Assembly: GCA_003045895.1 (NCBI GenBank)
Contig: PZPC01000011.1
Span: 1-64,000, forward strand
Direction: 5' to 3'
DNA from: Bacteroidota bacterium
Lineage (GTDB): Bacteria > Bacteroidota > Bacteroidia > Chitinophagales > Saprospiraceae
Length of the DNA: 64,000 nt
Both the position numbers and the translations under genes were made by a program. The notes under the pieces are model-generated. The model ran no database searches. It was given only the letters and a program-made list of their open reading frames with translations, and was not told where the DNA came from. The stretch's first letter is position 1. Each line of letters opens with the position of its first letter. Shown in pieces: positions 1 to 64,000 of this stretch.

Positions 1-2
1 AG

Positions 3-3000
3 ACCAGTGAAGAGGTGGCCCTCTCAGAAGTACGCGATGTAACCCTCGATGCCAATGACAACATTTACATTACGGGCTGGAAGCCCACCACTACCCAGGG
101 CCGGGATATAGTGGTCGTGAAATTGGACGACGGTGCGACGATCCTGTGGGAACAGACCTTCAACGGAACAGCCGACGCCAACGATCAGCCCAATGCCATT
201 GCTGTAGCTACCAACGGCGACGTGATCGTAGGTGGCTTCTCAACGACCAGCAGTGGCGACCGCGATGGTCTGCTACTCAAATACAACAGTAGCGGCACCC
301 TGCAATGGCAGCAAACCATCAGCGGAGCGGCTAGCGGCGAAGATGAGATCACCGACGTGCTCGTTTCCACGGGCAGTAATGAAATCTACCTGTGTGGCCA
401 AATCCACGAAACGGCTGACGAAGATTACCTGTTCCAGCGCCGTAGCAATAGTAATGGCAGTCTGCTCCACGAACTTACCTTCGCGGGCTGGGTGGGCGGC
501 ACTGACCGGGCTGAAATCCTGCTGGAAGACGAAGAGGGCGGCATCATCATGAGCGGCAAGACTGCCGCCGGAGTCAACGGCCAATTCCCTACTGCGGTAC
601 GCTTCGCCAAAAAAGATTACTTCTTACCACCTACGAGCGAAACACCCAACGCCGCCTTGCCCTACATCCACCAGTACGACCAACTGACCAAAACCAACGG
701 CACCGTCGCCGAAGATATTAAGTACTACGCAGGCAACCATTATCTAGAAAACGCTCAGTTGAGTATCGTGCAGGCTCGGATCGATACCGTCCCCACCACG
801 CCGGATACCCTTTGCCGGGTAGACGTAACCTTCAGCGATGATAAAAGCCAGCGGGTATTCGCCCTGGACAAGCGCAGCAGCTATCACAACTACTACCTGG
901 GCCACATCAACGAAGGCCGCACAAAAGTGCCACTAACCGACCAGGTACTGCACACGGATGCCTGGACGGGCATCGACATCCTTCACGGCAGCAACGGGGC
1001 CGGCCACACCTACGACATCATCATCGAACCCGGCGTAGACCCAGATGCGATCGTCTTTACCTTCACCGGGCACACCAGTCTGGCGGTAAACGGGAGCGGT
1101 GAACTCGAAATCACCACCGCCTTGGGCACCATTGTCTGGCCGGAGCCTACCCTGTCGAGCTATGATGCAGCGGGGACCAGCTATTCCAATTCGGATACGC
1201 CAGCTTATAGTTTAGTAGGGAGTAATAAGGTAGAGATCACGGGCGTGAACAGTGTGAGCAATCGGTATTTGGTGATTGGGGTTAGAGGGGGAGTGATGGC
1301 TTCGCCGACAGCTGACAGTAAGTGGATTACTTATTTTGGGGATAGTAATGATGCGAACCCCTTTGCCGGAGACTTGTTTTCTAGTATTGATACAAACGAA
1401 GAAAATGACCTACTGATTGGTGGGGCCACTTTTAACGGTGAGATACCTGTAAGTGCTGGAGTAGTAACGGTTTATGGTAATGTTGATAACAACTCCTTCA
1501 ATTCTATACTTTTGAAATTTGATTTAAATCATGATTTTAATTATGCTACGATCTTTGGCGGTACATCGACCGATATTTCTCACGACTTAAAAGTTATTAA
1601 CGATAATGTATTTGTGGTGGGTGAAACCAGATCTAATAATTTTCCGGTCACTGGTGGGGCAAATAACGCTGTTGACACTGATGGGTTTATTGGTAAATTT
1701 GATCTAATTACTGGGGAACGTTTACTTTTAGAATTATTTACGGGAAGTGATGCAGATTTATTATCAACAATTGATATTTCTTCTACTGGGAGGGTTTTCG
1801 TAGGTGGTATTGTAAATAGTAATATTTCCTTGGTAACTCTCAGTGGGGCTTATAATCAACCCTTTAATGGATCAGCAGGAGATTGTGTGATACTGGAATA
1901 CGATCAGGAACTCGAAATCATTTGGAGTTCATTGTTTGGAGGAAATCTGGATATTGAGCAACTATATGATTTGACTGTTAAGCCTAATGATACGGGTTTT
2001 TATATCTACGGTTCAACACCCAATGCTTTTTACAATCCTACGCTTAACACCCCTCCATCCGCTCAGCAATCAGGTTTTCCTAATTACAAAACGAGCACTA
2101 CCGACACCCAGTTCCCTTTCAACAATGGCGGAAATGACCCTAATCAGTCAGACGCATTCATTGGAGAATTTGATGGTGCTAATCAGTTACTATGGACTAC
2201 ATTTATAGGTGGAAATGAATCTGAGAACCAGCCTTATTACTCTCATTCCAAGCTAGCTATCAACCCTGCCAATCCTACTGAAATCGCTATCGTTGGTGCT
2301 ACGGAAAATTTTGGTAGTTTTCCTACGAATCCTGCGACTACCGGATATCTTCAGACAACAAATGAAGAAGCTGATTTTGTTATGATATTCGTCGATAGAG
2401 TGATAGATAGGATCACCGCCTTTGGTTGTACCGGCGATAATGTATTCTACAGCGACGAAAGCACTGTACACTATACTTCCGTTGGAGAACTAATCATTAC
2501 TGGCCTGACGTCGTGTGATCCCGTATCAGTTCCCGATTGCGAGCCGCCTGCTTCCGGAGATTTTCCTTATTGTCCGCCTCCCGGCGTAAGTTCAGTAGAG
2601 TTTGATCAGTCAACAAACAATGGTGGTCAAGACGCTTATATTGCGGTATTGGGTACGGACAGAACCTTGTCTTACGCCAGCTTCTTCGGTGGAGATGGTA
2701 AAGACGGAGGTACCGATGCAGTCTACATACCATCCAGTAGAACTCTGTTTTTAGTTGGAAACACTTCAAGTGTAAACAATTTCCCTGTCAGCTTCCCTAG
2801 CGGTGCTTATATGCAAGAAAATTTGGCCGGATCAGTAGATGGGTTTATAGCCGAGCTGTGTTTTGACGAGACGATTACGAATAGTCGTGAGCCAGTAATT
2901 TCTAATGAACTAAAGCTGTTTCCAAATCCAACCACAGGAAGAGTTATATTACAAATTCCATCTAATTATTTTACAGTTTTTGAGGAAATGAATTTTTCTA

Positions 3001-3149
3001 TTTTCAATGGCTTAGGGGAGCTTGTTATGCCCCGCACTTTAATACTTTCAGCGAACGACCGAATTGAGTTTGATCTAAGCAATCTTCCCGCTGGTCTATA
3101 TTATTATAAGCTAGGAAAGTACGCTGGTCAAATCATTAAAGTTCAATAA
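3..3149 (+). CDS. T9SS-secreted SBBP beta-propeller protein, 5' partial
   Basis: The reading frame is open to the left edge, so the true start lies outside the window; the GTG at 15 is only the first possible start inside it. About the first 150 residues are beta-propeller strands of the SBBP kind (phrases such as GDVIVGGF and NEIYLCGQ). Residues about 255-430 resemble the DUF7948 module found in SBBP proteins (GIDILHG, then YDIIIEPGVDPDAI). More propeller repeats follow (WSSLFGG, TFIGG, ASFFGG). The end is a type A T9SS sorting domain: LFPNPTTG, LPAGLYYYKLG and a basic tail. It is probably exported and released or anchored at the cell surface; its ligand is unknown. Base composition changes inside the gene: GC-rich to about 1300, clearly AT-richer after. 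The next gene starts 10 bases downstream. Confidence 0.9.
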   Translation, partial: TSEEVALSEVRDVTLDANDNIYITGWKPTTTQGRDIVVVKLDDGATILWEQTFNGTADANDQPNAIAVATNGDVIVGGFSTTSSGDRDGLLLKYNSSGTLQWQQTISGAASGEDEITDVLVSTGSNEIYLCGQIHETADEDYLFQRRSNSNGSLLHELTFAGWVGGTDRAEILLEDEEGGIIMSGKTAAGVNGQFPTAVRFAKKDYFLPPTSETPNAALPYIHQYDQLTKTNGTVAEDIKYYAGNHYLENAQLSIVQARIDTVPTTPDTLCRVDVTFSDDKSQRVFALDKRSSYHNYYLGHINEGRTKVPLTDQVLHTDAWTGIDILHGSNGAGHTYDIIIEPGVDPDAIVFTFTGHTSLAVNGSGELEITTALGTIVWPEPTLSSYDAAGTSYSNSDTPAYSLVGSNKVEITGVNSVSNRYLVIGVRGGVMASPTADSKWITYFGDSNDANPFAGDLFSSIDTNEENDLLIGGATFNGEIPVSAGVVTVYGNVDNNSFNSILLKFDLNHDFNYATIFGGTSTDISHDLKVINDNVFVVGETRSNNFPVTGGANNAVDTDGFIGKFDLITGERLLLELFTGSDADLLSTIDISSTGRVFVGGIVNSNISLVTLSGAYNQPFNGSAGDCVILEYDQELEIIWSSLFGGNLDIEQLYDLTVKPNDTGFYIYGSTPNAFYNPTLNTPPSAQQSGFPNYKTSTTDTQFPFNNGGNDPNQSDAFIGEFDGANQLLWTTFIGGNESENQPYYSHSKLAINPANPTEIAIVGATENFGSFPTNPATTGYLQTTNEEADFVMIFVDRVIDRITAFGCTGDNVFYSDESTVHYTSVGELIITGLTSCDPVSVPDCEPPASGDFPYCPPPGVSSVEFDQSTNNGGQDAYIAVLGTDRTLSYASFFGGDGKDGGTDAVYIPSSRTLFLVGNTSSVNNFPVSFPSGAYMQENLAGSVDGFIAELCFDETITNSREPVISNELKLFPNPTTGRVILQIPSNYFTVFEEMNFSIFNGLGELVMPRTLILSANDRIEFDLSNLPAGLYYYKLGKYAGQIIKVQ

Positions 3150-3159
3150 ATTCTCAAGC

Positions 3160-4215
3160 ATGAAGTATTTAAAGGTTATGCTATTGGTTGGAATATTTCT
3201 CAAGGTTAATAGTGTTTTTTTTGCCCAAAATGTCTGCGGAGCAGAAATTGAGAAGAGATATTTCTACCCTACTTCGCAAAGATTGCAGATGAGAATCCAG
3301 GTGTGTCGCTCGGAGCCGCCCGTAGATCATATTCTATTCGATTGGGGTGATGGGCACGTGGATACTGTTCCGCGCTACAGCACCCTAAACGCGGGAGGAG
3401 GGTATATTTTGGATCTTTATTTTACCGAACACTACTACGACGTGGATACCGCCCAATACGTTGAGCTGAAACTGCACGCGGGCATGGTGATCGATGACTT
3501 TGCCAACGTCGATTATACTATGGATACGAATTTTGTCCTGACTGATTCATTTTACGTCTATTCTGAGGAATACAGCCCTCATCTTGGCATCATGGAAAAC
3601 TTCGGCCCCAGAATGGAGTATCTCACTCCCACAACTTATACGGGTATAGAATGGGATGAAAATATGTTGATGTACCAAATGCCACCAGAGATTGATCTGC
3701 TGACTTTTTCTCGTGGGGAATTTCCAGTAGTGGGCTATACCCCGCCTGCTCCCATTGAGGAGCTATACGTTGAAGGAGGAATCATGTACTGGGAGTATCC
3801 TCTTGAACCTGGAAAGTACGCCGTAGCCGGCAAAGTGAGAGAGTTGAAATATACTGATAATCCTCTGTACCAAGAGCCGTTAATACTAGTATCCACCATC
3901 ACCAAAGCTTTTATGATTATCGTCGATTCGGCGAGCCTCGTTACAACAGTGCCAGCAATCGAAATAGATAAGATATTAAGCATCTACCCCAACCCCGCTA
4001 CCACATCCACCACCCTCGAATACGGCGGCCTCAACGGCGAAATCCACCTGAAAGTCATCAACGCTCAGGGGCAAGTTATGCTCCAAAAAACGCTAAATAG
4101 CGCGGCGCAATTACAACGAGAAATTATTGACGTGAGCACTTGGCCTGCGGGAGTGTACTGGATCGAACTGAGCAATGAAGCGGGGCAGGTGACGAAGAAG
4201 TTGGTGGTGGAGTGA
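3160..4215 (+). CDS. T9SS type A sorting domain protein of unknown function
   Basis: A 351-residue protein with an N-terminal signal peptide (hydrophobic residues 4-20, cleavage probably near VFFAQ). The body, residues about 25-260, has no family recognised here; a stretch with DWGDGHVDT resembles a PKD-type beta-sandwich turn. The last about 80 residues are a type A T9SS sorting domain (SIYPNPATTS, WPAGVYWIEL, ending KKLVVE). It follows the propeller gene by 10 bases and precedes another cargo gene by 33, so the three may be co-transcribed. Its sorting domain is nearly identical to that of the next gene while the bodies differ. Export and surface location are inferred from the sorting domain; function is unknown. 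Confidence 0.88.
   Translation: MKYLKVMLLVGIFLKVNSVFFAQNVCGAEIEKRYFYPTSQRLQMRIQVCRSEPPVDHILFDWGDGHVDTVPRYSTLNAGGGYILDLYFTEHYYDVDTAQYVELKLHAGMVIDDFANVDYTMDTNFVLTDSFYVYSEEYSPHLGIMENFGPRMEYLTPTTYTGIEWDENMLMYQMPPEIDLLTFSRGEFPVVGYTPPAPIEELYVEGGIMYWEYPLEPGKYAVAGKVRELKYTDNPLYQEPLILVSTITKAFMIIVDSASLVTTVPAIEIDKILSIYPNPATTSTTLEYGGLNGEIHLKVINAQGQVMLQKTLNSAAQLQREIIDVSTWPAGVYWIELSNEAGQVTKKLVVE
3979..4215 (+). repeat. T9SS sorting-domain cassette, copy 1
   Basis: A 237-base segment encoding the sorting domain. It aligns without gaps to 4795-5031, with most bases identical, including a shared 3' end reading through GCGGGGCAGGTGACGAAGAA. The cargo regions upstream are dissimilar. Confidence 0.85.
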
Positions 4216-4248
4216 TGCCTTTTTTTACCAAAAAGTCATATTGACCCG

Positions 4249-5031
4249 ATGAAAAAGCCCCTGATAAACATTTTCTTCATCAGCGTTTTCTTTTTCTGCG
4301 GACTCCTATTATCCGCCCAAGACTTCCGTGGTGGTGACATTAATAGTCTTGCCATTCCCCTCTGGACTTACTACAGTAATAGCAGATCAAGCATACCCCC
4401 ATTCGATACTACTTTTGCTACTTGGGATGATTTCCTTTTTGACTACGCTATCGATGAAGCTGGGGATTTAGTCTTCCAACTCTCGGGCACCGATCCGGAT
4501 GGTGACGGTAGTGTTGCTTTTGGCTTCTCTGTTGAACTTCTCTTTTGGCGTGATCAAGGCTGGTACGAATATCCAGCGCCTCTGGAAGATTTGCAGTTAA
4601 ATACTGAGACAGGAGCTTTTCGTTGGCGTAATCCCCCCGGGCCGGGCAGATACCTGCTGGGTTTTGACTTACATAGTTTGTTTCCAAATAGCACCGTTCT
4701 CAATAATATGTTTACCCGCTATCTGGTCATCGAATTAACGGAGGAAGACTTTATGATGAGTACCAGTACGGATGACCTTTTTTCTATTGAATTAAGCATC
4801 TACCCCAACCCCACTACCACAACCACCACCCTAGAATACGGCGGCCTAAACGGCCAAACCCACCTGAAAGCCATCAACGCTCAAGGGCAAATCATGCTCC
4901 AAAAAACACTCGATAGCACGGCGCAAATACAGCGAGAGCTTATCGACTTAAGCACCTGGCCTGCGGGTGTCTACTGGATAGAATTGAGTAATGAAGCGGG
5001 GCAGGTGACGAAGAAGTTGGTGGTCGAGTGA
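4249..5031 (+). CDS. T9SS type A sorting domain protein of unknown function
   Basis: A 260-residue protein with a signal peptide (KKPLINIFFISVFFFCG, ending near LLSAQ). The body (residues 24-180) has a GTDPDGDGS segment and an FRWRNPPGPGRY segment, which look like calcium-binding or cadherin-like beta-sandwich turns; no catalytic motif was seen. Residues about 183-260 form a type A T9SS sorting domain almost identical to that of the preceding gene. It begins 33 bases after that gene, on the same strand, and faces hemN convergently. The WxxPPGPGRY region is loosely like the WEYPLEPGKY of the neighbour, so the two cargo parts could be distant paralogues. Function is unknown. Confidence 0.87.
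   Translation: MKKPLINIFFISVFFFCGLLLSAQDFRGGDINSLAIPLWTYYSNSRSSIPPFDTTFATWDDFLFDYAIDEAGDLVFQLSGTDPDGDGSVAFGFSVELLFWRDQGWYEYPAPLEDLQLNTETGAFRWRNPPGPGRYLLGFDLHSLFPNSTVLNNMFTRYLVIELTEEDFMMSTSTDDLFSIELSIYPNPTTTTTTLEYGGLNGQTHLKAINAQGQIMLQKTLDSTAQIQRELIDLSTWPAGVYWIELSNEAGQVTKKLVVE
4795..5031 (+). repeat. T9SS sorting-domain cassette, copy 2
   Basis: Gap-free partner of 3979-5031's first copy at 3979-4215, of equal length (237 bases). It begins at the same Ser-Ile-Tyr-Pro-Asn-Pro codons and ends at the stop codon. Confidence 0.85.
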
Positions 5032-5072
5032 AACAAGCCCTTGGAAGGAATCTTGCCGATAATTTTCAAAAA

Positions 5073-6425
5073 TTACACCACTTCACTAAACTGCCCTTTG
5101 CCTACTGCTGCTTTCCAGTAATGCTGATCAAAAGCCAGGCAGATGTTGCGCAAATAGGGGCGTCCGGCGGGAGTAACCTTTAGCTGTTGGCCTTCGATGA
5201 CCAACAGCCCATCCTCCACCATTTCCGCTAGTCTTTCGATTCCATGGTACAAGTCTTGGCATTGCAAGGCCGGATCAGACCAGGAGGTCGTTTCGGTGCA
5301 CATGATATTCAGAATGTGTCGACGGATGATTTGTTCTTCCTTATTCAGGGAATAGCCTTTGATAATCGGAAGTTCACCGGCGGCAATGCGCTCCCGGTAG
5401 GTTTCGATTTTCTTTTCGTTTTGGGCGAAAGCCGACCAGCTGTCGCTAATGCCTGATACGCCTAGGGCAATATTCAGCCGGGTATCGTGCGCCGTATAGC
5501 CCATGAAATTCCGGTGTAAACGCTGTTCCTGAAAAGCGGTCAGCAATTCATCTCCTGGCAGGGCAAAATGGTCAAAGCCAATCTCTTCGTAGCCCATCTC
5601 CAATAAAAAACGCTTTCCCGTTTCGTAAAGCTCTCGCTTGGCTGCGCCGCGGGGAAGGTCATTTTCGTCGTAAGCACGTTGACTAGGGCTTTTCCAGGGG
5701 ACGTGCGCATAACTGTAGAAAGCGATCCGCTCCGGTTTCAACTCCTGAAGGTGTTCAATATTCGTGAGGATATGTTGAATTGACTGCTTTGGCAAGCCAA
5801 AAATCAGGTCAAAGTTGATGGAAGTATACCCAATGGCACGGCTATCCGCTACCACGCGGTAAATCTCTTCCGTAGATTGCCGGCGGTTGATGAGCACCAT
5901 GATATCTTGCCCAAAATCCTGAACGCCAATGCTGATCCGGTCAAAGCCGTGTTGATACAAAGTTTCCAGATGTGCTTTGGTCGTGCTATTGGGATGTGCT
6001 TCGAAGCTGAAATGGTGCTCTGGAGCAATGCTTGCTTCGGCAAAAATACCTCGCAGGAGGTAATCGAGATTTTCGGGAGCAAAAAAGGTAGGCGTGCCCC
6101 CTCCGAGGTGTAATTCCTGAATGACGGGTTTTTCTCCTAATGCTGTCACGTACATGCTCCATTCTTCGAGCACGCTATCCAAGTAAGGGCGTTCCACCGC
6201 GTGGTTTTTCGTGATTCGCTTGTTGCAGCCACAGTAGGTACAGAGCTGCTCACAGTAGGGGAGATGAATGTAGAGGTTAACCACACCCTGCTCTTGATAG
6301 GCTACCCGTATGCTATTTAACCAGTCTTTTGGTGCAGGTCCCGGTTCCGTCCAGTTGGGCACCGTTGGGTAGCTGGTATAGCGTGGCGCAGGAATGTTGT
6401 ATTTGTCTAAGAGCTGGAGACCCAT
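5073..6425 (-). CDS. hemN: Oxygen-independent coproporphyrinogen III oxidase (HemN)
   Basis: Radical-SAM enzyme that decarboxylates coproporphyrinogen III to protoporphyrinogen IX without oxygen, in haem synthesis. The 450-residue length fits true HemN. The N-terminal PRYTSYPTVPNW is the HemN signature, followed by the cluster motif C58-x3-C62-x2-C65 with the extra C67 (CEQLCTYCGC) that separates HemN from HemW. GGGTPTF and the C-terminal HemN domain are present. It is divergent from the cbb3 oxidase locus. Its predicted promoter has a TACTTTTG element at 6449-6456 and a perfect palindrome about 41 bases upstream of the likely transcript start, as for a class II FNR-type activator. An aerobic counterpart, hemF, lies at 21227. 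Confidence 0.95.
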   Translation of the reverse strand: MGLQLLDKYNIPAPRYTSYPTVPNWTEPGPAPKDWLNSIRVAYQEQGVVNLYIHLPYCEQLCTYCGCNKRITKNHAVERPYLDSVLEEWSMYVTALGEKPVIQELHLGGGTPTFFAPENLDYLLRGIFAEASIAPEHHFSFEAHPNSTTKAHLETLYQHGFDRISIGVQDFGQDIMVLINRRQSTEEIYRVVADSRAIGYTSINFDLIFGLPKQSIQHILTNIEHLQELKPERIAFYSYAHVPWKSPSQRAYDENDLPRGAAKRELYETGKRFLLEMGYEEIGFDHFALPGDELLTAFQEQRLHRNFMGYTAHDTRLNIALGVSGISDSWSAFAQNEKKIETYRERIAAGELPIIKGYSLNKEEQIIRRHILNIMCTETTSWSDPALQCQDLYHGIERLAEMVEDGLLVIEGQQLKVTPAGRPYLRNICLAFDQHYWKAAVGKGQFSEVV

Positions 6426-6448
6426 AATAAGGATTGTTTTGCTGCTGG

Positions 6449-6456
6449 CAAAAGTA
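6449..6456 (-). promoter_or_regulatory. hemN -7 promoter element (TAnnTTTG)
   Basis: On the minus strand the bases read TACTTTTG, matching the Bacteroidota -7 consensus, 23 bases before the hemN ATG. No TTG -33 element sits at the usual spacing, which fits an activator-dependent promoter. Confidence 0.6.
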
Positions 6457-6479
6457 GCCTAAGCACGAAAAAGAGAACG

Positions 6480-6493
6480 GTGACAAAAGTCAC
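6480..6493. promoter_or_regulatory. CRP/FNR-type palindrome GTGAC-AAAA-GTCAC upstream of hemN
   Basis: A perfect 5-4-5 inverted repeat. Its centre is about 34 bases upstream of the centre of the hemN -7 element, so near -41 of the predicted transcript start. The same 14 bases, with the same two preceding bases, recur at 9168-9181. The 306-base gap between hemN and ccoI (6426-6731) holds this site, a TGGCAT-GGCT-ATGCCA repeat at 6640-6655, and no gene. Confidence 0.65.
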
Positions 6494-6731
6494 TCCCTGT
6501 TGTGATTTAAGGCACACGCGGACATTCATCTCCCCATTACTTTTGAGCCATCATCGTTCAGCGATTTCATTTTCAGCTAGGTTTATAAGGTTGGATAAGT
6601 GTAAGGGTGTATGCCGAAGGCCCCGTAGGGATTACTATGTGGCATGGCTATGCCAAAAGTGTAAAGGTTGCCCTAAACAATCAAACCATCAACACTAAAA
6701 CAACCAAACTAACCAACAGTCAAACTAACAA

Positions 6732-9197
6732 ATGCCCATCCTCCTTGATCATACTGCGGAAGACCAAAGCACCAACACATTGGATAGCAAGGGCTGCTAC
6801 CATTGCGGAGAGCCTTGTGAAGAGGAGCTCATTCAGCTCGGTGATAAAAACTTTTGTTGTGTAGGCTGTAAAACCGTCTACGAGCTGCTCTCTGAAAACC
6901 AGTTGGATACTTTCTATCGCCTGGAAGCTACGCCCGGTAAAACCTTGCGCACCCGCGCCAGAGAGGATTATGCCTGGCTGGATGAAGCTGCGGCAATAGC
7001 AAAGATTTGTGACTACCAAGACGAAAACCGGTTAAAAGTCACCTTCCATTTACCGCAGATTCACTGTACTTCTTGTATTTGGTTGCTGGAAAACTTGTAT
7101 CGCCTGGATGAAGGTGTACTCAAGAGCCAGGTCAATTTCATGACCCAGGAGGCCCACTTGCAAATTGATCCTCAGGAAATCAGCCTCCGGCAATTGGTCG
7201 AGTTGCTTTCCCGGATAGGGTACGCCCCACGGTTACAGATGGATAAGCTAAATGCGCCGAAAGCACCGGTGATCGACCGGACTTTTGCTTATCAATTGGG
7301 GGTGGCTGGCTTCGCTTTTGGCAATATCATGCTATTGAGTTTTCCGGAATACCTCGGCCTCAAGGAGCTGGCTTTTCAGCGTTGGTTTGGTTATCTAAAC
7401 ATACTGCTGGTGCTTCCCGTGCTCTTGTTTAGTGTAAAGTCGTACGGGCAATCTGCCTGGAACAGCTTGCGCCAGGGGCAGCTCAATATTGATGTGCCCA
7501 TCACGCTGGGGATTGTGGTCTTGTTTTTTCGTTCCGTTTTTGAGATCATCAGCGAAATAGGCCCGGGCTACCTGGATAGCCTGGCTGGCTTGGTGTTTTT
7601 CCTGCTGATTGGGCGTTGGTTCCAACAACGGACTTATCACCACCTTTCTTTTGAGCGCAATTACCAAAGTTATTTCCCCATCGCAGTGATGCGCAAGCAA
7701 GCAGAAGGATGGGCAAGCATCACACTTGACCAATTGGCTATCGGTGACGAAATCAGGATAACGAATAACGGCCTTTTGCCCGCTGACGGCGTGTTGCTCT
7801 CCGGCGAAGCCCGCCTGGATTATAGTTTCGTGACGGGAGAAGCCGACCCTGTTCGTCGCCAACCAGGGGAACGACTTTTTGCGGGAGGCAGACAGACCGG
7901 AGGCGAAATTACGGTACTGCTGGAAAAGGCGGTGTCGCAAAGTTATCTTACCCAACTTTGGAACGATGAAGCTTTCCAGAAGGCTTATGTCCCCGGCAGT
8001 AGTCAGCTCCTGGAAAAGATTGGAAAGTACTTTACTCCGACCGTTTTACTGATTGCTTTGCTGACCATTGCCTACTGGTGGCCCATCGACCATCGTATTG
8101 CTTTGCACGCCTTCACGGCAGTGCTGATCATTGCCTGCCCTTGCGCCCTGGCCTTGTCGGTGCCTTTTACGCTGGGAAATGCGCTGCGCTTGTTGGGAAA
8201 AAATGAAGTTTACCTCAAGAACACCGGTGTGCTAGAGTCACTGTACGACGTGGATGCCATTGTCTTTGACAAAACGGGCACCCTCACTTCGGGCGCTGGA
8301 AAGGAGCAGCTTGTCGTTCCTTCGTCTATTTCCGCAAGGAATAAGTCTGTCATTAAATCGCTGGCGAGCCAGTCGGCACACCCCATCAGCCGATTGCTGA
8401 CGAGTTTGTGGCCTTCCGTCAAGCGCTTGGAAGTGCTGGGCTTTGAGGAGCTTGCAGGGCGTGGTATCAAGGCTGTTGTCGACGGCGAGTTGGTTGCCTT
8501 GGGTTCGGCTTCCTTTCTGGGTTTAGCGCGCACCGAGCCGGGAACCTGGGCCAAAATCGGGGAGGAAATCATCGGTCCTTTTGCCATAAAACACCAGTTT
8601 CGCGAGGGAGTAGCAGCCATTCTACAGGAATGGTCCCAAAAGTATGAGCTTTACCTCTTGTCGGGTGACAACGATGCCTCGCAGAAACAACTGGCAGCTT
8701 TCTTCCCGGAGGATCATCTCCACTTTCAGCAGAGCCCGCACGATAAGCTGGCGTTCATAAAAAAACTCCAGTCACAAGGCAAAAAGGTCTTGATGGTTGG
8801 TGATGGCCTGAATGATTCTGGCGCATTACAGCAAAGCGAAGTAGGTCTGGTCGTGACGGAGGACGTCAATAACTTCACGCCCGCCTGTGATATCATCCTG
8901 GGCAGCAAGCAGTTTGCCAATTTGAGCAGCATCATGCATTACGGGCAACGGAGCATCCACCTGGTGTACGGGGCTTTTGTGCTTGCTTTTATCTACAATG
9001 TCATCGGTTTGAGTTTTGCCGTTCAAGGGCTTTTGTCTCCTTTGATTGCGGCTATTTTAATGCCCTTGAGTTCCATTACGATTGCCGTTTTTGGGGTACT
9101 GGGAAGCAGCTACTTTTTTCGTGCTGGTTTCAGCGCTGTGAAGGCTGCTAATCCAGCATCTCTCCCGGTGACAAAAGTCACCCAAGGGGCCGATTAA
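6732..9197 (+). CDS. ccoI: cbb3 oxidase-associated copper P-type ATPase (CcoI/FixI)
   Basis: P1B-type ATPase that exports copper for cbb3 oxidase assembly. In order: an N-terminal cysteine cluster typical of CcoI (C22-x2-C25-x3-C29, then C42-C43-x2-C46); an HMA domain with CTSC at 112-115; a transmembrane CPC at 469-471; the phosphorylation site DKTGT at D513; the HP motif (SAHPIS); and GDGLNDSGAL at about 690. The 821-residue length is normal for this branch and longer than CopA because of the cysteine cluster. The ATG at 6732 puts the cluster right after a short tail. It heads the oxidase locus. The last codons (Pro-Val-Thr-Lys-Val-Thr) contain the palindrome that probably controls the genes downstream. 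Confidence 0.95.
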   Translation: MPILLDHTAEDQSTNTLDSKGCYHCGEPCEEELIQLGDKNFCCVGCKTVYELLSENQLDTFYRLEATPGKTLRTRAREDYAWLDEAAAIAKICDYQDENRLKVTFHLPQIHCTSCIWLLENLYRLDEGVLKSQVNFMTQEAHLQIDPQEISLRQLVELLSRIGYAPRLQMDKLNAPKAPVIDRTFAYQLGVAGFAFGNIMLLSFPEYLGLKELAFQRWFGYLNILLVLPVLLFSVKSYGQSAWNSLRQGQLNIDVPITLGIVVLFFRSVFEIISEIGPGYLDSLAGLVFFLLIGRWFQQRTYHHLSFERNYQSYFPIAVMRKQAEGWASITLDQLAIGDEIRITNNGLLPADGVLLSGEARLDYSFVTGEADPVRRQPGERLFAGGRQTGGEITVLLEKAVSQSYLTQLWNDEAFQKAYVPGSSQLLEKIGKYFTPTVLLIALLTIAYWWPIDHRIALHAFTAVLIIACPCALALSVPFTLGNALRLLGKNEVYLKNTGVLESLYDVDAIVFDKTGTLTSGAGKEQLVVPSSISARNKSVIKSLASQSAHPISRLLTSLWPSVKRLEVLGFEELAGRGIKAVVDGELVALGSASFLGLARTEPGTWAKIGEEIIGPFAIKHQFREGVAAILQEWSQKYELYLLSGDNDASQKQLAAFFPEDHLHFQQSPHDKLAFIKKLQSQGKKVLMVGDGLNDSGALQQSEVGLVVTEDVNNFTPACDIILGSKQFANLSSIMHYGQRSIHLVYGAFVLAFIYNVIGLSFAVQGLLSPLIAAILMPLSSITIAVFGVLGSSYFFRAGFSAVKAANPASLPVTKVTQGAD
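9168..9181. promoter_or_regulatory. CRP/FNR-type palindrome inside the 3' end of ccoI, upstream of ccoS
   Basis: Identical to the hemN palindrome (GTGACAAAAGTCAC) but embedded in ccoI codons. A TATCTTGC element, one base off the -7 consensus, lies at 9226-9233. That would put the palindrome near -62 of the ccoS transcript, the usual class I activator position. Confidence 0.55.
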
Positions 9198-9251
9198 TTT
9201 CATGTAGCAGGCTACCTCCTACTTCTATCTTGCAGCCCTAAACCAGCAATT

Positions 9252-9404
9252 ATGAAAGTAATTTTCCTGCTCATCCTACTCAGCCTTATGATTGCTGTCG
9301 GTTTTTTAATTGCCTTTTTTTGGGCGGTGCGTTCGGGGCAGTACGATGATGAATACACGCCATCGGTACGGATGCTTTTTGACGATGAAAAGAAAAAGAA
9401 ATAA
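9252..9404 (+). CDS. ccoS: cbb3-type oxidase assembly protein CcoS
   Basis: A 50-residue membrane protein needed for cofactor insertion into cbb3 oxidase. One N-terminal transmembrane segment (residues 3-25) runs into AVRSGQYDD, a CcoS hallmark, and is followed by an acidic and lysine-rich tail (DDEKKKK). It sits 54 bases after ccoI and 39 before ccoNO, the usual place for ccoS. The start is the only ATG before the transmembrane segment. Confidence 0.88.
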   Translation: MKVIFLLILLSLMIAVGFLIAFFWAVRSGQYDDEYTPSVRMLFDDEKKKK

Positions 9405-9443
9405 TCAACTTAAAACCAGCAATTCCTGGAAAAAATTAGTAGT

Positions 9444-11585
9444 ATGTCGAATTTAGAAACCTTCAGCTATGACAATCGTACGGTAAAGAATTTTGCCATT
9501 ATGACGGTCATTTGGGGCGTGGTAGGGATGTTGGTCGGTCTTTGGGCAGCAATAGAGTTGTACTGGCCGGCGGCTAATTTGGGGTTTGCCCCAACTACCT
9601 TTGGGCGCATCCGGCCGTTGCACACCAACGCGGCCATTTTCGCGTTCGTTGGCAATGGTATTTTCATGGGGGTCTATTATTCCCTCCAGCGCTTACTGAA
9701 AGCGCGGATGTATAGCAATGTGCTGAGTACGATCCATTTCTGGGGCTGGCAGGCGATTATTGTAGCCGCTGCCATTACCCTGCCACTCGGGATTACCAGT
9801 TCCCACGAATACGCCGAACTGGAATGGCCTATCGATATTGCCATAGCGGCGATCTGGGTTATTTTTGGGATCAATATGTTTGGTACCATCCTCAAGCGCC
9901 GCGAGCAACACCTCTACGTAGCGATTTGGTTTTTTATCGCGACCTGGGTTACCGTTACCGTGCTGCACATTGGTAACAACCTGGAACTGCCGGTAAGCAT
10001 GTGGAAAAGCTACCCGGTTTTTGCCGGGGTACAGGACGCACTGGTGCAGTGGTGGTACGGGCACAACGCCGTGGCATTTTTCCTCACCACCCCCTACCTG
10101 GGGCTGATGTACTACTTTGTGCCCAAGGCAGCCAACCGGCCGGTTTATTCCTACCGCTTGTCGATCATCCACTTTTGGGCCCTGATCTTCATTTATATCT
10201 GGGCGGGCCCTCACCACTTGTTATACACGTCGCTACCCGATTGGGCCCAATCGCTGGGCATGGTCTTCAGCCTGATGTTGATCGCCCCCAGTTGGGGCGG
10301 GATGTTGAACGGCCTGCTGACGTTGCGTGGTGCCTGGGACCGCGTTCGTACCGATCCGGTGCTGAAATTTATGGTCGTAGCGATTACGGCCTACGGTATG
10401 GCTACGCTGGAAGGACCACTGATGTCGATTAAGAGTGTCAATGCCATCAGCCATTATACCGACTGGACCATTGGTCACGTACACATCGGCACTTTGGGTT
10501 GGAATGGTATGCTCACTTTCGGGATGCTTTACTGGTTGATTCCCCGGCTGTATGGTGCCAAGATCTATTCCACCAAACTGGCAAACACCCACTTCTGGAT
10601 CGGTACCCTTGGGATTCTTTTTTACGCCATTCCCCTCTACTGGGCGGGTTGGACCCAGAGCTTGATGTGGAAGGAGTTTTTACCCGAAGGCATCCTGAAA
10701 TACGGGAACTTCCTGGAAACGGTAACCCAGATTTTACCCATGTACCTGTTGCGGGCAATCGGCGGAACCATCTACTTGTCCGGTGTTTTCGTGATGATCT
10801 ACAACCTTGTTAAAACCGCTCGTGCCGGTAGCTTCATCGGAGACGAAGAAGTGCAGGCCCCAGGCCGGGAGGTAGCTTTTACCAACGGCCACAAAGGCGA
10901 ATACTGGCACCGTTGGATTGAACGCCGCCCCATTCAGTTGCTGATTGCCGCCACGATTGCGGTATTGATTGGCGGATTGGTCGAAGTTTTCCCAATGATG
11001 ACCATCGATAGCAATGTGCCCAAAATAGCTTCCGTACAACCCTATACGGCACTGGAATTAGAGGGTCGGGACCTTTACATTCGGGAAGGCTGCCTCGGCT
11101 GCCACTCCCAAATGATACGCCCTTTCCGGAGTGAAACCGAGCGCTACGGCGAATATTCAAAATCGGGGGAGTTCATCTACGACCGTCCTTTCCTGTGGGG
11201 AAGCAAGCGCACCGGCCCCGACCTGCACCGCGTAGGCGGGAAGTATCCCGATAGCTGGCACTTCAACCACATGTACGACCCAACGAGTACCTCGCCAGGT
11301 TCCATCATGCCGCCTTATGCCTGGCTCTATGACCAGGAACTGGATCTGGGGATGACCACCCGCAAGCTGCAAGCCCTGAAAACCCTGGGTACGCCCTACA
11401 CGGATGAATACATCGCACAAGCCGCGGAGGAAGCTAAAACCCAGGCGCAAGCTATTGCGGCCAGCTTGCAGAAAGACGGTATTGAAATGCCGGGTATGGC
11501 GGATAAGGAAATCATCGCCCTGATTGCCTACCTCCAACGCCTGGGCACCGACATTAAACCTAAAGCACAGGCAACTGTGCAGTAA
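9444..11585 (+). CDS. ccoNO: cbb3-type cytochrome c oxidase, fused subunits I and II (CcoN-CcoO)
   Basis: Catalytic core of the high-affinity terminal oxidase, in the inner membrane. Residues about 1-470 are CcoN, with about 12 transmembrane segments and the expected histidines: H60 (RPLHTN), H207 (WWYGHN, CuB), H257/H258 (GPHH) and H345/H347 (GHVHIG). After a linker, residues about 490-713 are CcoO, with one transmembrane anchor and a haem c site C550-x2-C553-H554 (CLGCHSQM). Fusion of the two subunits is common in Bacteroidota; elsewhere they are separate genes. The gene follows ccoS and precedes the small ccoQ-like gene by 18 bases. Confidence 0.96.
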   Translation: MSNLETFSYDNRTVKNFAIMTVIWGVVGMLVGLWAAIELYWPAANLGFAPTTFGRIRPLHTNAAIFAFVGNGIFMGVYYSLQRLLKARMYSNVLSTIHFWGWQAIIVAAAITLPLGITSSHEYAELEWPIDIAIAAIWVIFGINMFGTILKRREQHLYVAIWFFIATWVTVTVLHIGNNLELPVSMWKSYPVFAGVQDALVQWWYGHNAVAFFLTTPYLGLMYYFVPKAANRPVYSYRLSIIHFWALIFIYIWAGPHHLLYTSLPDWAQSLGMVFSLMLIAPSWGGMLNGLLTLRGAWDRVRTDPVLKFMVVAITAYGMATLEGPLMSIKSVNAISHYTDWTIGHVHIGTLGWNGMLTFGMLYWLIPRLYGAKIYSTKLANTHFWIGTLGILFYAIPLYWAGWTQSLMWKEFLPEGILKYGNFLETVTQILPMYLLRAIGGTIYLSGVFVMIYNLVKTARAGSFIGDEEVQAPGREVAFTNGHKGEYWHRWIERRPIQLLIAATIAVLIGGLVEVFPMMTIDSNVPKIASVQPYTALELEGRDLYIREGCLGCHSQMIRPFRSETERYGEYSKSGEFIYDRPFLWGSKRTGPDLHRVGGKYPDSWHFNHMYDPTSTSPGSIMPPYAWLYDQELDLGMTTRKLQALKTLGTPYTDEYIAQAAEEAKTQAQAIAASLQKDGIEMPGMADKEIIALIAYLQRLGTDIKPKAQATVQ

Positions 11586-11603
11586 CCCTTAAAATCGCAG
11601 ATC

Positions 11604-11774
11604 ATGTACAAATATATCTTGGCCAGTGGAGGGGAGAATATCAATTGGATGGCCATTTTTTCGCTCCTGACCTTCTTCACATTGTTTGTTATCAGTGCCA
11701 TCGCCATTTGGGGTAAAAGCAAAGCTTATATCCAACACATGGCGGAGCTGCCGCTGGACGAAGAATCCAAATAA
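11604..11774 (+). CDS. ccoQ: CcoQ/FixQ-like small membrane subunit
   Basis: A 56-residue protein starting MYKYILASGG. It has one transmembrane segment (about residues 15-36, rich in Phe, Leu and Ile) and a charged cytoplasmic tail (GKSKAYIQ...DEESK). Its position between ccoNO and ccoP, with gaps of 18 and 35 bases, is that of CcoQ, which stabilises the assembled oxidase. The assignment rests mostly on size, topology and position, since CcoQ proteins are poorly conserved. Confidence 0.75.
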   Translation: MYKYILASGGENINWMAIFSLLTFFTLFVISAIAIWGKSKAYIQHMAELPLDEESK

Positions 11775-11809
11775 GAGAAGGAAAACCAGAAACACATAAT
11801 CATTTTGTT

Positions 11810-12748
11810 ATGAAAGTGAAAGTACTCAAAATAACCCTTTCCCTGTTGCTCGTGAGCTGGCTGGAGACCGCTTTTGCCAACGAAGTCCTGCTGGGGGCTG
11901 CGAACACCAGTTGGCTGGATTGGGTCTACGACAATGCCTTGCCTTTGCTAGGCGCTATTACCATCCTGGCTGGTGTCAGTGCCATCGTTTACCTGAACAA
12001 CCAGCTGATGGCGATCAATAAAATCCGCCTGCTTCAGGAACTGGGGCTGGAGACGGTCCAGAAACTCGACCTCGCTCCCAAAGAGGCCTGGTGGCACTAT
12101 GTATACAAGCGGATGACCCGCGTGGTGCCCATTGAGCAGGAGCAAGACGTCATGCTGGACCACAACTACGATGGTATCCGTGAACTCGACAATATTCTTC
12201 CGCCCTGGTGGGTCGGCATGTTTTACGCTTCCATTGTTTTTGGGGTACTGTATTTTGGTTACTTCCATTTTACCGATCGCGGTTACAGTTCGGCGCAGGA
12301 ATACGCCTGGGAGGTGGAGGCCTCAGACAAAGCCGTTAAAGCTTACCTGGCCCAACAATCGGATCAGGTAGATGAGAATTCGGTTGTACCGGTGACCGAT
12401 GACAATGAGCTGGCGCTGGGTTCTACTATTTTCTTGAACAAATGCGTGGTCTGTCATGGTGCCGAAGGGCAGGGGGGCGTCGGACCTAACCTGACTGATC
12501 CCTACTGGATACACGGTGGAGATATCAAGGATATTTTCAAAACCATCAAGTACGGTGTGCCGGAGAAAGGAATGATTTCCTGGAAGTCCCAGTTGCGGGC
12601 CAGTGATATGCAAAAGGTGGCGAGCTTTATCCTGACCCTGGTTGGTACCAATCCACCCGATCCCAAAGCACCAGAGGGAGACCTTTGGCAACCCGAGCAA
12701 ACACCGGAATCGGCTCCGGAAACAGCAGAACCATTGGGTTTGAAATAA
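11810..12748 (+). CDS. ccoP: cbb3-type oxidase subunit III (CcoP), mono-haem
   Basis: Membrane-anchored cytochrome c that passes electrons to CcoO. The start is an N-terminal hydrophobic segment (residues 5-24), then a second one (about 43-62). The CcoP N-terminal signature DHNYDGIRELDN is followed by LPPWWVGMFYAS and a further transmembrane helix. One haem c motif, CVVCHGAEGQG, lies at about residue 209, with PNLTDPYW downstream. Classical CcoP is di-haem; only one CxxCH is visible here. The roughly 100-residue extension before DHNYDG is longer than in proteobacterial CcoP. The C-terminus is Pro/Glu-rich. It sits between ccoQ and ccoG. Confidence 0.93.
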   Translation: MKVKVLKITLSLLLVSWLETAFANEVLLGAANTSWLDWVYDNALPLLGAITILAGVSAIVYLNNQLMAINKIRLLQELGLETVQKLDLAPKEAWWHYVYKRMTRVVPIEQEQDVMLDHNYDGIRELDNILPPWWVGMFYASIVFGVLYFGYFHFTDRGYSSAQEYAWEVEASDKAVKAYLAQQSDQVDENSVVPVTDDNELALGSTIFLNKCVVCHGAEGQGGVGPNLTDPYWIHGGDIKDIFKTIKYGVPEKGMISWKSQLRASDMQKVASFILTLVGTNPPDPKAPEGDLWQPEQTPESAPETAEPLGLK

Positions 12749-12772
12749 CAGTATTAGTTTAGCAGAGAAATC

Positions 12773-14248
12773 ATGGATACCAAATCAATTAATGATACGG
12801 AGGAGTACCGCAATAGCATCAATACGGTAGATAGCGAGGGGAAACGGATTTGGTTGTATCCTAAAAAGCCCAGGGGGCCCTGGACCAATGCCCGCACCTA
12901 CGTCAGTTGGGGTTTATTGGCCGTACTTTTTGGTTTGCCATGGGTTAAAATAAACGGCAACCCGCTGATTCGCCTGGACATCATCAGTCGTGATTTTTAC
13001 CTGTTTGGGCTGCACTTCACACCCCAGGATTTTTACCTGGCGGTGGTGGCAATGCTTACCCTGGTGGTATTCATCGCGCTGTTTACCGTGGTGTTTGGGC
13101 GGTTGTTCTGTGGTTGGGTTTGCCCACAAACCATTTTCATGGAAATGGTTTTTCGTAAAATCGAATACTGGATCGAAGGAGACGCCAATGCCCAGCGCAA
13201 ACTGGCCGCCCCCCCCTGGACACCGGAAAAAATCAGAAAGAAAACCATCAAACAGGTACTGTTTGTCTTGGTAGCCGTGGTCATTGCCCACACCTTCCTG
13301 TCTTACCTCATTGGGCCAGAGCGGGTCTTTACCATCATTACCTCGTCACCGGCTGACAACTGGGGAGGCTTCGCGGCCATGGTCGGGTTTACCGGGGCTT
13401 TCTACTTTGTTTTTGCCAGCTTACGCGAACAAGTGTGCACCACTATCTGTCCGTACGGCCGCCTGCAGGGCGTGCTGACGGACAACGATACCATCTTGGT
13501 GACCTACGATTTTGTGCGGGGAGAACCACGCGGCAAGCTCAAGCGCAGTAAGAAGGATCCGGTAAAAAACATGCAGGAGCAGCTCGCTCATAGCGATGTG
13601 GATATTGCAGACACGGCTGAATTGCCGTTAAAGGTACTCGGCGATTGTATCGATTGTTCCCTTTGTGTGCAGGTTTGCCCTACGGGTATCGATATCCGCG
13701 ACGGGGTGCAGCTGGAATGTGTCAATTGCACGGCCTGCATGGATGCCTGTGACGAAGTCATGATCAAAATTGGCCGTCCCGAAAGACTCATTCGTTATGA
13801 CAGTTACAATGGAGTCGTTAAGCAGGAAAGAAAAATTTTCACCCCGCGCGCGATCGCTTATTCGGCGGCCTTGCTCGTGCTGGTTGTTGTGAATGTATTG
13901 CTCTTTTCGAATCGTACCAAGGTGGAAGCCGTCATTTTACGGACGCCGGGTAAACTGTATTACGAACCAGACGAAACGCACTTCAGCAACCTCTACAACT
14001 ACCAGCTCTTCAACAAGACCAACGAGGATTTTGTCCCTGCTTTCCGGTTTCCGAAACACCCCGAAGCCGTCATTCAATTCATTGGTGACGCCCCCGTGCT
14101 GACGCCTGAAACCATGGCCCAAGGTGCTTTTTTTATCGTCCTGCCGAAGGAAAACGTCACCGACCGGAAACAGACCTTGACCATTGAATTGTGGGATGGT
14201 GATGAGTTGTTGGAAACGACAACGACCAACTTCCTGGGACCAATTTAA
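12773..14248 (+). CDS. ccoG: Cytochrome oxidase accessory polyferredoxin CcoG
   Basis: Membrane iron-sulfur protein (FixG/RdxA family) that reduces copper during cbb3 assembly. Transmembrane segments lie near residues 45-62, 83-107 and 160-180. Cysteine motifs are CGWVCPQ, CTTICPYG, then two 4Fe-4S motifs, CIDCSLCVQVCP and CVNCTACMDAC. The C-terminal 110 residues form the immunoglobulin-like FixG domain after another transmembrane helix. The 491-residue length is normal. It begins 24 bases after ccoP and ends 12 bases before ccoH. Confidence 0.95.
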   Translation: MDTKSINDTEEYRNSINTVDSEGKRIWLYPKKPRGPWTNARTYVSWGLLAVLFGLPWVKINGNPLIRLDIISRDFYLFGLHFTPQDFYLAVVAMLTLVVFIALFTVVFGRLFCGWVCPQTIFMEMVFRKIEYWIEGDANAQRKLAAPPWTPEKIRKKTIKQVLFVLVAVVIAHTFLSYLIGPERVFTIITSSPADNWGGFAAMVGFTGAFYFVFASLREQVCTTICPYGRLQGVLTDNDTILVTYDFVRGEPRGKLKRSKKDPVKNMQEQLAHSDVDIADTAELPLKVLGDCIDCSLCVQVCPTGIDIRDGVQLECVNCTACMDACDEVMIKIGRPERLIRYDSYNGVVKQERKIFTPRAIAYSAALLVLVVVNVLLFSNRTKVEAVILRTPGKLYYEPDETHFSNLYNYQLFNKTNEDFVPAFRFPKHPEAVIQFIGDAPVLTPETMAQGAFFIVLPKENVTDRKQTLTIELWDGDELLETTTTNFLGPI

Positions 14249-14260
14249 AACCAAAAAACC

Positions 14261-14713
14261 ATGCATATTACTTTCAACTGGGGAACGGGCATATTTATTT
14301 TCTACTGCTTGTTTGCAAGCGTTTTGTTCTTTTCGGTTTATAAATCGACGCAGTACGACCACAGTTTGGTGGTCGATAACTATTACGAGCAGGATTTGGC
14401 CTACCAGGACCAGTTCGACCGCATCGCCAATAGTGCAAAATTGACCCAACAGGTGCGCATCCAGGTTCTGCCGGCTACCGATCAGGTGCAGCTGGTTTTT
14501 CCCGCTGACCTGCCTGCCCCGCTAACGGGCAATTTGTTGTTCTACAAAGCCAACAACAAAGCTTTGGATTGGGAGCTTCCGCTAATGACCGATGGGGATA
14601 ACCAAATGTTGGTTAGCATCGGACAACTGCCGCCAGGCCGCTGGAAACTACAAATCCACTGGGAAGCAGGCGACAAGCCCTATTACGACGAAAAAATCCT
14701 GGATTTAAAATAA
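14261..14713 (+). CDS. ccoH: FixH/CcoH family protein
   Basis: A 150-residue protein with one N-terminal transmembrane helix (GIFIFYCLFASVLFFSVY) and a periplasmic beta-sandwich domain. The YDHSLVVDNYYEQDLAYQ segment after the helix is the conserved FixH motif, and GRWKLQIHW is near the end. FixH proteins assist cbb3 oxidase assembly or stability. The gene lies 12 bases after ccoG and 50 before the SafE-like gene, inside the oxidase locus. Confidence 0.88.
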   Translation: MHITFNWGTGIFIFYCLFASVLFFSVYKSTQYDHSLVVDNYYEQDLAYQDQFDRIANSAKLTQQVRIQVLPATDQVQLVFPADLPAPLTGNLLFYKANNKALDWELPLMTDGDNQMLVSIGQLPPGRWKLQIHWEAGDKPYYDEKILDLK

Positions 14714-14763
14714 CGACCCGTTTTGACCACAGCAGTGGACAAAGCAGCAGAAGCAATAACAAT

Positions 14764-15453
14764 ATGCTGTTTACCGCCTTTATCTTTGGTTTATTGGGAA
14801 GTTTGCACTGTGTAGGCATGTGCGGACCGTTGGCCCTGGCACTTCCTTTTGGCCAACAGCCGGGTAGGGTGGGGGCCTTGCTGTTGTACAACTTCGGCCG
14901 CATCACCACCTACACGGCCATGGGAGGCCTGATGGGATTCCTGGGGCAAGGCGTATTCCTGGTGGGATTGCAATCCTGGGTGAGCTTGTTGCTGGGGGGG
15001 CTGCTGCTGGCCATCGGCTTGTTTTCCGTGCAGGTAGAATTTAATATTTGGAATGCGCCGCTTCTGGCGGGTGGCTACGTACGCCTGAAAAGCGCTTTTG
15101 CCCGGCTGGTGAAACAAACAGGATTTTCGGCCATCTTTTCCCTCGGCATGCTCAATGGCTTGCTGCCCTGCGGCCTGGTATACTTGGCCCTGGCCGGCGC
15201 CCTGACGGTGGGGAACTGGTGGGCGGGCATGCTGTACATGACCGCTTTCGGCCTGGGTACCTTGCCCCTGCTGCTAACCTTTACCCTGCTGGGGCAACGA
15301 ATCGGAAAAATCGGGCAAGGTTATCTGCGGCGGGCTTATCCCATCGCTTTAGCTGGCGTAGGTATTTTCCTGATCTGGCGTGCCCTGCAATTTCAGCTCC
15401 CCGCTAATTTTAGCCTCTGGGAGGCCCTCAACAATGCACCCATGTGTCACTAA
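14764..15453 (+). CDS. Sulfite exporter TauE/SafE family membrane protein (COG2836 type)
   Basis: A 229-residue integral membrane protein with about six helices. The N-terminal GLLGSLHCVGMCGPLALAL and the repeat-like GMLNGLLPCGLVYLALAGAL are the signatures of the short TauE/SafE branch that accompanies cbb3 genes; the Cys-x3-Cys and Pro-Cys-Gly positions have been proposed to handle metal. The name sulfite exporter comes from the wider family and may not describe its role. In this position a part in copper or oxidase maturation is more likely, by context. It is the last gene of the oxidase locus, 91 bases before tRNA-Leu. Confidence 0.85.
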   Translation: MLFTAFIFGLLGSLHCVGMCGPLALALPFGQQPGRVGALLLYNFGRITTYTAMGGLMGFLGQGVFLVGLQSWVSLLLGGLLLAIGLFSVQVEFNIWNAPLLAGGYVRLKSAFARLVKQTGFSAIFSLGMLNGLLPCGLVYLALAGALTVGNWWAGMLYMTAFGLGTLPLLLTFTLLGQRIGKIGQGYLRRAYPIALAGVGIFLIWRALQFQLPANFSLWEALNNAPMCH

Positions 15454-15507
15454 ACCACCGGGGGAATTATTTTTCCGGCAAGTGGGTTAAGTTATCCGAG
15501 ATTTTAG

Positions 15508-15515
15508 TACTTTTG
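15508..15515 (+). promoter_or_regulatory. tRNA-Leu promoter -7 element
   Basis: TACTTTTG followed by CGTC, 29 bases before the tRNA. The same twelve bases TACTTTTGCGTC occur at the rlmI start on the other strand, and TACTTTTGCG precedes the ArsC/Spx-like gene. Confidence 0.6.
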
Positions 15516-15544
15516 CGTCGCTCTAAAATAGGGCACATTCCACT

Positions 15545-15631
15545 GCCCGGGTGGTGGAATCGGTAGACACGCAGGACTTAAAATCCTGTTCCCATTCGGG
15601 AGTGCGGGTTCAAGTCCCGCTCCGGGCACCA
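15545..15631 (+). tRNA. tRNA-Leu (anticodon UAA)
   Basis: An 87-base class II tRNA with encoded CCA. The acceptor stem GCCCGGG pairs with TCCGGGC (one G-T). The anticodon stem CAGGA/TCCTG encloses the loop CTTAAAA, giving UAA. A long variable arm (about TTCCCATTCGGGAGT) and the T arm GCGGG-TTCAAGT-CCCGC are present. Confidence 0.97.
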
Positions 15632-15664
15632 TAGCGGCTTCGCAAGAAGGCCGCTATTTTTTTT
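15632..15664 (+). terminator. Rho-independent terminator of tRNA-Leu
   Basis: An inverted repeat TAGCGGC/GCCGCTA with a short loop, then a run of eight T, directly after the tRNA CCA end. Confidence 0.9.
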
Positions 15665-15671
15665 GCCCGCT

Positions 15672-15860
15672 TTAAGTTCTATTGGTAAATTTAGTCGAAG
15701 AACCTGCTCTTAACAGGAGTAAGATCATGATGATACCCCCCGATACCAGCAGCTGTTGGAGAAACAGGCCGTTATTCGTAAGCGACAATTGGATCATAAA
15801 GACCAGGACAACCAGGGTGACTATAAGTGGCATTAAGGCAGACACATCCAACTTGTTCAT
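15672..15860 (-). CDS. Possible small two-helix membrane protein
   Basis: A 62-residue reading frame with two strongly hydrophobic stretches (MPLIVTLVVLVFMIQLSL and LLVSGGIIMILLLL) joined by a short polar loop, and a basic C-terminus. It lies between the tRNA terminator and msrBA, pointing away from msrBA's start and toward the tRNA. No family is recognised and no clear promoter was found. The regular two-helix hairpin is the only support, so it could be a chance frame. Confidence 0.4.
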   Translation of the reverse strand: MNKLDVSALMPLIVTLVVLVFMIQLSLTNNGLFLQQLLVSGGIIMILLLLRAGSSTKFTNRT

Positions 15861-15962
15861 AAACTTGCTTTGTGGTATAAGAGAAGTTCTATTGACAAGC
15901 CAAAGGTCTATTTTTTATTTATAAGTTATTATTTATAGTTTTAATGATTAGTATTTGTAATT

Positions 15963-16940
15963 CTAATGGTTTGGGCGCGGCCCGTACAAAGCCCGCAATT
16001 GCTGTAATTTAGGCTCAATCACATTTTGACAGTACGCCTTTTCCGGGTCAGCAGCATAGTAGTTCTGATGATACGCTTCGGCAGGATAAAACTGTGCAAA
16101 GGGTACGACCTCGGTGACAATCATTTCGTCCAGTGACTTTTGTACTTCCGCGATGGCTGCGATGGCCATTTGTTGTTCTGCTGGTGTGCGGTAAAAGATC
16201 AGACTGCGGTATTGCGTTCCTTTATCGGCCCTCTGCCCGCGCAGGATGGTCGGGTTGTGGGTGGTCAGGTGAATGACCAGCAGCTCCTCAAAAGTTATTT
16301 CTTCGGGGAGATAGGTTACTTCGATGACCTCGGCGTGGCCCGTCAGCCCCGAAGCCACTTCCCGGTAGGTGGGGTTGGCAAAGGCGCCGCCACTGTAACC
16401 ACTTTTCACGTCCATTACGCCCCGCAGTTGCTGGAAAAGGGCTTCGGTACACCAGAAGCACCCGCCGCCGAAAGTGGCTCTTCGCTCCTTGGTTGCCACT
16501 TTCTTGAGCGCTACGGCATTCATGCAATACCGCAAGCCACTGGGTGGTGGCCCATCCTGAAACACGTGGCCCAGGTGGGCATCACAAGTGTTGCAAACGG
16601 TTTCAATGCGGTACATGCCCTGGCCCCGGTCTTTGTGGTAGGCTATGGTGTTGGGAAGGAGGGGTTGGGTAAAGGAGGGCCAGCCGGTACCGCTGTCAAA
16701 CTTTTCCTCGCCATCAAAGAGCAAGGTGTCACAGCACACACAGGCGTATTTACCGGGTTCAAACAGCTGGCACATCTCCGAGCTGTAGGCCCTTTCGGTT
16801 CCGTGTTGCCGGGTGACCCGAAACTGTTCGGGCGTGAGGATCGCTTCCCAGGCTGCTTCCGTCTTTTCTACCCGTTGGTCAGCTGGTGGATTGCCATTGT
16901 TGGCAAATTTCAGGACATCTATCCATTTCAGCATGTGCAT
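15963..16940 (-). CDS. msrBA: Fused peptide methionine sulfoxide reductase MsrB-MsrA
   Basis: Repairs both methionine sulfoxide epimers in proteins. Residues about 25-148 are MsrB: zinc cysteines C67/C70 and C116/C119, GTGWPSF, and the catalytic C139 in RYCMNAV. Residues about 154-320 are MsrA with the catalytic GCFWC (C161) and the GHAEV and YHQNYY motifs. The order is MsrB then MsrA, the reverse of many pathogen fusions. No signal peptide was seen, so it is probably cytoplasmic. The redoxin gene ends 25 bases upstream on the same strand and may be co-transcribed. A decayed copy of the MsrA 3' end lies at 18300-18622. The ATG two codons in (MLKWIDVL) is an alternative start. Confidence 0.95.
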   Translation of the reverse strand: MHMLKWIDVLKFANNGNPPADQRVEKTEAAWEAILTPEQFRVTRQHGTERAYSSEMCQLFEPGKYACVCCDTLLFDGEEKFDSGTGWPSFTQPLLPNTIAYHKDRGQGMYRIETVCNTCDAHLGHVFQDGPPPSGLRYCMNAVALKKVATKERRATFGGGCFWCTEALFQQLRGVMDVKSGYSGGAFANPTYREVASGLTGHAEVIEVTYLPEEITFEELLVIHLTTHNPTILRGQRADKGTQYRSLIFYRTPAEQQMAIAAIAEVQKSLDEMIVTEVVPFAQFYPAEAYHQNYYAADPEKAYCQNVIEPKLQQLRALYGPRPNH

Positions 16941-16965
16941 TGTTTTTGCAGGTTCATACAGGCTA

Positions 16966-17445
16966 CTAGGCGAAAATTTCTGCCACCTTCAAATCCAGTC
17001 GCAATAAGGCATTGTTCGGATCGGAGCCGAAAATGGAATAGCGAACCTTGCCATCCGCATCAACCAGGATCCAATGGGGAGTGCCACCGGCGCCGTAATT
17101 GAGGAAGGTGGTGTCGTAATTTTTGTCTTTGTAGAAGGGGAACCGGATATAAAAATCAGCCTTGGCCTGCGCAAACTGAGCAGGCTGAAAATCTACTCCT
17201 TCGAAGTTGGTGTGGATGCCCAGCACGTGCAGCCGCTCCCCATTTTCGTACACCATGCGGTTGGCATAAGGAATGGCTCTACCCAGGCACCCCGGACAAC
17301 CCAGGCTAAAGAACAGGATCAGCAGGGGGCGACCCAGGAAATCGCTGGGAACGGGTACGTCCTCCCCAGCAATGGGGTCCAAAGACCAGGCTGGTAATGG
17401 CTCGTCCAGGGTTACCTGGCTCAACGCCAGTCGGTTGTTTAGCAT
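16966..17445 (-). CDS. Redoxin-family (AhpC/TSA or TlpA-like) thiol protein
   Basis: A 159-residue thioredoxin-fold protein. The active-site segment is LGCPGCLGRAIPYANRM, a CPGC in place of the CGPC of thioredoxin. It is followed by LHVLGIHTNFEG and GTPHWILVDADGKVRYSIFG, the cis-proline and last strand typical of peroxiredoxin and TlpA-like proteins. No signal peptide is visible, which suggests the cytoplasm. It lies 25 bases upstream of msrBA on the same strand, so a reducing or peroxide-scavenging role with the Msr fusion is plausible but inferred. Confidence 0.8.
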   Translation of the reverse strand: MLNNRLALSQVTLDEPLPAWSLDPIAGEDVPVPSDFLGRPLLILFFSLGCPGCLGRAIPYANRMVYENGERLHVLGIHTNFEGVDFQPAQFAQAKADFYIRFPFYKDKNYDTTFLNYGAGGTPHWILVDADGKVRYSIFGSDPNNALLRLDLKVAEIFA

Positions 17446-17532
17446 GTTCGAAGCGCCTTTTTTTACTTTCTTAAACGGTTTAAGTAGGGAAAAAGATTAA
17501 GCACTTTTAAGATGGATTGTCTAAAAAGCGAT

Positions 17533-17560
17533 AAATATATGGCCGTTTTCCAGGATCTGT
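17533..17560. repeat. Short stretch matching rlmI-like gene (possible remnant)
   Basis: 26 of 28 bases match 19254-19281 inside the rlmI-like gene, including 18 in a row (CCGTTTTCCAGGATCTGT), in the same orientation. The surrounding 200-base gap (17446-17646) has no gene. Confidence 0.45.
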
Positions 17561-17679
17561 CACTGTCAAGCCTACAGCACCGAACCCTGCCGAACCAATA
17601 ATCTGGCAGCGCTGAGCACGGCGGAGGCGAAATATCATCCGTTAAAATGAATTTTTTAATCATAAAAACCGTTAACTTT

Positions 17680-17979
17680 ATGGAACTACAATTAAAGCAA
17701 ATGCTTATGAGTGCTACTGAAATACGTGCCGAAGTACATCAGATGATCGACGAGGTTGACGATAATCTTTTGGAAGCGATCCACGCCATGCTTGGAACGT
17801 ACAAGAAGCGCCAAGAGGAAGACCCTATCGTGGGCTATGAGATCGACGGTACTCCCATTACCGTATCTACGCTGGAGCAGCAGGCCGACGAGGCGGTAGC
17901 TCAAGTGGAGCGAGGCGAATATATTACCTTAGAGGAACTGGCAAAAGAATCAGAAGAATGGCTGACACGTACCAAATAG
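17680..17979 (+). CDS. Putative antitoxin of a ParE-type toxin-antitoxin pair
   Basis: A 99-residue acidic protein starting MELQLKQML; an ATG at 17647 would add 11 residues, and an ATG at 17707 (MSATEIR) is also possible. The N-terminal half is helical (EVHQMIDEVDDNLLEAIHAM), followed by DPIVGYEIDGTPI and a helical C-terminal half (LEELAKESEEWL), as in Bacteroidota antitoxins of about 75-100 residues that pair with RelE/ParE toxins. It overlaps the toxin gene by 22 bases, so the two are translationally linked. It would bind the toxin and probably repress its own promoter, by family analogy. Confidence 0.75.
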   Translation: MELQLKQMLMSATEIRAEVHQMIDEVDDNLLEAIHAMLGTYKKRQEEDPIVGYEIDGTPITVSTLEQQADEAVAQVERGEYITLEELAKESEEWLTRTK

Positions 17980-18284
17980 TCGTTTCAAAAGCAGCCAAGA
18001 AAGACATCAACGAAATACTCGATTACTTACTTGAAAAAGTCTCTTACCAAGAAGCAGTCGATACTCGACAAGCAATCTTGTCTGCTATCAATAGGCTTGA
18101 AAAAATGCCAGATGCTCGCTCTCCAGTTAAGGAAGCCAATAAACCAACTACTCTGCGGCAAGTAGTGGCCAAGAAAGTATACCGAATTATCTACCGTATT
18201 GAAGAAGTCAAAAAAAGCGTCTTAGTAGTAAGGGTAATCCATGTCAAAAGAGGAACTGGATACGTAAAAAAAGCGCTAGACTGA
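17958..18284 (+). CDS. RelE/ParE family toxin
   Basis: A 108-residue basic protein with the ParE/RelE fold pattern: a first strand YQIVVSKAAKKDI, two helices (NEILDYLLEK... and AVDTRQAILSAINRLEKMPD), then strands KVYRIIYRIEEV and VLVVRVIHVKRG. ParE toxins inhibit DNA gyrase and RelE toxins cut mRNA in the ribosome; the sequence alone does not decide between them, though the long second helix favours ParE. It overlaps the antitoxin gene by 22 bases. The pair lies between the intact msrBA locus and a decayed msrA fragment. Confidence 0.82.
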   Translation: MADTYQIVVSKAAKKDINEILDYLLEKVSYQEAVDTRQAILSAINRLEKMPDARSPVKEANKPTTLRQVVAKKVYRIIYRIEEVKKSVLVVRVIHVKRGTGYVKKALD

Positions 18285-18299
18285 GCCAGTCCGCTCCGG

Positions 18300-18622
18300 C
18301 TAACTCCGCGCAGCAATAAAGTCTCGTAATTTTTTCAATTTAGGCTCAATCGCATTTTGGCAGTACGCCTTTTCAGGGTCAGCAGCACAGTAGTTTTAGT
18401 GATAAGTTTCGGCCGGATAAAACTGTTCAAACGGAACAACCTCAGTGACAATCAGCTCGTACAGGGACTTTTGCACTTCCGCGATGGCTGCTATTGCCTC
18501 TTGTTGTTCTGCCACTGTTCGATAAAAAATCAAACTTCGATATTGCGTTCCTTTATCGGCTGACTGCCCGTTGAAGATGGTCGGGTTGTGGGTGGTCAGG
18601 TGAATAACCAGCAGTTCTTGAA
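18300..18622 (-). pseudogene. Decayed 3' fragment of msrA
   Basis: The reverse strand encodes a clear copy of the last about 108 residues of the MsrA part of msrBA: HLTTHNPTIF, GTQYRSLIFYRT, IAAIAEVQKSL, VTEVVPFEQFYPAETYH, then a TAA stop where the intact gene has Gln, then NYCAADPEKAYCQNAIEPKL. It lacks the N-terminal catalytic GCFWC, because homology stops near the Glu-Leu-Leu-Val-Ile segment. The in-frame stop and missing catalytic half make it non-functional. It lies just downstream of the rlmI-like gene. Confidence 0.88.
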
Positions 18623-18647
18623 TTTAAGCAGAAAAAAAGATGCCAAT

Positions 18648-19829
18648 TCAATCCAACTGCACCACCAAGCCCTTCAAATAAGACCCTTCCGGGTGAAAAA
18701 GATTGACCGGATGATCCGGGCTTTGCGTCAGTTGGTGCAGTACGCGGGCCGAACGCCCCGCTTCCAGCCCTGCTGCGACGATGGTGTCGTAAAAAAGCTG
18801 CCGATCTACCACCTGTGAACAGGAAAAGGTAAAGAGGAGTCCGCCGGGTTTGACGGTCTTCATCGCCTCCGCATTCAGGCGCTTGTAGCCCTGCACGGCC
18901 TGGTGGCGCTTGTTCATGGTTTTGGCGAAGGCGGGTGGATCCACCACCACAATATCAAAGGTTTCGGCTTGTTTTTGGAAAAATTTCAAGACTTCCTCGG
19001 TGTGGCTGCTGTGTTGCTCTGCTGGGAAGCCGTTGCGTACAACGTTTTCTTCGGTCAGCGCCATGGCTTTAGACGATACATCTACGCTGGCCACGTGGGT
19101 AGCGCCAGCCTTAAGGGCATAAATGCTGAAGCCTCCGGTGTAGCAGAAGGTATTGAGCACCGTCTTCCCGGGTGCGTACTGGGCCAGTAATTGCCGGTTG
19201 ATGCGCTGGTCGAGAAAAAATCCCGTCTTTTGGCCGGTCACGGCATTGATGGTAAAGATATGACCGTTTTCCAGGATCTGTTGTTCGCCGTCATCGCCCA
19301 GCAGGAAGGTGTCGAACGCTTTCTCGTCGAAGCGTTGGGGCAGGGTTTTGCGGGCGCGCAGGTAAATGGTGTCCAGCCGCTCCCCGTAGACCTTTTGCAG
19401 CGCCGCCGCGATTTCGAGGTGTTCGCCGTACATGCCCCAACTGTGGCACTGAATGACTGCCATCCGGTTATAGATATCGATCACCAGGCCCGGTAGCAGG
19501 TCGCCGGCACCGTGTACCAGTCGGTAGGCGTTGGTTTGTGGGTTATTGGCCAACTGAAGGACCTCGCGCGTAGCGTAAGCCCGGGCAATGGCCTGTTCCC
19601 AAAAATCGGGAGCGGGGGCTTCGCTGCCGTAGTGGATAATGCGCACCCGGATACTGCCTTCCTGGTAGTGTCCGGTAGCTAACCGATTTCCCCGGGCATC
19701 GGTTACCGCAACCCGCGCACCTTCAGCAGGGGGCTGTTCGTCTTCCTCGAGGGCACCCGAAAATACCCACGGATGCTGCCGCTTAATAATGATCTCTTTG
19801 CCAGCCTTTAATTTTACCATTTGCTCCAT
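18648..19829 (-). CDS. Class I SAM-dependent 23S rRNA methyltransferase, RlmI-like
   Basis: A 393-residue protein with an N-terminal PUA domain (residues about 4-75, KRQHPWVFSGAL) and a Rossmann methyltransferase domain. SAM-binding and catalytic segments include FLDQRINR, VLNTFCYTGGFSIYALKAGA, VVDPPAFAK and FTFSCSQ, with cysteines as in the RlmI/RlmK family that makes 5-methylcytosine at 23S rRNA 1962. The assignment to that exact base is inference. A TACTTTTG element at 19835-19842 lies only 5 bases before the ATG, so transcripts may be leaderless, or translation may begin at the ATG at 19820. It is 14 bases downstream of the nucleoside phosphorylase gene. Confidence 0.9.
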   Translation of the reverse strand: MEQMVKLKAGKEIIIKRQHPWVFSGALEEDEQPPAEGARVAVTDARGNRLATGHYQEGSIRVRIIHYGSEAPAPDFWEQAIARAYATREVLQLANNPQTNAYRLVHGAGDLLPGLVIDIYNRMAVIQCHSWGMYGEHLEIAAALQKVYGERLDTIYLRARKTLPQRFDEKAFDTFLLGDDGEQQILENGHIFTINAVTGQKTGFFLDQRINRQLLAQYAPGKTVLNTFCYTGGFSIYALKAGATHVASVDVSSKAMALTEENVVRNGFPAEQHSSHTEEVLKFFQKQAETFDIVVVDPPAFAKTMNKRHQAVQGYKRLNAEAMKTVKPGGLLFTFSCSQVVDRQLFYDTIVAAGLEAGRSARVLHQLTQSPDHPVNLFHPEGSYLKGLVVQLD

Positions 19830-19834
19830 GGACG

Positions 19835-19842
19835 CAAAAGTA
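19835..19842 (-). promoter_or_regulatory. Predicted -7 element at the rlmI-like start
   Basis: Minus-strand TACTTTTG followed by CGTCC and the ATG. It shares TACTTTTGCGTC with the tRNA-Leu promoter. Its closeness to the start codon implies a leaderless or nearly leaderless mRNA. Confidence 0.5.
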
Positions 19843-19843
19843 A

Positions 19844-20731
19844 TTATACTTCGCTGATTTTGGTTAAAATGGCCTGAATCATCTCATCTACAGCGGCTTT
19901 GGGGCGGTTGCTGAAGGTGTGGTTGGCCCGGTTGGCCAGAATCAGGCTGCACGACAAAGCCTGGTGGCCCAGAATTTGGCTCAATCCGTAGATGGCAGCC
20001 GTTTCCATTTCCACGTTGATGAGCGGGAAGCCCTGACTTTGAAAATGGTGAAGTTGGTCCAGAATCACGGGTTGCAATTTGCTGGTCGCCCGCAGTTGCC
20101 GCCCCTGAGGGGCATAAAAACCGGGGGCCGTAATGGTGATTCCCTGGTGGTAGGGTGCGCCAATGGTGGTTAGCAGTTCCTCGTCGGCCAGGGTGGGGTA
20201 GGGCACCATAGGCAAGGCCCACTTCTTTTCGGCAACCAGGTTCTGCCAGTCCTGTGCAAGTTGTTGCTCGCCTGGGGCGAGTTCCCGATCGTAAAAATTC
20301 AGCATGTTGTCAAATCCCAAACCCATGGCTGAACAGACAATACTGTCTACCGAAATAGCCGGTTGCACACAGCCCGAGGTGCCGAGACGAATAATTTTCA
20401 GCCGCCGCAACTGGGGCAGCGGCATGCGCGTTGTCAGATCGATATTGACCAGGGCATCCAGCTCGTTGAGGACGATGTCGATGTTGTCGGGGCCAATACC
20501 CGTAGAGAGAACGGTAATTCTGCGCTTGCCTAGCATGCCCGTATGGGTAACAAATTCCCGCTTGCCTTTTTTTAGTTCGAGGGTGTCAAAATGGCGGGAA
20601 ACGTGGCCTACCCGGTCCGGATCACCAACCGTAATCACGTATTCGCCAATATCTTCCGGCAACAGATTGAGGTGGTAGATGCTGCCGTCGGGGTTGAGGA
20701 TGAGTTCAGAGGGTGGAAAAAATGAAGGCAT
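19844..20731 (-). CDS. Nucleoside phosphorylase (uridine phosphorylase-like)
   Basis: A 295-residue enzyme of the PNP/UDP family, which splits nucleosides with phosphate in salvage. Visible motifs are VGDPDRV (phosphate loop), STGIGPDNIDIVLNEL, LGTSGC, and NVEMETAAIYGL (the ribose-binding Glu-Met-Glu). The N-terminal PSELILNPDGSIYHLNL is typical of the Bacteroidota branch annotated as nucleoside or uridine phosphorylase. The substrate base cannot be fixed from the sequence. It is upstream of the rlmI-like gene on the same strand and divergent from the ArsC/Spx-like gene. Confidence 0.88.
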   Translation of the reverse strand: MPSFFPPSELILNPDGSIYHLNLLPEDIGEYVITVGDPDRVGHVSRHFDTLELKKGKREFVTHTGMLGKRRITVLSTGIGPDNIDIVLNELDALVNIDLTTRMPLPQLRRLKIIRLGTSGCVQPAISVDSIVCSAMGLGFDNMLNFYDRELAPGEQQLAQDWQNLVAEKKWALPMVPYPTLADEELLTTIGAPYHQGITITAPGFYAPQGRQLRATSKLQPVILDQLHHFQSQGFPLINVEMETAAIYGLSQILGHQALSCSLILANRANHTFSNRPKAAVDEMIQAILTKISEV

Positions 20732-20859
20732 TGAATTTGGTTTAGGGTGAATAAGTTAAAAAAAACAAGAAAAGATGGACGCTTTAGTTTTACCCAACTA
20801 CATGGTTGAATTGTGACTTTCCCGTTACATCGATTTTCGCCAAACCTGGCTAAAACCCG

Positions 20860-20867
20860 TACTTTTG
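20860..20867 (+). promoter_or_regulatory. Predicted -7 element of the ArsC/Spx-like gene
   Basis: TACTTTTG followed by CG, ending 15 bases before the ATG at 20883. It overlaps the upstream TTG at 20865, which argues that 20883 is the true start. Confidence 0.6.
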
Positions 20868-20882
20868 CGAAAAAGGATCACG

Positions 20883-21230
20883 ATGCGGAAAATTTATCAC
20901 CTTTCTACCTGCAAAAGTTGTCAAAAAATGATTGCCGGCCTCCATAATGGGGCAGGTTTTGAGTTGCAGGACATCAAGTTTAACAACATCTCCGGACCGG
21001 AATTGGATGCCCTCCAAGAAAAAGTAGGCAGTTACGAAGCTTTGTTTAGCCGACGGGCCATGAAATTCCGCTCGCTGGGCCTGGCCGATAAAAAACTGAC
21101 CGAAGCCGATTACCGACAGCTCATTCTGGAGGAATACACCTTCCTGAAACGGCCGGTCATCGTCGTAGATAACCGGGTATTTACCGGCAGCAGCAGGAAA
21201 AATGTGGAAAGCGTATTGAAATTATTATGA
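20883..21230 (+). CDS. ArsC/Spx-family thioredoxin-fold protein
   Basis: A 115-residue protein starting MRKIYHLSTCKSCQKMI. The CxxC (STCKSC) after the first strand, VGSYEALFSRRAMKFR in the middle and RPVIVVDNRVFTGSS near the end follow the ArsC/Spx/YffB pattern; the usual Arg-Pro of the C-terminal motif (KRPVIV) is present. ArsC reductases use the first Cys; whether this one reduces arsenate, or acts as a regulator as Spx does, cannot be told. A TTG start at 20865 would overlap the -7 element, so 20883 is chosen. Its stop overlaps the hemF start by four bases (ATGA), implying translational coupling. Confidence 0.82.
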   Translation: MRKIYHLSTCKSCQKMIAGLHNGAGFELQDIKFNNISGPELDALQEKVGSYEALFSRRAMKFRSLGLADKKLTEADYRQLILEEYTFLKRPVIVVDNRVFTGSSRKNVESVLKLL

Positions 21231-22123
21231 ATAGAACTACAATAGCCCACTGGTTTCAATCGCTCCAGGACCAAATTTGTGCCGATCTGGAAGCCGCCGA
21301 CGGCCAGGGGCGTTTCCGCGAAGACGCCTGGGAGCGTCCGGGTGGGGGAGGAGGCCGCACGCGCGTAATCGCTGGCCAGCACCTGGAGAAAGGGGGCGTT
21401 AATTTCTCGGCAGTAGAAGGAGAGTTGTCGCTCAAAGCCGCGCAATCCCTGGGGTTAGGCGCTGGCGGACCTTTTTTTGCTACCGGAGTATCCATTGTCT
21501 TGCACCCCCGCAACCCCCACGTCCCCATTATTCACATGAACGTCCGCTACTTTGAAATGGACGAGGAACGTTGGTGGTTTGGTGGTGGAATTGACCTGAC
21601 ACCCCATTACATTGTTCCCGCGGATGCCCGGTGGTTCCACGAACAGTTGCAGGCGGTTTGTGAGCGGGCGCACCCCGACTACTATGACCGCTTTAAGGTC
21701 TGGGCCGACGATTATTTCTACCTGAAGCACCGCGACGAGACGCGGGGCGTTGGCGGGATTTTCTTCGACCGCCTGGGCCCCGACGCGGAGTTGTCGAAAG
21801 CAGACTTGTGGGCCTTTACCCAAGCCGTTGGGCAGTCTTTTGCACCTGCTTATACCCATTTACTGAAAAGGCACCAGGCGGATTCCTTTACCCCCGCGGA
21901 AGAGGAATGGCAAAAACTGCGCCGGGGCCGCTACGTAGAATTCAACCTGGTATGGGATCGGGGAACAAAATTCGGACTGGAAACCGATGGCCGCACCGAA
22001 AGTATCTTGATGAGCTTGCCGCCATTGGCTGCCTGGGAATACGATTACCAGGTAGCTTCCGGAAGTCCGGAAGAATTTACCCAAAACCACCTGAAAAAGG
22101 GTATCGATTGGTTGCTCAAGTGA
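21227..22123 (+). CDS. hemF: Oxygen-dependent coproporphyrinogen III oxidase (HemF)
   Basis: Aerobic enzyme for the same step as HemN. The 298-residue length is normal. Family motifs include EDAWERPGGGGGRTRVI, NFSAVEGEL, SIVLHPRNPHVPIIHMNVRY, WWFGGGIDLTPHY, HRDETRGVGGIFFD and GRYVEFNLVWDRGTKFGL. It is soluble and has no signal peptide. It overlaps the upstream ArsC/Spx-like gene by four bases. Having both HemN (next to cbb3 genes) and HemF suits an organism that sees changing oxygen. Confidence 0.96.
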   Translation: MNRTTIAHWFQSLQDQICADLEAADGQGRFREDAWERPGGGGGRTRVIAGQHLEKGGVNFSAVEGELSLKAAQSLGLGAGGPFFATGVSIVLHPRNPHVPIIHMNVRYFEMDEERWWFGGGIDLTPHYIVPADARWFHEQLQAVCERAHPDYYDRFKVWADDYFYLKHRDETRGVGGIFFDRLGPDAELSKADLWAFTQAVGQSFAPAYTHLLKRHQADSFTPAEEEWQKLRRGRYVEFNLVWDRGTKFGLETDGRTESILMSLPPLAAWEYDYQVASGSPEEFTQNHLKKGIDWLLK

Positions 22124-22129
22124 GCACTG

Positions 22130-22633
22130 CTACTGGCAGAGGATGGTCAGGGTTTCGGTCCGTATCTTATTGCTCAAATTCCCCGCACGATCTTTGATTT
22201 GGATTTCATAAGAGAAGGTATCGGTAGCAATGGAGGGATTGTTGGGGCAGGCAAAGCCATTGTCGATGCAACAAATTCCGGTGTTCGTGCTCAATATTCT
22301 TACGGTTATTTCTCCACGGATACCATTGCCGGTACCTTCATCGGGAATAGCAGGAATTTTGTAAAGGGAGGAAATACTCGGAAACCGACTGTCGAACAAG
22401 AAAAGATCGGTGCTGTCCTGCGTGCTCAAATCGCCGTCGCCATCCGTAAACGAAAAGAAGATGGCCAGCGTATCCTTGGGCAAGCCGGGAACACCCTGGT
22501 AAACCGATGTCTTATTCACCCCTTCGTAGGTGATCACGGGCTGATTCGGATAGTTGGGTGGATTGACACAACTGATTATTGTCAGGCTGACAACCAAACA
22601 GAAAAAGGCGATGCGGAAAGATTTTACCATCAT
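22130..22633 (-). CDS. Hypothetical lipoprotein
   Basis: A 167-residue protein with a lipoprotein signal (IAFFCLVVSLTIISC, lipobox Cys at about 22). The mature part has FSFTDGDGDLSTQD, a calcium-loop-like segment seen in many Bacteroidota surface lipoproteins, then a Cys-rich ICCIDNGFAC and a beta-rich C-terminal half (YEIQIKDRAGNLSN). No enzyme motif is seen. It is convergent with hemF, 6 bases apart, and divergent from the LuxE-like gene. Function is unknown. Confidence 0.8.
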   Translation of the reverse strand: MMVKSFRIAFFCLVVSLTIISCVNPPNYPNQPVITYEGVNKTSVYQGVPGLPKDTLAIFFSFTDGDGDLSTQDSTDLFLFDSRFPSISSLYKIPAIPDEGTGNGIRGEITVRILSTNTGICCIDNGFACPNNPSIATDTFSYEIQIKDRAGNLSNKIRTETLTILCQ

Positions 22634-22712
22634 TTTGCTATTATCTTTGGGTTTGTTTTTTTACGCCAGCGCTATTCGCGGCAGCAAACACTTCGCTTTT
22701 TAAAACAAGTTC

Positions 22713-23723
22713 ATGGAGCGGGATTCTCTTATAAAACGTGTAAATGCGCTTAAAGATCAACATTTTCTGCCCCTGGCATTGGATATTTTTCACTACCAGG
22801 CGACAAACAATCCCCTTTATGCCCAATTTCTGGATTTACTGGGAATAAAACAAGAACGGGTACAACAGTTAGCGCACATTCCTTTCCTTCCCATTGAGTT
22901 GTTTAAAAAATACAAGATACAAACGGGGCACTGGGACCCCACCCTGGTTTTTACGAGTAGTGGTACCACCGGCAGCGCCACCAGCCACCACCTGTTGCGC
23001 GACCGCACTTTTTACCGGGAAAATACCCGGCGAGCGTTCGAGCACTTCTACGGAAAGCTGGATCACCAGGTCATCCTGGCGTTACTTCCCGCTTACCTGG
23101 AACGGGAAGGATCCAGTCTTATTTTTATGGTAGAGGATTTCATTGAACAATCCGATCCGGAGCAAGGCGGTTTTTTTCTTTACAACGAAGCCGACCTGTT
23201 GGCGCGGATTGCCGCCATTCAGACCCGCAACCAGGCCCTTGCGGCTCCTTTGCGGAAGCAGATTATCGTGCTGGGGGTTAGTTTCGCTTTACTGGACTTA
23301 GCGGAAAACCATCCCGGCGCCCTGGCTGATGTTATCATTATGGAAACCGGTGGTATGAAAGGCCGACGTGCGGAACTAACCCGGCCAGAATTGCACGCGG
23401 TGTTGGGCAAGGCTTTTGGCCAGGAAAATATTCACTCGGAATACGGCATGACCGAGTTGTTGTCACAGGCTTATTCGCCGGGCAAGGGTATTTTTTATCC
23501 TGCACCCACCATGCGTGTCCTCACCCGGGAAATCACCGATCCACTGGCACTGACCACCACTGCCCGCAGCGGCGTAATAAATATTGTTGACCTGGCCAAC
23601 CTGGATACCATTAGCTTTATTGCTACGGAAGACATTGGGAAGGTCTACGCCGACGGCAGTTTTGAAATACTCGGCCGCCTGGATGCCGGTGACGTACGGG
23701 GGTGTAATTTACTGGTAGAATAG
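22713..23723 (+). CDS. LuxE-like acyl-protein synthetase/acyltransferase
   Basis: A 336-residue protein of the LuxE family (ANL-type adenylation fold). The key segments are VFTSSGTTGSATSHHLL (phosphate-binding loop), ALLPAYLEREGSSLIFMV, MKGRRAEL and HSEYGMTELLSQAYS (the conserved Tyr-Gly-Met-Thr-Glu), ending with GEILGRLD-type residues. LuxE activates fatty acids in bioluminescence, but no LuxC, LuxD or luciferase genes are nearby; Bacteroidota carry stand-alone homologues with unknown substrates. The stop codon overlaps the left inverted repeat of the palindromic element at 23721. Confidence 0.82.
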   Translation: MERDSLIKRVNALKDQHFLPLALDIFHYQATNNPLYAQFLDLLGIKQERVQQLAHIPFLPIELFKKYKIQTGHWDPTLVFTSSGTTGSATSHHLLRDRTFYRENTRRAFEHFYGKLDHQVILALLPAYLEREGSSLIFMVEDFIEQSDPEQGGFFLYNEADLLARIAAIQTRNQALAAPLRKQIIVLGVSFALLDLAENHPGALADVIIMETGGMKGRRAELTRPELHAVLGKAFGQENIHSEYGMTELLSQAYSPGKGIFYPAPTMRVLTREITDPLALTTTARSGVINIVDLANLDTISFIATEDIGKVYADGSFEILGRLDAGDVRGCNLLVE

Positions 23724-23884
23724 ACTTATTCTACTGGGATTATATCGAGGGCAAATCGCGCCTTTCCTTCCCACACTGTGTCTTTTTTGCGCAACTTAGC
23801 TATGGCTAAGCTCCACAAAAAAGCCTTCGCGTGGTCGAAAATGCATCAATTTTCCCACCAATCTAACCCAGTAGAACAAGTCTA
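23721..23884. mobile_element. MITE-like palindromic element
   Basis: About 164 bases bounded by 18-base inverted repeats with one mismatch (TAGACTTATTCTACTGGG at 23721, and its reverse complement with G for A ending at 23884). The ends are TA/TA. Inside are further inverted pairs: TTTTTTG...CTTAGC against GCTAAG...CAAAAAA, centred on CTTAGC-TATG-GCTAAG at 23796-23811. No reading frame is inside. It supplies the stop codon of the upstream gene and fills most of the 267-base gap before the next one. Whether it is mobile is inference from structure; no second copy was found in the window. Confidence 0.55.
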
Positions 23885-23990
23885 ATAAATTCCGATATCA
23901 CTATTTGTTAAAAACCATTATATTTATTCATTCAAACAGGCAAGCGCTACCCTGAGGAAGGGCTGTTAAAAGTCTGTTGGTCAGTATATT

Positions 23991-25052
23991 ATGGAGGATA
24001 ATACTTTTTTATTATACGGTGCCTATGGCTACACCGGGCAACTCATCGCGCGTTTGGCCGCGGAATATGGTTTAAAACCCATTCTGGCAGGACGTAACGA
24101 AGCCAAGCTAAAAGCTTTGGCCAAAGAAACGGGGTTGGAGTACCTGGTTGTCAACTTAACAGATACCAATACCTTGATCCACGCTTTGCACAAAGTACCG
24201 GTGGTTTTACACGCGGCGGGCCCTTTTATTCATACGGCTCAACCCATGATCGAAGCCTGCCTGGAGACCAAGACCCACTACCTGGACATCACGGGCGAGA
24301 TCGAGGTGTTTGAATTGGCGCATCGCTATGGCCCCGCTGCGGAACAAAACGATGTGATGCTCATGCCGGGGACTGGCTTTGATGTCGTACCTACGGATTG
24401 TATGGCCAAGTACCTGGCCGAACAACTTCCCGACGCCACGCACCTGGACCTGGCTTTTGCCATGCGCGGTGGACGGGTTTCGCACGGTACAGCCAATACG
24501 ATGGTGGAAGGCCTGGGCGAGTCTGGCAAAATTCGGAGAAACGGTAAAATAATAGATGTGCCGCTGGGGCACCGATCACAAACCATCGCCTTTGCCGAAG
24601 ATTTCACTACCTTGACCATGGCCATTCCGTGGGGCGATGTCAGTACGGCCTACTATACCACCGGTATTCCCAATATTACGACTTTTACCAGGGTTACGCC
24701 TGCTGCTTATAGCCTGGTCGGCATCTTACCGTATTTGGGGTGGTTGTTGAAAATGAATTGGCTGCGCAAGCTCTTTCGCAGTCGTATTTCAGCGGCTCCT
24801 GCGGGCCCCACGGCCGAGGAGCGCGCCCGCGGAAGCAGCTACGTGTGGGGGCAGGTCAGCGATGACGAAGGCAACCGCGTTACCGCCCGCTTTCGCGGTC
24901 CGGAGGGTTATACCCTTACGGCCCACGCCAGCCTCATTATAACCAAACGGGTTTTGGCTGGCGAAGTATTTCCTGGTCATCTGACACCGGCGGGGGCTTA
25001 CGGACCCGATTTGGTGCTGGAGATTCCCGGCACCAGGCGAGAATTGGGTTGA
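23991..25052 (+). CDS. Saccharopine dehydrogenase-family protein (trans-acting enoyl reductase-like)
   Basis: A 353-residue NAD(P)-binding protein. The N-terminal Rossmann motif is LLYGAYGYTGQLIARLA, followed by LAGRNEAKL and HAAGPFIHTAQPMIEACL, with DITGE and MPGTGFDVVPTDC; this is the pattern of the saccharopine dehydrogenase-like group that includes mycobacterial trans-acting enoyl reductases. A hydrophobic stretch near residues 240-265 may be a membrane-contacting helix. The specific substrate is unknown. It stands alone, ending at a strong palindromic terminator shared with the convergent lipoprotein gene. Confidence 0.85.
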   Translation: MEDNTFLLYGAYGYTGQLIARLAAEYGLKPILAGRNEAKLKALAKETGLEYLVVNLTDTNTLIHALHKVPVVLHAAGPFIHTAQPMIEACLETKTHYLDITGEIEVFELAHRYGPAAEQNDVMLMPGTGFDVVPTDCMAKYLAEQLPDATHLDLAFAMRGGRVSHGTANTMVEGLGESGKIRRNGKIIDVPLGHRSQTIAFAEDFTTLTMAIPWGDVSTAYYTTGIPNITTFTRVTPAAYSLVGILPYLGWLLKMNWLRKLFRSRISAAPAGPTAEERARGSSYVWGQVSDDEGNRVTARFRGPEGYTLTAHASLIITKRVLAGEVFPGHLTPAGAYGPDLVLEIPGTRRELG

Positions 25053-25086
25053 GTGCCTGTTGGTACGCTAGCAGTGGCTCCAGATA

Positions 25087-25124
25087 CAAAGGGGGCAACG
25101 GAATCGATTCCGTTGCCCCCTTTG
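25087..25124. terminator. Bidirectional terminator (38-base perfect palindrome)
   Basis: CAAAGGGGGCAACGGAAT, then CG, then its exact reverse complement ending in CCCCCTTTG, lying between convergent genes (stops at 25052 and 25152). The T run is short. Confidence 0.8.
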
Positions 25125-25151
25125 GTAGGGTATGCTATCGTGTGAAGGTGC

Positions 25152-25943
25152 TTATTCTACCTTATCCTCGGCCAGCGTAAAGGTGCGGCTAACGGGATTC
25201 AGCGGCGAGGGAACCGTGTTGCCTTTGGCATCTACCAGGGTCAGCGTCACGGTGTTTTCACCCATGGGCAGGTTTTTCAGGAAGTAGGGCTGCCAGTTAT
25301 TGACCAGGAAACTGGTGTCGGCTACAGCCACCTTGACCATGTAATCTTCACCTAATTTGACGTTGGCGAGGTAAAAATCGAGCATGACATTTTCGGTGTC
25401 TTTACCCACGTAAGTGCCTTTTGGGCGGCTGTAGAAAAGCATGGGCGAAGTCACTTCTGCTTGCTCGGTGATGGTTTTACCCTCAATGGCAACCTTAGCC
25501 ACTTTGGCCGCCGCCGGGTGCTTGATGCTCTCGTGGTAAGAGCGGCTCAGGAATGCCAGGATAAAATGTGTTCCATCAGGAATATCGTACTCGAATTCGG
25601 GCTGGTACTTGGCCGCGTAGGGCTCCGTGTCTACGATCAGGTGAAGGTGCTGGCCTTCGGCAGAGTTGGCACACATCTTTTGGTCGGCATCGGGTGTTTG
25701 AGCGCCCAGGGCATAACCACTTTTGCCACCGTCAACTACAAATTTGAATTGGCCTTTTTTATAGTCCATGGACCGAATGGCTGCATCAGGAAAGTCTGGT
25801 GAAGCGGGCATCGGTACCAGGTTAATAACCGATTTAGCTGGTGCAACTTGTTCCATGGTTTCTTCTGCAGCAGGCGCCTCGGCTCCACTTCCGCAGGCAG
25901 TCAGGAAGACTGTTAATAGGGCGAAAAAAAAGAATGTTCTCAT
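25152..25943 (-). CDS. Hypothetical lipoprotein
   Basis: A 263-residue protein. The start at 25943 gives a proper lipoprotein signal (MRTFFFFALLTVFLTACGSG, Cys17); an in-frame ATG ten codons upstream would bury it. The mature protein opens with an Ala/Glu-rich linker, then a beta-rich body containing CANSAEGQHLHLIVDTEPY and DGTHFILAFLSRSYHESIKH. The His-rich turns could bind metal, but no family is recognised. The last third (VKLGEDYMVKVAVADT, NTVTLTLVDAKGN) looks like an Ig or fibronectin-type fold. It is divergent from copA, which allows a link with copper handling, but that is only context. Confidence 0.8.
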   Translation of the reverse strand: MRTFFFFALLTVFLTACGSGAEAPAAEETMEQVAPAKSVINLVPMPASPDFPDAAIRSMDYKKGQFKFVVDGGKSGYALGAQTPDADQKMCANSAEGQHLHLIVDTEPYAAKYQPEFEYDIPDGTHFILAFLSRSYHESIKHPAAAKVAKVAIEGKTITEQAEVTSPMLFYSRPKGTYVGKDTENVMLDFYLANVKLGEDYMVKVAVADTSFLVNNWQPYFLKNLPMGENTVTLTLVDAKGNTVPSPLNPVSRTFTLAEDKVE

Positions 25944-26115
25944 CTTGAATTGATTTATGAAATTGAGTTGCATGCTTATTCCCCGTAATTTGGGTCGATA
26001 AACATGTCTTTATTAAAACTACGGCTAAGTTACATATGTTCATTTGTTTGCAGGGGGCGTTAAAAAAATAAATTTACCTTTTGCCTCACTACTCAAGAAG
26101 GTTAAGCAAATTACT

Positions 26116-28224
26116 ATGGTAAAGGATCAGGTAGAATTAACGGTTGATGGTATGGATTGCAACAATTGCGCCATGAGCATTACCCGCTTTCTGGAAAGAA
26201 AGGGATTAGAAGAAGTATACGTTAATTTCCAAACCAAAGAAGTCCGGTTTAAGCGCGCTGAAGATAAACTCTCCCTGGAAAAAGTCAAGGAAGGCATTAG
26301 GAAGTTGGGCTATACGGTGGTTGAGCCTGAACAAAAGCTGCCTTTCTGGGACCTGGGCAAAAAAATGTTGGTGAGTGCCCTCTTTACGGCCCCAATGCTG
26401 CTGGGGCATTTACTGATGCTGGTGGGCCTGGAATTGGCCTGGCTGCACGATCCCTGGGTACAACTGGCCCTGGCTACACCTCCTTTTCTCATTGGCCTGG
26501 CTCATTTTGGCAGCAGTGCCCTGCGCAGTATCCGTGGTGGTGTCCCCAATATGGATGTCCTCATTTTTACGGGCAGTACGGCCGCCATGGTCTACAGTAT
26601 CCTGGGGATGTTTTTAGGTGATCCGTCCTATTACTTTTTTGAAACTGCGGCTACGATTATTACTTTGGTACTCATGGGCAACTGGCTGGAGCATCGCGCC
26701 GTTGCACAAACCACCAGTGCGATTGGTGAGCTTTCCCAGCTGCAAGTCGCTACCGCGAAGGTGATTATGCCTTCGGGGACGGTAGTGGAAGTGCCAAAAG
26801 AAGAATTAATTATTGGCAACCGCTTACAAGTCAATGAAGGCGATGTGATTCCAACCGACGCCAAGGTGATGGCGGGCAACGGTGCCGTCGACGAAAGTAT
26901 GCTTACCGGCGAGAGTATGCCCGTTAGCAAAGCCGCCGAAGACGAAGTGATTGGTGGAAGCGTGCTCGTGCAGGGCAATTTGCAACTACAGGTGACCGCA
27001 CTGGGCAAAAACACGGTCCTGGAACAGATGGTCGAACTCGTCAAGACCGCCCAGCAAGACAAACCGCCTATTCAGCAGCTCGCCGACAAGATCAGTGCTG
27101 TTTTTGTGCCCGTCGTGTTGGGCATCGCATTGTTAACCTTTGGTTTAGGGCATTTTGCTTTCCACCTGAGCAGCCAGCAGGCCCTGATGAACGCCATTGC
27201 GGTGCTTGTTATTTCCTGCCCCTGTGCCATGGGGCTGGCCACCCCCACGGCCGTCATGGTGGGCGTAGGTCGGCTGGCTAAGCTGGGCGTCCTCATCAAA
27301 GGCGGCCGCACGGTCGAGCAACTCGCCAGCATTCAACACCTCGTCTTCGATAAGACAGGCACCCTTACTACCGGGAAATTTCGGATTGAATCGGCCCAGT
27401 ATCCACAAGGCGAGATGAAATTGGCCAATGGCCTGGCCTGGGCCATGGAGCAGTACTCGAGTCATCCCGTGGCCAAGTCGTTGCGCCTGGCGTTGGAAGG
27501 GCTTCCCCGGGAAATTCATCTTCCTGAATTGACGGTGGAAGAACAGCAGGGTATCGGATTAGTAGCCAGGGACGAGGCTGGCACGGTTTACCGCATTGGC
27601 TCAAGTCGGCTGTTTTCGGACGAACAGGAGCAATCCGAAGGAGATATTTTTCTCTTTCGCGATGACCAGTTGATGGCCGTTTTTAAATTAGGTGATGACC
27701 TCAAGACCGGGGTGCAACAAGCGCTTCACGACCTGGAGGCAGCAGCTATCCAGACCTATATTCTCAGCGGCGACCGGGAGGAGAAAACCCGCCAGTTGGC
27801 CCACCAGCTGGGGGTCGACAACTACTACGCCGAGCAACTGCCGGCCGAGAAACTAGCCATTATCCGCGAAATCAGTTCCCATGGCCCCACGGCCATGGTC
27901 GGCGATGGGATCAATGATGCCCCGGCCCTGGCGCAGGCCGACCTAGGCATCTCCCTGAGTAGTGCCTCTCAGGTAGCCATTCAATCGGCGAAGGTGATTT
28001 TATTGAACGGACGTATCGATATCCTGCCGCAAGCCTTTTCCCTGGCCAAACATACCGTCACTACTATCCGGCAAAATCTGTTCTGGGCGTTTATCTACAA
28101 TATCGTTGCTATTCCCATTGCTGCTGTCGGTTTACTCAACCCCATGTGGGGGGCCTTTTTTATGGCTTTCTCAGATGTGGTCGTCATTGGGAATTCCCTC
28201 CGCCTCAAATACAAAAAGATTTAA
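26116..28224 (+). CDS. copA: Copper-exporting P-type ATPase (CopA)
   Basis: A 702-residue P1B-1 ATPase pumping Cu(I) out of the cytoplasm. One N-terminal HMA domain has GMDCNNC (C15, C18). Then come eight transmembrane segments with CPC at 368-370, the TGES loop (MLTGESMPVS), the phosphorylation site D412 in DKTGT, SHPVAKSL, and GDGINDAPAL near the end. The ATG at 26116 is chosen over an upstream TTG (26044) because it sits right before the HMA strand. Unlike CcoI at 6732 it lacks the N-terminal cysteine cluster, so the pair looks like one detoxification and one oxidase-supply pump. It is followed by a thioesterase gene. Confidence 0.94.
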   Translation: MVKDQVELTVDGMDCNNCAMSITRFLERKGLEEVYVNFQTKEVRFKRAEDKLSLEKVKEGIRKLGYTVVEPEQKLPFWDLGKKMLVSALFTAPMLLGHLLMLVGLELAWLHDPWVQLALATPPFLIGLAHFGSSALRSIRGGVPNMDVLIFTGSTAAMVYSILGMFLGDPSYYFFETAATIITLVLMGNWLEHRAVAQTTSAIGELSQLQVATAKVIMPSGTVVEVPKEELIIGNRLQVNEGDVIPTDAKVMAGNGAVDESMLTGESMPVSKAAEDEVIGGSVLVQGNLQLQVTALGKNTVLEQMVELVKTAQQDKPPIQQLADKISAVFVPVVLGIALLTFGLGHFAFHLSSQQALMNAIAVLVISCPCAMGLATPTAVMVGVGRLAKLGVLIKGGRTVEQLASIQHLVFDKTGTLTTGKFRIESAQYPQGEMKLANGLAWAMEQYSSHPVAKSLRLALEGLPREIHLPELTVEEQQGIGLVARDEAGTVYRIGSSRLFSDEQEQSEGDIFLFRDDQLMAVFKLGDDLKTGVQQALHDLEAAAIQTYILSGDREEKTRQLAHQLGVDNYYAEQLPAEKLAIIREISSHGPTAMVGDGINDAPALAQADLGISLSSASQVAIQSAKVILLNGRIDILPQAFSLAKHTVTTIRQNLFWAFIYNIVAIPIAAVGLLNPMWGAFFMAFSDVVVIGNSLRLKYKKI

Positions 28225-28266
28225 AGGTAGATCCAACCGCAATGGTTATTTTGCCTTGGTTTTTTT

Positions 28267-28274
28267 TAGCTTTG
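28267..28274 (+). promoter_or_regulatory. Predicted -7 element of the thioesterase gene
   Basis: TAGCTTTG, a match to TAnnTTTG, 4 bases before the ATG at 28279. The closeness implies a very short leader. Confidence 0.45.
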
Positions 28275-28278
28275 CCCA

Positions 28279-28695
28279 ATGTACACACACGAACATACCA
28301 AGCGGGTACGCTACGGAGAAACGGATCAGATGGGCTATCTCTATTATGGCAACTACGCCCAGTACTACGAAATCGGTCGGGCCGAAATGATTCGTTCCCT
28401 CGGACTCAGTTATCGGGAAATGGAGACCGAACACCGTATCCTGATGCCAGTCATGAGCTTGCAGTGCCGGTATGTTCGCCCGGCCTTGTATGATGAGTTG
28501 ATCACCATCCGTACGACCTTGCGGCATTTGCCCGAAAAAACCATTACGTTCTACATGGAGTTATACAATGAAAAGGGTAAATTGGTAAATGGAGGTCAGG
28601 TTAAACTTTGTTTCCTGGACGCTAATTCCCAGCAAGTTATCCCAGCTCCTGCCTTTTTACTGGAAAAACTACAACCCTATTTTGAGAAGAATTAA
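28279..28695 (+). CDS. Acyl-CoA thioesterase, hot-dog fold (YbgC/4HBT family)
   Basis: A 138-residue hot-dog-fold thioesterase hydrolysing acyl-CoA. VRYGETDQMGYLYYGNYAQYYEIGR holds the 4HBT catalytic segment, in which the Asp of ETDQMG is the expected nucleophile or base. Strands LQCRYVRPALYDELITIRT and FYMELYNEKGKLVNGGQV follow. The size is normal for YbgC-like enzymes; the chain length of the acyl group is unknown. A reading frame for a YihY-type protein overlaps or follows directly. Confidence 0.9.
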   Translation: MYTHEHTKRVRYGETDQMGYLYYGNYAQYYEIGRAEMIRSLGLSYREMETEHRILMPVMSLQCRYVRPALYDELITIRTTLRHLPEKTITFYMELYNEKGKLVNGGQVKLCFLDANSQQVIPAPAFLLEKLQPYFEKN

Positions 28696-29683
28696 ATGGC
28701 CTACGGCTGATGAAGTACAAAAGTGGTTTTTGAACCTGCCGGTGGTCAAGCAGTTGCTGGCCTGGTCGAAGGTTACTTCATTGCCGGGTTTTTTTAAAGT
28801 TCCAATCTACGATGTGGTGATTTTTGTCTTTAACGAAATTCGCCGTTTTGACCTCTTTACCCGCGCCAACAGCATTGCTTTCAGCTTCTTTTTGTCGTTG
28901 TTTCCTTCCTTGTTGATGTTGTTCACCTTTACACCTTTTTTGCTGGATTTTTTTAGTGGTATCGTTCCTGAGTTGGCGAACTTTAATACCATCTTAAAAG
29001 AAGAAATCAACCGGGTAATGCCCGGCCAGGCTGGTGACATGGTTTTCGATTTTATCCACGAAATAACCACCGAACCTCGGATTGGCTTGTTATCTACCGG
29101 TTTTATCCTGGCCATTTACTTCGCTTCCAATGGGATGTTGGCCATGATGCAAAGTTTCCAGAAATCTTATCGCGATACATTCAAACAACGCGGTGCACTC
29201 AAGAAGCGTGCAATAGCCATCATGCTGACCGGCCTTGTCGGTTTTTTGGTGATATTTTCTGTCGTTTTCATTATTTTGGGTGGACTTTTCATCAATTGGA
29301 TTGCTGCTGTGGTGCACCTGACCAAACTGGGCATCCTGGCCATCACCTTGCTGCGTTGGTTGGCCATCATTATGGTTTTCTACTTCTCCATTGCTGCTCT
29401 ATATCGCTATGGATCTGCTACTTATCGCCGTTTTCCTGTTTTTTCGGCCGGTACGACGCTGGCCACGGTGCTGTCCATGTTGTCTTCTATTGCGTTTTCG
29501 TTCTACATCGACGAATTCAATCGCTACGATTCTTACAGTAAATTTTATGGCTCCATCGGAACACTCATTATTATGATGCTCTGGATCCAGCTCAACTCAC
29601 TTATTCTACTCATTGGCTTTGAGCTCAATGCGGCTATTGCCGTCAACCGGGATTTAAAAGCGAAGATTGAGGATGATTTGTGA
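28589..29683 (+). CDS. YihY/BrkB family membrane protein
   Basis: An integral membrane protein with the YihY/virulence factor BrkB pattern: RANSIAFSFFLSLFPSLLML, FTPFLLDFF, AIYFASNGMLAMMQSFQKSY, then helices near 215-240, 250-275 and 290-345, with the conserved FYGSIGTLIIMMLWIQLNSLILLIG and ELNAA near the end. The family has often been called RNase BN in error; its function is unsettled. The only ATG is at 28589, 107 bases inside the thioesterase gene. A TTG at 28730 (Leu-Asn-Leu-Pro) would avoid the overlap and still keep every conserved helix, so the true start is uncertain. Confidence 0.88.
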   Translation: MEVRLNFVSWTLIPSKLSQLLPFYWKNYNPILRRIKWPTADEVQKWFLNLPVVKQLLAWSKVTSLPGFFKVPIYDVVIFVFNEIRRFDLFTRANSIAFSFFLSLFPSLLMLFTFTPFLLDFFSGIVPELANFNTILKEEINRVMPGQAGDMVFDFIHEITTEPRIGLLSTGFILAIYFASNGMLAMMQSFQKSYRDTFKQRGALKKRAIAIMLTGLVGFLVIFSVVFIILGGLFINWIAAVVHLTKLGILAITLLRWLAIIMVFYFSIAALYRYGSATYRRFPVFSAGTTLATVLSMLSSIAFSFYIDEFNRYDSYSKFYGSIGTLIIMMLWIQLNSLILLIGFELNAAIAVNRDLKAKIEDDL

Positions 29684-29721
29684 TTTATGGAACCTTTTGT
29701 CTTCAAATACACACAGTCTGT

Positions 29722-29729
29722 TAAATTTG
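29722..29729 (+). promoter_or_regulatory. Predicted promoter of the PorV/PorQ-family gene
   Basis: TAAATTTG matches the -7 consensus, with TTG at 29697-29699 about 22 bases upstream as a -33 element. The ATG at 29791 follows after a leader of about 58 bases. Confidence 0.55.
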
Positions 29730-29790
29730 TACTATCAACACGGCGAAATTGCTTATTGCTGCGTTAATAACGCAAAGAATTGATATTGAT

Positions 29791-30882
29791 ATGAGGCATT
29801 TGCTACATAGTTTTACCCTATTGCTGAGTCTGAGTCTGTGGATGTTCGGCTTACAGGCGCAAAAATATTCCAACGAGTTTCTTTCCATTGGGGTAGGAGC
29901 CCGGGCCCAGGCCATGGGTAACTCGGTGGTTGCCAGTACCAACGACATCTATGCCGGGGTCTGGAATCCGGCGGGATTAGCGGCACTTACACCCGACGAT
30001 GGCCTCCAAATCGGCGCTATGCACTCCGAGTGGTTTGGCGGCGTGGGTAAATTCGACTACCTGGGATTCACGCTTCCCACTACCCAGGCGGGAAACCGCC
30101 TGGCTTTCAGCCTGGTGCGTTTTGGGATCGATCAAATCCCCAATACCCTCTCCCTGTACGAAAGCGATGGCTCCATCAATTTTGACAACTTGCGCGAATT
30201 CTCGGCGGCGGATTACGGCTTCTTCGGCTCTTACGCCAAGCAGATCGACAAACCCCAAGGGCCCCTCCGCATTGGCGGTTCGGTCAAGGTAGTTCACCGG
30301 CGTATCGGTCCTTTTGCAACTTCCTGGGGCTTTGGTGCCGACCTGGGCGTACAACTCATCCGGGACAAATGGACCTGGGGCCTGATGGCCAAAGATATTA
30401 CGACCACTTTTAACGCCTGGAGCTTCTCCTTCACACAGGAAGAGAAAGATGTATTGGAACTGACCAACAACGAAGTCCCCATCAACTCGGTAGAAATTAC
30501 CCGCCCTCAGCTGATTTTTGGCGGCGCCAGGCTGTTTACCATTAGCCAGAAGGTCACCTTGTTGTCTGAACTCAACCTGGCCTTTACTTCCGATGGCCAG
30601 CGCAACACCCTGATTTCGGCAGATCCCATCAGTATCGATCCCAGCCTGGGCCTGGAAATGGCTTACCGCGACTTTCTGCTGCTTCGTGCCGGGGTCAATC
30701 AGTTTCAGTACGAACAGGATTTCAGCCAACAGGAAAACCTAACGGTCAGGCCGAGCATGGGCATTGGCCTCCGGCTGGGTAGCCTACTGGTCGATTACGC
30801 TTACACCGATTTGGGCGACAACCGCAATACCTTCTCCCACGTCATTAGTTTGAAACTGGGATTAAAGCCCCGGAAGCGATAA
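29791..30882 (+). CDS. PorV/PorQ family outer-membrane protein
   Basis: A 363-residue protein with a signal peptide (LLHSFTLLLSLSLWMFGLQAQ) and a FadL-like beta-barrel. The mature N-terminus KYSNEFLSIGVGARAQAMG and the DIYAGVWNPAGLA segment are the hallmark of the PorV/PorQ family; PorV shuttles T9SS cargo from the translocon to the attachment machinery. Alternating hydrophobic strands run to the C-terminus (FSHVISLKLGLK). Which of the several paralogues this is cannot be decided here. The start at 29791 is chosen over an upstream TTG because it gives a clean signal peptide. Confidence 0.88.
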   Translation: MRHLLHSFTLLLSLSLWMFGLQAQKYSNEFLSIGVGARAQAMGNSVVASTNDIYAGVWNPAGLAALTPDDGLQIGAMHSEWFGGVGKFDYLGFTLPTTQAGNRLAFSLVRFGIDQIPNTLSLYESDGSINFDNLREFSAADYGFFGSYAKQIDKPQGPLRIGGSVKVVHRRIGPFATSWGFGADLGVQLIRDKWTWGLMAKDITTTFNAWSFSFTQEEKDVLELTNNEVPINSVEITRPQLIFGGARLFTISQKVTLLSELNLAFTSDGQRNTLISADPISIDPSLGLEMAYRDFLLLRAGVNQFQYEQDFSQQENLTVRPSMGIGLRLGSLLVDYAYTDLGDNRNTFSHVISLKLGLKPRKR

Positions 30883-31233
30883 ATAATTGAGATTTTGGTC
30901 CGCCGATAGGACAACCTTTTGCCAGGTTGTTCGTTAATAAAAGACACCAATAAGCGAATTGTAAGGTTGCTTTTTATTGAACTTTTCAACTGAAAAACAA
31001 CCTACTCAAACAAGATTAACCACGCAGGTGCCTTAAGCGTTTTGGCTCTACACTTTTTAAATTAGGGCTTGACTTCGTGCTTGTCTAGGGCGGGCCTCAA
31101 TGCGGAAGCAATTCCGTATTCTCATTGCGAGACAAGGGGATTACCGAACCAGGCCAGCGGCCTTATACATGTTTTTCTGAGGGTCCAAAACCACCTGGCA
31201 CTTGTGTGGTTGTTTTTTCTTAAGGTCGGCAAT
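30883..31233. other. 351-base gap between convergent genes
   Basis: No coding frame or RNA gene is supported. It holds a small repeat ACAACC-N8-GGTTGT at 30911-30930 after the PorV/PorQ-type gene. Near the end of the LON-domain gene, an AACCAC/GTGGTT pair followed by GTTTTTTC (about 31189-31218) may serve as a weak terminator. Confidence 0.5.
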
Positions 31234-31869
31234 TCAGATTTTTGGCGGGATCAGATTCTTGAAATGCCCGTTCAGTTGAGCGCGATTGCGCAAATTCTCC
31301 ATCTCTTTCACCACTGGAATTACCCGACTGATTTGCTCCAGCAGAACATGTTGCCGGGTTGTTGCAGCAAGTGTCAGGAGAAATTCATACTCCTGGTCCG
31401 GATTGAAACCGACGTAATGGGCAATATCGAAAGTTGTAAAAGCAGCTGCGTTTTTCGGGAGGGGCTTACTGATATCCAGTGCAACGAATAGCTCGCGGGC
31501 ACGTTGCAGAATCTGCTCATTGACCAACCGATTTTCATTGCTTTCGAAAGGGTAATCCTTCACCAGTCCACCAGCGTATAGTTTTTCGCCCAACTGCGGA
31601 TAAAATTCCTGGATACGGACAATCCCCAGTGCCTGGGTTTTTACGTCCATTTCTCCTCCTGGATACACTTTCTCAATGGCCAACAGTCGGACCTCCGTCG
31701 CATATTCTTTGATACTTCCGTGCTGGAAAAAAGGAATGGCAAAGGTGAGCTGATCCTGCTCGCAATCCCTCATGAGCTGGCGGTAGCGCGGCTCAAAAAT
31801 GTGGAGGTTTAAAGCTTCACCGGGGAAGACAACGATCTGTAATGGGAAGAGGGCTAATGTCCTTGACAT
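31234..31869 (-). CDS. LON peptidase substrate-binding-domain protein
   Basis: A 211-residue protein with only the Lon N-terminal substrate-binding domain. The start MSRTLALFPLQIVVFPGEAL gives the typical first strand; six extra codons upstream (from 31887) are possible but less typical. NLHIFEPRYRQLMRDC and ALGIVRI follow the Lon_N pattern, and the C-terminal half is helical (EYEFLLTLAATTRQHVLLEQI). No ATPase or protease domain is present. Such stand-alone proteins are widespread and of unclear function. It is convergent with the PorV/PorQ-type gene and divergent from the large macroglobulin gene. Confidence 0.88.
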   Translation of the reverse strand: MSRTLALFPLQIVVFPGEALNLHIFEPRYRQLMRDCEQDQLTFAIPFFQHGSIKEYATEVRLLAIEKVYPGGEMDVKTQALGIVRIQEFYPQLGEKLYAGGLVKDYPFESNENRLVNEQILQRARELFVALDISKPLPKNAAAFTTFDIAHYVGFNPDQEYEFLLTLAATTRQHVLLEQISRVIPVVKEMENLRNRAQLNGHFKNLIPPKI

Positions 31870-31983
31870 GTTTGATAAATTTACCAAAATCTACCTGCTC
31901 AAATAGTAGAGCATGGAATAAATAACAGTAAATTTATCCAGTTGTTATACAAATTCCTGAAAATGCACCAATACCTGTTTCCT

Positions 31984-34900
31984 ATGAATCGTTTTTTCGT
32001 TTTGTTAGCTTTAATTAGCCTATCCATTCTAACGAGTTGTCAGCCAAAACGAGCCGCCCGGCCGATGCCTGAGAGTGCCCAGGCCTATGTGTTGGCTTAT
32101 ACCCAGGGAATCATTTTCCGCACGTCATCCATCCGGATTCAATTTGCGGGAAACGTAGTGGAGGAGACTGATATCGGATCTTCACCAGCGCGCAACCTGG
32201 TCGCCCTTTCGCCAGCAGTGGCAGGCAACTGGACCTGGGAAGACCGGCAAACCCTGGCCTTTACTCCGACGGCTATGTTCGATTTTTCTACTTCCTACCT
32301 GGTAACCGTGCAGTTGGGAGATCTCTTCGATCAGGTACCCGAGGAAGCCAAGGTTTTCGAGTTTGCGGTCAATACCCGCGACCCCTTTGTGCGTATCGCA
32401 ACCGAAGGACTCAGTACGCCCGATTTTGCCATTCGTGAAAAACAGGTCCTGCAGGGCCGGCTGTTGACCTCCGATTTTGTCGCCGCTGACAAAGCAAGTG
32501 CGCTCCTCCAGGCTACCCAACAAGGGCGCACCCTGAGCCTCACCTGGTCCCACAATGATGAAGGCACGGTGCATTATTTCACCACGGGCAGTATCAACCG
32601 GGGCAATGAACCGTCCGCAGTGGTTTTGAACTGGAATGGGGTCGCCATCGGTGCCCAACAGAAAGGGCAGGAAAAGATTGAAGTTCCCGCTTTGGGCGAT
32701 TTTAAAGTTACCGCCGTAACCCCCATCAACGGCGGTGAATCCCGGGTGGATATCCATTTTTCGGATCCACTGGACGAACAACAGGATTTTTCAGGGTTGG
32801 TTAGTATATCCAATAGCGACAATGAATTTCGTTACCTCGTAGCCGGGCACGTACTCAAAGTTTACCCCAACACAGCGCTTTCTGGCGAACAGAAAGTCAG
32901 TGTTTTTACGGGTATTCGCAACCGTTACCAGGAAAAGATGCCGCGTACCAGCCTTTGGGATGTCACCTTCACCTCGGTCGAACCGCAGGTGCGTCTCGTG
33001 GGCAATGGCAGCATTTTACCAACGAGTACGGGGCTGGTTTTTCCGTTCGAAGCCATTGGCTTGCAGGCGGTAGAAGTAGAGCTGTTTAAAATTTACAACA
33101 ACAATATCCTGCAATTCCTGCAGAATAATTCTTACGACGGCAACGATGAAATGGCCAGGGTAGGTAAGGTGATTTTACGAAAATCCGTTCAGCTGAACCA
33201 ACTCAATCCGGCTGCTAATCAGCAGGACTGGATGCGCTACGCCCTCGATCTGCGCCAGTTTTTCGAAGCTGATCCCAAGGCCATCTACCAGGTTCGGATC
33301 GGTTTCCAACGGTCGCAAAGCTTGTATCCCTGCGCCGTTGACCGGTCGTACAATTTTTCCAACTACGATTGGCAACCCGAGAATCCAGATTTGCTGAGTT
33401 CCTGGTATGGTATTGAAGGCTATTATGACAACTACAGTTGGGAACAACGCGATGATCCTTGTTATCCAGCCTATTACAATTCGGATCGGTTTATTTCCCG
33501 CAACGTGCTGGCTTCCAATTTAGGCATCATTGTCAAAAGCCAACAAGACAAAAAATATCGGATAGCGGTTAGTGATTTGCGAAATACCCAGCCGCTGGCG
33601 GGTGTCAAAGTGAACTTCTACAACTACCAGCAGCAACTGCTGGGAACGGCAACCACCGGCAGTGATGGCCTGGCCAAAATCGAATTGCCAGAGAAAGCTT
33701 TTGTGCTGATCGCAGAAGCGTCGGGCGACCAGGGCTTCCTGCGACTCGACGACGCCGAAGCCCTCTCCCTGAGCCGTTTTGATGTGGCGGGCGCCGAAAC
33801 CCAGGAAGGCCTGAAGGGCTACATTTACGGAGAACGCGGCGTTTGGCGACCCGGTGATTCCGTCTATCTTCATTTTGTATTAGAAGACGAACAAGGACTA
33901 CTCCCCCCCGCTTACCCCATCACCTTTGAATTGCGTGACGCCCGGGGACAATTGGTGGAAAAGCGAGTGGGCGTGACGCCCCAGGGCATGATTTATCCCT
34001 TGTGGTTCAAGACCCAGGCCGATAGTCCTACCGGAATCTGGGAAGCCAAGGTGATTACTGGTGGTGCTCATTTCCAAAAAACGATCCGGATAGAGACGGT
34101 TAAACCTAACCGCATTAAAATTGACTTGAAATTTGCGGAGACCCCGCTGCGCCTAAGCGGCGGCAGCGGCGAAGTTAAATTAACGGCCGCCTGGTTGCAC
34201 GGGGCACCAGCGGCCAACCTGAAAGCCAACGTAGAAGCGAGTTTCAGCCTCCGCAAGGATGGTTTTCCCCGGTTTAAAGATTACCTCTTCCGGGATGCAG
34301 AAAACACCCAAACAGCCAATACGGCCGTTGTTTTTGATGGCGACTTGGATGCTGCCGGAGAGGGCACTTTTGCGGTGAAGCTTCCCCAGGCTACTACGGC
34401 CGCCGGCCCTCTGATGATGAGCCTGCGCAGCCGGGTTTACGAATCTGGCGGAAATTTCAGTACCGATAATCAAAGCGTAGAAGTTCATCCTTTTGATTTT
34501 TACGCCGGCCTTTTACTACCCACCAATCGCTACGGTAGCCCACAAATAACGGTCGGTGAGAAGACGGTCATAGAACTGGCCAGTGCCAACTACGCTGGCG
34601 AAGCTGCCGCCGGGCGAACATTAAAAGCTGAACTTTACCGGGTGGAGTGGCGCTGGTGGTGGGATGACGACGATGTCAACGGATCCCGCTATTCCCGGGA
34701 TCGCAACCTCAGCAGTTTGGCCAACGTAACCCGTAAGACCAATGCCCAGGGGCGTGCCAGTTGGGACATCAACGTCGCGGAATGGGGGCGCTACCTGCTC
34801 CGCGTTTGCGACCAAAGCTCGGGGCACTGCACCAGCGGTTACGTGTACGCGGGCTCACCCTGGTACAATGAGCAGGAGTTCTCGGAGGAAGCCACCATGC

Positions 34901-37527
34901 TGACCTTCAGTGCGGATAAGGATAGCTACCAGGTGGGCCAACAAGTAAAACTGACCTTTCCGGCCGGTGGCAAGGGGCGGGCATTGCTCAGTTTGGCCAA
35001 TGGTTTGGGCGTGTTGGAAGAGCGCTGGCTGGACACCAAGGCGGGCGACAATACCTTTACTTTCAAAACAACACCAGCCATGTCGCCCACGGTCTATGCC
35101 AGCTTAGCCGTCATACAGCCCCATGACCAGGAACAAAATGACATGCCCATCCGGGCTTACGGTGTCATTCCGATCGGGGTAGAGGATCCGATGACGATCT
35201 TGAAACCCGTCGTTAACCTGCCCGCCGAAATCAAGCCCGAGCAGTCCTTTACGGTGGAAGTGCAGGAAGCTACCGGACAGGCCATGACCTACACCATTGA
35301 TATTGTCGACGAAGGGCTACTGAGTCTGACCCGGTTTAAAACCCCCAATCCCCACGATGCTTTTTTTGCCCGGGAAGCATTGGGTGTAAAAACCTGGGAC
35401 ATGTACAATTTCGTACTGGGCAAACAGGCCATTCAAATGGATCAAATCCTAAGTATTGGTGGTGACGGTGATCTGACGGGGGCGAAGCCCGCTGAGCGCG
35501 CCAATCGCTTCGAGCCAGTAGTGATTCACCTGGGCCCCTTTGAGTTGGGGCGCAAGGGCCGGGCTAAACATACCATCAAAATGCCCAATTACATTGGTGC
35601 GGTGCGTGCAATGGTTGTAGCCGCCGCCCCCCGGGCTTATGGGTCTACCGAAAAGACCGTTCCGGTGCGCAAACCCCTGATGGTTTTAGCCACCCTCCCG
35701 CGGGTGCTCGGAATCGGCGAATCCCTGGAGTTGCCCGTCAATGTCTTTGCCATGAAAAAAGGGCTGGGTAACGTCAGTATTCGCCTGGAAGAAACCACCG
35801 GGTTGGTCAAATTGACCAATACCCGCCAACAACTCAACTTCACCAATATTGGAGATGACCTGGTCAGCTTTCCGGTAGCCGTAGGCAATGCAACCGGAAT
35901 CGCCAAATTCCGGATTGTTGCCGAGGGTGGGGGAGAGCGGGCTACCCAGGAAATAGAAATCGATGTGCGCAATCCCAATCCCCGCCAGACGTTGGTGGAG
36001 CGTTTTGTGCTGGCGCCAGGGCAGGAAGGGGAACGAACGTATTCGCCCTTCGGATCGGCCGGTACGCGTATGGGTACCCTGGAGATGACTAACCTGCCAC
36101 CCATCGACCTGGAACGCCGCCTCGATTACCTAATCAGTTATCCCTACGGTTGCCTGGAGCAAACGGTATCGGCTGGGTTCCCCCAATTGTACCTGGCTAA
36201 TTTTATGCAACTGACCCAAAAGCAGGAGAATACCGCAAAAGCCAATGTAGCGGCAGCACTTCAGCGGCTGCGTCAATTTCAGACGGCTAAGGGAGGTTTT
36301 GCCTACTGGCCCAACCAAACGGAGGTTGCTTCCTGGTCGACAAATTATGCGGGCCATTTTCTGCTGGCCGCCAAGGCCAGGGGCTACACCTTGCCGGCGG
36401 GGCTGTTGGAAAACTGCCTGCGCTTCCAGAAAGAATCGGCACGGCGCTGGGATCCTTCCCTGGCCGATCTCGGGCATATCAGCAAGGAAAGTTACGAACT
36501 CGACCAGGCTTACCGCCTCTATACCCTGGCGCTGGCCGGGCAGCCAGAACTGGGCGCCATGAACCGGCTGCGGGAGCGTGGCCAATTGAGCAAAGCCAGT
36601 CGCTGGCGACTCGCGGCAGCCTACGCCCTGGCCGGACAGCAGGCTGCGGCAGAACAACTCATCAACAAGGTGGACACCCAGGTGGCGGCCTATCGGGAAT
36701 TGGGCAATACCTTCGGCTCGGCCCTGCGCGATAATGCCATGATCCTGGAGACGTTGTTGCTGCTGAAAAAACAAGCCGCTGCGGACCAACAAGTACAGTT
36801 CCTTTCAGCCGACCTCAGCTCGGGCGCCTGGTTGAGTACCCACGAAATTGCCTATAGTTTGTTGGCGCTCAGCAAATACGTAGGAGAAAACGAAAAATTG
36901 AGTTCAACCTACACGTTTACCTTGCAGCAGGAAGGAGGCAAAGCCATCGATGCGGGTGCCGATCACCCCTTCATGCAAATCAACCTGGCGGATCGCTCCG
37001 GCTTTGTACGGGTGAAAAACACCAGCAAACAGAAGCTTTTCGCCAGCATCATCAGGCAGGGACAGCCGCTGCCGGCGTCGGAGCAGGCGACACAGAACCA
37101 ATTAATGTTGAACGTTAACTACCAGGATGCCAATGGTCGTAGTGTGGATGTCACCAATTTGGAGCAAGGAACCGATTTCGTAGCCCTGGTGACCATCACT
37201 CATCCGGGAACGGTCAATTATCCGTATGAACAACTCGCTTTGGAACAAGTGTTTCCGGCTGGCTGGGAAATCACCAATACCCGCTTCGAAGGGGTGGCGG
37301 TAAGCCCTCAGGATGACTACGCTTACCGCGATTTTCGCGATGACCGGGTCTGTACTTTCTTCAACCTGAACAGTAGCCAAACCAAAACCTACGTGGTTTA
37401 TCTAACGGCAACGTATGCCGGGCGATTCTACTTGCCGGCCGCTACCTGTGGGGCGATGTATGACAATAAGATTTCTGCTAACACCGCCGGATTCTGGGTG
37501 GAGGTTAGTGCATCAGTAATTAATTAA
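31984..37527 (+). CDS. Bacterial alpha-2-macroglobulin lipoprotein
   Basis: A 1847-residue protease-trapping protein of the YfhM type. The start at 31984 gives a lipoprotein signal (FFVLLALISLSILTSC); the upstream TTG is unlikely. After an N-terminal Ig-like region come MG domains (GYIYGERGVWRPGDSVYLHF marks the bait-preceding MG domain), a central TVYASLAVIQPH region and an alpha-2-macroglobulin signature near IGAVRAMVVAAAP. The thioester motif GCLEQ has C1390 and Q1393, so covalent trapping is possible. Helical repeats of the thioester domain follow (AALQRLRQFQTAKGGFAYWP). It ends in a beta-sandwich. The usual penicillin-binding partner PBP1C is not next to it; a plug-domain lipoprotein follows after 14 bases. 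Confidence 0.95.
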   Translation: MNRFFVLLALISLSILTSCQPKRAARPMPESAQAYVLAYTQGIIFRTSSIRIQFAGNVVEETDIGSSPARNLVALSPAVAGNWTWEDRQTLAFTPTAMFDFSTSYLVTVQLGDLFDQVPEEAKVFEFAVNTRDPFVRIATEGLSTPDFAIREKQVLQGRLLTSDFVAADKASALLQATQQGRTLSLTWSHNDEGTVHYFTTGSINRGNEPSAVVLNWNGVAIGAQQKGQEKIEVPALGDFKVTAVTPINGGESRVDIHFSDPLDEQQDFSGLVSISNSDNEFRYLVAGHVLKVYPNTALSGEQKVSVFTGIRNRYQEKMPRTSLWDVTFTSVEPQVRLVGNGSILPTSTGLVFPFEAIGLQAVEVELFKIYNNNILQFLQNNSYDGNDEMARVGKVILRKSVQLNQLNPAANQQDWMRYALDLRQFFEADPKAIYQVRIGFQRSQSLYPCAVDRSYNFSNYDWQPENPDLLSSWYGIEGYYDNYSWEQRDDPCYPAYYNSDRFISRNVLASNLGIIVKSQQDKKYRIAVSDLRNTQPLAGVKVNFYNYQQQLLGTATTGSDGLAKIELPEKAFVLIAEASGDQGFLRLDDAEALSLSRFDVAGAETQEGLKGYIYGERGVWRPGDSVYLHFVLEDEQGLLPPAYPITFELRDARGQLVEKRVGVTPQGMIYPLWFKTQADSPTGIWEAKVITGGAHFQKTIRIETVKPNRIKIDLKFAETPLRLSGGSGEVKLTAAWLHGAPAANLKANVEASFSLRKDGFPRFKDYLFRDAENTQTANTAVVFDGDLDAAGEGTFAVKLPQATTAAGPLMMSLRSRVYESGGNFSTDNQSVEVHPFDFYAGLLLPTNRYGSPQITVGEKTVIELASANYAGEAAAGRTLKAELYRVEWRWWWDDDDVNGSRYSRDRNLSSLANVTRKTNAQGRASWDINVAEWGRYLLRVCDQSSGHCTSGYVYAGSPWYNEQEFSEEATMLTFSADKDSYQVGQQVKLTFPAGGKGRALLSLANGLGVLEERWLDTKAGDNTFTFKTTPAMSPTVYASLAVIQPHDQEQNDMPIRAYGVIPIGVEDPMTILKPVVNLPAEIKPEQSFTVEVQEATGQAMTYTIDIVDEGLLSLTRFKTPNPHDAFFAREALGVKTWDMYNFVLGKQAIQMDQILSIGGDGDLTGAKPAERANRFEPVVIHLGPFELGRKGRAKHTIKMPNYIGAVRAMVVAAAPRAYGSTEKTVPVRKPLMVLATLPRVLGIGESLELPVNVFAMKKGLGNVSIRLEETTGLVKLTNTRQQLNFTNIGDDLVSFPVAVGNATGIAKFRIVAEGGGERATQEIEIDVRNPNPRQTLVERFVLAPGQEGERTYSPFGSAGTRMGTLEMTNLPPIDLERRLDYLISYPYGCLEQTVSAGFPQLYLANFMQLTQKQENTAKANVAAALQRLRQFQTAKGGFAYWPNQTEVASWSTNYAGHFLLAAKARGYTLPAGLLENCLRFQKESARRWDPSLADLGHISKESYELDQAYRLYTLALAGQPELGAMNRLRERGQLSKASRWRLAAAYALAGQQAAAEQLINKVDTQVAAYRELGNTFGSALRDNAMILETLLLLKKQAAADQQVQFLSADLSSGAWLSTHEIAYSLLALSKYVGENEKLSSTYTFTLQQEGGKAIDAGADHPFMQINLADRSGFVRVKNTSKQKLFASIIRQGQPLPASEQATQNQLMLNVNYQDANGRSVDVTNLEQGTDFVALVTITHPGTVNYPYEQLALEQVFPAGWEITNTRFEGVAVSPQDDYAYRDFRDDRVCTFFNLNSSQTKTYVVYLTATYAGRFYLPAATCGAMYDNKISANTAGFWVEVSASVIN

Positions 37528-37541
37528 TAAATAAGGTATTA

Positions 37542-37946
37542 ATGAAAAATTTATCAAAGCTCTCCCTCACCTTGTTGCTAGGTTTGTTGTTGTCCTGGAG
37601 TTGTGTGACCTCTTCCGGAGGAACGCCCCGGCAAACCGTAGATTATTCCAATTTACAAAGCCTGGATCAGGTGCTCCGCATGCAGCCAAGCATCCAGGTT
37701 ACCGGTTCTGGACCGGGAACCAAAGTGGTCATTCGGGGCATTAGCAGTTTTGTCCTGAGTTCGGATCCGCTTTATGTTATTGATGGCAACCCCATCGGGC
37801 ACAGTTATTCCCTTGCTGATAATGCGGTCAATGTCCGGGATATCACCTCGGTGCGGGTTTTGGCCGGAAAAACCGAAACCACGATTTACGGGGAGGAAGG
37901 TAACAACGGTGTGATCATTATTAAGACCCGTGCTTCCTCCAATTAA
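37542..37946 (+). CDS. Plug-domain-only lipoprotein (TonB receptor plug without barrel)
   Basis: A 134-residue protein with a lipoprotein signal (LSLTLLLGLLLSWSC, Cys at about 21) followed by a single TonB-dependent-receptor plug domain: SLDQVLRMQPSIQV, VVIRGISSF, DPLYVIDGNPIG, VNVRDITSVRVLAGKTETTIYGEEGNNGVIIIKT. No beta-barrel follows. The gene is complete, with a stop right after the plug, so it is not an obvious truncation. It lies 14 bases after the macroglobulin gene, probably in its operon. A stand-alone plug may help assemble or block an outer-membrane receptor, or act as a periplasmic interaction domain; this is speculation. Confidence 0.85.
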   Translation: MKNLSKLSLTLLLGLLLSWSCVTSSGGTPRQTVDYSNLQSLDQVLRMQPSIQVTGSGPGTKVVIRGISSFVLSSDPLYVIDGNPIGHSYSLADNAVNVRDITSVRVLAGKTETTIYGEEGNNGVIIIKTRASSN

Positions 37947-37960
37947 GGGAGAGAAACGGG

Positions 37961-40900
37961 CTATCGAACCAAGGTGACCTGTCCACTTGTGGTCAAATTT
38001 TCGCCGGTAATACCCAGGCGGATGTGGTAAAGGTACACATCCGCCGGGGCTGGCTGGCCTTTGTACAATCCATCCCAGCCGAAATTGGCCGGGTCGTTAG
38101 TTGCAAAAACCAGTTGCCCCCAACGGTTGTAGATCTCCATGGTCAGTTGATCTACCGTTCCCTGTATAAAAGGCTTAAAGACGTCATTTACCCCATCTCC
38201 GTTAGGGGAGAAAATAGTGGGAATCCGGTAGTCCAGCAGCTGCAGCAGGACCGAGTCCGTGAGTACGCCGCAGGCATTGCGGTAAGTGACCACTGCATAG
38301 GCGGGTAAATTCGCTGCTGCCGGTTGATACCCCACCAGGGGGGTGTTGGTCCCGATTAAAACGCCTGCGAGCGTCCATTCAAAGGTGCCACTTCCACCAC
38401 CATCGGCAACGTCTGCCGCCAGATCTACCGTCGGGTGGGTACCCGTAAGCACGGGTACTGCGGCTATGGTTAATCCTGCCGGAGGTGTGTTTACGAAAAG
38501 TGTTGCCGTCTGTTCCATGGCTGCGCCACAGTCATTGCTGGCGGTGAGGGTATAGGTATCCGATTCATTTGGGGAAATCCTTAACCCCGGATCGTTACTG
38601 CTGAAGTTGGGATCCTGGAGTGATGTCCAAAAATAGTCTACCCCCGCCGCAGGAACAGCTAAATTGAGTTGTACCGTATCTCCTGAGCAGATGGCCTGGT
38701 TGTCGATCAACTGGATGGATGGTGGGCTATTTACCCGCACAGAAACCATTGGCAGGAACGTACAACCTTCGATGGTAATGCTGGGGGAATAAACCGTCGT
38801 GACCATTGGCGACGCTGTTGGGGCAAAGCAATCTGCACAAGACAAAGCGGTAGCGGGTGACCAACTGATCGTGCCACCAGCAGTGGAGTTGACAACCAGG
38901 TCGATACTTTCTCCCAGGCAAATAAGGGGATCGCGGGGTTGAATAGTTATACCTTCGGCTGTAATCACATGAAGGGTAACTTCCGCTACCGCTACACACC
39001 CTCCGTTGGTGGTCATCCGCTGGTAGGTGAAGGTGTCCGTTGCCGTCAATATTATATTGTAAAGGGAATCAGCAGTTTCCAATCCAATGCCCGACCAGGT
39101 GTGCATGATATTGGCATAGTGAGCAGGATCGTAGGCCGGCGAAGACAAAACAACCCGTTCTCCCTGGCAATAGCGATTTTCCGCAGGATCGGCGGTGATC
39201 GTCAACAATTGCGGCAAGGAATCAACCTGGATGTAAACGGAATCTTTCACCGCACAACCATTCACTTGAACGTCAGCGAAATAATAGGTGCTGACGCTGG
39301 GAGAAGCCTCTACGGTTAAACCCGTAGTAGCGCTCAGGCTACCATCGTCTGGCGACCAGGTTAGTCCCTCCCCATTGGTATTGGTTTCAGCACTAAGCGA
39401 AATACTTTGCCCTCGACAAAGCGCAGTTGCTGCGGTTGCAATAGTTACCCTGGGGGTAGCCTGGAGCAAATAGATGGAATCAGTAGCCACACAGCCCGGC
39501 CCGACCTGCCCTACGACGTAAACCCAGCCATCTTCTGCCGGCGTAGCCAGCGGCGTACTGGAGGTCGGGTTGTCGAAGACACTAACTGGGGTCCAGAAAT
39601 AGGTGGTAGCTCCTTCCACCACCAGTTCCGTACGGGTGTTCATACACAAGCGGACGGTATCCTGTCCGGTGTTGATGTCGACCCGGAGTCGATCCCGTAA
39701 TTCAATTTCAAGTTCCGCCAGGATGACCAGGCCACAGCCAAAATCCCTGGTCAGCATGATCGTGACCGTTTCGGTGCCTTCCTGGTCGTTCAGGTCTGTC
39801 AGTACGCTGACCGGAAACACGATTTCGTTGGTTCCGGGGGCAAAAGTAAGTTGTGGCGGTAGCGCCAAGGTGTAATCCAGCCCCAGGGTGGCGGTGCCGC
39901 CGAGTACAACGTTGTAGGCAACGGCAGCGCCGGGTGGATTGTCCATGCGAAAGACGATTTCATCGGGCTGATCGGTGCACCCTTCAATGAGGTAGTCGAC
40001 ACCCGAATTGAAGTTAACGGCAATTTCCGGTGTGCCCCCGCGCAATTCGGCAATAAATACCCCCGAATCATAAATACCATCAAAACGATCGGCAATGGCC
40101 AGCTTGAGGTGATAAGTTTGGCAGGGTGTCACCGTAGCCCGGGCGGTCAGGCTTTTCTTTACGCCCAAAAAATCAGCCGTCAGCCCATCGTACTGCAGGC
40201 TCAGCCCTACTTCGTTGTTGCGGTAATATTCCCAATTGTTGAGGTTGTTGACGCTGTTAATCTCCACAAAGGTATTGGTTCCCGGGAGGGTAGCAATATT
40301 CAGCTGGTTGTTGAGTGCCGGTAAGCCGGCAATTCCTGGGCCAGAGATCAGAAAGGCAAAGATGTCGTTGTAATCGTCGTTGGCAAATTCGGGGTATTCT
40401 TCTGAACCAAAGATGTACTCAAAGGCCAATTCGTTGGTATTGGCAAAAACGTCGAGTTCAATGACACAGGCATCCTGGGAACGGGTTCCGTTGCCAAAAA
40501 GCGTCGAGAGTGTATCCAGGTCTACATCACCGGGGCTTCCTAAGTCGGCCGTAAAGATATTGCCATCTCCCGGCGAAAAATTCGGGCCAGGGGCGTAACG
40601 CAACTCTCCCGTGGTGAGGAGCAAACCCTGGCGGAGCCCCAGATCGGTGTTGTCGCCAGCCGCAAAGGTCCCGTAAGCGCCAGCCCCGCAGTCAATGTGC
40701 GTAATGGTAGCTTGGGTTTGGGGTGTCGACAAGGCAGTGATGATGGCCTGGGCCGAGGCCGTCGCGTCAACGGAAATGGGGCTGTTCACAACACAAGGCA
40801 CCGCCGAACAGGTCCAACTGCCCGCAAAACCATCGAAAGTAGCGGAGCCATCCGAAACAAACTGGACCGTCAGGCAGCCACTGGTTGCCTGAACCGCAAA

Positions 40901-41728
40901 GCATACACCGGAAGATGCCGAGGCATAATCAATGCCGCCAATAGCTGTAATGAGGTTGCCCGGCAAGGCGGCGGCACCATCGTAAAACAGGAGTTGGTCC
41001 GTGGTGGCAAAATCATTGTATTCGATATTAAAATACGAAAGGGTAAAGTTGATGCAGGCAGAGGGAGGGGTAGGGCAGATGGTAAAGGTGTGGTTCTCGT
41101 TGTTGCTGTAATCGCCATCCGGGCCACCAGCATCATAGAGCAGACCACTGCAGGCGGTAGAGCTACCTTCGCTGATCAGATGGATCGGGTTTCTTTTATC
41201 AATACAGATGCTGAAACTGCCGGCAGGAGACGTAGCCGTTTCGGAAAAATCATTGATGCGCAGAAAATAGGTAATATTGGGCGTCAATCCTTCCGCCTGG
41301 AGTACAACCCTGTTCTGGCCCGGCGAGGCTGATGCGCACAACAATTCGGCCAGGCTATTAACCGCACAGACACCCCGGTACAAAGCTACCTGGGGATTCA
41401 GGAGAGCTGGTTCCCCGGCGGGCCCCGGCACGCCGGTTACGGTGATGGTATAATCAATAATGGTATCGCTGGTGGTAAAGGCAAACCAGACATCGCGCTG
41501 TACCGTGCCCCCATTGAAACAAGTGGGATTGTTACCAGCGCCAATTGAGGAGGCTGTTGCATGGCTATTGCTAAAAATAGCCGCTGTATTTACCGGATCA
41601 CTACTATCCGGGCAATAGGGTGCCCTCCCCAGGTCGATGACCCCCATGCAGTCGTCGTTTTCAGGTGGCTGGGCGAACAATCCATGACCAGCCATTGACA
41701 AAACCACGATGAGCATACCTATTCGCAT
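37961..41728 (-). CDS. T9SS type B sorting domain protein with choice-of-anchor L domain
   Basis: A 1255-residue secreted protein with a signal peptide (residues 1-19, cleavage near GLFAQ). An N-terminal beta-sandwich (about 25-180, VQRDVWFAFTT) is followed by a CUB-like domain (about 185-310, CSGLLYDAGGPDGDYSNNE). A choice-of-anchor L domain follows (about 320-570, FEYIFGSEEYPEF), then a Calx-beta-like repeat (GLDYTLALPPQLTFAPGT) and several Ig/PKD-like repeats. It ends in the type B T9SS domain (IFSPNGDGVND, IYNRWGQLVF, ADVYLYHIRL). It is likely a cell-surface adhesin or a gliding-related protein. Its 3' end is 14 bases from the plug-lipoprotein stop, convergent. It lies 40 bases downstream of the cytochrome c gene. 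Confidence 0.93.
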   Translation of the reverse strand: MRIGMLIVVLSMAGHGLFAQPPENDDCMGVIDLGRAPYCPDSSDPVNTAAIFSNSHATASSIGAGNNPTCFNGGTVQRDVWFAFTTSDTIIDYTITVTGVPGPAGEPALLNPQVALYRGVCAVNSLAELLCASASPGQNRVVLQAEGLTPNITYFLRINDFSETATSPAGSFSICIDKRNPIHLISEGSSTACSGLLYDAGGPDGDYSNNENHTFTICPTPPSACINFTLSYFNIEYNDFATTDQLLFYDGAAALPGNLITAIGGIDYASASSGVCFAVQATSGCLTVQFVSDGSATFDGFAGSWTCSAVPCVVNSPISVDATASAQAIITALSTPQTQATITHIDCGAGAYGTFAAGDNTDLGLRQGLLLTTGELRYAPGPNFSPGDGNIFTADLGSPGDVDLDTLSTLFGNGTRSQDACVIELDVFANTNELAFEYIFGSEEYPEFANDDYNDIFAFLISGPGIAGLPALNNQLNIATLPGTNTFVEINSVNNLNNWEYYRNNEVGLSLQYDGLTADFLGVKKSLTARATVTPCQTYHLKLAIADRFDGIYDSGVFIAELRGGTPEIAVNFNSGVDYLIEGCTDQPDEIVFRMDNPPGAAVAYNVVLGGTATLGLDYTLALPPQLTFAPGTNEIVFPVSVLTDLNDQEGTETVTIMLTRDFGCGLVILAELEIELRDRLRVDINTGQDTVRLCMNTRTELVVEGATTYFWTPVSVFDNPTSSTPLATPAEDGWVYVVGQVGPGCVATDSIYLLQATPRVTIATAATALCRGQSISLSAETNTNGEGLTWSPDDGSLSATTGLTVEASPSVSTYYFADVQVNGCAVKDSVYIQVDSLPQLLTITADPAENRYCQGERVVLSSPAYDPAHYANIMHTWSGIGLETADSLYNIILTATDTFTYQRMTTNGGCVAVAEVTLHVITAEGITIQPRDPLICLGESIDLVVNSTAGGTISWSPATALSCADCFAPTASPMVTTVYSPSITIEGCTFLPMVSVRVNSPPSIQLIDNQAICSGDTVQLNLAVPAAGVDYFWTSLQDPNFSSNDPGLRISPNESDTYTLTASNDCGAAMEQTATLFVNTPPAGLTIAAVPVLTGTHPTVDLAADVADGGGSGTFEWTLAGVLIGTNTPLVGYQPAAANLPAYAVVTYRNACGVLTDSVLLQLLDYRIPTIFSPNGDGVNDVFKPFIQGTVDQLTMEIYNRWGQLVFATNDPANFGWDGLYKGQPAPADVYLYHIRLGITGENLTTSGQVTLVR

Positions 41729-41768
41729 GACGTTAGCTTAATAGAAACAAGGCTTACAAGGTAAGCAT

Positions 41769-42173
41769 TTACTTGCATCCAACTAACTGTTGATGAACCT
41801 GTTCTACGGTTACAAACCCATAGTCGTTGCCCCAGGCCTGGTTGAGGTAGTTGATGAGGTTGGCGAGTTGGACTTCATTGAGGGTTTTGACGCCAGCCAT
41901 GGGCTCGTTGTAGGTGACACCGTTGACCACAATGGTATCGGCCTGCCCGTAACGGATAATGCAGGCAATTTTTTGTTGCTGGGTTTGCAGATAGTCAGAT
42001 TGCGCCAGCGGCGGAATGTTTCCGCCCAGGCCGGTACCGTTTGCCATGTGGCAATTTTCACAATGCGTGGTGTAAAGATTTTTGCCTTGGGTAAAGGGTT
42101 CATTGCCGCATCCCATATTGAAGAGGACCAGACATAAGAGTAAAAAAAATGTGCCGCTTGATGCCAATCGCAT
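41769..42173 (-). CDS. Mono-haem cytochrome c lipoprotein
   Basis: A 134-residue protein with a lipoprotein signal (FFLLLCLVLFNMGC) and one haem c motif CENCHMANGTGLGG, followed by IPPLAQSDYL. The distal Met ligand is likely in the YNEPMAGVKTL region, the usual class I pattern. It would carry electrons in the periplasm, tethered to a membrane. It begins 3 bases after the SCO gene, so the two form a unit, and the type B T9SS protein follows. A role as donor to an oxidase or as partner of SCO is inferred. Confidence 0.9.
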   Translation of the reverse strand: MRLASSGTFFLLLCLVLFNMGCGNEPFTQGKNLYTTHCENCHMANGTGLGGNIPPLAQSDYLQTQQQKIACIIRYGQADTIVVNGVTYNEPMAGVKTLNEVQLANLINYLNQAWGNDYGFVTVEQVHQQLVGCK

Positions 42174-42176
42174 AAG

Positions 42177-42806
42177 TTATTTGTTTAGTAATTGTTGAAT
42201 GTCTTCGAGCAATGTGTCAACGGATGCAGGATTGAGACCATTGGCATAGGCGCGAATGTAGCCAGCGGTGTCCACCAAAACGATGCGCCCAGAGTGGTCA
42301 AAGCCGCCGGGTGCGGAAGCGTCTTCCACAACGATATTGAAATAGTCATCGGCCAGATCGTAGATTTGCTGTCGGTCACCCGTGAGGAAATGCCACTTGC
42401 GGGCGTCGGTGATGCCGAGGTTGGTCGCATAGTGCAACAATCGTTCAACGGTATCGCGCTTGGGATCGATGCTGTAGGACAACAAAACCAACTGCTCTTC
42501 AGCGGGGAAAGCTTCCCGTATTTTTAACATTTGTAATTGTACCTTGGGGCAGATACTTGGGCAGGAGGTAAAGAAAAAATCAACGATCCGCAATTTGCCT
42601 TTCAGGCTGGCAGTGCTTACTGTATCACCGTTCTGATCCAGGAGCTGGAAATCGGGAACAGGATGGTAAATTTTATTGCCATCCAGCTTTTCGTAGGGGC
42701 CCAGAACAGGTAGTGGATCAGGTCGGTTGCAACCCAGCAAGCAAAAAAAGCAAACCACCCAAACCTTTAGCCCGGAAATTGCGAACGAAAAACGAGGTGT
42801 TGTCAT
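42177..42806 (-). CDS. SCO1/SenC family copper chaperone lipoprotein
   Basis: A thioredoxin-fold copper chaperone for cytochrome oxidase CuA assembly, or a thiol-disulfide reductase. The start at 42806 (MTTPRFSF) leaves a signal ending in the lipobox FFCLLGC; an ATG eight codons upstream (42830) is also possible. DFQLLDQNGDTVSTASLKGK leads to the copper motif FFFTSCPSICPKVQ (Cys-x3-Cys), and the third ligand His is in GFDHSGRIVLVD. It is 3 bases upstream of the cytochrome c gene. The cbb3 locus in this window has no CuA, so the client may be an aa3-type oxidase elsewhere. Confidence 0.92.
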   Translation of the reverse strand: MTTPRFSFAISGLKVWVVCFFCLLGCNRPDPLPVLGPYEKLDGNKIYHPVPDFQLLDQNGDTVSTASLKGKLRIVDFFFTSCPSICPKVQLQMLKIREAFPAEEQLVLLSYSIDPKRDTVERLLHYATNLGITDARKWHFLTGDRQQIYDLADDYFNIVVEDASAPGGFDHSGRIVLVDTAGYIRAYANGLNPASVDTLLEDIQQLLNK

Positions 42807-43017
42807 GGGCTGTTTTTTGTAAGGATCCAAAATATTTCAACACCAATGGCGGCCTATATGTTGTCAAGTTACAGCCGAATAGCCGTTATTGTCGTCCGAA
42901 AGAATTAATTAACGAAATTACTTTTTTCCACCAACCAAGCTATTGTTTTTTTGTTAAACTTTCAATACTTTCAAAAAGAACAATATACTTTGGTTGTGAT
43001 TTAAAATACTTTCTCCT

Positions 43018-44466
43018 ATGAGTTTGCGCAGAGCAATAGTTTGGTTTAGACAAGATTTGCGGGTTCATGACAATGAAGCCCTTACCCAGGCGCTCAAAGT
43101 CGCGGATGAAATACTACCCGTTTTCATTTTTGATGAAAGGGTATACAAGGGGCGTACCCGGTGGTTTGATTTCCCCAAAGCAGGTAAATATCGAACCCAA
43201 TTTGTCATTGAAGCCGTGGAAGATTTACGCAGGAACCTGCGTAAATTAGGAAATGAGTTGGTCATTCGGGTGGGCAAACCAGAGGAAATAATTTTTGAGT
43301 TGGCCCGGGAAAACCGCACCAGTTGGGTCTTCTGCAACCGGGAACGCACCGAGGAAGAGTTGTTCGTTCAGGACGAACTGGAGAAGAAACTTTGGGAAGT
43401 TGGGCAGGAAATTCGCTACACCCGTGGTAAAATGCTCTATTACACCGCTGACCTGCCCTTCCCAATCAGCCATACCCCGGATGTATTCACCCAATACCGC
43501 AAAGAAGTAGAGCGCATTGTTCCCGTACGGGAACCGCTAGCGGTACCTGTCCATGTTCCGGCCTTCTCAACGGATATTATTCCCGGAATTCTTCCGGAGT
43601 TAACCGATTTTGGCCATGACCCGATAATCCCTGACTCCCGGCGCGTGTTGGCCTTCAAAGGTGGGGAGTCAGCCGCACTGGAACGCCTGCGCTACTATTT
43701 ATGGGACTCCGACTTAATCAGGGATTACAAGGAAACCAGGAACGGGATGATCGGGGGCGATTATTCTTCCAAATTTTCGCCCTGGTTAGCCTTGGGTTGT
43801 CTGTCACCGAAAATGGTCTATGCCGAGCTCACGCGTTACGAAGCGGAACGCGGCGCCAATAAAAGCACGTACTGGTTGTTTTTTGAATTGCTCTGGCGCG
43901 ACTTCTTTCGCATGATGGCCAAGAAGTACGAAAAGAAGATCTTTCTGAAAGGGGGTACCAAAGCCGAAGAACGCACGGACCTGCGCGACAATTGGGAGCT
44001 GTTCAGTCGCTGGTTGGAAGGTGAGACGGGCGTTCCCTTTATTGATGCCAATATGCGGGAATTGAATCTTACGGGATTCATGTCAAACCGGGGCCGACAG
44101 AATGTGGCCAGCTTTTTGGTCAACGACTTAAACGTGAACTGGCAAATGGGTGCGGAATATTTTGAATCCTTGCTCATTGATTACGATGTAACCAGCAACT
44201 GGGGCAACTGGAACTACGTGGCGGGTGTAGGTAGTGATCCCCGGGAAAACCGCTACTTCAATATTATCAAACAGGCCCGTAATTACGACCCCAAAGGAGA
44301 ATACGTCAAATTATGGCTGCCGGAATTGGCAGAATTGCCCGCCGAACTGGTACACATACCCGATCAGCTCAAATTTGCTGAACAGGAAGAACACCACGTG
44401 AAGATTGGTAGTCACTATCCGCAAGCCATTGTCGGTACCAAGAAGTGGGACCGGCGGAGTTGGTAG
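43018..44466 (+). CDS. Cryptochrome DASH / photolyase-family flavoprotein
   Basis: A 482-residue blue-light flavoprotein. The N-terminal photolyase domain has IVWFRQDLRVHDNEAL. The FAD-binding domain has GGDYSSKFSPWLALGCLSP, YWLFFELLWRDFFRMM, GFMSNRGRQNVASFLVNDL and SNWGNWNYVAGVGSDPRENRYFN, all characteristic of the CRY-DASH clade, with the Trp residues of the electron-transfer chain in place. DASH proteins repair single-stranded cyclobutane dimers or act as photoreceptors. It is monocistronic, ending at a strong terminator shared with the convergent E2 gene. Confidence 0.94.
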   Translation: MSLRRAIVWFRQDLRVHDNEALTQALKVADEILPVFIFDERVYKGRTRWFDFPKAGKYRTQFVIEAVEDLRRNLRKLGNELVIRVGKPEEIIFELARENRTSWVFCNRERTEEELFVQDELEKKLWEVGQEIRYTRGKMLYYTADLPFPISHTPDVFTQYRKEVERIVPVREPLAVPVHVPAFSTDIIPGILPELTDFGHDPIIPDSRRVLAFKGGESAALERLRYYLWDSDLIRDYKETRNGMIGGDYSSKFSPWLALGCLSPKMVYAELTRYEAERGANKSTYWLFFELLWRDFFRMMAKKYEKKIFLKGGTKAEERTDLRDNWELFSRWLEGETGVPFIDANMRELNLTGFMSNRGRQNVASFLVNDLNVNWQMGAEYFESLLIDYDVTSNWGNWNYVAGVGSDPRENRYFNIIKQARNYDPKGEYVKLWLPELAELPAELVHIPDQLKFAEQEEHHVKIGSHYPQAIVGTKKWDRRSW

Positions 44467-44525
44467 ACAGAGAAGTGATAAGCGGGTAAAGGAGGAAAAA
44501 GGGTAAAGTGGGATACCGTACACGC

Positions 44526-44565
44526 AAAAACGCCACACCATCCAGGCTGGAAGGTGTGGCGTTTT
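44526..44565. terminator. Bidirectional terminator between cryptochrome and E2 genes
   Basis: A 13-base inverted repeat AAAACGCCACACC / GGTGTGGCGTTTT with a 13-base loop. A-runs and T-runs on the two sides let it act in both directions for the convergent genes. Confidence 0.92.
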
Positions 44566-44583
44566 GTATTGCAATCAGTCTGT

Positions 44584-45897
44584 TTATACCATCAACCGAA
44601 TAGGATCTTCCATAATTTCTTTAAACGTCAGTAGAAACTGAGCAGCGGAAGCACCGTCCACCACGCGGTGGTCGGAGGAAAGGGTTACCTTCATCATGTT
44701 CCCTACTTCGATGGCACCATTCTTCACGATGGGCTTCTCAATGATTCCACCAACTGCCAGGATACAGGCATCAGGAGGATTGATGATCGCCGTGAACTCT
44801 TCAATACCAAACATGCCCAGGTTAGAGATCGTAAAGGTATTGCCCGTCATCTCGTCGGGCTGGAGCTTGCGCTCTTTGGCTTTTCCTGCCAGGGCTTTCA
44901 CCTCAGCATTGATCTGCGAGAGGGTCTTGATGTCGGCATAGCGTACCACCGGAACCAGGAGGCCTTCAGCTACTGCTACCGCTACCCCGATGTTGATGTC
45001 TTTATTGATCCGGATAAAGTCACCCATCCAGGAACTGTTAATGGCCGGATGTAAGCGCAACGCAGCAGCGGCGGCTTTAATCACCAGGTCATTAAAAGAA
45101 ATTTTTGTAGGAGCGATTTCATTGATCCGGGTCCGTAAGGCTATGGCCTTAGCCATGTTCATTTCAATCGTGAGATAGAAATGGGGGGCGCTAAATTTAC
45201 TTTCTCCCAGCCGTCGGGCGATTACTTTACGCATTTGCGAAAGCGGCACATCTTCAAAGTTGTCACCGCTGCCTCCGCCATAGGCGAATGGCATAACCAC
45301 CGGAGCTTCCTTTTTAGGTGCAGCCGGGGTGGCTGGTGAGGCGGTAGCCGGAGTTGGAGCCGGAGCCGCGCTGGGAGCCGGAGCAGTGCCTTGTTGGGCA
45401 ATTGCCGCTTCAATGTCTCTTTTTACAATGCGGCCACTATCGCCAGATCCTGCCAGTTTAGCCAGGTCAACGTTAGCTTCTTTGGCCATGTTCCGGGCTA
45501 GTGGAGAGGCTTTCATGCGGTTTTCATCCGCACTGGGAGCTACGGTTGCGGTTTCAGGTGACGCCATTGCCGGAGCTGGTTCGGCAGTTGGTTCGGCGGG
45601 GGTACTGTCATTGCTGGCAGCACCGCCATCAGCTGCCTTCACAGCAGCTTGCCAATCTTCACCGGCTTTGCCAATGACGGCAATAATACCATCGATGGGA
45701 ACAGGACCTTCCTTTACGGCAATGTGCAACAAAACGCCATCGAAGTAGCTGTCCAACTCCATGGTCGCCTTGTCGGTTTCTACTTCGGCCAAAGTCTCAC
45801 CGGCTTCCACCGTTTCTCCTTCGGCTTTCAGCCAACCGATAATATTTCCCTCTTCCATGGTGTCACTCATGCGAGGCATGCGAATGACTTCGGCCAT
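44584..45897 (-). CDS. pdhC: Dihydrolipoamide acyltransferase (E2), pyruvate dehydrogenase type
   Basis: A 437-residue E2 core of a 2-oxoacid dehydrogenase complex. One lipoyl domain (residues 1-80) has lipoyl Lys43 in ETDKATME. An Ala/Pro-rich linker precedes the E3-binding domain (about 128-165, SPLARNMAKEANVDL, GRIVKRDI). A second Pro/Ala linker leads to the catalytic domain (about 210-437), with the active-site His in SSDHRVVDGA. The first residues EVIRMPRMSDTMEEG are typical of PdhC; a branched-chain or 2-oxoglutarate E2 is less likely. E1 and E3 genes are not in this window. Confidence 0.92.
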   Translation of the reverse strand: MAEVIRMPRMSDTMEEGNIIGWLKAEGETVEAGETLAEVETDKATMELDSYFDGVLLHIAVKEGPVPIDGIIAVIGKAGEDWQAAVKAADGGAASNDSTPAEPTAEPAPAMASPETATVAPSADENRMKASPLARNMAKEANVDLAKLAGSGDSGRIVKRDIEAAIAQQGTAPAPSAAPAPTPATASPATPAAPKKEAPVVMPFAYGGGSGDNFEDVPLSQMRKVIARRLGESKFSAPHFYLTIEMNMAKAIALRTRINEIAPTKISFNDLVIKAAAAALRLHPAINSSWMGDFIRINKDINIGVAVAVAEGLLVPVVRYADIKTLSQINAEVKALAGKAKERKLQPDEMTGNTFTISNLGMFGIEEFTAIINPPDACILAVGGIIEKPIVKNGAIEVGNMMKVTLSSDHRVVDGASAAQFLLTFKEIMEDPIRLMV

Positions 45898-46064
45898 AAT
45901 CTTTACTGTTTTCTTGGTTCAAGTGCACTTTTAGACAGTGCTGCGCGCAAAAATGCAATATTTTACTGAAATATCCTTGCGAAAACACAACAGGTTGAGG
46001 CGAGTTTGGTTTAACCGGCCACGCAATTGTTGTTGCAAACTAAAAATGCTAAGCGGGGCTTACT

Positions 46065-46072
46065 TATCTTTG
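46065..46072 (+). promoter_or_regulatory. Predicted -7 element of recR
   Basis: TATCTTTG, a full match to TAnnTTTG, 21 bases before the recR ATG. No TTG is at the usual distance. Confidence 0.5.
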
Positions 46073-46093
46073 CCCGGCACGAATTAAAGAAAT

Positions 46094-46702
46094 ATGCAAT
46101 TTTCTTCCAAATTAATTGAAACGGCAGTTGCTGCTTTTTCCAGTTTACCGGGCATCGGGCGTAAAACGGCCCTGCGGTTGGTTTTGCACCTGGTACAACA
46201 ACCCGGAGCCGTAACTACCGAATTTGTCCAGGCCCTGGACAAAATGAGAGCAGGAATTCGGGAATGTGAAATTTGCCACAACCTCAGCGATGAAGTACGC
46301 TGCATGGTCTGCCGGGATGAACGCCGAAATAAACAGTTGATTTGCGTGGTAGAAAGTATCCGTGACGTCATGGCCATTGAAGAAACGGGCCAGTACCAGG
46401 GGCAGTACCACGTACTGGGTGGGGTAATTTCACCCATCGAAGGGATCGGGCCACAAGAACTGAATATAGAATCGCTCATTGCCCGGGCCAGCCAGGAGGA
46501 GGTCCAGGAAATTATTATGGCCATTAGCCCGACCATTGAAGGCGAAACAACCATCTACTACCTGACCCGGCAAATCCAGGATAGTGGCGTGAGGATCAGT
46601 ACCATTGCCCGAGGCGTTTCTTTTGGCGGGGAGTTGGAATATGCGGATGGCGTGACTCTTGGCCGCAGTATTGTGGCCCGGACGCCCTACAAGTTAGACT
46701 AG
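46094..46702 (+). CDS. recR: Recombination protein RecR
   Basis: A 202-residue DNA repair protein of the RecFOR pathway. The N-terminal helix-hairpin-helix has FSSLPGIGRKTALRLVLHL. The zinc finger is CEICHNLSDEVRCMVC. The Toprim domain has ICVVESIRDVMAIEETG and YHVLGGVISPIEGIGP. The C-terminal GGELEYADGVTLGRSI is the Walker-like family motif. The length is normal. It is 3 bases upstream of the glycosyltransferase fusion gene, likely co-transcribed. Confidence 0.97.
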   Translation: MQFSSKLIETAVAAFSSLPGIGRKTALRLVLHLVQQPGAVTTEFVQALDKMRAGIRECEICHNLSDEVRCMVCRDERRNKQLICVVESIRDVMAIEETGQYQGQYHVLGGVISPIEGIGPQELNIESLIARASQEEVQEIIMAISPTIEGETTIYYLTRQIQDSGVRISTIARGVSFGGELEYADGVTLGRSIVARTPYKLD

Positions 46703-46705
46703 GGC

Positions 46706-48661
46706 ATGAAGTTAACCGTCGTTATCGTCAACTACAACGTTCGTCACTTTCTGGAACAGGCTTTACTTGCCGTCCGGCAGGCGGCACGCCGATTGACGAC
46801 AGAAGTTTTTGTGGTCGATAACAACTCGGTGGACGATTCCGTCGCCATGGTGCGCGAAAAATTCCCGGAAGTTATTCTCCTGGCGAATCGCGATAATCCC
46901 GGGTTCTCCATTGCCAACAACCAGGCGATCCGTCAATCATCAGGCGAGTATGTCCTGCTGCTCAATCCCGATACCGTCGTTGAAGAAGATACTTTCGAGA
47001 AGTGTGTCACTTTTATGGATGCCCATCCGCAGGCAGGTGGCCTGGGCGTGCGCATGATTGATGGCGCCGGCAATTTTTTGCCGGAGTCCAAGCGTGGCTT
47101 TCCGTCGCCGTGGGTGGCGTTCGCCAAGACATTCGGACTGGCTCGTCTTTTTCCCCATTCCCGCTTGTTCAACCATTACCACCTGGGGTACCTACCCGAA
47201 ATGGAGACCCACCAGGTAGAAGTACTGGCCGGGGCATTTATGCTGCTCCGCCGCTCGGTACTCGACGAGGTGGGCCTGCTCGATGAGGCCTTTTTTATGT
47301 ACGGCGAAGATATTGACCTTTCTTACCGGATCGTGCAGGCCGGCTACGTCAATTATTACCTGCCTACCGCCACGATCATCCACTACAAAGGCGAAAGTAC
47401 CAAGAAAGGGAGCCTGAATTACGTAAAGGCCTTCTACCAGGCGATGATCATCTTTGCCCGCAAGCATTTCCAGGGGCACCAGGCTGATCTGTTCGTGGGC
47501 ATGTTGCAGGGCGCCATATACCTGCGGGCGGGAATGACTTTGGTAAGTAATCTTTTTCGACGTATCTACCTGCCTTTGCTCGAAGGGATATTGATTTTCT
47601 TTGGCTTGGTTTTCCTCCAGCATTTTTGGGCCAACTACCATTTTCACGACCCCGATTACTACGATCCTTCGGTGCGCAACCTCAATTTCCCCCTCTACGT
47701 CTTCATCTGGTTGGGCAGCATCTTTTTTACGGGCGGCTACGACGAACCTTTTCGCCTGCGCCGCTTATTGCGGGGGTTGGTAATCGGTACGCTCTTGTTA
47801 GCCGCTATCTACGGCTTTCTGGAACCGGAATACCGCAGCAGTCGGGCCCTGATCTTACTGGGGGCCGCCTGGGCCTTCTTTGCTACGGTTGTGACCCGTT
47901 GGATCTTGTATTTTACCCGCTACCGGTCATTGGCCATTGGCCAGGAGCAGCAACGTCGGCTGGTGGTCATCGGCAGTGAAAGTGAGGCCAACCGGGCGTT
48001 GCAATTGTTGCAAAAGGCAGGCGTACGCACCAATATGGTAGGACGGGTAAGCCCTTCGGACCAGGCGGTTGGGCAAGATGTCCTGGGAAACTTTGATCAA
48101 CTGCAGGAAATTGTCCGCATTTATAAGATCGAAGAACTCATTTTTTGTTCTAAAGACCTCCGCACCCAGGCCATCATGAAGTGGATGAGCCAGCTGGGCC
48201 CCCATTTGTTGTACAAAATTCTACCCGAAGACAGCCTCAGTATTATTGGTAGCCATTCCAAAAACACCAGTGGCGAACTGTACACCATCGATATACAATT
48301 CCGCATCGCCCAGCCCCTGCAAAGGCGCAATAAGCGCTTACTCGACGTGGGCATTTCCGTGCTGTTGCTGCTTACTTTTCCCTTGCAACTCTTGCTGGTA
48401 CGGACCCCGGGTGGATTGTTGCGAAATTGCTTGCGCACCCTTGGCGGGCAGTGCTCGTGGGTCGGCTATGATCCTGCTGATGGCAGCCTGGACGTGTTGC
48501 CCCGGCTCAAACCTGGCGTTTTACCGCCGCTCCACCTGATCGATGCCAACCAGCTCGACGAAGCCACCATTCACCGCCTCAATTTGCTTTACGCCAAAGA
48601 CTACCAGACGGCCACCGACGTGGAGATCATCTGGAAAGGGTGGCGGGAGTTGGGGCGGTGA
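46706..48661 (+). CDS. Glycosyltransferase family 2 fused to a degenerate polyprenyl glycosylphosphotransferase-like region
   Basis: A 651-residue membrane protein. Residues 1-250 are GT-A family 2: VVIVNYNVRHFLEQAL, VFVVDNNSVDDSV, the DXD-like LLNPDTVVEED, and FFMYGEDIDLSYRI, like rhamnosyltransferases. Transmembrane helices follow (about 290-310, 330-345, 355-372, 380-402). Then comes a Rossmann-like CoA_binding_3-type domain (RRLVVIGSESEANRALQLL ... IEELIFCSKDLRT), as in the N-terminal half of WbaP/ExoY-type enzymes. After a helix (RLLDVGISVLLLLTFPLQLLL) the C-terminus only faintly recalls the sugar transferase (SWVGYDP for LVGPRP, LKPGVLPP for RPGITG). The catalytic Asp-Glu-Leu-Pro part is missing. 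It lies 3 bases after recR and is likely part of a surface polysaccharide pathway. Confidence 0.88.
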   Translation: MKLTVVIVNYNVRHFLEQALLAVRQAARRLTTEVFVVDNNSVDDSVAMVREKFPEVILLANRDNPGFSIANNQAIRQSSGEYVLLLNPDTVVEEDTFEKCVTFMDAHPQAGGLGVRMIDGAGNFLPESKRGFPSPWVAFAKTFGLARLFPHSRLFNHYHLGYLPEMETHQVEVLAGAFMLLRRSVLDEVGLLDEAFFMYGEDIDLSYRIVQAGYVNYYLPTATIIHYKGESTKKGSLNYVKAFYQAMIIFARKHFQGHQADLFVGMLQGAIYLRAGMTLVSNLFRRIYLPLLEGILIFFGLVFLQHFWANYHFHDPDYYDPSVRNLNFPLYVFIWLGSIFFTGGYDEPFRLRRLLRGLVIGTLLLAAIYGFLEPEYRSSRALILLGAAWAFFATVVTRWILYFTRYRSLAIGQEQQRRLVVIGSESEANRALQLLQKAGVRTNMVGRVSPSDQAVGQDVLGNFDQLQEIVRIYKIEELIFCSKDLRTQAIMKWMSQLGPHLLYKILPEDSLSIIGSHSKNTSGELYTIDIQFRIAQPLQRRNKRLLDVGISVLLLLTFPLQLLLVRTPGGLLRNCLRTLGGQCSWVGYDPADGSLDVLPRLKPGVLPPLHLIDANQLDEATIHRLNLLYAKDYQTATDVEIIWKGWRELGR

Positions 48662-48669
48662 ATGAGCTG

Positions 48670-50640
48670 TTATTCCACAATTTTAAACGTCGTCCGCCGG
48701 TTCTGCTGGTGTTCCTCCTCGGTACAACGGGTACACAAACAAGTAGCTTCGGGCTGGCTCTCGCCGTAGCCGATGGCCGCCAGGCGACTCGCGTTAATAC
48801 CTTCCTGGATCAGGAAGTCTACGGCCGCCTGGGCGCGTTTCTGGCTCAATTCCTGGTTGTAGGTGTCACCGCCGCGGCAGTCGGTGTGGCTACCCATCTG
48901 GATATTGATCGTGGGGTTCTTTTTCAGGATATTCGCCAGGGCGGTGAGGGTGGGTTTGGCATCATCCCGGATGAAGAATTTATCAAAATCGTAGTAAATA
49001 TTTTCCAGTACAATCTCCTGGTTGAGGAAAACTTTATCCAAGACAATTTCCAGTTCGTACAACTGCTCCGGGCGATTAGGGTCTTTGCCCAGGCCAAAGC
49101 TACTGAATACGGCATCATTGTTCAGATAGCCGGTCTGGCTGGCGAAAAATTCGTAGCGCGTATTGTCCTGAAGGGTTAGGCTTACTTTGCCTTCCTCATC
49201 CACGGCAACCGTTCGTTCTTCTTTGCCAACCTGGATGGTCAGACTGGCCCCCGGCAGCGGTCGCCGGCCCAGTACCTTGCTATTGGGGTTGCCGGGTTCC
49301 TGGAATATTTTCTCTACCACGTACACATCCAGGAGGTTCCGGTATTCCGGCGCAACGTCAGGGATGGGCTCTGGCGGTAAGACCACCTGGTAGAAGCGAT
49401 AGATATCATCGCCTCCTACCTCGCCCCGGCGGGTAGTAAAGAAGCCCGTCGCCAGGGTGCTGTTGCGGGTGACGGGGGTTCGCCGGTCAATGACGAAGCC
49501 AAAATCATCGCTGCCGGAATTAATGGGTGTTTTCAGGTTTACCGGCGGTGCCCAGTTTCCGGAGGGGAGCTTGTTCGAGCGAAAAACATCTAACCCCCCC
49601 ATGCCCGTATGACCAGCAGAGGCAAAATAGAGGGTATCGTTATCCAGAAAAGGAAACTGTTCATCATTAGGGGTATTGATGGCCCGGCTCAAGAGGCTGG
49701 GCTCCTGCCAGTTGCCGTTGTTGTAGGTACTGGCGTAGAGGTCAAACCCACCCCATCCTTCGGGGTCATCCGCACTGAAGTAAAGCGTCTGACCATCAGC
49801 CGACATAGCGGGATGCATGTAATTGATGCCCGCCTTTTGAAAGGGTAGGGGCGCTACCGGCCCCCAGGTCCCGTCGGTGATTTTTGTGCTGAGCATGATT
49901 TTACAGTAGGCATCTTCTCCCTTGGGGGCGGTACAACGGGTAAAGAGTAGCCGCTTGCCATCAGGGCTAAACGCTGCGCTTCCCTCGTTGTCATCCGAAT
50001 TGATGCCAGCCGGAAACGGGGTAACCGTACTGGATTCGAGGTTGACCACGAACAAATCACTGAAACTTTGACCAGTCCAGTTGTAGGTTTTGTCGCCCGT
50101 GGCTGCCGACCGGTCGGAGGTAATCACAAGCTCATTCTCCCCGTACAAGGTCGGCGCATAATCAGCGGCGGCGGCATTGAAGGGCAGTACTTCTACTTCG
50201 TAAGCCCGGCGTTTTTCCTGGGCCCATTCGGCAGCCACTTCGCAGGCGCGAATTTCTTTGCGGTATTCGTAAGGGCTACCGATTTCCAGCCCCAATTCCT
50301 TGAAGACCCGGGCGGCTTCGGTGTATTGTTCCGCTTGTTTTAAGGCAAAGGCGTAATCGCGCAGCGCGTCTACGCCGTACTGGTTGTCGTAAGCGATTTT
50401 GTACCAGCTAATGGCGTCGGGCCCCTGGTGGAGGGCGTCGTAAGACTGGCCCATCAAATAGGCGAGTTTGCCTTTTTCGATACGCGTATCCGCCTTGCTG
50501 TATTCCTTCTTGAGCAGCTTAATGGCCACGGCGTACTGCTTGCGATCGACGGCCATAGCGCCGTCCTGGATTTTCATGGTGTAGGTACAGGCGCCCAGAG
50601 AAAACAGGAGCAGGCCCAGGATGGAAAGGTGTTTGATCAT
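48670..50640 (-). CDS. OmpA-family lipoprotein with TPR and beta-propeller, PorE-like
   Basis: A 656-residue lipoprotein (signal LSILGLLLFSLGAC, Cys18). Residues about 25-130 are TPR repeats (AYLMGQSYDALHQGPDAISWYKIAY). Residues 150-410 are PD40/WD40-like propeller blades (SAAFSPDGKRLLFTRC, PAMSADGQTLYFSAD). A carboxypeptidase regulatory-like domain follows (about 440-510). The C-terminal OmpA domain (about 540-656) has IYYDFDKFFIRDDAKPTL and NIQMGSHTDCRG, with a Cys-rich insertion CLCTRC. The order lipobox-TPR-propeller-CRD-OmpA is that of PorE, the peptidoglycan-binding T9SS component, but many Bacteroidota paralogues share it. It is convergent with the glycosyltransferase gene. Confidence 0.9.
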   Translation of the reverse strand: MIKHLSILGLLLFSLGACTYTMKIQDGAMAVDRKQYAVAIKLLKKEYSKADTRIEKGKLAYLMGQSYDALHQGPDAISWYKIAYDNQYGVDALRDYAFALKQAEQYTEAARVFKELGLEIGSPYEYRKEIRACEVAAEWAQEKRRAYEVEVLPFNAAAADYAPTLYGENELVITSDRSAATGDKTYNWTGQSFSDLFVVNLESSTVTPFPAGINSDDNEGSAAFSPDGKRLLFTRCTAPKGEDAYCKIMLSTKITDGTWGPVAPLPFQKAGINYMHPAMSADGQTLYFSADDPEGWGGFDLYASTYNNGNWQEPSLLSRAINTPNDEQFPFLDNDTLYFASAGHTGMGGLDVFRSNKLPSGNWAPPVNLKTPINSGSDDFGFVIDRRTPVTRNSTLATGFFTTRRGEVGGDDIYRFYQVVLPPEPIPDVAPEYRNLLDVYVVEKIFQEPGNPNSKVLGRRPLPGASLTIQVGKEERTVAVDEEGKVSLTLQDNTRYEFFASQTGYLNNDAVFSSFGLGKDPNRPEQLYELEIVLDKVFLNQEIVLENIYYDFDKFFIRDDAKPTLTALANILKKNPTINIQMGSHTDCRGGDTYNQELSQKRAQAAVDFLIQEGINASRLAAIGYGESQPEATCLCTRCTEEEHQQNRRTTFKIVE

Positions 50641-50784
50641 CAGGTGAACTTTTTGCTGAACTTATATGCTTAAAGAAAACGATTTTCGCCAAATTATTGT
50701 TGCTTAATTGCTTCGACTAACCGCTTGGTTGGTCGGCGGTTAGTCTTTAGCAAGAAAAACAACCTGGAATGCGTGCCTAAACGA

Positions 50785-50818
50785 CCAGCGCCGTTCCGGA
50801 ATTCCGGAACGGCGCTGG
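50785..50818. terminator. Perfect 34-base palindrome downstream of secDF
   Basis: CCAGCGCCGTTCCGGAA and its exact reverse complement with no loop, centred on GAATTC, 40 bases after the secDF stop. It lies in the 217-base gap between secDF and the PorE-like gene. No clear T tract follows on the minus strand, so termination is likely but not certain. Confidence 0.65.
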
Positions 50819-50857
50819 TGCTAAAACTTGTCGATACTGGTCGCTGTAGAAAGGCGA

Positions 50858-53800
50858 TTATGCTTTTTCAGCAGCTTTGGAGAAACTCTTGCGACCATCA
50901 TCGGTCTTCTTTTTGGTACCCAGGTCGTGGGCCAAATCGTAAACCAACGGCGTAGCCACAAAAATTGACGAATAGGTACCTACCAGGATACCTACCAGGA
51001 TAGCAAAAGAGAATCCTTTGATGGTATCTCCACCGAAGAGGAAGAGCACAAATACGCCAAACAGCGTAGTCATGGAGGTAATAACCGTACGGCTTACCGT
51101 GCTGTTGATGGCGTTGTTCAGGACCGTTTTGGTATCACCACTGGTATAATTACCCAGGTATTCCCGTAAGCGGTCAAAAACGATCACCGTATCGTTGATC
51201 GAATAACCGATCACCGTCAGGATAGCCGCAATGAAGGCCTGGTCGATCTCCATGCTAAAGCCCAGTACCCCGTGTCCCAAGGAAAAGACACCCAATACAA
51301 TCAGGGTATCGTGGAACAAGGCCGCTACGGCACCCAGCGAATATTGCCATTTGCTGAAGCGGATAAAGATGTACAGGAAGATGAGCAGGAGCGCAAAGAT
51401 ACCGGCGTAGAATGCACTGCGCGTGATATCGTCGGCAATGGTGGGCCCTACCTTGGTGAAGCTGGTGATGTGGGTACCCACTCCGCCAGCATTGCTGAAG
51501 TTGTCGTAGGACAAGTCTTTGCCAACGGCTTTGGAAACACCGGCGTGGAGGGCCTGCATGACCTTGTCTTCTGGTTTGTCCTGGCCCGCTTCATCCTGAG
51601 CGTCGATGAGGTAGTCGGTAACAACATTGAAAGTGTTAACGTCAGCTACGGCCTTAACCGTGGGGGTTTTGCCACCAAAAGCATCCGTCAGGCTAGCCCG
51701 GAGAGTATTCGCATCCACGTTACTGCCGGGGGTAAAAGTAACATTGTAGTTGTATCCACCTTTAAAGTCTACGCCAAATTCAAATCCGCGAACCGCGAAA
51801 GAAATAAAGCTGATGACCAGCAAGGTACCAGATATGACGTAGGCAACTTTCCGCTTGCCCAACCAATCCACATTCAGGTTGGCAAAAGCATTTTTGGAAA
51901 AACTGGTGCTAAAGCTGATTTCTTTATTCCGCTTCAGGTAGCTGTCCAGCATCAGTCGACCAACCAGTACGGCAGTGAACAACGAGGATAACACACCGAT
52001 GATCAAAACCACCGCAAAGCCTTTAATGGGGCCCAGACCAAAATAGGCAAGGACCATGGCCGTCAGGATCGTGGTAATGTTGGCATCCAGGATCGCAGAA
52101 TAGGAGTTCTTGAAACCATCAACTACGGCAACCAGGGTGGATTTCCCTTCCCGCAACTCTTCCCGAATACGCTCGAAGATAATTACGTTCGCATCCACGG
52201 CCATACCAATGGTCAGGATGATACCCGCAAAACCGGGCAGGGTGAGTACCGTGCCGTAGCTGGCCAGGGCGCCAAAGATGAACAGGATGTTCAGCAACAA
52301 AGCCAAAACAGAAATAACACCACCTCCACCGTAGTAAAAGATCATGAACGCAATAACGATCAGGAATCCTACCAACAGGGCGGTCATGGAACGGTTAATA
52401 TTGTCTTGACCCAGCGAAGGACCTACGACCGATTCCTGAATGATCTGGGTACTGGCGGGCAGTTTACCAATTTTGAGGATACTGGCCAGGTCACTGCCTT
52501 CTTCCAGGCTGAAATTGCCCGTAATTTGGCTGGAACCACCCGTAATGGGTTCGTTTACCCGGGGAGCGGAAACCACTTCGTTGTCCAGTAAGATGGCAAC
52601 TTCGCGGTTGCCATTATTGGCTGCCTCGGTCGTCATTCTGGCCCAGGTTTTGGCGCCTGCCTGATCCATGCTCAGCGAAACCGCTACCTGATTGGTTTGT
52701 GGGTCAGGTTGGGCGCTGGCGTCCTGTACGTGGTCACCCGAAAGGGGAGCCTCACCGGAGCGGGGCATCTTAATGGCGTACACTTCGTACATCTCCTTGC
52801 CATTGTCACTTGATTCCGTACCAACGGTACTGGTGAAAGGATCACGAGAATAACGAAAGCGAACATCAGCAGGGAACAAATTGGCAATTTGCTCCATGTC
52901 CAATACTTCCTTCAGGCGATTCATCTTGTTGCGTTCCACTACACCAATAATGGCGCCGTTACCGGGCGTCATCAGGTCGAAAAGAGGACCGGCAAGGCTG
53001 TTTTGCGCATAGGTCGTATCAATACGCTCAATTTCCGTAGACACGTTGCCGAGGGTATCGGTAACGTATAAGGTATCGATAGACTGGATTTCCAGGTCAC
53101 TGGCATCCGTGTTCAGAATGGTCCGTAGCTTTTCATTGGCCTGGGTCAGACCATTGCTGATGGGGGCGTCCGATATCCGGTACGTTTCAAAGAATTCCAG
53201 ATTGGCGGCAGCTTGCAAGAAGTTGCGGGCACGTTCGGGGTTGTCGATGCCGGGCAATTCTACCAGGATCAGATCCCGTTCGCGGTCGAGGCTTACATTG
53301 GGCTGAACAACGCCTAATTTGTCAATCCGCTGCTTGAGCAGGTTGAACGTCAGGTCTACCGTCTCATTGGCTTTGGTCCGCAAAATACGGATGACCTCGG
53401 CGTCAGACGTCTCGTAGTTGATCTCGCCCCGGAGTGCTTCGTTGCGCTGGAAGATAGGTGCCAGCCGCTTTTCTCCGTGAATTTCTTGCCAGGCATCAGC
53501 AAAAAGAGCCACGAAATCTTTCTGGGCATTAAGTTGTGCTTTGGAGGCGTTTTCTAATGCATCTCGGAATGTAGGGTCTTTGGAATTTTGGGCAAGGGTT
53601 CGTATTAATTCTCTCAGGTCAATCTGTAAGACAACGCTCATCCCACCTTTCAAGTCCAGACCGTAAGCTAACTGCTGGCTCTTGAGTTCTTGATAAGTGT
53701 AAGATTTCAATAAGGGTATCTTAAATACCGTTTCGTTGGACATTGAGTCCAGGAATGCACGTACTGCGTCCGTGTGGGCAGTGTTGCGTGCAGCTTCATC

Positions 53801-53941
53801 TTCAATGGATGATGAAAGGTTGAGCGCGTAACGCTCAGCATCCTTTTCTACGCGATTTGTTGGTAGAATAAAAAGGTACTGGATCAAAGTGACCAGTATC
53901 ATCACCACAAGGAAGAATTTTACTATTCCTTTACCTTGCAT
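50858..53941 (-). CDS. secDF: Protein translocase subunit SecDF (fused)
   Basis: A 1027-residue RND-type membrane protein that pulls secreted proteins across the inner membrane using the proton gradient. SecD half: first helix near residues 5-26, YGLDLKGGMSVVLQIDL, a large periplasmic P1 domain, then five helices with FAGIILTIGMAVDANVIIFE. SecF half from about residue 690: ISFAVRGFEFGVDFKGGYN, and helices with TVIGYSINDTVIVFDRLREYLG and SMTTLFGVFVLFLFGG. The fused form is usual in Bacteroidota. It is needed upstream of T9SS, which takes Sec-exported cargo. The 182-base gap upstream to 54123 holds no supported gene. Confidence 0.96.
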   Translation of the reverse strand: MQGKGIVKFFLVVMILVTLIQYLFILPTNRVEKDAERYALNLSSSIEDEAARNTAHTDAVRAFLDSMSNETVFKIPLLKSYTYQELKSQQLAYGLDLKGGMSVVLQIDLRELIRTLAQNSKDPTFRDALENASKAQLNAQKDFVALFADAWQEIHGEKRLAPIFQRNEALRGEINYETSDAEVIRILRTKANETVDLTFNLLKQRIDKLGVVQPNVSLDRERDLILVELPGIDNPERARNFLQAAANLEFFETYRISDAPISNGLTQANEKLRTILNTDASDLEIQSIDTLYVTDTLGNVSTEIERIDTTYAQNSLAGPLFDLMTPGNGAIIGVVERNKMNRLKEVLDMEQIANLFPADVRFRYSRDPFTSTVGTESSDNGKEMYEVYAIKMPRSGEAPLSGDHVQDASAQPDPQTNQVAVSLSMDQAGAKTWARMTTEAANNGNREVAILLDNEVVSAPRVNEPITGGSSQITGNFSLEEGSDLASILKIGKLPASTQIIQESVVGPSLGQDNINRSMTALLVGFLIVIAFMIFYYGGGGVISVLALLLNILFIFGALASYGTVLTLPGFAGIILTIGMAVDANVIIFERIREELREGKSTLVAVVDGFKNSYSAILDANITTILTAMVLAYFGLGPIKGFAVVLIIGVLSSLFTAVLVGRLMLDSYLKRNKEISFSTSFSKNAFANLNVDWLGKRKVAYVISGTLLVISFISFAVRGFEFGVDFKGGYNYNVTFTPGSNVDANTLRASLTDAFGGKTPTVKAVADVNTFNVVTDYLIDAQDEAGQDKPEDKVMQALHAGVSKAVGKDLSYDNFSNAGGVGTHITSFTKVGPTIADDITRSAFYAGIFALLLIFLYIFIRFSKWQYSLGAVAALFHDTLIVLGVFSLGHGVLGFSMEIDQAFIAAILTVIGYSINDTVIVFDRLREYLGNYTSGDTKTVLNNAINSTVSRTVITSMTTLFGVFVLFLFGGDTIKGFSFAILVGILVGTYSSIFVATPLVYDLAHDLGTKKKTDDGRKSFSKAAEKA

Positions 53942-54123
53942 AACTTAAAAATTTAAAATTCCGATTAAATTAGAAAAAGAAAGATACATAAATGCTTCTC
54001 CCGGAGAGCCTCCAAAACTTCCTCCCGGAAAAACTGCGCAAATATACAGCTTTTGTTGTATTTGCTTCTTTGTGCGTGCGATTATTTGAATTGACTTGGC
54101 TTATTGCCAGTCGATACCGTAGC

Positions 54124-55083
54124 TTAACTGACCCAATTGCGCTGCTCACCCGCCAAAAAGGCTTTTACGTTGAGCGCGGATTCTGCCAGTAAACGCTGGC
54201 GGGCAGACACACTAGCCCAGGCCATATGCGGTGTAAGGATACAATTGGGGGCAGACAAGAGCGGGTGGTCGGGTGGTGGTGGTTCTGCCCGCAGTACATC
54301 GAGGGCAGCCCCCGCAAGTAGCCCCTGCTCCAGGCAGTACCGCAGATCTGCTTCGTTGACTAAACCACCGCGGCCGGTGTTGATGAGAAAACCAGGATTC
54401 GGCATAGTTGCCAGTAAAGCGCGATTAACGATTTGATCATTAGCCGTATTCAGGGGCGCGTGCAGGGTGACCACTTGGCAAGTAGAGAACAAAGTGGGTA
54501 AATCTACAAAATCAACGCCCTCCAAAGCATCCCTTTGGGGGTGTTTGTGGTGGGCGCTCACCTGCATCCCCAGAGCCAGTGCTACCCGCGCTACCGCCTG
54601 GCCAATCCGCCCAAACCCATAAATACCCAGGCGCAGGGAACTCAATTCTACAATTGGTCCGAGGGTGTAGGAGAAATCAGCCTGCCGGGACCAATCCCCT
54701 TGTTGTACGGAAGCATGGTGGGCAGCCACTTTGTTGGTCATTTCCAACAAGAGCGCAAATACGTGCTGGGCAACGGCCAGGGTGCTGTAACCCGCCACGT
54801 TTGCTACTGCGATGTCCCGTTGCCGGGCTGCTGAAACGTCTACGTTGTTGTAGCCGGTAGCCGTAACGCCAATAAAGCGGAGCTGTGGTAAGGCCGCGAG
54901 CATCGCGGCGTCCATGATTTGCTTATTGACCAATATAATGGTGGCTTCACGCGCTCTTTCAACGACTAGTTCAGCGGGGGTACGATCGTAGACGGTCAGC
55001 GAGCCAATAGCCGACAAGGCATCCCAGGTGAGATCACCAGGATTAAGGGTGTAGCCGTCAAGGACAACAATCTTGGGTATCAT
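54124..55083 (-). CDS. D-2-hydroxyacid dehydrogenase (glycerate/hydroxypyruvate dehydrogenase-like)
   Basis: A 319-residue NAD-dependent dehydrogenase. The catalytic domain flanks a nucleotide-binding domain with GIYGFGRIGQAVARVA. Active-site residues are visible: Arg in INTGRGGLVNEADL, Glu in VLRAEPPPPDHPLL and His in CILTPHMAWAS. IGVTATGYNNVD and STLAVAQHVFALLLEMTN are typical of the glycerate dehydrogenase (HprA) branch. The substrate (hydroxypyruvate, glyoxylate or another) is not fixed by sequence. The gene starts 16 bases after one of the transferase-like paralogues, probably in one transcript with it. Confidence 0.9.
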   Translation of the reverse strand: MIPKIVVLDGYTLNPGDLTWDALSAIGSLTVYDRTPAELVVERAREATIILVNKQIMDAAMLAALPQLRFIGVTATGYNNVDVSAARQRDIAVANVAGYSTLAVAQHVFALLLEMTNKVAAHHASVQQGDWSRQADFSYTLGPIVELSSLRLGIYGFGRIGQAVARVALALGMQVSAHHKHPQRDALEGVDFVDLPTLFSTCQVVTLHAPLNTANDQIVNRALLATMPNPGFLINTGRGGLVNEADLRYCLEQGLLAGAALDVLRAEPPPPDHPLLSAPNCILTPHMAWASVSARQRLLAESALNVKAFLAGEQRNWVS

Positions 55084-55099
55084 AAATCGGTTTTTGGGG

Positions 55100-56176
55100 T
55101 TAGATCAATTTGTCGTGGTTAGCTACAATAATTTTTACCATTTCTTCAGCAGTAGCGGTTTGTAGCAACAGGTTCTCCACCACAATCAATTCCACCAAAA
55201 AATGCTCCGGGTTGAAGGCCTGGGCGTAAGAATCATTAAAGTAGAACCGGAAGTCATCAAAATTGGAGCAGCGCAACAACTGGAAGCGGTTGTTCCGGAC
55301 ATCATAAACAATAAAATAGGTAAAATGTGGGGTGAGCAGCGGACCTGGCACCTGTAGCACGACGGGGAAATCCAGATAAGAAGCCCGCAGGAGCCCAAAA
55401 AGATTGGCTTCGAAGAGGGGATACCAGTACAGCTGGCAAGGAATATCCGCAGCTTTTAACAAGGCTGTGGCGTATTCCAGTTGTTGCCGCATTTGCAGGA
55501 GCGGCGTGTCATCGTGGGCCTTTTGGCTATAAGGCTGCCAACTGCTGGATGACAATTGTAGGTATTCCACCTGCCCAATGCGTAGTTTGTAATCAAAACG
55601 CTGATAGCCAGGCACGACGTATCCCGGATAATAGTAAGTGATGCCGTGTTGCTGGCAATAATTGATCTCCTGCAGCATGGTGTAATAACCCAGACTGAAC
55701 CCCTGGTAGTCGGGGTCGTAAATGCCCAGGATACTGGCCACACTGTCTTGCCCGAGGTCAAAAAAGCTGAGTGCTACCAATCGGTCACCATCGTAAACTT
55801 GTGTTTCAAGGGTGTGATAGTGGCTGGATATTTCGCCGTCCAGGAGACTTTCCTGCAGGGAGCGGGCAATGAACCCGGGGAAATTTTGCTTGTATTTCTG
55901 GTAAAGGGCTTCTTTCTCAGGGGTAATTTCAAAGTACGAATAACGAACCGTGAAGCGATCGGCGTTCCGGCGCAATAATTTGCGTTGCGATTTTGTGAAA
56001 CGGTGTTCGTATACATTCAGTCTGATCCAGATGGCCGAATAAAGTTGGTCACCAAAACAAAGAAAATGAGTCGTAAAAATGGATTGCCCCATTCTGTACC
56101 ACCCCCTTTCCAGGTAGCTGTCCAAGTCTTCAGCTTGAAGGACTTCCGGATAATGTTTTTCTGCAAAAACAGACAT
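55100..56176 (-). CDS. Aminoacyl-tRNA-protein transferase C-domain-like protein, paralogue 2
   Basis: A 358-residue protein. The start MSVFAEKHYPEVLQ is preferred over an ATG 12 codons upstream because it gives the same length as the paralogue and aligns with it. Residues about 125-210 match the GNAT-type C-terminal domain of bacterial Bpt/eukaryotic ATE1: DGDRLVALSFFDLG, GIYDPDYQGFSLGYYTML, GITYYYPGYVVPG and FDYKLRIGQVEYL. The N-terminal part keeps FTKSQRKLLRRNADRF, which aligns with the end of the ATE N-domain, but the Cys cluster usual there is missing. A C-terminal extension of about 150 residues is not part of known ATE enzymes. True Bpt adds Leu or Arg to N-terminal residues for degradation; activity here is unproven. 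Confidence 0.75.
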   Translation of the reverse strand: MSVFAEKHYPEVLQAEDLDSYLERGWYRMGQSIFTTHFLCFGDQLYSAIWIRLNVYEHRFTKSQRKLLRRNADRFTVRYSYFEITPEKEALYQKYKQNFPGFIARSLQESLLDGEISSHYHTLETQVYDGDRLVALSFFDLGQDSVASILGIYDPDYQGFSLGYYTMLQEINYCQQHGITYYYPGYVVPGYQRFDYKLRIGQVEYLQLSSSSWQPYSQKAHDDTPLLQMRQQLEYATALLKAADIPCQLYWYPLFEANLFGLLRASYLDFPVVLQVPGPLLTPHFTYFIVYDVRNNRFQLLRCSNFDDFRFYFNDSYAQAFNPEHFLVELIVVENLLLQTATAEEMVKIIVANHDKLI

Positions 56177-56283
56177 AAATAGGAATAGGTATGAGCGGCT
56201 TGCGAAAAGCAAAGAAACAAGTTTTTTAGCAGACCTTTTGGCTTGTCAACGAAAATTTCAAGGGACCAACCAAAATTTATTAT

Positions 56284-57360
56284 TTAAATTTCTTTGGGTA
56301 CCAGCGCTTGCGCCCGGTTCTCCAACAGGTTTTTAAATTTGCTGATAAAAACCTCGGTATCGGCGGCCTGAAACAGGCATTTGTTCAATTGCAGGACATA
56401 ACGGAATAACTGCTGTTGCGAACGCACCTGATCGAAGAAGGTAACCATTCGGTCAAAGAAGCACAGCCAGCATTCGTAGCAGCCCAGGTCCAGGTTGTAG
56501 AACGCAATCCAGCATTGTTGAGGGGAGGGGCAGTTTAACAACAGAAAGGCGGGGGCATCCAACAGGCTATACGGGCCTGCATGCATCATCTTCATTTCAA
56601 AGAAAACGTATTTATACCGCTTGGCGGTCAGTCCATTTTCATAGAGTGCATCATGCAGGATTTGGGTGCGGTTAAGGAGTACCGCAAGGGGGCCGTGCTG
56701 TTGTAGCTTGAAATCAGTCAGAGACAGCCATTGGCGTTCTTGTAAATCCCAAAATTCCAGTTGACCAATCTTGGTTTTGTAATCAAAAAGAGACGTATCT
56801 GGCGATATGTAACCAGGATAGTAGTACGCCAGGCCTTGTTGGGCACACCACTCCATTTCCAGGTACATGCTGTAGAGCCCTAAGCTAAAGGACTGGTAAT
56901 CGGGGTCGTAAATGCCAGCCTTGCTGTACACACTGGCTTTGCCGACGTCGAAGAAGCTAAAAGCGATGAGCCGGTCACCGTGATAAATGCAGCACTCCAG
57001 GGTCGAGAAAATTTTGCGGCCTTCGTGTTCGAGATGAATCGCCAGATCGGGGATACTCTTCTTGGGGTGTTCCAACAAATAGCGTTCGTTCACCCGCATT
57101 TTTTCGCGGTTGATGACGGCAGGGCCAATGGTCATGCGGAAAGCTGCGCGATTTTTTCGCAGTAGTTTGCGCTGTCCTTTGCGCCATTGGTGGGTTGCCA
57201 GCAGCAGGCGGGTAGGGACTACACTGTAAATTTCACCCAACTCCACCTGAATGAAGTTAGCAGTATAAATCCGTTGGCCAAAGGGGCGCCAACCTTTGGC
57301 CAGGTAGTCGTCCAGGTCAGAACGGGTCAATCCTTGCGGACTTAAAATTGCTGAAGACAT
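56284..57360 (-). CDS. Aminoacyl-tRNA-protein transferase C-domain-like protein, paralogue 1
   Basis: A 358-residue tandem paralogue of the next gene on the strand. The start MSSAILSPQGL is preferred over an ATG 24 codons upstream by alignment with the paralogue (SDLDDYLAKGW against EDLDSYLERGW). The same ATE-like core is present: HGDRLIAFSFFDVG, GIYDPDYQSFSLGLYSMY, GLAYYYPGYISPD and FDYKTKIGQLEFWDL, after WRKGQRKLLRKNRAAF. The N-terminal Cys cluster is absent. The extension (about residues 215-358) is Cys- and aromatic-rich (LDLGCYECWLCFFDRM). The gap to the paralogue is 107 bases and to the upstream type B T9SS gene 142. Function is unknown. Confidence 0.75.
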   Translation of the reverse strand: MSSAILSPQGLTRSDLDDYLAKGWRPFGQRIYTANFIQVELGEIYSVVPTRLLLATHQWRKGQRKLLRKNRAAFRMTIGPAVINREKMRVNERYLLEHPKKSIPDLAIHLEHEGRKIFSTLECCIYHGDRLIAFSFFDVGKASVYSKAGIYDPDYQSFSLGLYSMYLEMEWCAQQGLAYYYPGYISPDTSLFDYKTKIGQLEFWDLQERQWLSLTDFKLQQHGPLAVLLNRTQILHDALYENGLTAKRYKYVFFEMKMMHAGPYSLLDAPAFLLLNCPSPQQCWIAFYNLDLGCYECWLCFFDRMVTFFDQVRSQQQLFRYVLQLNKCLFQAADTEVFISKFKNLLENRAQALVPKEI

Positions 57361-57502
57361 AAATCTCTCTTTCCTCACCACCAACGAACGGAATACGTCA
57401 GTATAAACTTGGCTGCTTACCGCCAATGACAAAGGTACAAAACGCCCGTAAATATTAGGATGAATCTACTGGTCGTTTATCGGGAAACCCACCTGGCGTT
57501 GC

Positions 57503-59836
57503 TTACCTGACAATAGAAATGTCGCCCTGGAAGAAGCTCTTTTCACCGTTGATCCACTCCACTTCTGCAGCGTAAATGTATACCCCGGAAGGGAGGAGAT
57601 CTCCTTTAAAAGTTCCGTCCCAGGCTTCTTCGCTACTATTCGCCTGCAAGTTGTTGGCCTGGTAAACCTGGGCTCCCCAACGATCAAAAACGGTCAGGGA
57701 GCTGATGTTGGCAATGGCACCCTGATCAAAGAAAACAAAGCGATCGTTGCTGCCGTCTTCATTGGGAGAAATGGCATTGGGAATGAAAACAGCTCCTTCC
57801 GGGCGTACGGTCAACAATATACTGGCCTGGGTTTCGCAACCATTGGCATCTCTGACGGTCAATTGGTAGTTGGTGGTTTCGAGTGGCTGAACGATCCATT
57901 GCTTTTCCCCAACGCGGTCATTGTCATCCAGGATGGGCGACCAGAAAAAGGTGTCGAGTAAACCCAACGGTGGGTTGCTACTAACGGTAATACTGGCACT
58001 TCCCCCCAGGGTCAACGGCCCGACCTGGGTGGTTTGGAGCAGAATTTCGGGTGCTGCCGGAGCGGGAAGATCTACGCTTGCGGCCGCTTCACAGCCACCC
58101 GCATCCTGTACCTGCACCGTGTAATTTCCAGGGCCGAGATTGATGAATTGGTCGGTATTGAGGAAATTCTGACCATCCAAACTCACCAGAAATGGTGGCG
58201 TTCCTCCCTGGATTGTATTGATCTGTATGCTACCGCCGTTGATGTTGTTGCACGGTGGTGCCTGGTAACCCAGTTCCAGGCTAAGGTTGTCGATCAGGGC
58301 TACAACTTCGGTGGTGTCCCGGGCGGTGCAATTGTTGTTTTCGTCGCGTACTTCCAGTACGTAGGTCCCCCCCCGGTTGATGAACAACGTGCGCGTAAAC
58401 TGATCGATTAACTGGATATTGTCACGGAACCAACTGTATACAATATTGTTGCCTGTGCTGGTATTGGCGCCACTTAGGGTCAGTTCGGGCACCGTGCAGT
58501 CGAGGGTTTCGGTAGCGGGGAGGTCGGCAAGAGGATTGAGGTAAAGGTCAAACCGCTGGACGGTGCTGGCATCGGGGCAAATACCGTTGCCACTGACGGT
58601 GTAGCGGTATTGGAATTCCCCGGGTACCATACTGGTAAAGGCGCCCGTGCTGGCGTTGATGCTGCTCCCCGTTGGGCCACTGACGTATTGCCAACTGCCA
58701 TTCAGATCTTCGTTTTGTATAACATCGGAGAGGTTGATAGCCACCCCTTCTGCGGCATTGAAACAACGCACGAAATAGTCGGGAACACCGGCAAAGGGCG
58801 GCTCCGCCAGGTTGAAGCTGGCGCTGGCCGAGGTGCTACAATTGTTATTGGCCACATTGTATACCAGCGTATGAGATCCCGGAGCCAGCGTCGCCGGGTT
58901 AAAAGTGACCACGGGTTGGCCATCCAGTTGCCAGCTACCGCCAGGGGTAGTGGTGCTGGTAAAAAAAGTGTTGGGTGAAATGGGAAGGTTGCTGGCGCAA
59001 AGCGTTGTCGGAACAGCGAAATCCGCCTCCAGTTGGGTAACGTTCACCGTTACGCTGGCGGTCGTTGTACAGATTTCGCGGAAGCTGATATCGTCCAGTG
59101 CGAAATCATTGCCCGCCGGGGTAAAATTGGTATTGGCAATACAGATGGTTGCACTGGAGACGCCGTTTGCTGACCAGTCTGCAGAAAATTGCCGCCAGTT
59201 ACACGTATTGGGGATGGCATTGAAGGGAGAACCCAGGAGGGTGCCGTTGACCGAAAACTGGAGCTGCGCCGGGTTTTGACTAACTACCGAGGTAACCCAG
59301 GCACTAAAATGGTAGTTGCTGCCCGGATTTACTTCAATGTCCTGGCACCAAATATTGCTGGCGTCGCCGCTGGCATTGACAACCATCATGCCGCCGCCGC
59401 CAGTATGGTCACTGCAATTGGCAAATTGGTTGTGGGTGCTGCCCGCATTGGTGGCAATGGCGTATTGGCCTTCGTTGCTGAGCAAACCAACGCCGCCGCC
59501 AGTACCGTAGATATAGTCGCTGTAAAATCCGGTGTCACCCTGGCTGAAATCCCCGTTGAAAAGCAGGTTCGTAGCTGATAAACTGTTGATATTCAGGGCG
59601 TAGGTGGTCGTGGTGTCGACATTCGCCGTGGTGATGAGCTGGTCCGGATTGCTGAGGTTCGTGGCCGGGCTCCAGTTGAAATCCAAATAATTACCCGTAA
59701 TAACGGGAATGAAAACGGTGGAACCAGGTGCACACAGATTGACCTCCGGATTGAGGTTGACCGTGACATTACAGTTTTGAGCCCCAACCCAGCTGACTGC
59801 CAGGAGGAATAGGAGACTTGTCAGCAATGATTTCAT
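57503..59836 (-). CDS. T9SS type B sorting domain protein
   Basis: A 777-residue secreted protein with a signal peptide (residues 1-19, cleavage near SWVGAQ). An N-terminal Ig-like segment (FNWSPATNLSNPD) is followed by a carbohydrate-binding-like jelly roll (about 90-255: NLLFNGDFSQGDTGFYSDY, NPGSNYHFSAWV, FALDDISF). Several PKD/Ig-like repeats with internal Cys pairs follow (GSWQLDGQP, GTPPFLVSLDG). The type B T9SS domain ends it (VFIPNAISPNEDGSNDRF, VFDRWGAQVYQ, GVYIYAAEVEW). It is likely a surface or extracellular adhesin. Its promoter is the best match in the window: TTG-N20-TATATTTG at 59900-59930. Confidence 0.93.
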   Translation of the reverse strand: MKSLLTSLLFLLAVSWVGAQNCNVTVNLNPEVNLCAPGSTVFIPVITGNYLDFNWSPATNLSNPDQLITTANVDTTTTYALNINSLSATNLLFNGDFSQGDTGFYSDYIYGTGGGVGLLSNEGQYAIATNAGSTHNQFANCSDHTGGGGMMVVNASGDASNIWCQDIEVNPGSNYHFSAWVTSVVSQNPAQLQFSVNGTLLGSPFNAIPNTCNWRQFSADWSANGVSSATICIANTNFTPAGNDFALDDISFREICTTTASVTVNVTQLEADFAVPTTLCASNLPISPNTFFTSTTTPGGSWQLDGQPVVTFNPATLAPGSHTLVYNVANNNCSTSASASFNLAEPPFAGVPDYFVRCFNAAEGVAINLSDVIQNEDLNGSWQYVSGPTGSSINASTGAFTSMVPGEFQYRYTVSGNGICPDASTVQRFDLYLNPLADLPATETLDCTVPELTLSGANTSTGNNIVYSWFRDNIQLIDQFTRTLFINRGGTYVLEVRDENNNCTARDTTEVVALIDNLSLELGYQAPPCNNINGGSIQINTIQGGTPPFLVSLDGQNFLNTDQFINLGPGNYTVQVQDAGGCEAAASVDLPAPAAPEILLQTTQVGPLTLGGSASITVSSNPPLGLLDTFFWSPILDDNDRVGEKQWIVQPLETTNYQLTVRDANGCETQASILLTVRPEGAVFIPNAISPNEDGSNDRFVFFDQGAIANISSLTVFDRWGAQVYQANNLQANSSEEAWDGTFKGDLLPSGVYIYAAEVEWINGEKSFFQGDISIVR

Positions 59837-59899
59837 ATAAACGGAGTTTTACATGGTTAGACTAACGTAAAAATCCGTCTTTAAGACACACTTAGCTGA

Positions 59900-59930
59900 C
59901 AAATATAAGGCTTCGAATGGATTTATTCAA
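59900..59930 (-). promoter_or_regulatory. Full Bacteroidota-type promoter of the type B T9SS gene
   Basis: On the minus strand, TTG (59928-59930), 20 bases, then TATATTTG (59907-59900), the -33/-7 consensus pair. A leader of about 60 bases precedes the ATG at 59836. Confidence 0.65.
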
Positions 59931-59943
59931 CCAATTGATTTGC

Positions 59944-60276
59944 TTAAGTAAAATCTTCTTCGTCGCCCAGGTTCAGGCGGGCGCCGGCTAATTCTCCCAG
60001 CGCGTGTTGGTCGCGGGCTAATTTGGCTACTTCCATCCCCGCAGTGTAGGCTTCCCAGGCTTGCTGGGGTTGTGAAAGCTGTTCGTATAGCTTGCCCAGG
60101 TGGTAATAAAGACCTACGTAAGCAGGTTGTTTGGCCCTGATCGCCAAATAGTAAGCTAAAGCCTCCTGGGTATCTTTCAGGCTTTCGTATTCTTTGGCTA
60201 CCGCAAAAAGCAAGAAAGGGTCATCTGGTGAAGCAGACAGAAAGGCCTGGAGTTTTTCAAGTCGGGGTGAACTCAT
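59944..60276 (-). CDS. Small TPR protein
   Basis: A 110-residue soluble protein made of about two and a half tetratricopeptide repeats: DPFLLFAVAKEYESLKDTQE, YVGLYYHLGKLYEQLSQPQQ and a final helix pair (KLARDQHALGELAGARLNL), with an acidic tail. The start at 60276 (MSSPRLEKL) is chosen because the nine upstream codons (MSFLTIHLL) add only a hydrophobic stub. It is divergent from etfB with about 110 bases between. It probably mediates protein contacts; the partner is unknown. Confidence 0.82.
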   Translation of the reverse strand: MSSPRLEKLQAFLSASPDDPFLLFAVAKEYESLKDTQEALAYYLAIRAKQPAYVGLYYHLGKLYEQLSQPQQAWEAYTAGMEVAKLARDQHALGELAGARLNLGDEEDFT

Positions 60277-60350
60277 GAGCAAGTGAATTGTTAAAAAGGA
60301 CAATTAGCGAATTTTCGCTGAAAGAGATTTTATTGCGCAAGCAATTTAAT

Positions 60351-60358
60351 TATATTTG
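60351..60358 (+). promoter_or_regulatory. Predicted -7 element of etfBA
   Basis: TATATTTG followed by CG, 27 bases before the ATG at 60386. It overlaps the TTG at 60356, which is therefore an unlikely start codon. Confidence 0.6.
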
Positions 60359-60385
60359 CGATGCTTTAACAAAACCTTTGCGAAA

Positions 60386-61126
60386 ATGAAATTACTAGTT
60401 TGCGTTAGTAAGACCCCCGACACCACCACCAAGATCACTTTTAATGGTGATAAAACTCAGCTGGATACGACTGGAATTCAGTATATTATGAACCCTTATG
60501 ACGAATGGTATGCCTTGGTTCGCGCCATTGAGTTGCAGGAGGCAGAGGGTGGTTCTGTTACCATTATAAATGTGGGTGGTGCAGAAAATGACTCGATTAT
60601 CCGCAAAGGGTTGGCTATCGGTGCCGATGCTGCTGTCCGGATTGATACCGAGTCTGGATCCAGTTTGGATGTGGCTAAACAGATTGCAGCTTACGCCAAA
60701 GACCAAGGTTTCGATATCGTTTTCTTTGGCAAAGAGACCATTGATTACAACGGCTCCGAAGTTGGCGCCATGGTAGCTGAACTACTGGAAATGCCCTTTA
60801 TTTCCTACGCCAGCAAGCTGGAGATGAACGGAGATGCAGCCACCATCAACCGCGATATTGAGGGGGGAACCGAAGTCATTGAAGTAGCTACTCCCTTTGC
60901 GGTGAGTGCTGCCAAAGGCATGGCTGAACAGCGTATTCCCAACATGAAAGGGATTATGACCGCCAAGCGCAAACCACTGGAAGTACTGGCGCCCGTTGCA
61001 ACAACCGATTTTACCCATGTTGTGAGCTATGAGATGCCTTCCGCGAAGTCGGCCGTCAAGCTCATTGATCCCGAGAACATGGACGAACTGGTTCGCCTGC
61101 TGAGTGAGGAAGCCAAGGTGCTTTAA
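60386..61126 (+). CDS. etfB: Electron transfer flavoprotein subunit beta
   Basis: A 246-residue subunit of the ETF heterodimer that takes electrons from acyl-CoA dehydrogenases. The start MKLLVCVSKTPDTTTKI is the family N-terminus. NPYDEWYALVRAIEL, VFFGKETIDYNGSEVGAMVAELL and PFAVSAAKGMAEQRIPNMKGIMTAKRKPL (with the conserved Pro-Asn region) are characteristic. It is followed by etfA 54 bases downstream. A predicted promoter lies at 60351. Confidence 0.95.
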   Translation: MKLLVCVSKTPDTTTKITFNGDKTQLDTTGIQYIMNPYDEWYALVRAIELQEAEGGSVTIINVGGAENDSIIRKGLAIGADAAVRIDTESGSSLDVAKQIAAYAKDQGFDIVFFGKETIDYNGSEVGAMVAELLEMPFISYASKLEMNGDAATINRDIEGGTEVIEVATPFAVSAAKGMAEQRIPNMKGIMTAKRKPLEVLAPVATTDFTHVVSYEMPSAKSAVKLIDPENMDELVRLLSEEAKVL

Positions 61127-61180
61127 GTCCAAATCCATTAATAATCCTTTCCTGTTTTGCAGGATTTAAATAGCAAAATT

Positions 61181-62143
61181 ATGGTCTTAGTTTTTGCCGA
61201 GAGTGTCAACGGAAAATTTAAAAAAGCAGCTTTCGAAGCAGTAACCTACGGTTACCAGACGGCCCAGTTGATGGGCCTTTCCTGCGCAGCCCTTGTGTTG
61301 GGAAAAGCAGCGGATGCTGGTGAATTGGGCAAGTACGGCGCTGCTAAAGTTCATCACCTGGCCAACGACCAACTCAACAACCTGGACAGCCAGGTATACG
61401 CTGCCGTTATTGCTGCCGCCGTGGAACAATTGGGCGCTCAGGTAGTGGTATTGAGCCACACTTCGACGGGGAAATCTATCCTGGGTCGATTGGCTGTCCG
61501 TCTCGACGCCGGTTCCGTACCAGGCGCCAACGCGCTGCCCACCTACACCGACGGCGTTTTTGCGGTAAGCAAACCTGTTTTCTCGGGTAAGGCATTCGCC
61601 CATATTGCCATCACCTCACCGGTCAAATTGGTTTCCATCATGGGCAATTCGCTTCCCCCTGCTATCGTAGGAGATGCCGTGGCTGTAACGCCGCTGGAAG
61701 TACCTGTACCGGCCAGCCGGATAAAAATAATAAGTGTGTCCCGCATCGAAGGTACCACGCCGTTGCCCGAAGCAGAACTGGTCGTCTCCGCTGGACGCGG
61801 TATGAAAGGCCCCGAAAACTGGGGAATCATCGAAGAACTGGCCAAAGAACTTGGCGCAACGACGGCTTGTTCCCGGCCCGTATCAGACGTCGGTTGGCGC
61901 CCTCACCACGAGCACGTCGGACAAACGGGTATCACCGTTCGGCCTAATCTGTACATTGCTGCCGGTATTTCCGGTGCCATCCAGCACCTGGCCGGCGTGA
62001 ACAGCTCCAAGACCATTGTTGTCATCAATAAAGATCCCGAAGCGCCTTTCTTCAAGGCTGCTGATTATGGCGTCGTAGGTGATTTGTTCGAAGTGGTTCC
62101 GCGCCTGACGGAAGCTATTCGCAAACACAAGCAACACGCGTAG
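61181..62143 (+). CDS. etfA: Electron transfer flavoprotein subunit alpha
   Basis: A 320-residue FAD-binding subunit of ETF. The start at 61181 ([15 protein letters not shown]) is the normal N-terminus; a TTG at 61157 is unlikely. The C-terminal FAD domain has [61 protein letters not shown] and [20 protein letters not shown], all canonical. With etfB it links fatty-acid or amino-acid oxidation to the quinone pool; an ETF-quinone oxidoreductase gene is not in view. The operon ends at a terminator at 62177. Confidence 0.96.
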
Positions 62144-62176
62144 CGCTGTGGTAATTAGCTAATAAGAGGTAAGCCA

Positions 62177-62213
62177 AGCCCGCTAAGACGTTTGTTTTAG
62201 CGGGCTTTTTTGT
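62177..62213 (+). terminator. Rho-independent terminator of etfBA
   Basis: Inverted repeat AAGCCCGCTAA / TTAGCGGGCTT with a 10-base loop, followed by a T run, 34 bases after the etfA stop. Confidence 0.92.
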
Positions 62214-62269
62214 ACAGTGTATGTCCATCGAAAAAAAGCGATCAGTGTGTTTTCGTTTTTTGCGCCTAA

Positions 62270-63721
62270 TCAGTGGCTGTGCTGCAGAACTGGTTCCGGA
62301 TCGGCAGGTTCCGCCTCCTCTTTTACCATACTCCAGGCCAGGGTACTGATGCCCAGGCAGATGGCGCAAATGAGAAAGGTCAGGCTCTTGTCGGGCACAT
62401 CCTTCAGGTATTCTCCTACCCCCAAACTGGCCACCAGCTGTGGCAATACAACGGAGAGATTGAAGAGCCCCATGTAGAGTCCCATCTTTTTGGGATCCAC
62501 TTTTTGCGACATGATGGCAAAGACGAGACTAATCGTAGCCGACCAACCCACCCCGACGATGACCATCAGGAAGTAGATGGCGCTGGCACTGGTGCCCAGG
62601 AGCCACAAGCCCAGGTAGCCAAGCGTCATGAGCGCAATACTGAGGAGGTGCGTACGCACCCGACCAATACGCCGCGTGAGCGGTTCCAGCAGAAAGGCAG
62701 GGAGTAGGGCCGCTACCCCGTTGAGGGTCAGAAAGGCAATGTCGATCACCCGTCCTACACCATCGTTGTCAAGGTCGGGCAGGCGATACTGCAGAAAGGC
62801 GAACATATAAATAAACATGGTTTGTACCCCAATCCAGGTGAAACTGTGGGCCGCAAGAATTTTTTGAAAACCCATCCTGCTGGCAACGGCCTTGGACTGG
62901 CCTTCTTCTTTTTGCAGCAGCGTTTGTACCACCAGGATGACCGTCAACAAGGCACAAAAATATTCAACGAAGTTGTTGTCTACGATAAAATGAAAAAGCC
63001 GCACCGGAATGCGGTACAGCGCATAAAGGAGAAATCCCCAGAGTGGCCGGATGGCCAGGAGGCTTTCCCACCAGCCGCCACCGGCGTCCTGGTGGTCTTC
63101 TTCCTCAAAGTTATTGGGTTCCTGGATGAAAAAAGGGGGAATAAGCGTAAAAAACAGCACCAACGCGGCCCCCGAATAGATGAGGAAGTACTTGTCAAAA
63201 ACAGCACCAATGACGTAGGCCAACATGCCGAAAGTGCCGGAAATGGTCTGCATGTAGGTATAGCCTTTGGTGCGCTCCTTGCCTTCGGGGGTCACATCGG
63301 CAATGATGGATCGCGTGGGGTTGAAGCCTACGTTAATCGACAGGTCCAGCGCCAATGCCACCGCAATGGCTACCACCAGAATACCATCTATTCCCAACTT
63401 AGCGGATACAATTTCCAAATTGGGCAAGGCCAGCAGGCTCATGGCGGCGAGCAAGCCGCCGATGAGAATGAAAGGACGCCGTCGCCCACCCCAAAACCAC
63501 ACCTTATCGCTGAGTACGCCAAAAATTACCTGGCCAAAAATACCGGCAATAGGCCCTGCTGCCCATACGAGGCCAACTTCGTCGATGGCGAGGTTATACC
63601 TGGTACTCAGCAACCAACTGAGTGCGGAAATTTGTACCGATAAGGCAAAGCCCAGCGCCGTAGACGGCAGGCTAAGTAGGGCATAAAAGCCGTTGGTTAG
63701 TTTTTTCTGGATCGCAAGCAT
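62270..63721 (-). CDS. MFS transporter, sucrose/SLC45-like
   Basis: A 483-residue transporter with 12 predicted helices. The start at 63721 (MLAIQKKLTNGFYALLSLP) is preferred; 25 upstream codons (from 63796) would add a basic stretch. Loop 2-3 carries VLSDKVWFWGGRRRPFILIGG, the GRRRP motif typical of SLC45 and related sugar transporters, and DLSINVGFNPTRSIIADVTPEGKERTKGYTYMQ is also of that type. Helices 11-12 end near SMVKEEAEPADPEP. The substrate is probably a sugar or disaccharide, by family. It is convergent with etfBA. Confidence 0.88.
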   Translation of the reverse strand: MLAIQKKLTNGFYALLSLPSTALGFALSVQISALSWLLSTRYNLAIDEVGLVWAAGPIAGIFGQVIFGVLSDKVWFWGGRRRPFILIGGLLAAMSLLALPNLEIVSAKLGIDGILVVAIAVALALDLSINVGFNPTRSIIADVTPEGKERTKGYTYMQTISGTFGMLAYVIGAVFDKYFLIYSGAALVLFFTLIPPFFIQEPNNFEEEDHQDAGGGWWESLLAIRPLWGFLLYALYRIPVRLFHFIVDNNFVEYFCALLTVILVVQTLLQKEEGQSKAVASRMGFQKILAAHSFTWIGVQTMFIYMFAFLQYRLPDLDNDGVGRVIDIAFLTLNGVAALLPAFLLEPLTRRIGRVRTHLLSIALMTLGYLGLWLLGTSASAIYFLMVIVGVGWSATISLVFAIMSQKVDPKKMGLYMGLFNLSVVLPQLVASLGVGEYLKDVPDKSLTFLICAICLGISTLAWSMVKEEAEPADPEPVLQHSH

Positions 63722-63842
63722 AAGTTGGTGGGTATATTTTGGGTAAGTTCTTAAAAAATACCGAATTACCAATAGCCTTTGCAGGCTGCCGCGCAATACC
63801 CGAAAAAGGTAAGACTTCCCGGACGCCTGAATGGTCGGCTAG

Positions 63843-64000
63843 TTATTTGCCTTTTCCTTGCAGCAACACCAGAATGGTGTAAAACATGATCTTGAAATCA
63901 AGCGCTAAAGACATGTTTTCGATGTAGAGGATATCGAATTTGAGGCGCTGGATCATCTGCTCCACATTGCTGGCGTAGCCGTACTTCACCTGGCCCCAGG
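63843..64000 (-). CDS. Polyprenyl glycosylphosphotransferase, 3' end (partial)
   Basis: Only the last 52 codons are in the window; the gene continues beyond 64000. The frame reads WGQVKYGYASNVEQMIQRL and then FDILYIENMSLALDFKIMFY, ending QGKGK. This is the C-terminus of the WbaP/ExoY-type sugar transferase that starts exopolysaccharide or O-antigen synthesis by moving a sugar phosphate to undecaprenyl phosphate. It shows what the matching part of the fusion protein at 46706 should look like if intact. It lies about 120 bases downstream of the MFS gene start, on the same strand. Confidence 0.88.
   Translation of the reverse strand, partial: WGQVKYGYASNVEQMIQRLKFDILYIENMSLALDFKIMFYTILVLLQGKGK

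Follow-up and report, generated by a model that had tools for sequence, protein, structure and literature searches.

A linked pair of cysteine-free ATE_C proteins with an added C-terminal domain in a Saprospiraceae bacterium, predicted to be aminoacyl-tRNA-protein transferases

As described in PMC4052509 and PMC12493166, N-terminal Lys, Arg, or Met receives Leu or Phe from Aat, Asp or Glu receives Leu from Bpt, and ClpS hands the products to ClpAP. In yeast ATE1, a CX2CXnCC metal site is described as strictly conserved and as important to enzyme stability, to RNA binding, and to substrate access (PMC10115844), and others have reported an iron-sulfur cluster at the ATE1 cysteine site that affects activity (PMC9884297). 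According to PMC10115844, helix alpha-f of ATE1 and its counterparts in FemX, L-PGS, and LFTR bear a patch of Lys and Arg residues, and transferases of the FemX/MprF type serve other acceptors than ATE does.

The window analyzed here is a stretch of 64,000 nucleotides from a member of the Saprospiraceae (GenBank assembly GCA_003045895.1, contig PZPC01000011.1, positions 1 to 64,000). On its minus strand, which carries all features of the pair given below, lie gene A (55100..56176), a candidate aminoacyl-tRNA-protein transferase of the ATE_C type, and, directly upstream of it, gene B (56284..57360), its diverged paralogue; both sets of coordinates include the stop codon. Counted from the putative start ATGs at 56176 and 57360, both proteins are 358 residues long, and 107 bases separate B from A. 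As an earlier note on this DNA had claimed, the two reading frames share the core motifs GIYDPDYQ-x-FSLG, YYYPGY, and FDYK, and the RKLLRRN segment is kept, as RKLLRRN in A and RKLLRKN in B. In a pairwise alignment, A and B are 33% identical over 345 columns (E 4e-54). The closest named contig to A is from Lewinella cohaerens (66% identity in A), and the organism is probably close to Lewinella. Compared with contig L043 of this species, codon positions 1, 2, and 3 differ by 0.28, 0.18, and 0.59 in A and by 0.37, 0.23, and 0.57 in B; when the orthologues on L043 and L044 are taken together for both genes, the divergence is 0.28-0.37, 0.18-0.29, and 0.57-0.64, respectively. Since third positions diverge far more than first and second positions, A and B are real genes under purifying selection. 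What is new in them, within a known superfamily, is a cysteine-free branch of ATE proteins that carries an additional domain and includes a pair with conserved linkage.

Family membership and predicted fold

By profile, fold, and core residues, A and B firmly belong to the ATE_C superfamily. Pfam ATE_C (PF04377, cut-off 25 bits) scored 75.9 bits in A (55559..55918) and 59.5 bits in B (56752..57066). These matches, together with the overlay of the A model on human ATE1 described below, agree with the catalytic C-domain of Bpt and ATE1 that the earlier note had recognized. ATE_N gave a weak match in A (18.3 bits, cut-off 27; profile positions 23-72 of 72), and none was listed for B in the Pfam search. 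The PDB sequence matches at E values up to 0.001 were all ATE1 or arginyltransferase chains. The best NCBIfam models were arginyltransferase models of the Bpt kind (111.3 bits for A and 84.0 for B), though the equivalog cut-off of 170 was not reached, which counts against reading the two proteins as a pair of transferases.

Bpt (an Asp/Glu leucyltransferase annotated as arginyltransferase, PRK01305) shares the ATE_C domain and the invariant core with A and B. However, all four N-domain cysteines are present in 6/6 proteobacterial Bpts collected and Bpt ends at about 240-260 residues, whereas A and B lack these cysteines, have 358 residues, and form a linked pair. Aat is also a GNAT-type aminoacyl-tRNA transferase, and its structure 2z3k matched the model of A in Foldseek (E 2.8e-4), but it belongs to another Pfam family (Leu_Phe_trans, PF03588), which was absent among the Pfam hits of A or B at E values up to 1, and the genome has a separate aat beside clpS. 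A defense-gene identity was rejected, as the PADLOC models gave no match to A or B at E values up to 0.1.

An AlphaFold model, made for A only from 33 sequences (pLDDT 89.4, pTM 0.86), firmly predicts an ATE fold. In Foldseek, ranks 1-32 were ATE1 chains, followed by MprF and the Aat enzyme. In VIA, the model aligned with human ATE1 at Z 19.4 (rmsd 3.0 A, 213 residues aligned, 22% identity, model residues 1-226) and with K. lactis and yeast ATE1 at Z 14.6-17.6. The earlier note had proposed a structure prediction with an overlay on Bpt; the overlay on ATE1 recovered the ATE1 fold of the N-domain and the GNAT domain for A, and since the alignment with human ATE1 runs from residue 1 on, the N-domain fold is retained in the model. 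The ATE1 matches leave the C-terminal domain of A uncovered.

The model of A also aligned with MprF (Z 14.0), FemX (13.1), L-PGS (12.5), and the peptide synthases Sbb17 and Sba18 (12.2). Together with the added C-terminal domain, these alignments would suit proteins that use aminoacyl-tRNA with an acceptor other than a protein N-terminus, such as a small molecule, a lipid, a peptidoglycan precursor, or an internal side chain, in the manner of FemX, MprF, or the peptide synthases. We consider such an acceptor unlikely, since ATE1 is clearly ahead in both comparisons, the ATE-specific N-domain is kept, and the few Pfam-annotated neighbors include no biosynthetic cluster. Transferases of the FemX/MprF type have the same GNAT core (Z about 13-14) but are mostly 7-14% identical over the aligned core and have no ATE N-domain.

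Acetyltransf_6 (PF13480) narrowly passed its cut-off of 22 bits in both proteins (24.1 bits in A and 28.3 in B), as ordinary acetyl-CoA-dependent GNAT acetyltransferases might. The acetyl-CoA loop of GNAT acetyltransferases has the motif Q/R-x-x-G-x-G/A. None of the 41 A- and B-type proteins has this motif in the expected region, and it is found nowhere along A or B themselves. Moreover, ATE_C gives two to three times the bits, and ATE1 heads the fold search with the model of A. On the profile and fold rankings and the absence of the loop, we rejected an acetyltransferase identity, which we regard as highly improbable.

Metal site, basic helix, and core residues

Eukaryotic ATE1 resembles the pair in its N-domain and GNAT fold, its basic tRNA helix, and its core residues, but it has the CX2CXnCC metal site that is absent from A and B. 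The N-domain of A (about residues 1-56, 56009..56176) keeps the ATE1 fold in the model without the metal-site cysteines, and they are missing as well from that of B (about residues 1-55, 57196..57360; limits from the alignment to A); in each protein, 0/4 positions hold a cysteine. The earlier note had described the cysteine cluster as lost from the pair. The absence was borne out, but it is not peculiar to the pair, and the N-domain itself is not lost, as the partial ATE_N match and the ATE1-like fold of A indicate. None of 80 Bacteroidota homologues, an uneven sample in which many were found by searching with A or its family, has more than one of the four cysteines; one of these 80 rows, L061, has a title without a phylum name but in the tree is almost the same as rows from Phaeodactylibacter. 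A single cysteine occurs in 11 of the 80, and ten of these 11 have it in the first column, where the sequence of several rows reaches back beyond the likely start. Among 296 genomes of the phylum, an even sample, ATE_N matched in eight genomes at nine places, and every match starts only at profile position 15-23. With no row above one cysteine and only partial ATE_N matches, the loss appears to be general among the sampled Bacteroidota and to predate the A/B duplication.

Since yeast ATE1 needs the metal site for stability and good RNA binding, its absence counts against the two proteins being a transferase pair. A lineage that keeps the ATE fold and the tRNA helix without the site would make the role of the site directly testable.

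The predicted basic helix covers residues 62-74 of A (55955..55993), based on the AlphaFold model and charge, and residues 61-73 of B (57142..57180), based on the alignment to A and charge. The tRNA helix of ATE1 was matched to residues 62-74 of A by sequence position, and the two helices probably correspond. The mean charge of stretch 60-74 is +5.8 in 25 A-type proteins, a group picked by hand from the tree for this and the site comparison, and also +5.8 in 16 B-type proteins, with a minimum of +4; it is +3.3 in the short Bacteroidota forms and +3.5 in Bpts. The YxGY...YK core is kept in A and B, and in an alignment of 11 rows, which includes the Sinorhizobium meliloti arginyltransferase (Bpt) and a Bernardetia protein, 13 residues are invariant: D19, G25, R52, L133, A135, D140, G163, Y183, G185, Y186, Y196, K197, and W213.

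The C-terminal domain

The approximately 150 C-terminal residues that the earlier note had called new were found to hold a domain of about 140 residues without a recognized relative by Pfam, PDB sequence, Foldseek, or VIA. It spans about residues 216-358 in A (55103..55531) and about residues 214-358 in B (56287..56721), where it is placed by alignments and a whole-family profile match. Residues from about 216 on align between A and B, and P225, Y252, F255, and P271 are nearly invariant. When residues 208-358 were modeled alone (pLDDT 87.4, pTM 0.83), they gave a helix, strands, and a closing helix. Because the region folds confidently in such a model (pLDDT 87), it probably forms a separate domain.

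Pfam gave nothing for this domain of A at E values up to 10, and 33 domain members gave scattered weak hits in one or two members, with a best E value of 0.019. A PDB sequence search found no match at E values up to 10, and the best Foldseek E values were 0.41 (PDB) and 0.19 (viral models). In VIA, Mediator (Z 6.0), phage T4 MotA (5.8), frataxin (5.0), and the YbjN-like AmyR (4.7) all had values that the tool itself classes as common. For the YbjN/type III chaperone-like fold, AmyR and YbjN (4.5) were level with unrelated rows, and a profile comparison with four Saprospiraceae YbjN sequences gave no support (probability 0.2%). The domain is thus without a clear relative in Pfam, the PDB, or the viral models, which need not mean a new fold. 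Among the matches listed from open-licence literature, no paper dealt with Bacteroidota ATE_C proteins or with this domain, which does not show its absence from print.

At least 110 residues follow the core in 68 of the 80 Bacteroidota rows. The domain profile matched in 22 of the 149 genomes of the order, at 29 places, all in frames of 271-478 residues. In the 20 loci fetched from this search, each of these frames matches A as well, and, apart from copies of earlier loci, all have a place in the core tree; thus no stand-alone form of the domain was seen in the 149 genomes. The short ATE_C proteins L023, L025, L027, L029, and L030 fall among long forms in the tree, where they are one clade with long branches. 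This placement suggests that the short clade may have lost the domain secondarily, although the long branches leave doubt. A cysteine-poor plasmid protein of Bernardetia sp. Wsw4-3y2 (WP_338791038.1, L065:2953-4014) likewise bears an extra domain at the C-terminus of a Bacteroidota ATE_C core, but that domain is DUF952 (62.8 bits, cut-off 23.7) and not that of A and B; in the tree, the fusion groups with the short Bacteroidota forms. With DUF952 in the place of the domain of A and B, the C-terminus may be an accessory module that can be exchanged.

Duplication, predicted function, and genomic context

ATE_C was matched in 18 of the 296 phylum genomes, 17 of them over the cut-off; L039 (from G072), which is below the cut-off and looks by eye like another GNAT protein, was not counted. 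A-like proteins were present in 23 of the 60 genomes of the nearest set, including the genome of the window, and a scan of genome contigs gave 21 relatives from Lewinella, Phaeodactylibacter, Saprospiraceae, other Bacteroidota, and one 'bacterium'. Viral relatives were rejected, since none of nine viral stretches that matched a pattern encodes one.

The family or Bpt profiles matched 110 open frames, of which 87 were left once near-copies were removed. After the fragment L055 3-506 was dropped, the tree was built from 86 rows (80 Bacteroidota and six Bpts) and 215 columns, with the C-terminal domain excluded. The 16 B-type rows group in one clade (support 100/98), and the A-type proteins lie in a group of 30 rows with weak support (80/74). 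In 12 of the 21 contigs, A is immediately preceded by an intact B-type gene in the same orientation, with 59-365 bases between the stop of B and the start of A. One pair member is cut by the contig end in two contigs (L055 and L063), no B lies within the 1.4-6 kb of upstream sequence in five (L045, L046, L049, L052, and L053), and the contig starts too close to A to judge in the other two (L048 and L058). Because the two genome collections overlap and some loci therefore occur twice (e.g., L004 and L043), these counts are limited to the 21 contigs of the scan. In the nearest genome set, at least two matches were found in 10 of the 23 matching genomes, and two are adjacent in eight of these ten, including G023, where the second match is cut by the contig end; G009 and G037 have unlinked copies. 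As judged from tree and gene order, the duplication is true and old and the B type is an old clade, in line with the duplicated and divergent family proposed in the earlier note.

Linkage and order have been kept even though, outside the genus, the B of the window shares only about 33-37% identity with B-type proteins, and B has a lower ATE_C score than A. One member, more likely the faster-evolving B, could thus be a non-catalytic partner or regulator in a complex. This seems somewhat less probable still than an acceptor other than a protein N-terminus, since B retains the invariant core residues and the basic helix and A is without an adjacent B in the five contigs named above.

At nine core sites, different residues prevail in A and B, including sites 27 (Y/R), 34 (F/Y), 50 (W/P), 147 (A/Y), and 149 (I/K). 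At sites 27 and 34, B agrees with all six Bpts. Site 149 is Ile in 25/25 A-type proteins, whereas 12 of the 16 B-type proteins have Lys there and four have Ser. It corresponds to residue 148 of B, at about 56917-56919, lies in a core strand, and is a candidate specificity site. As A and B fix different core residues, we infer that they may differ in donor or acceptor.

We slightly favor the prediction that A and B are two ATE/Bpt aminoacyl-tRNA-protein transferases that divide specificity between them and supply ClpS-dependent proteolysis. The ATE_C scores over the cut-off, the ATE1 ranks in the fold search, the invariant core, and the charge of the basic helix argue for transferases, and catalysis with charged tRNA is likely for both. 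The frequent placement of B just ahead of A (12 of 21 contigs), the nine differing sites, and the clpS-aat operon of the same genome also favor the prediction. The basic helix of each protein would grip the acceptor stem of a charged tRNA, and the cleft of the GNAT domain would hold the tRNA 3' end with its amino acid. This amino acid would then be joined to an amino group on a protein or peptide, which the N-domain, and probably the C-terminal domain too, would present. A and B would be a subfunctionalized pair, probably co-produced, with differing donor or acceptor preference; the tagged proteins would most likely become ClpS substrates, and the cell would thus have two N-terminal tagging enzymes in addition to Aat. 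Less probable is the fuller picture of a cysteine-free, tRNA-dependent transferase lineage with a new acceptor-recognition domain at the C-terminus, in which A and B form a two-enzyme module with different donors or acceptors and possibly a complex.

If this fuller picture is true, A and B would be a new branch of the bacterial N-terminal tagging code beside Aat, and the ATE metal cluster would be dispensable. A bacterium with the linked pair and clpS-aat would have up to three N-terminal tagging enzymes. The linked pair would also offer a natural comparison for the determinants of donor and acceptor choice.

The earlier note had suggested looking in the genome for a normal Bpt and for Aat. 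There was no ATE_C match besides A and B, and there is one aat and one clpS, which form an operon (L104:1638-2656 on contig C123 of the same genome) with ClpS (101 residues) followed on the same strand, 20 bases apart, by Aat (230 residues). ClpS is present in 18/18 genomes with an ATE_C match, but it is also present in 284 of the 296 phylum genomes, and this co-occurrence thus has no power as a test of function. The ClpA model gave three matches in the genome of the window (frames of 875-937 residues), all under its cut-off, and it is not specific, as it also matched in 14/14 control genomes. That no match passed the cut-off counts against the feeding of ClpS.

The neighbors of the pair are as the earlier note had described them: a D-2-hydroxyacid dehydrogenase gene follows A at a distance of 16 bases, and the gene upstream of B encodes a protein that bears a CHU_C signal for type IX secretion. 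The dehydrogenase, which might have been conserved with the pair, is near it in only three of the 21 related contigs (L043, L044, and L047), and a functional partnership was rejected on this ground. By Pfam annotation, none of nine neighbors common to several contigs suggests proteolysis or a biosynthetic cluster, and the missing hint of proteolysis counts against a transferase pair acting through ClpS. A protein without a Pfam match, whose start looks by eye like a signal peptide, is encoded directly upstream of the pair in seven of the 21 contigs (L050:3614-4462, with homologues in L051, L057, L059, L060, L061, and L063). Downstream of A, six of the 21 contigs encode a RoxA-like cytochrome c protein (L046:7262-8674, with homologues in L049, L050, L051, L052, and L053), which in L050 lies some 5 kb off.
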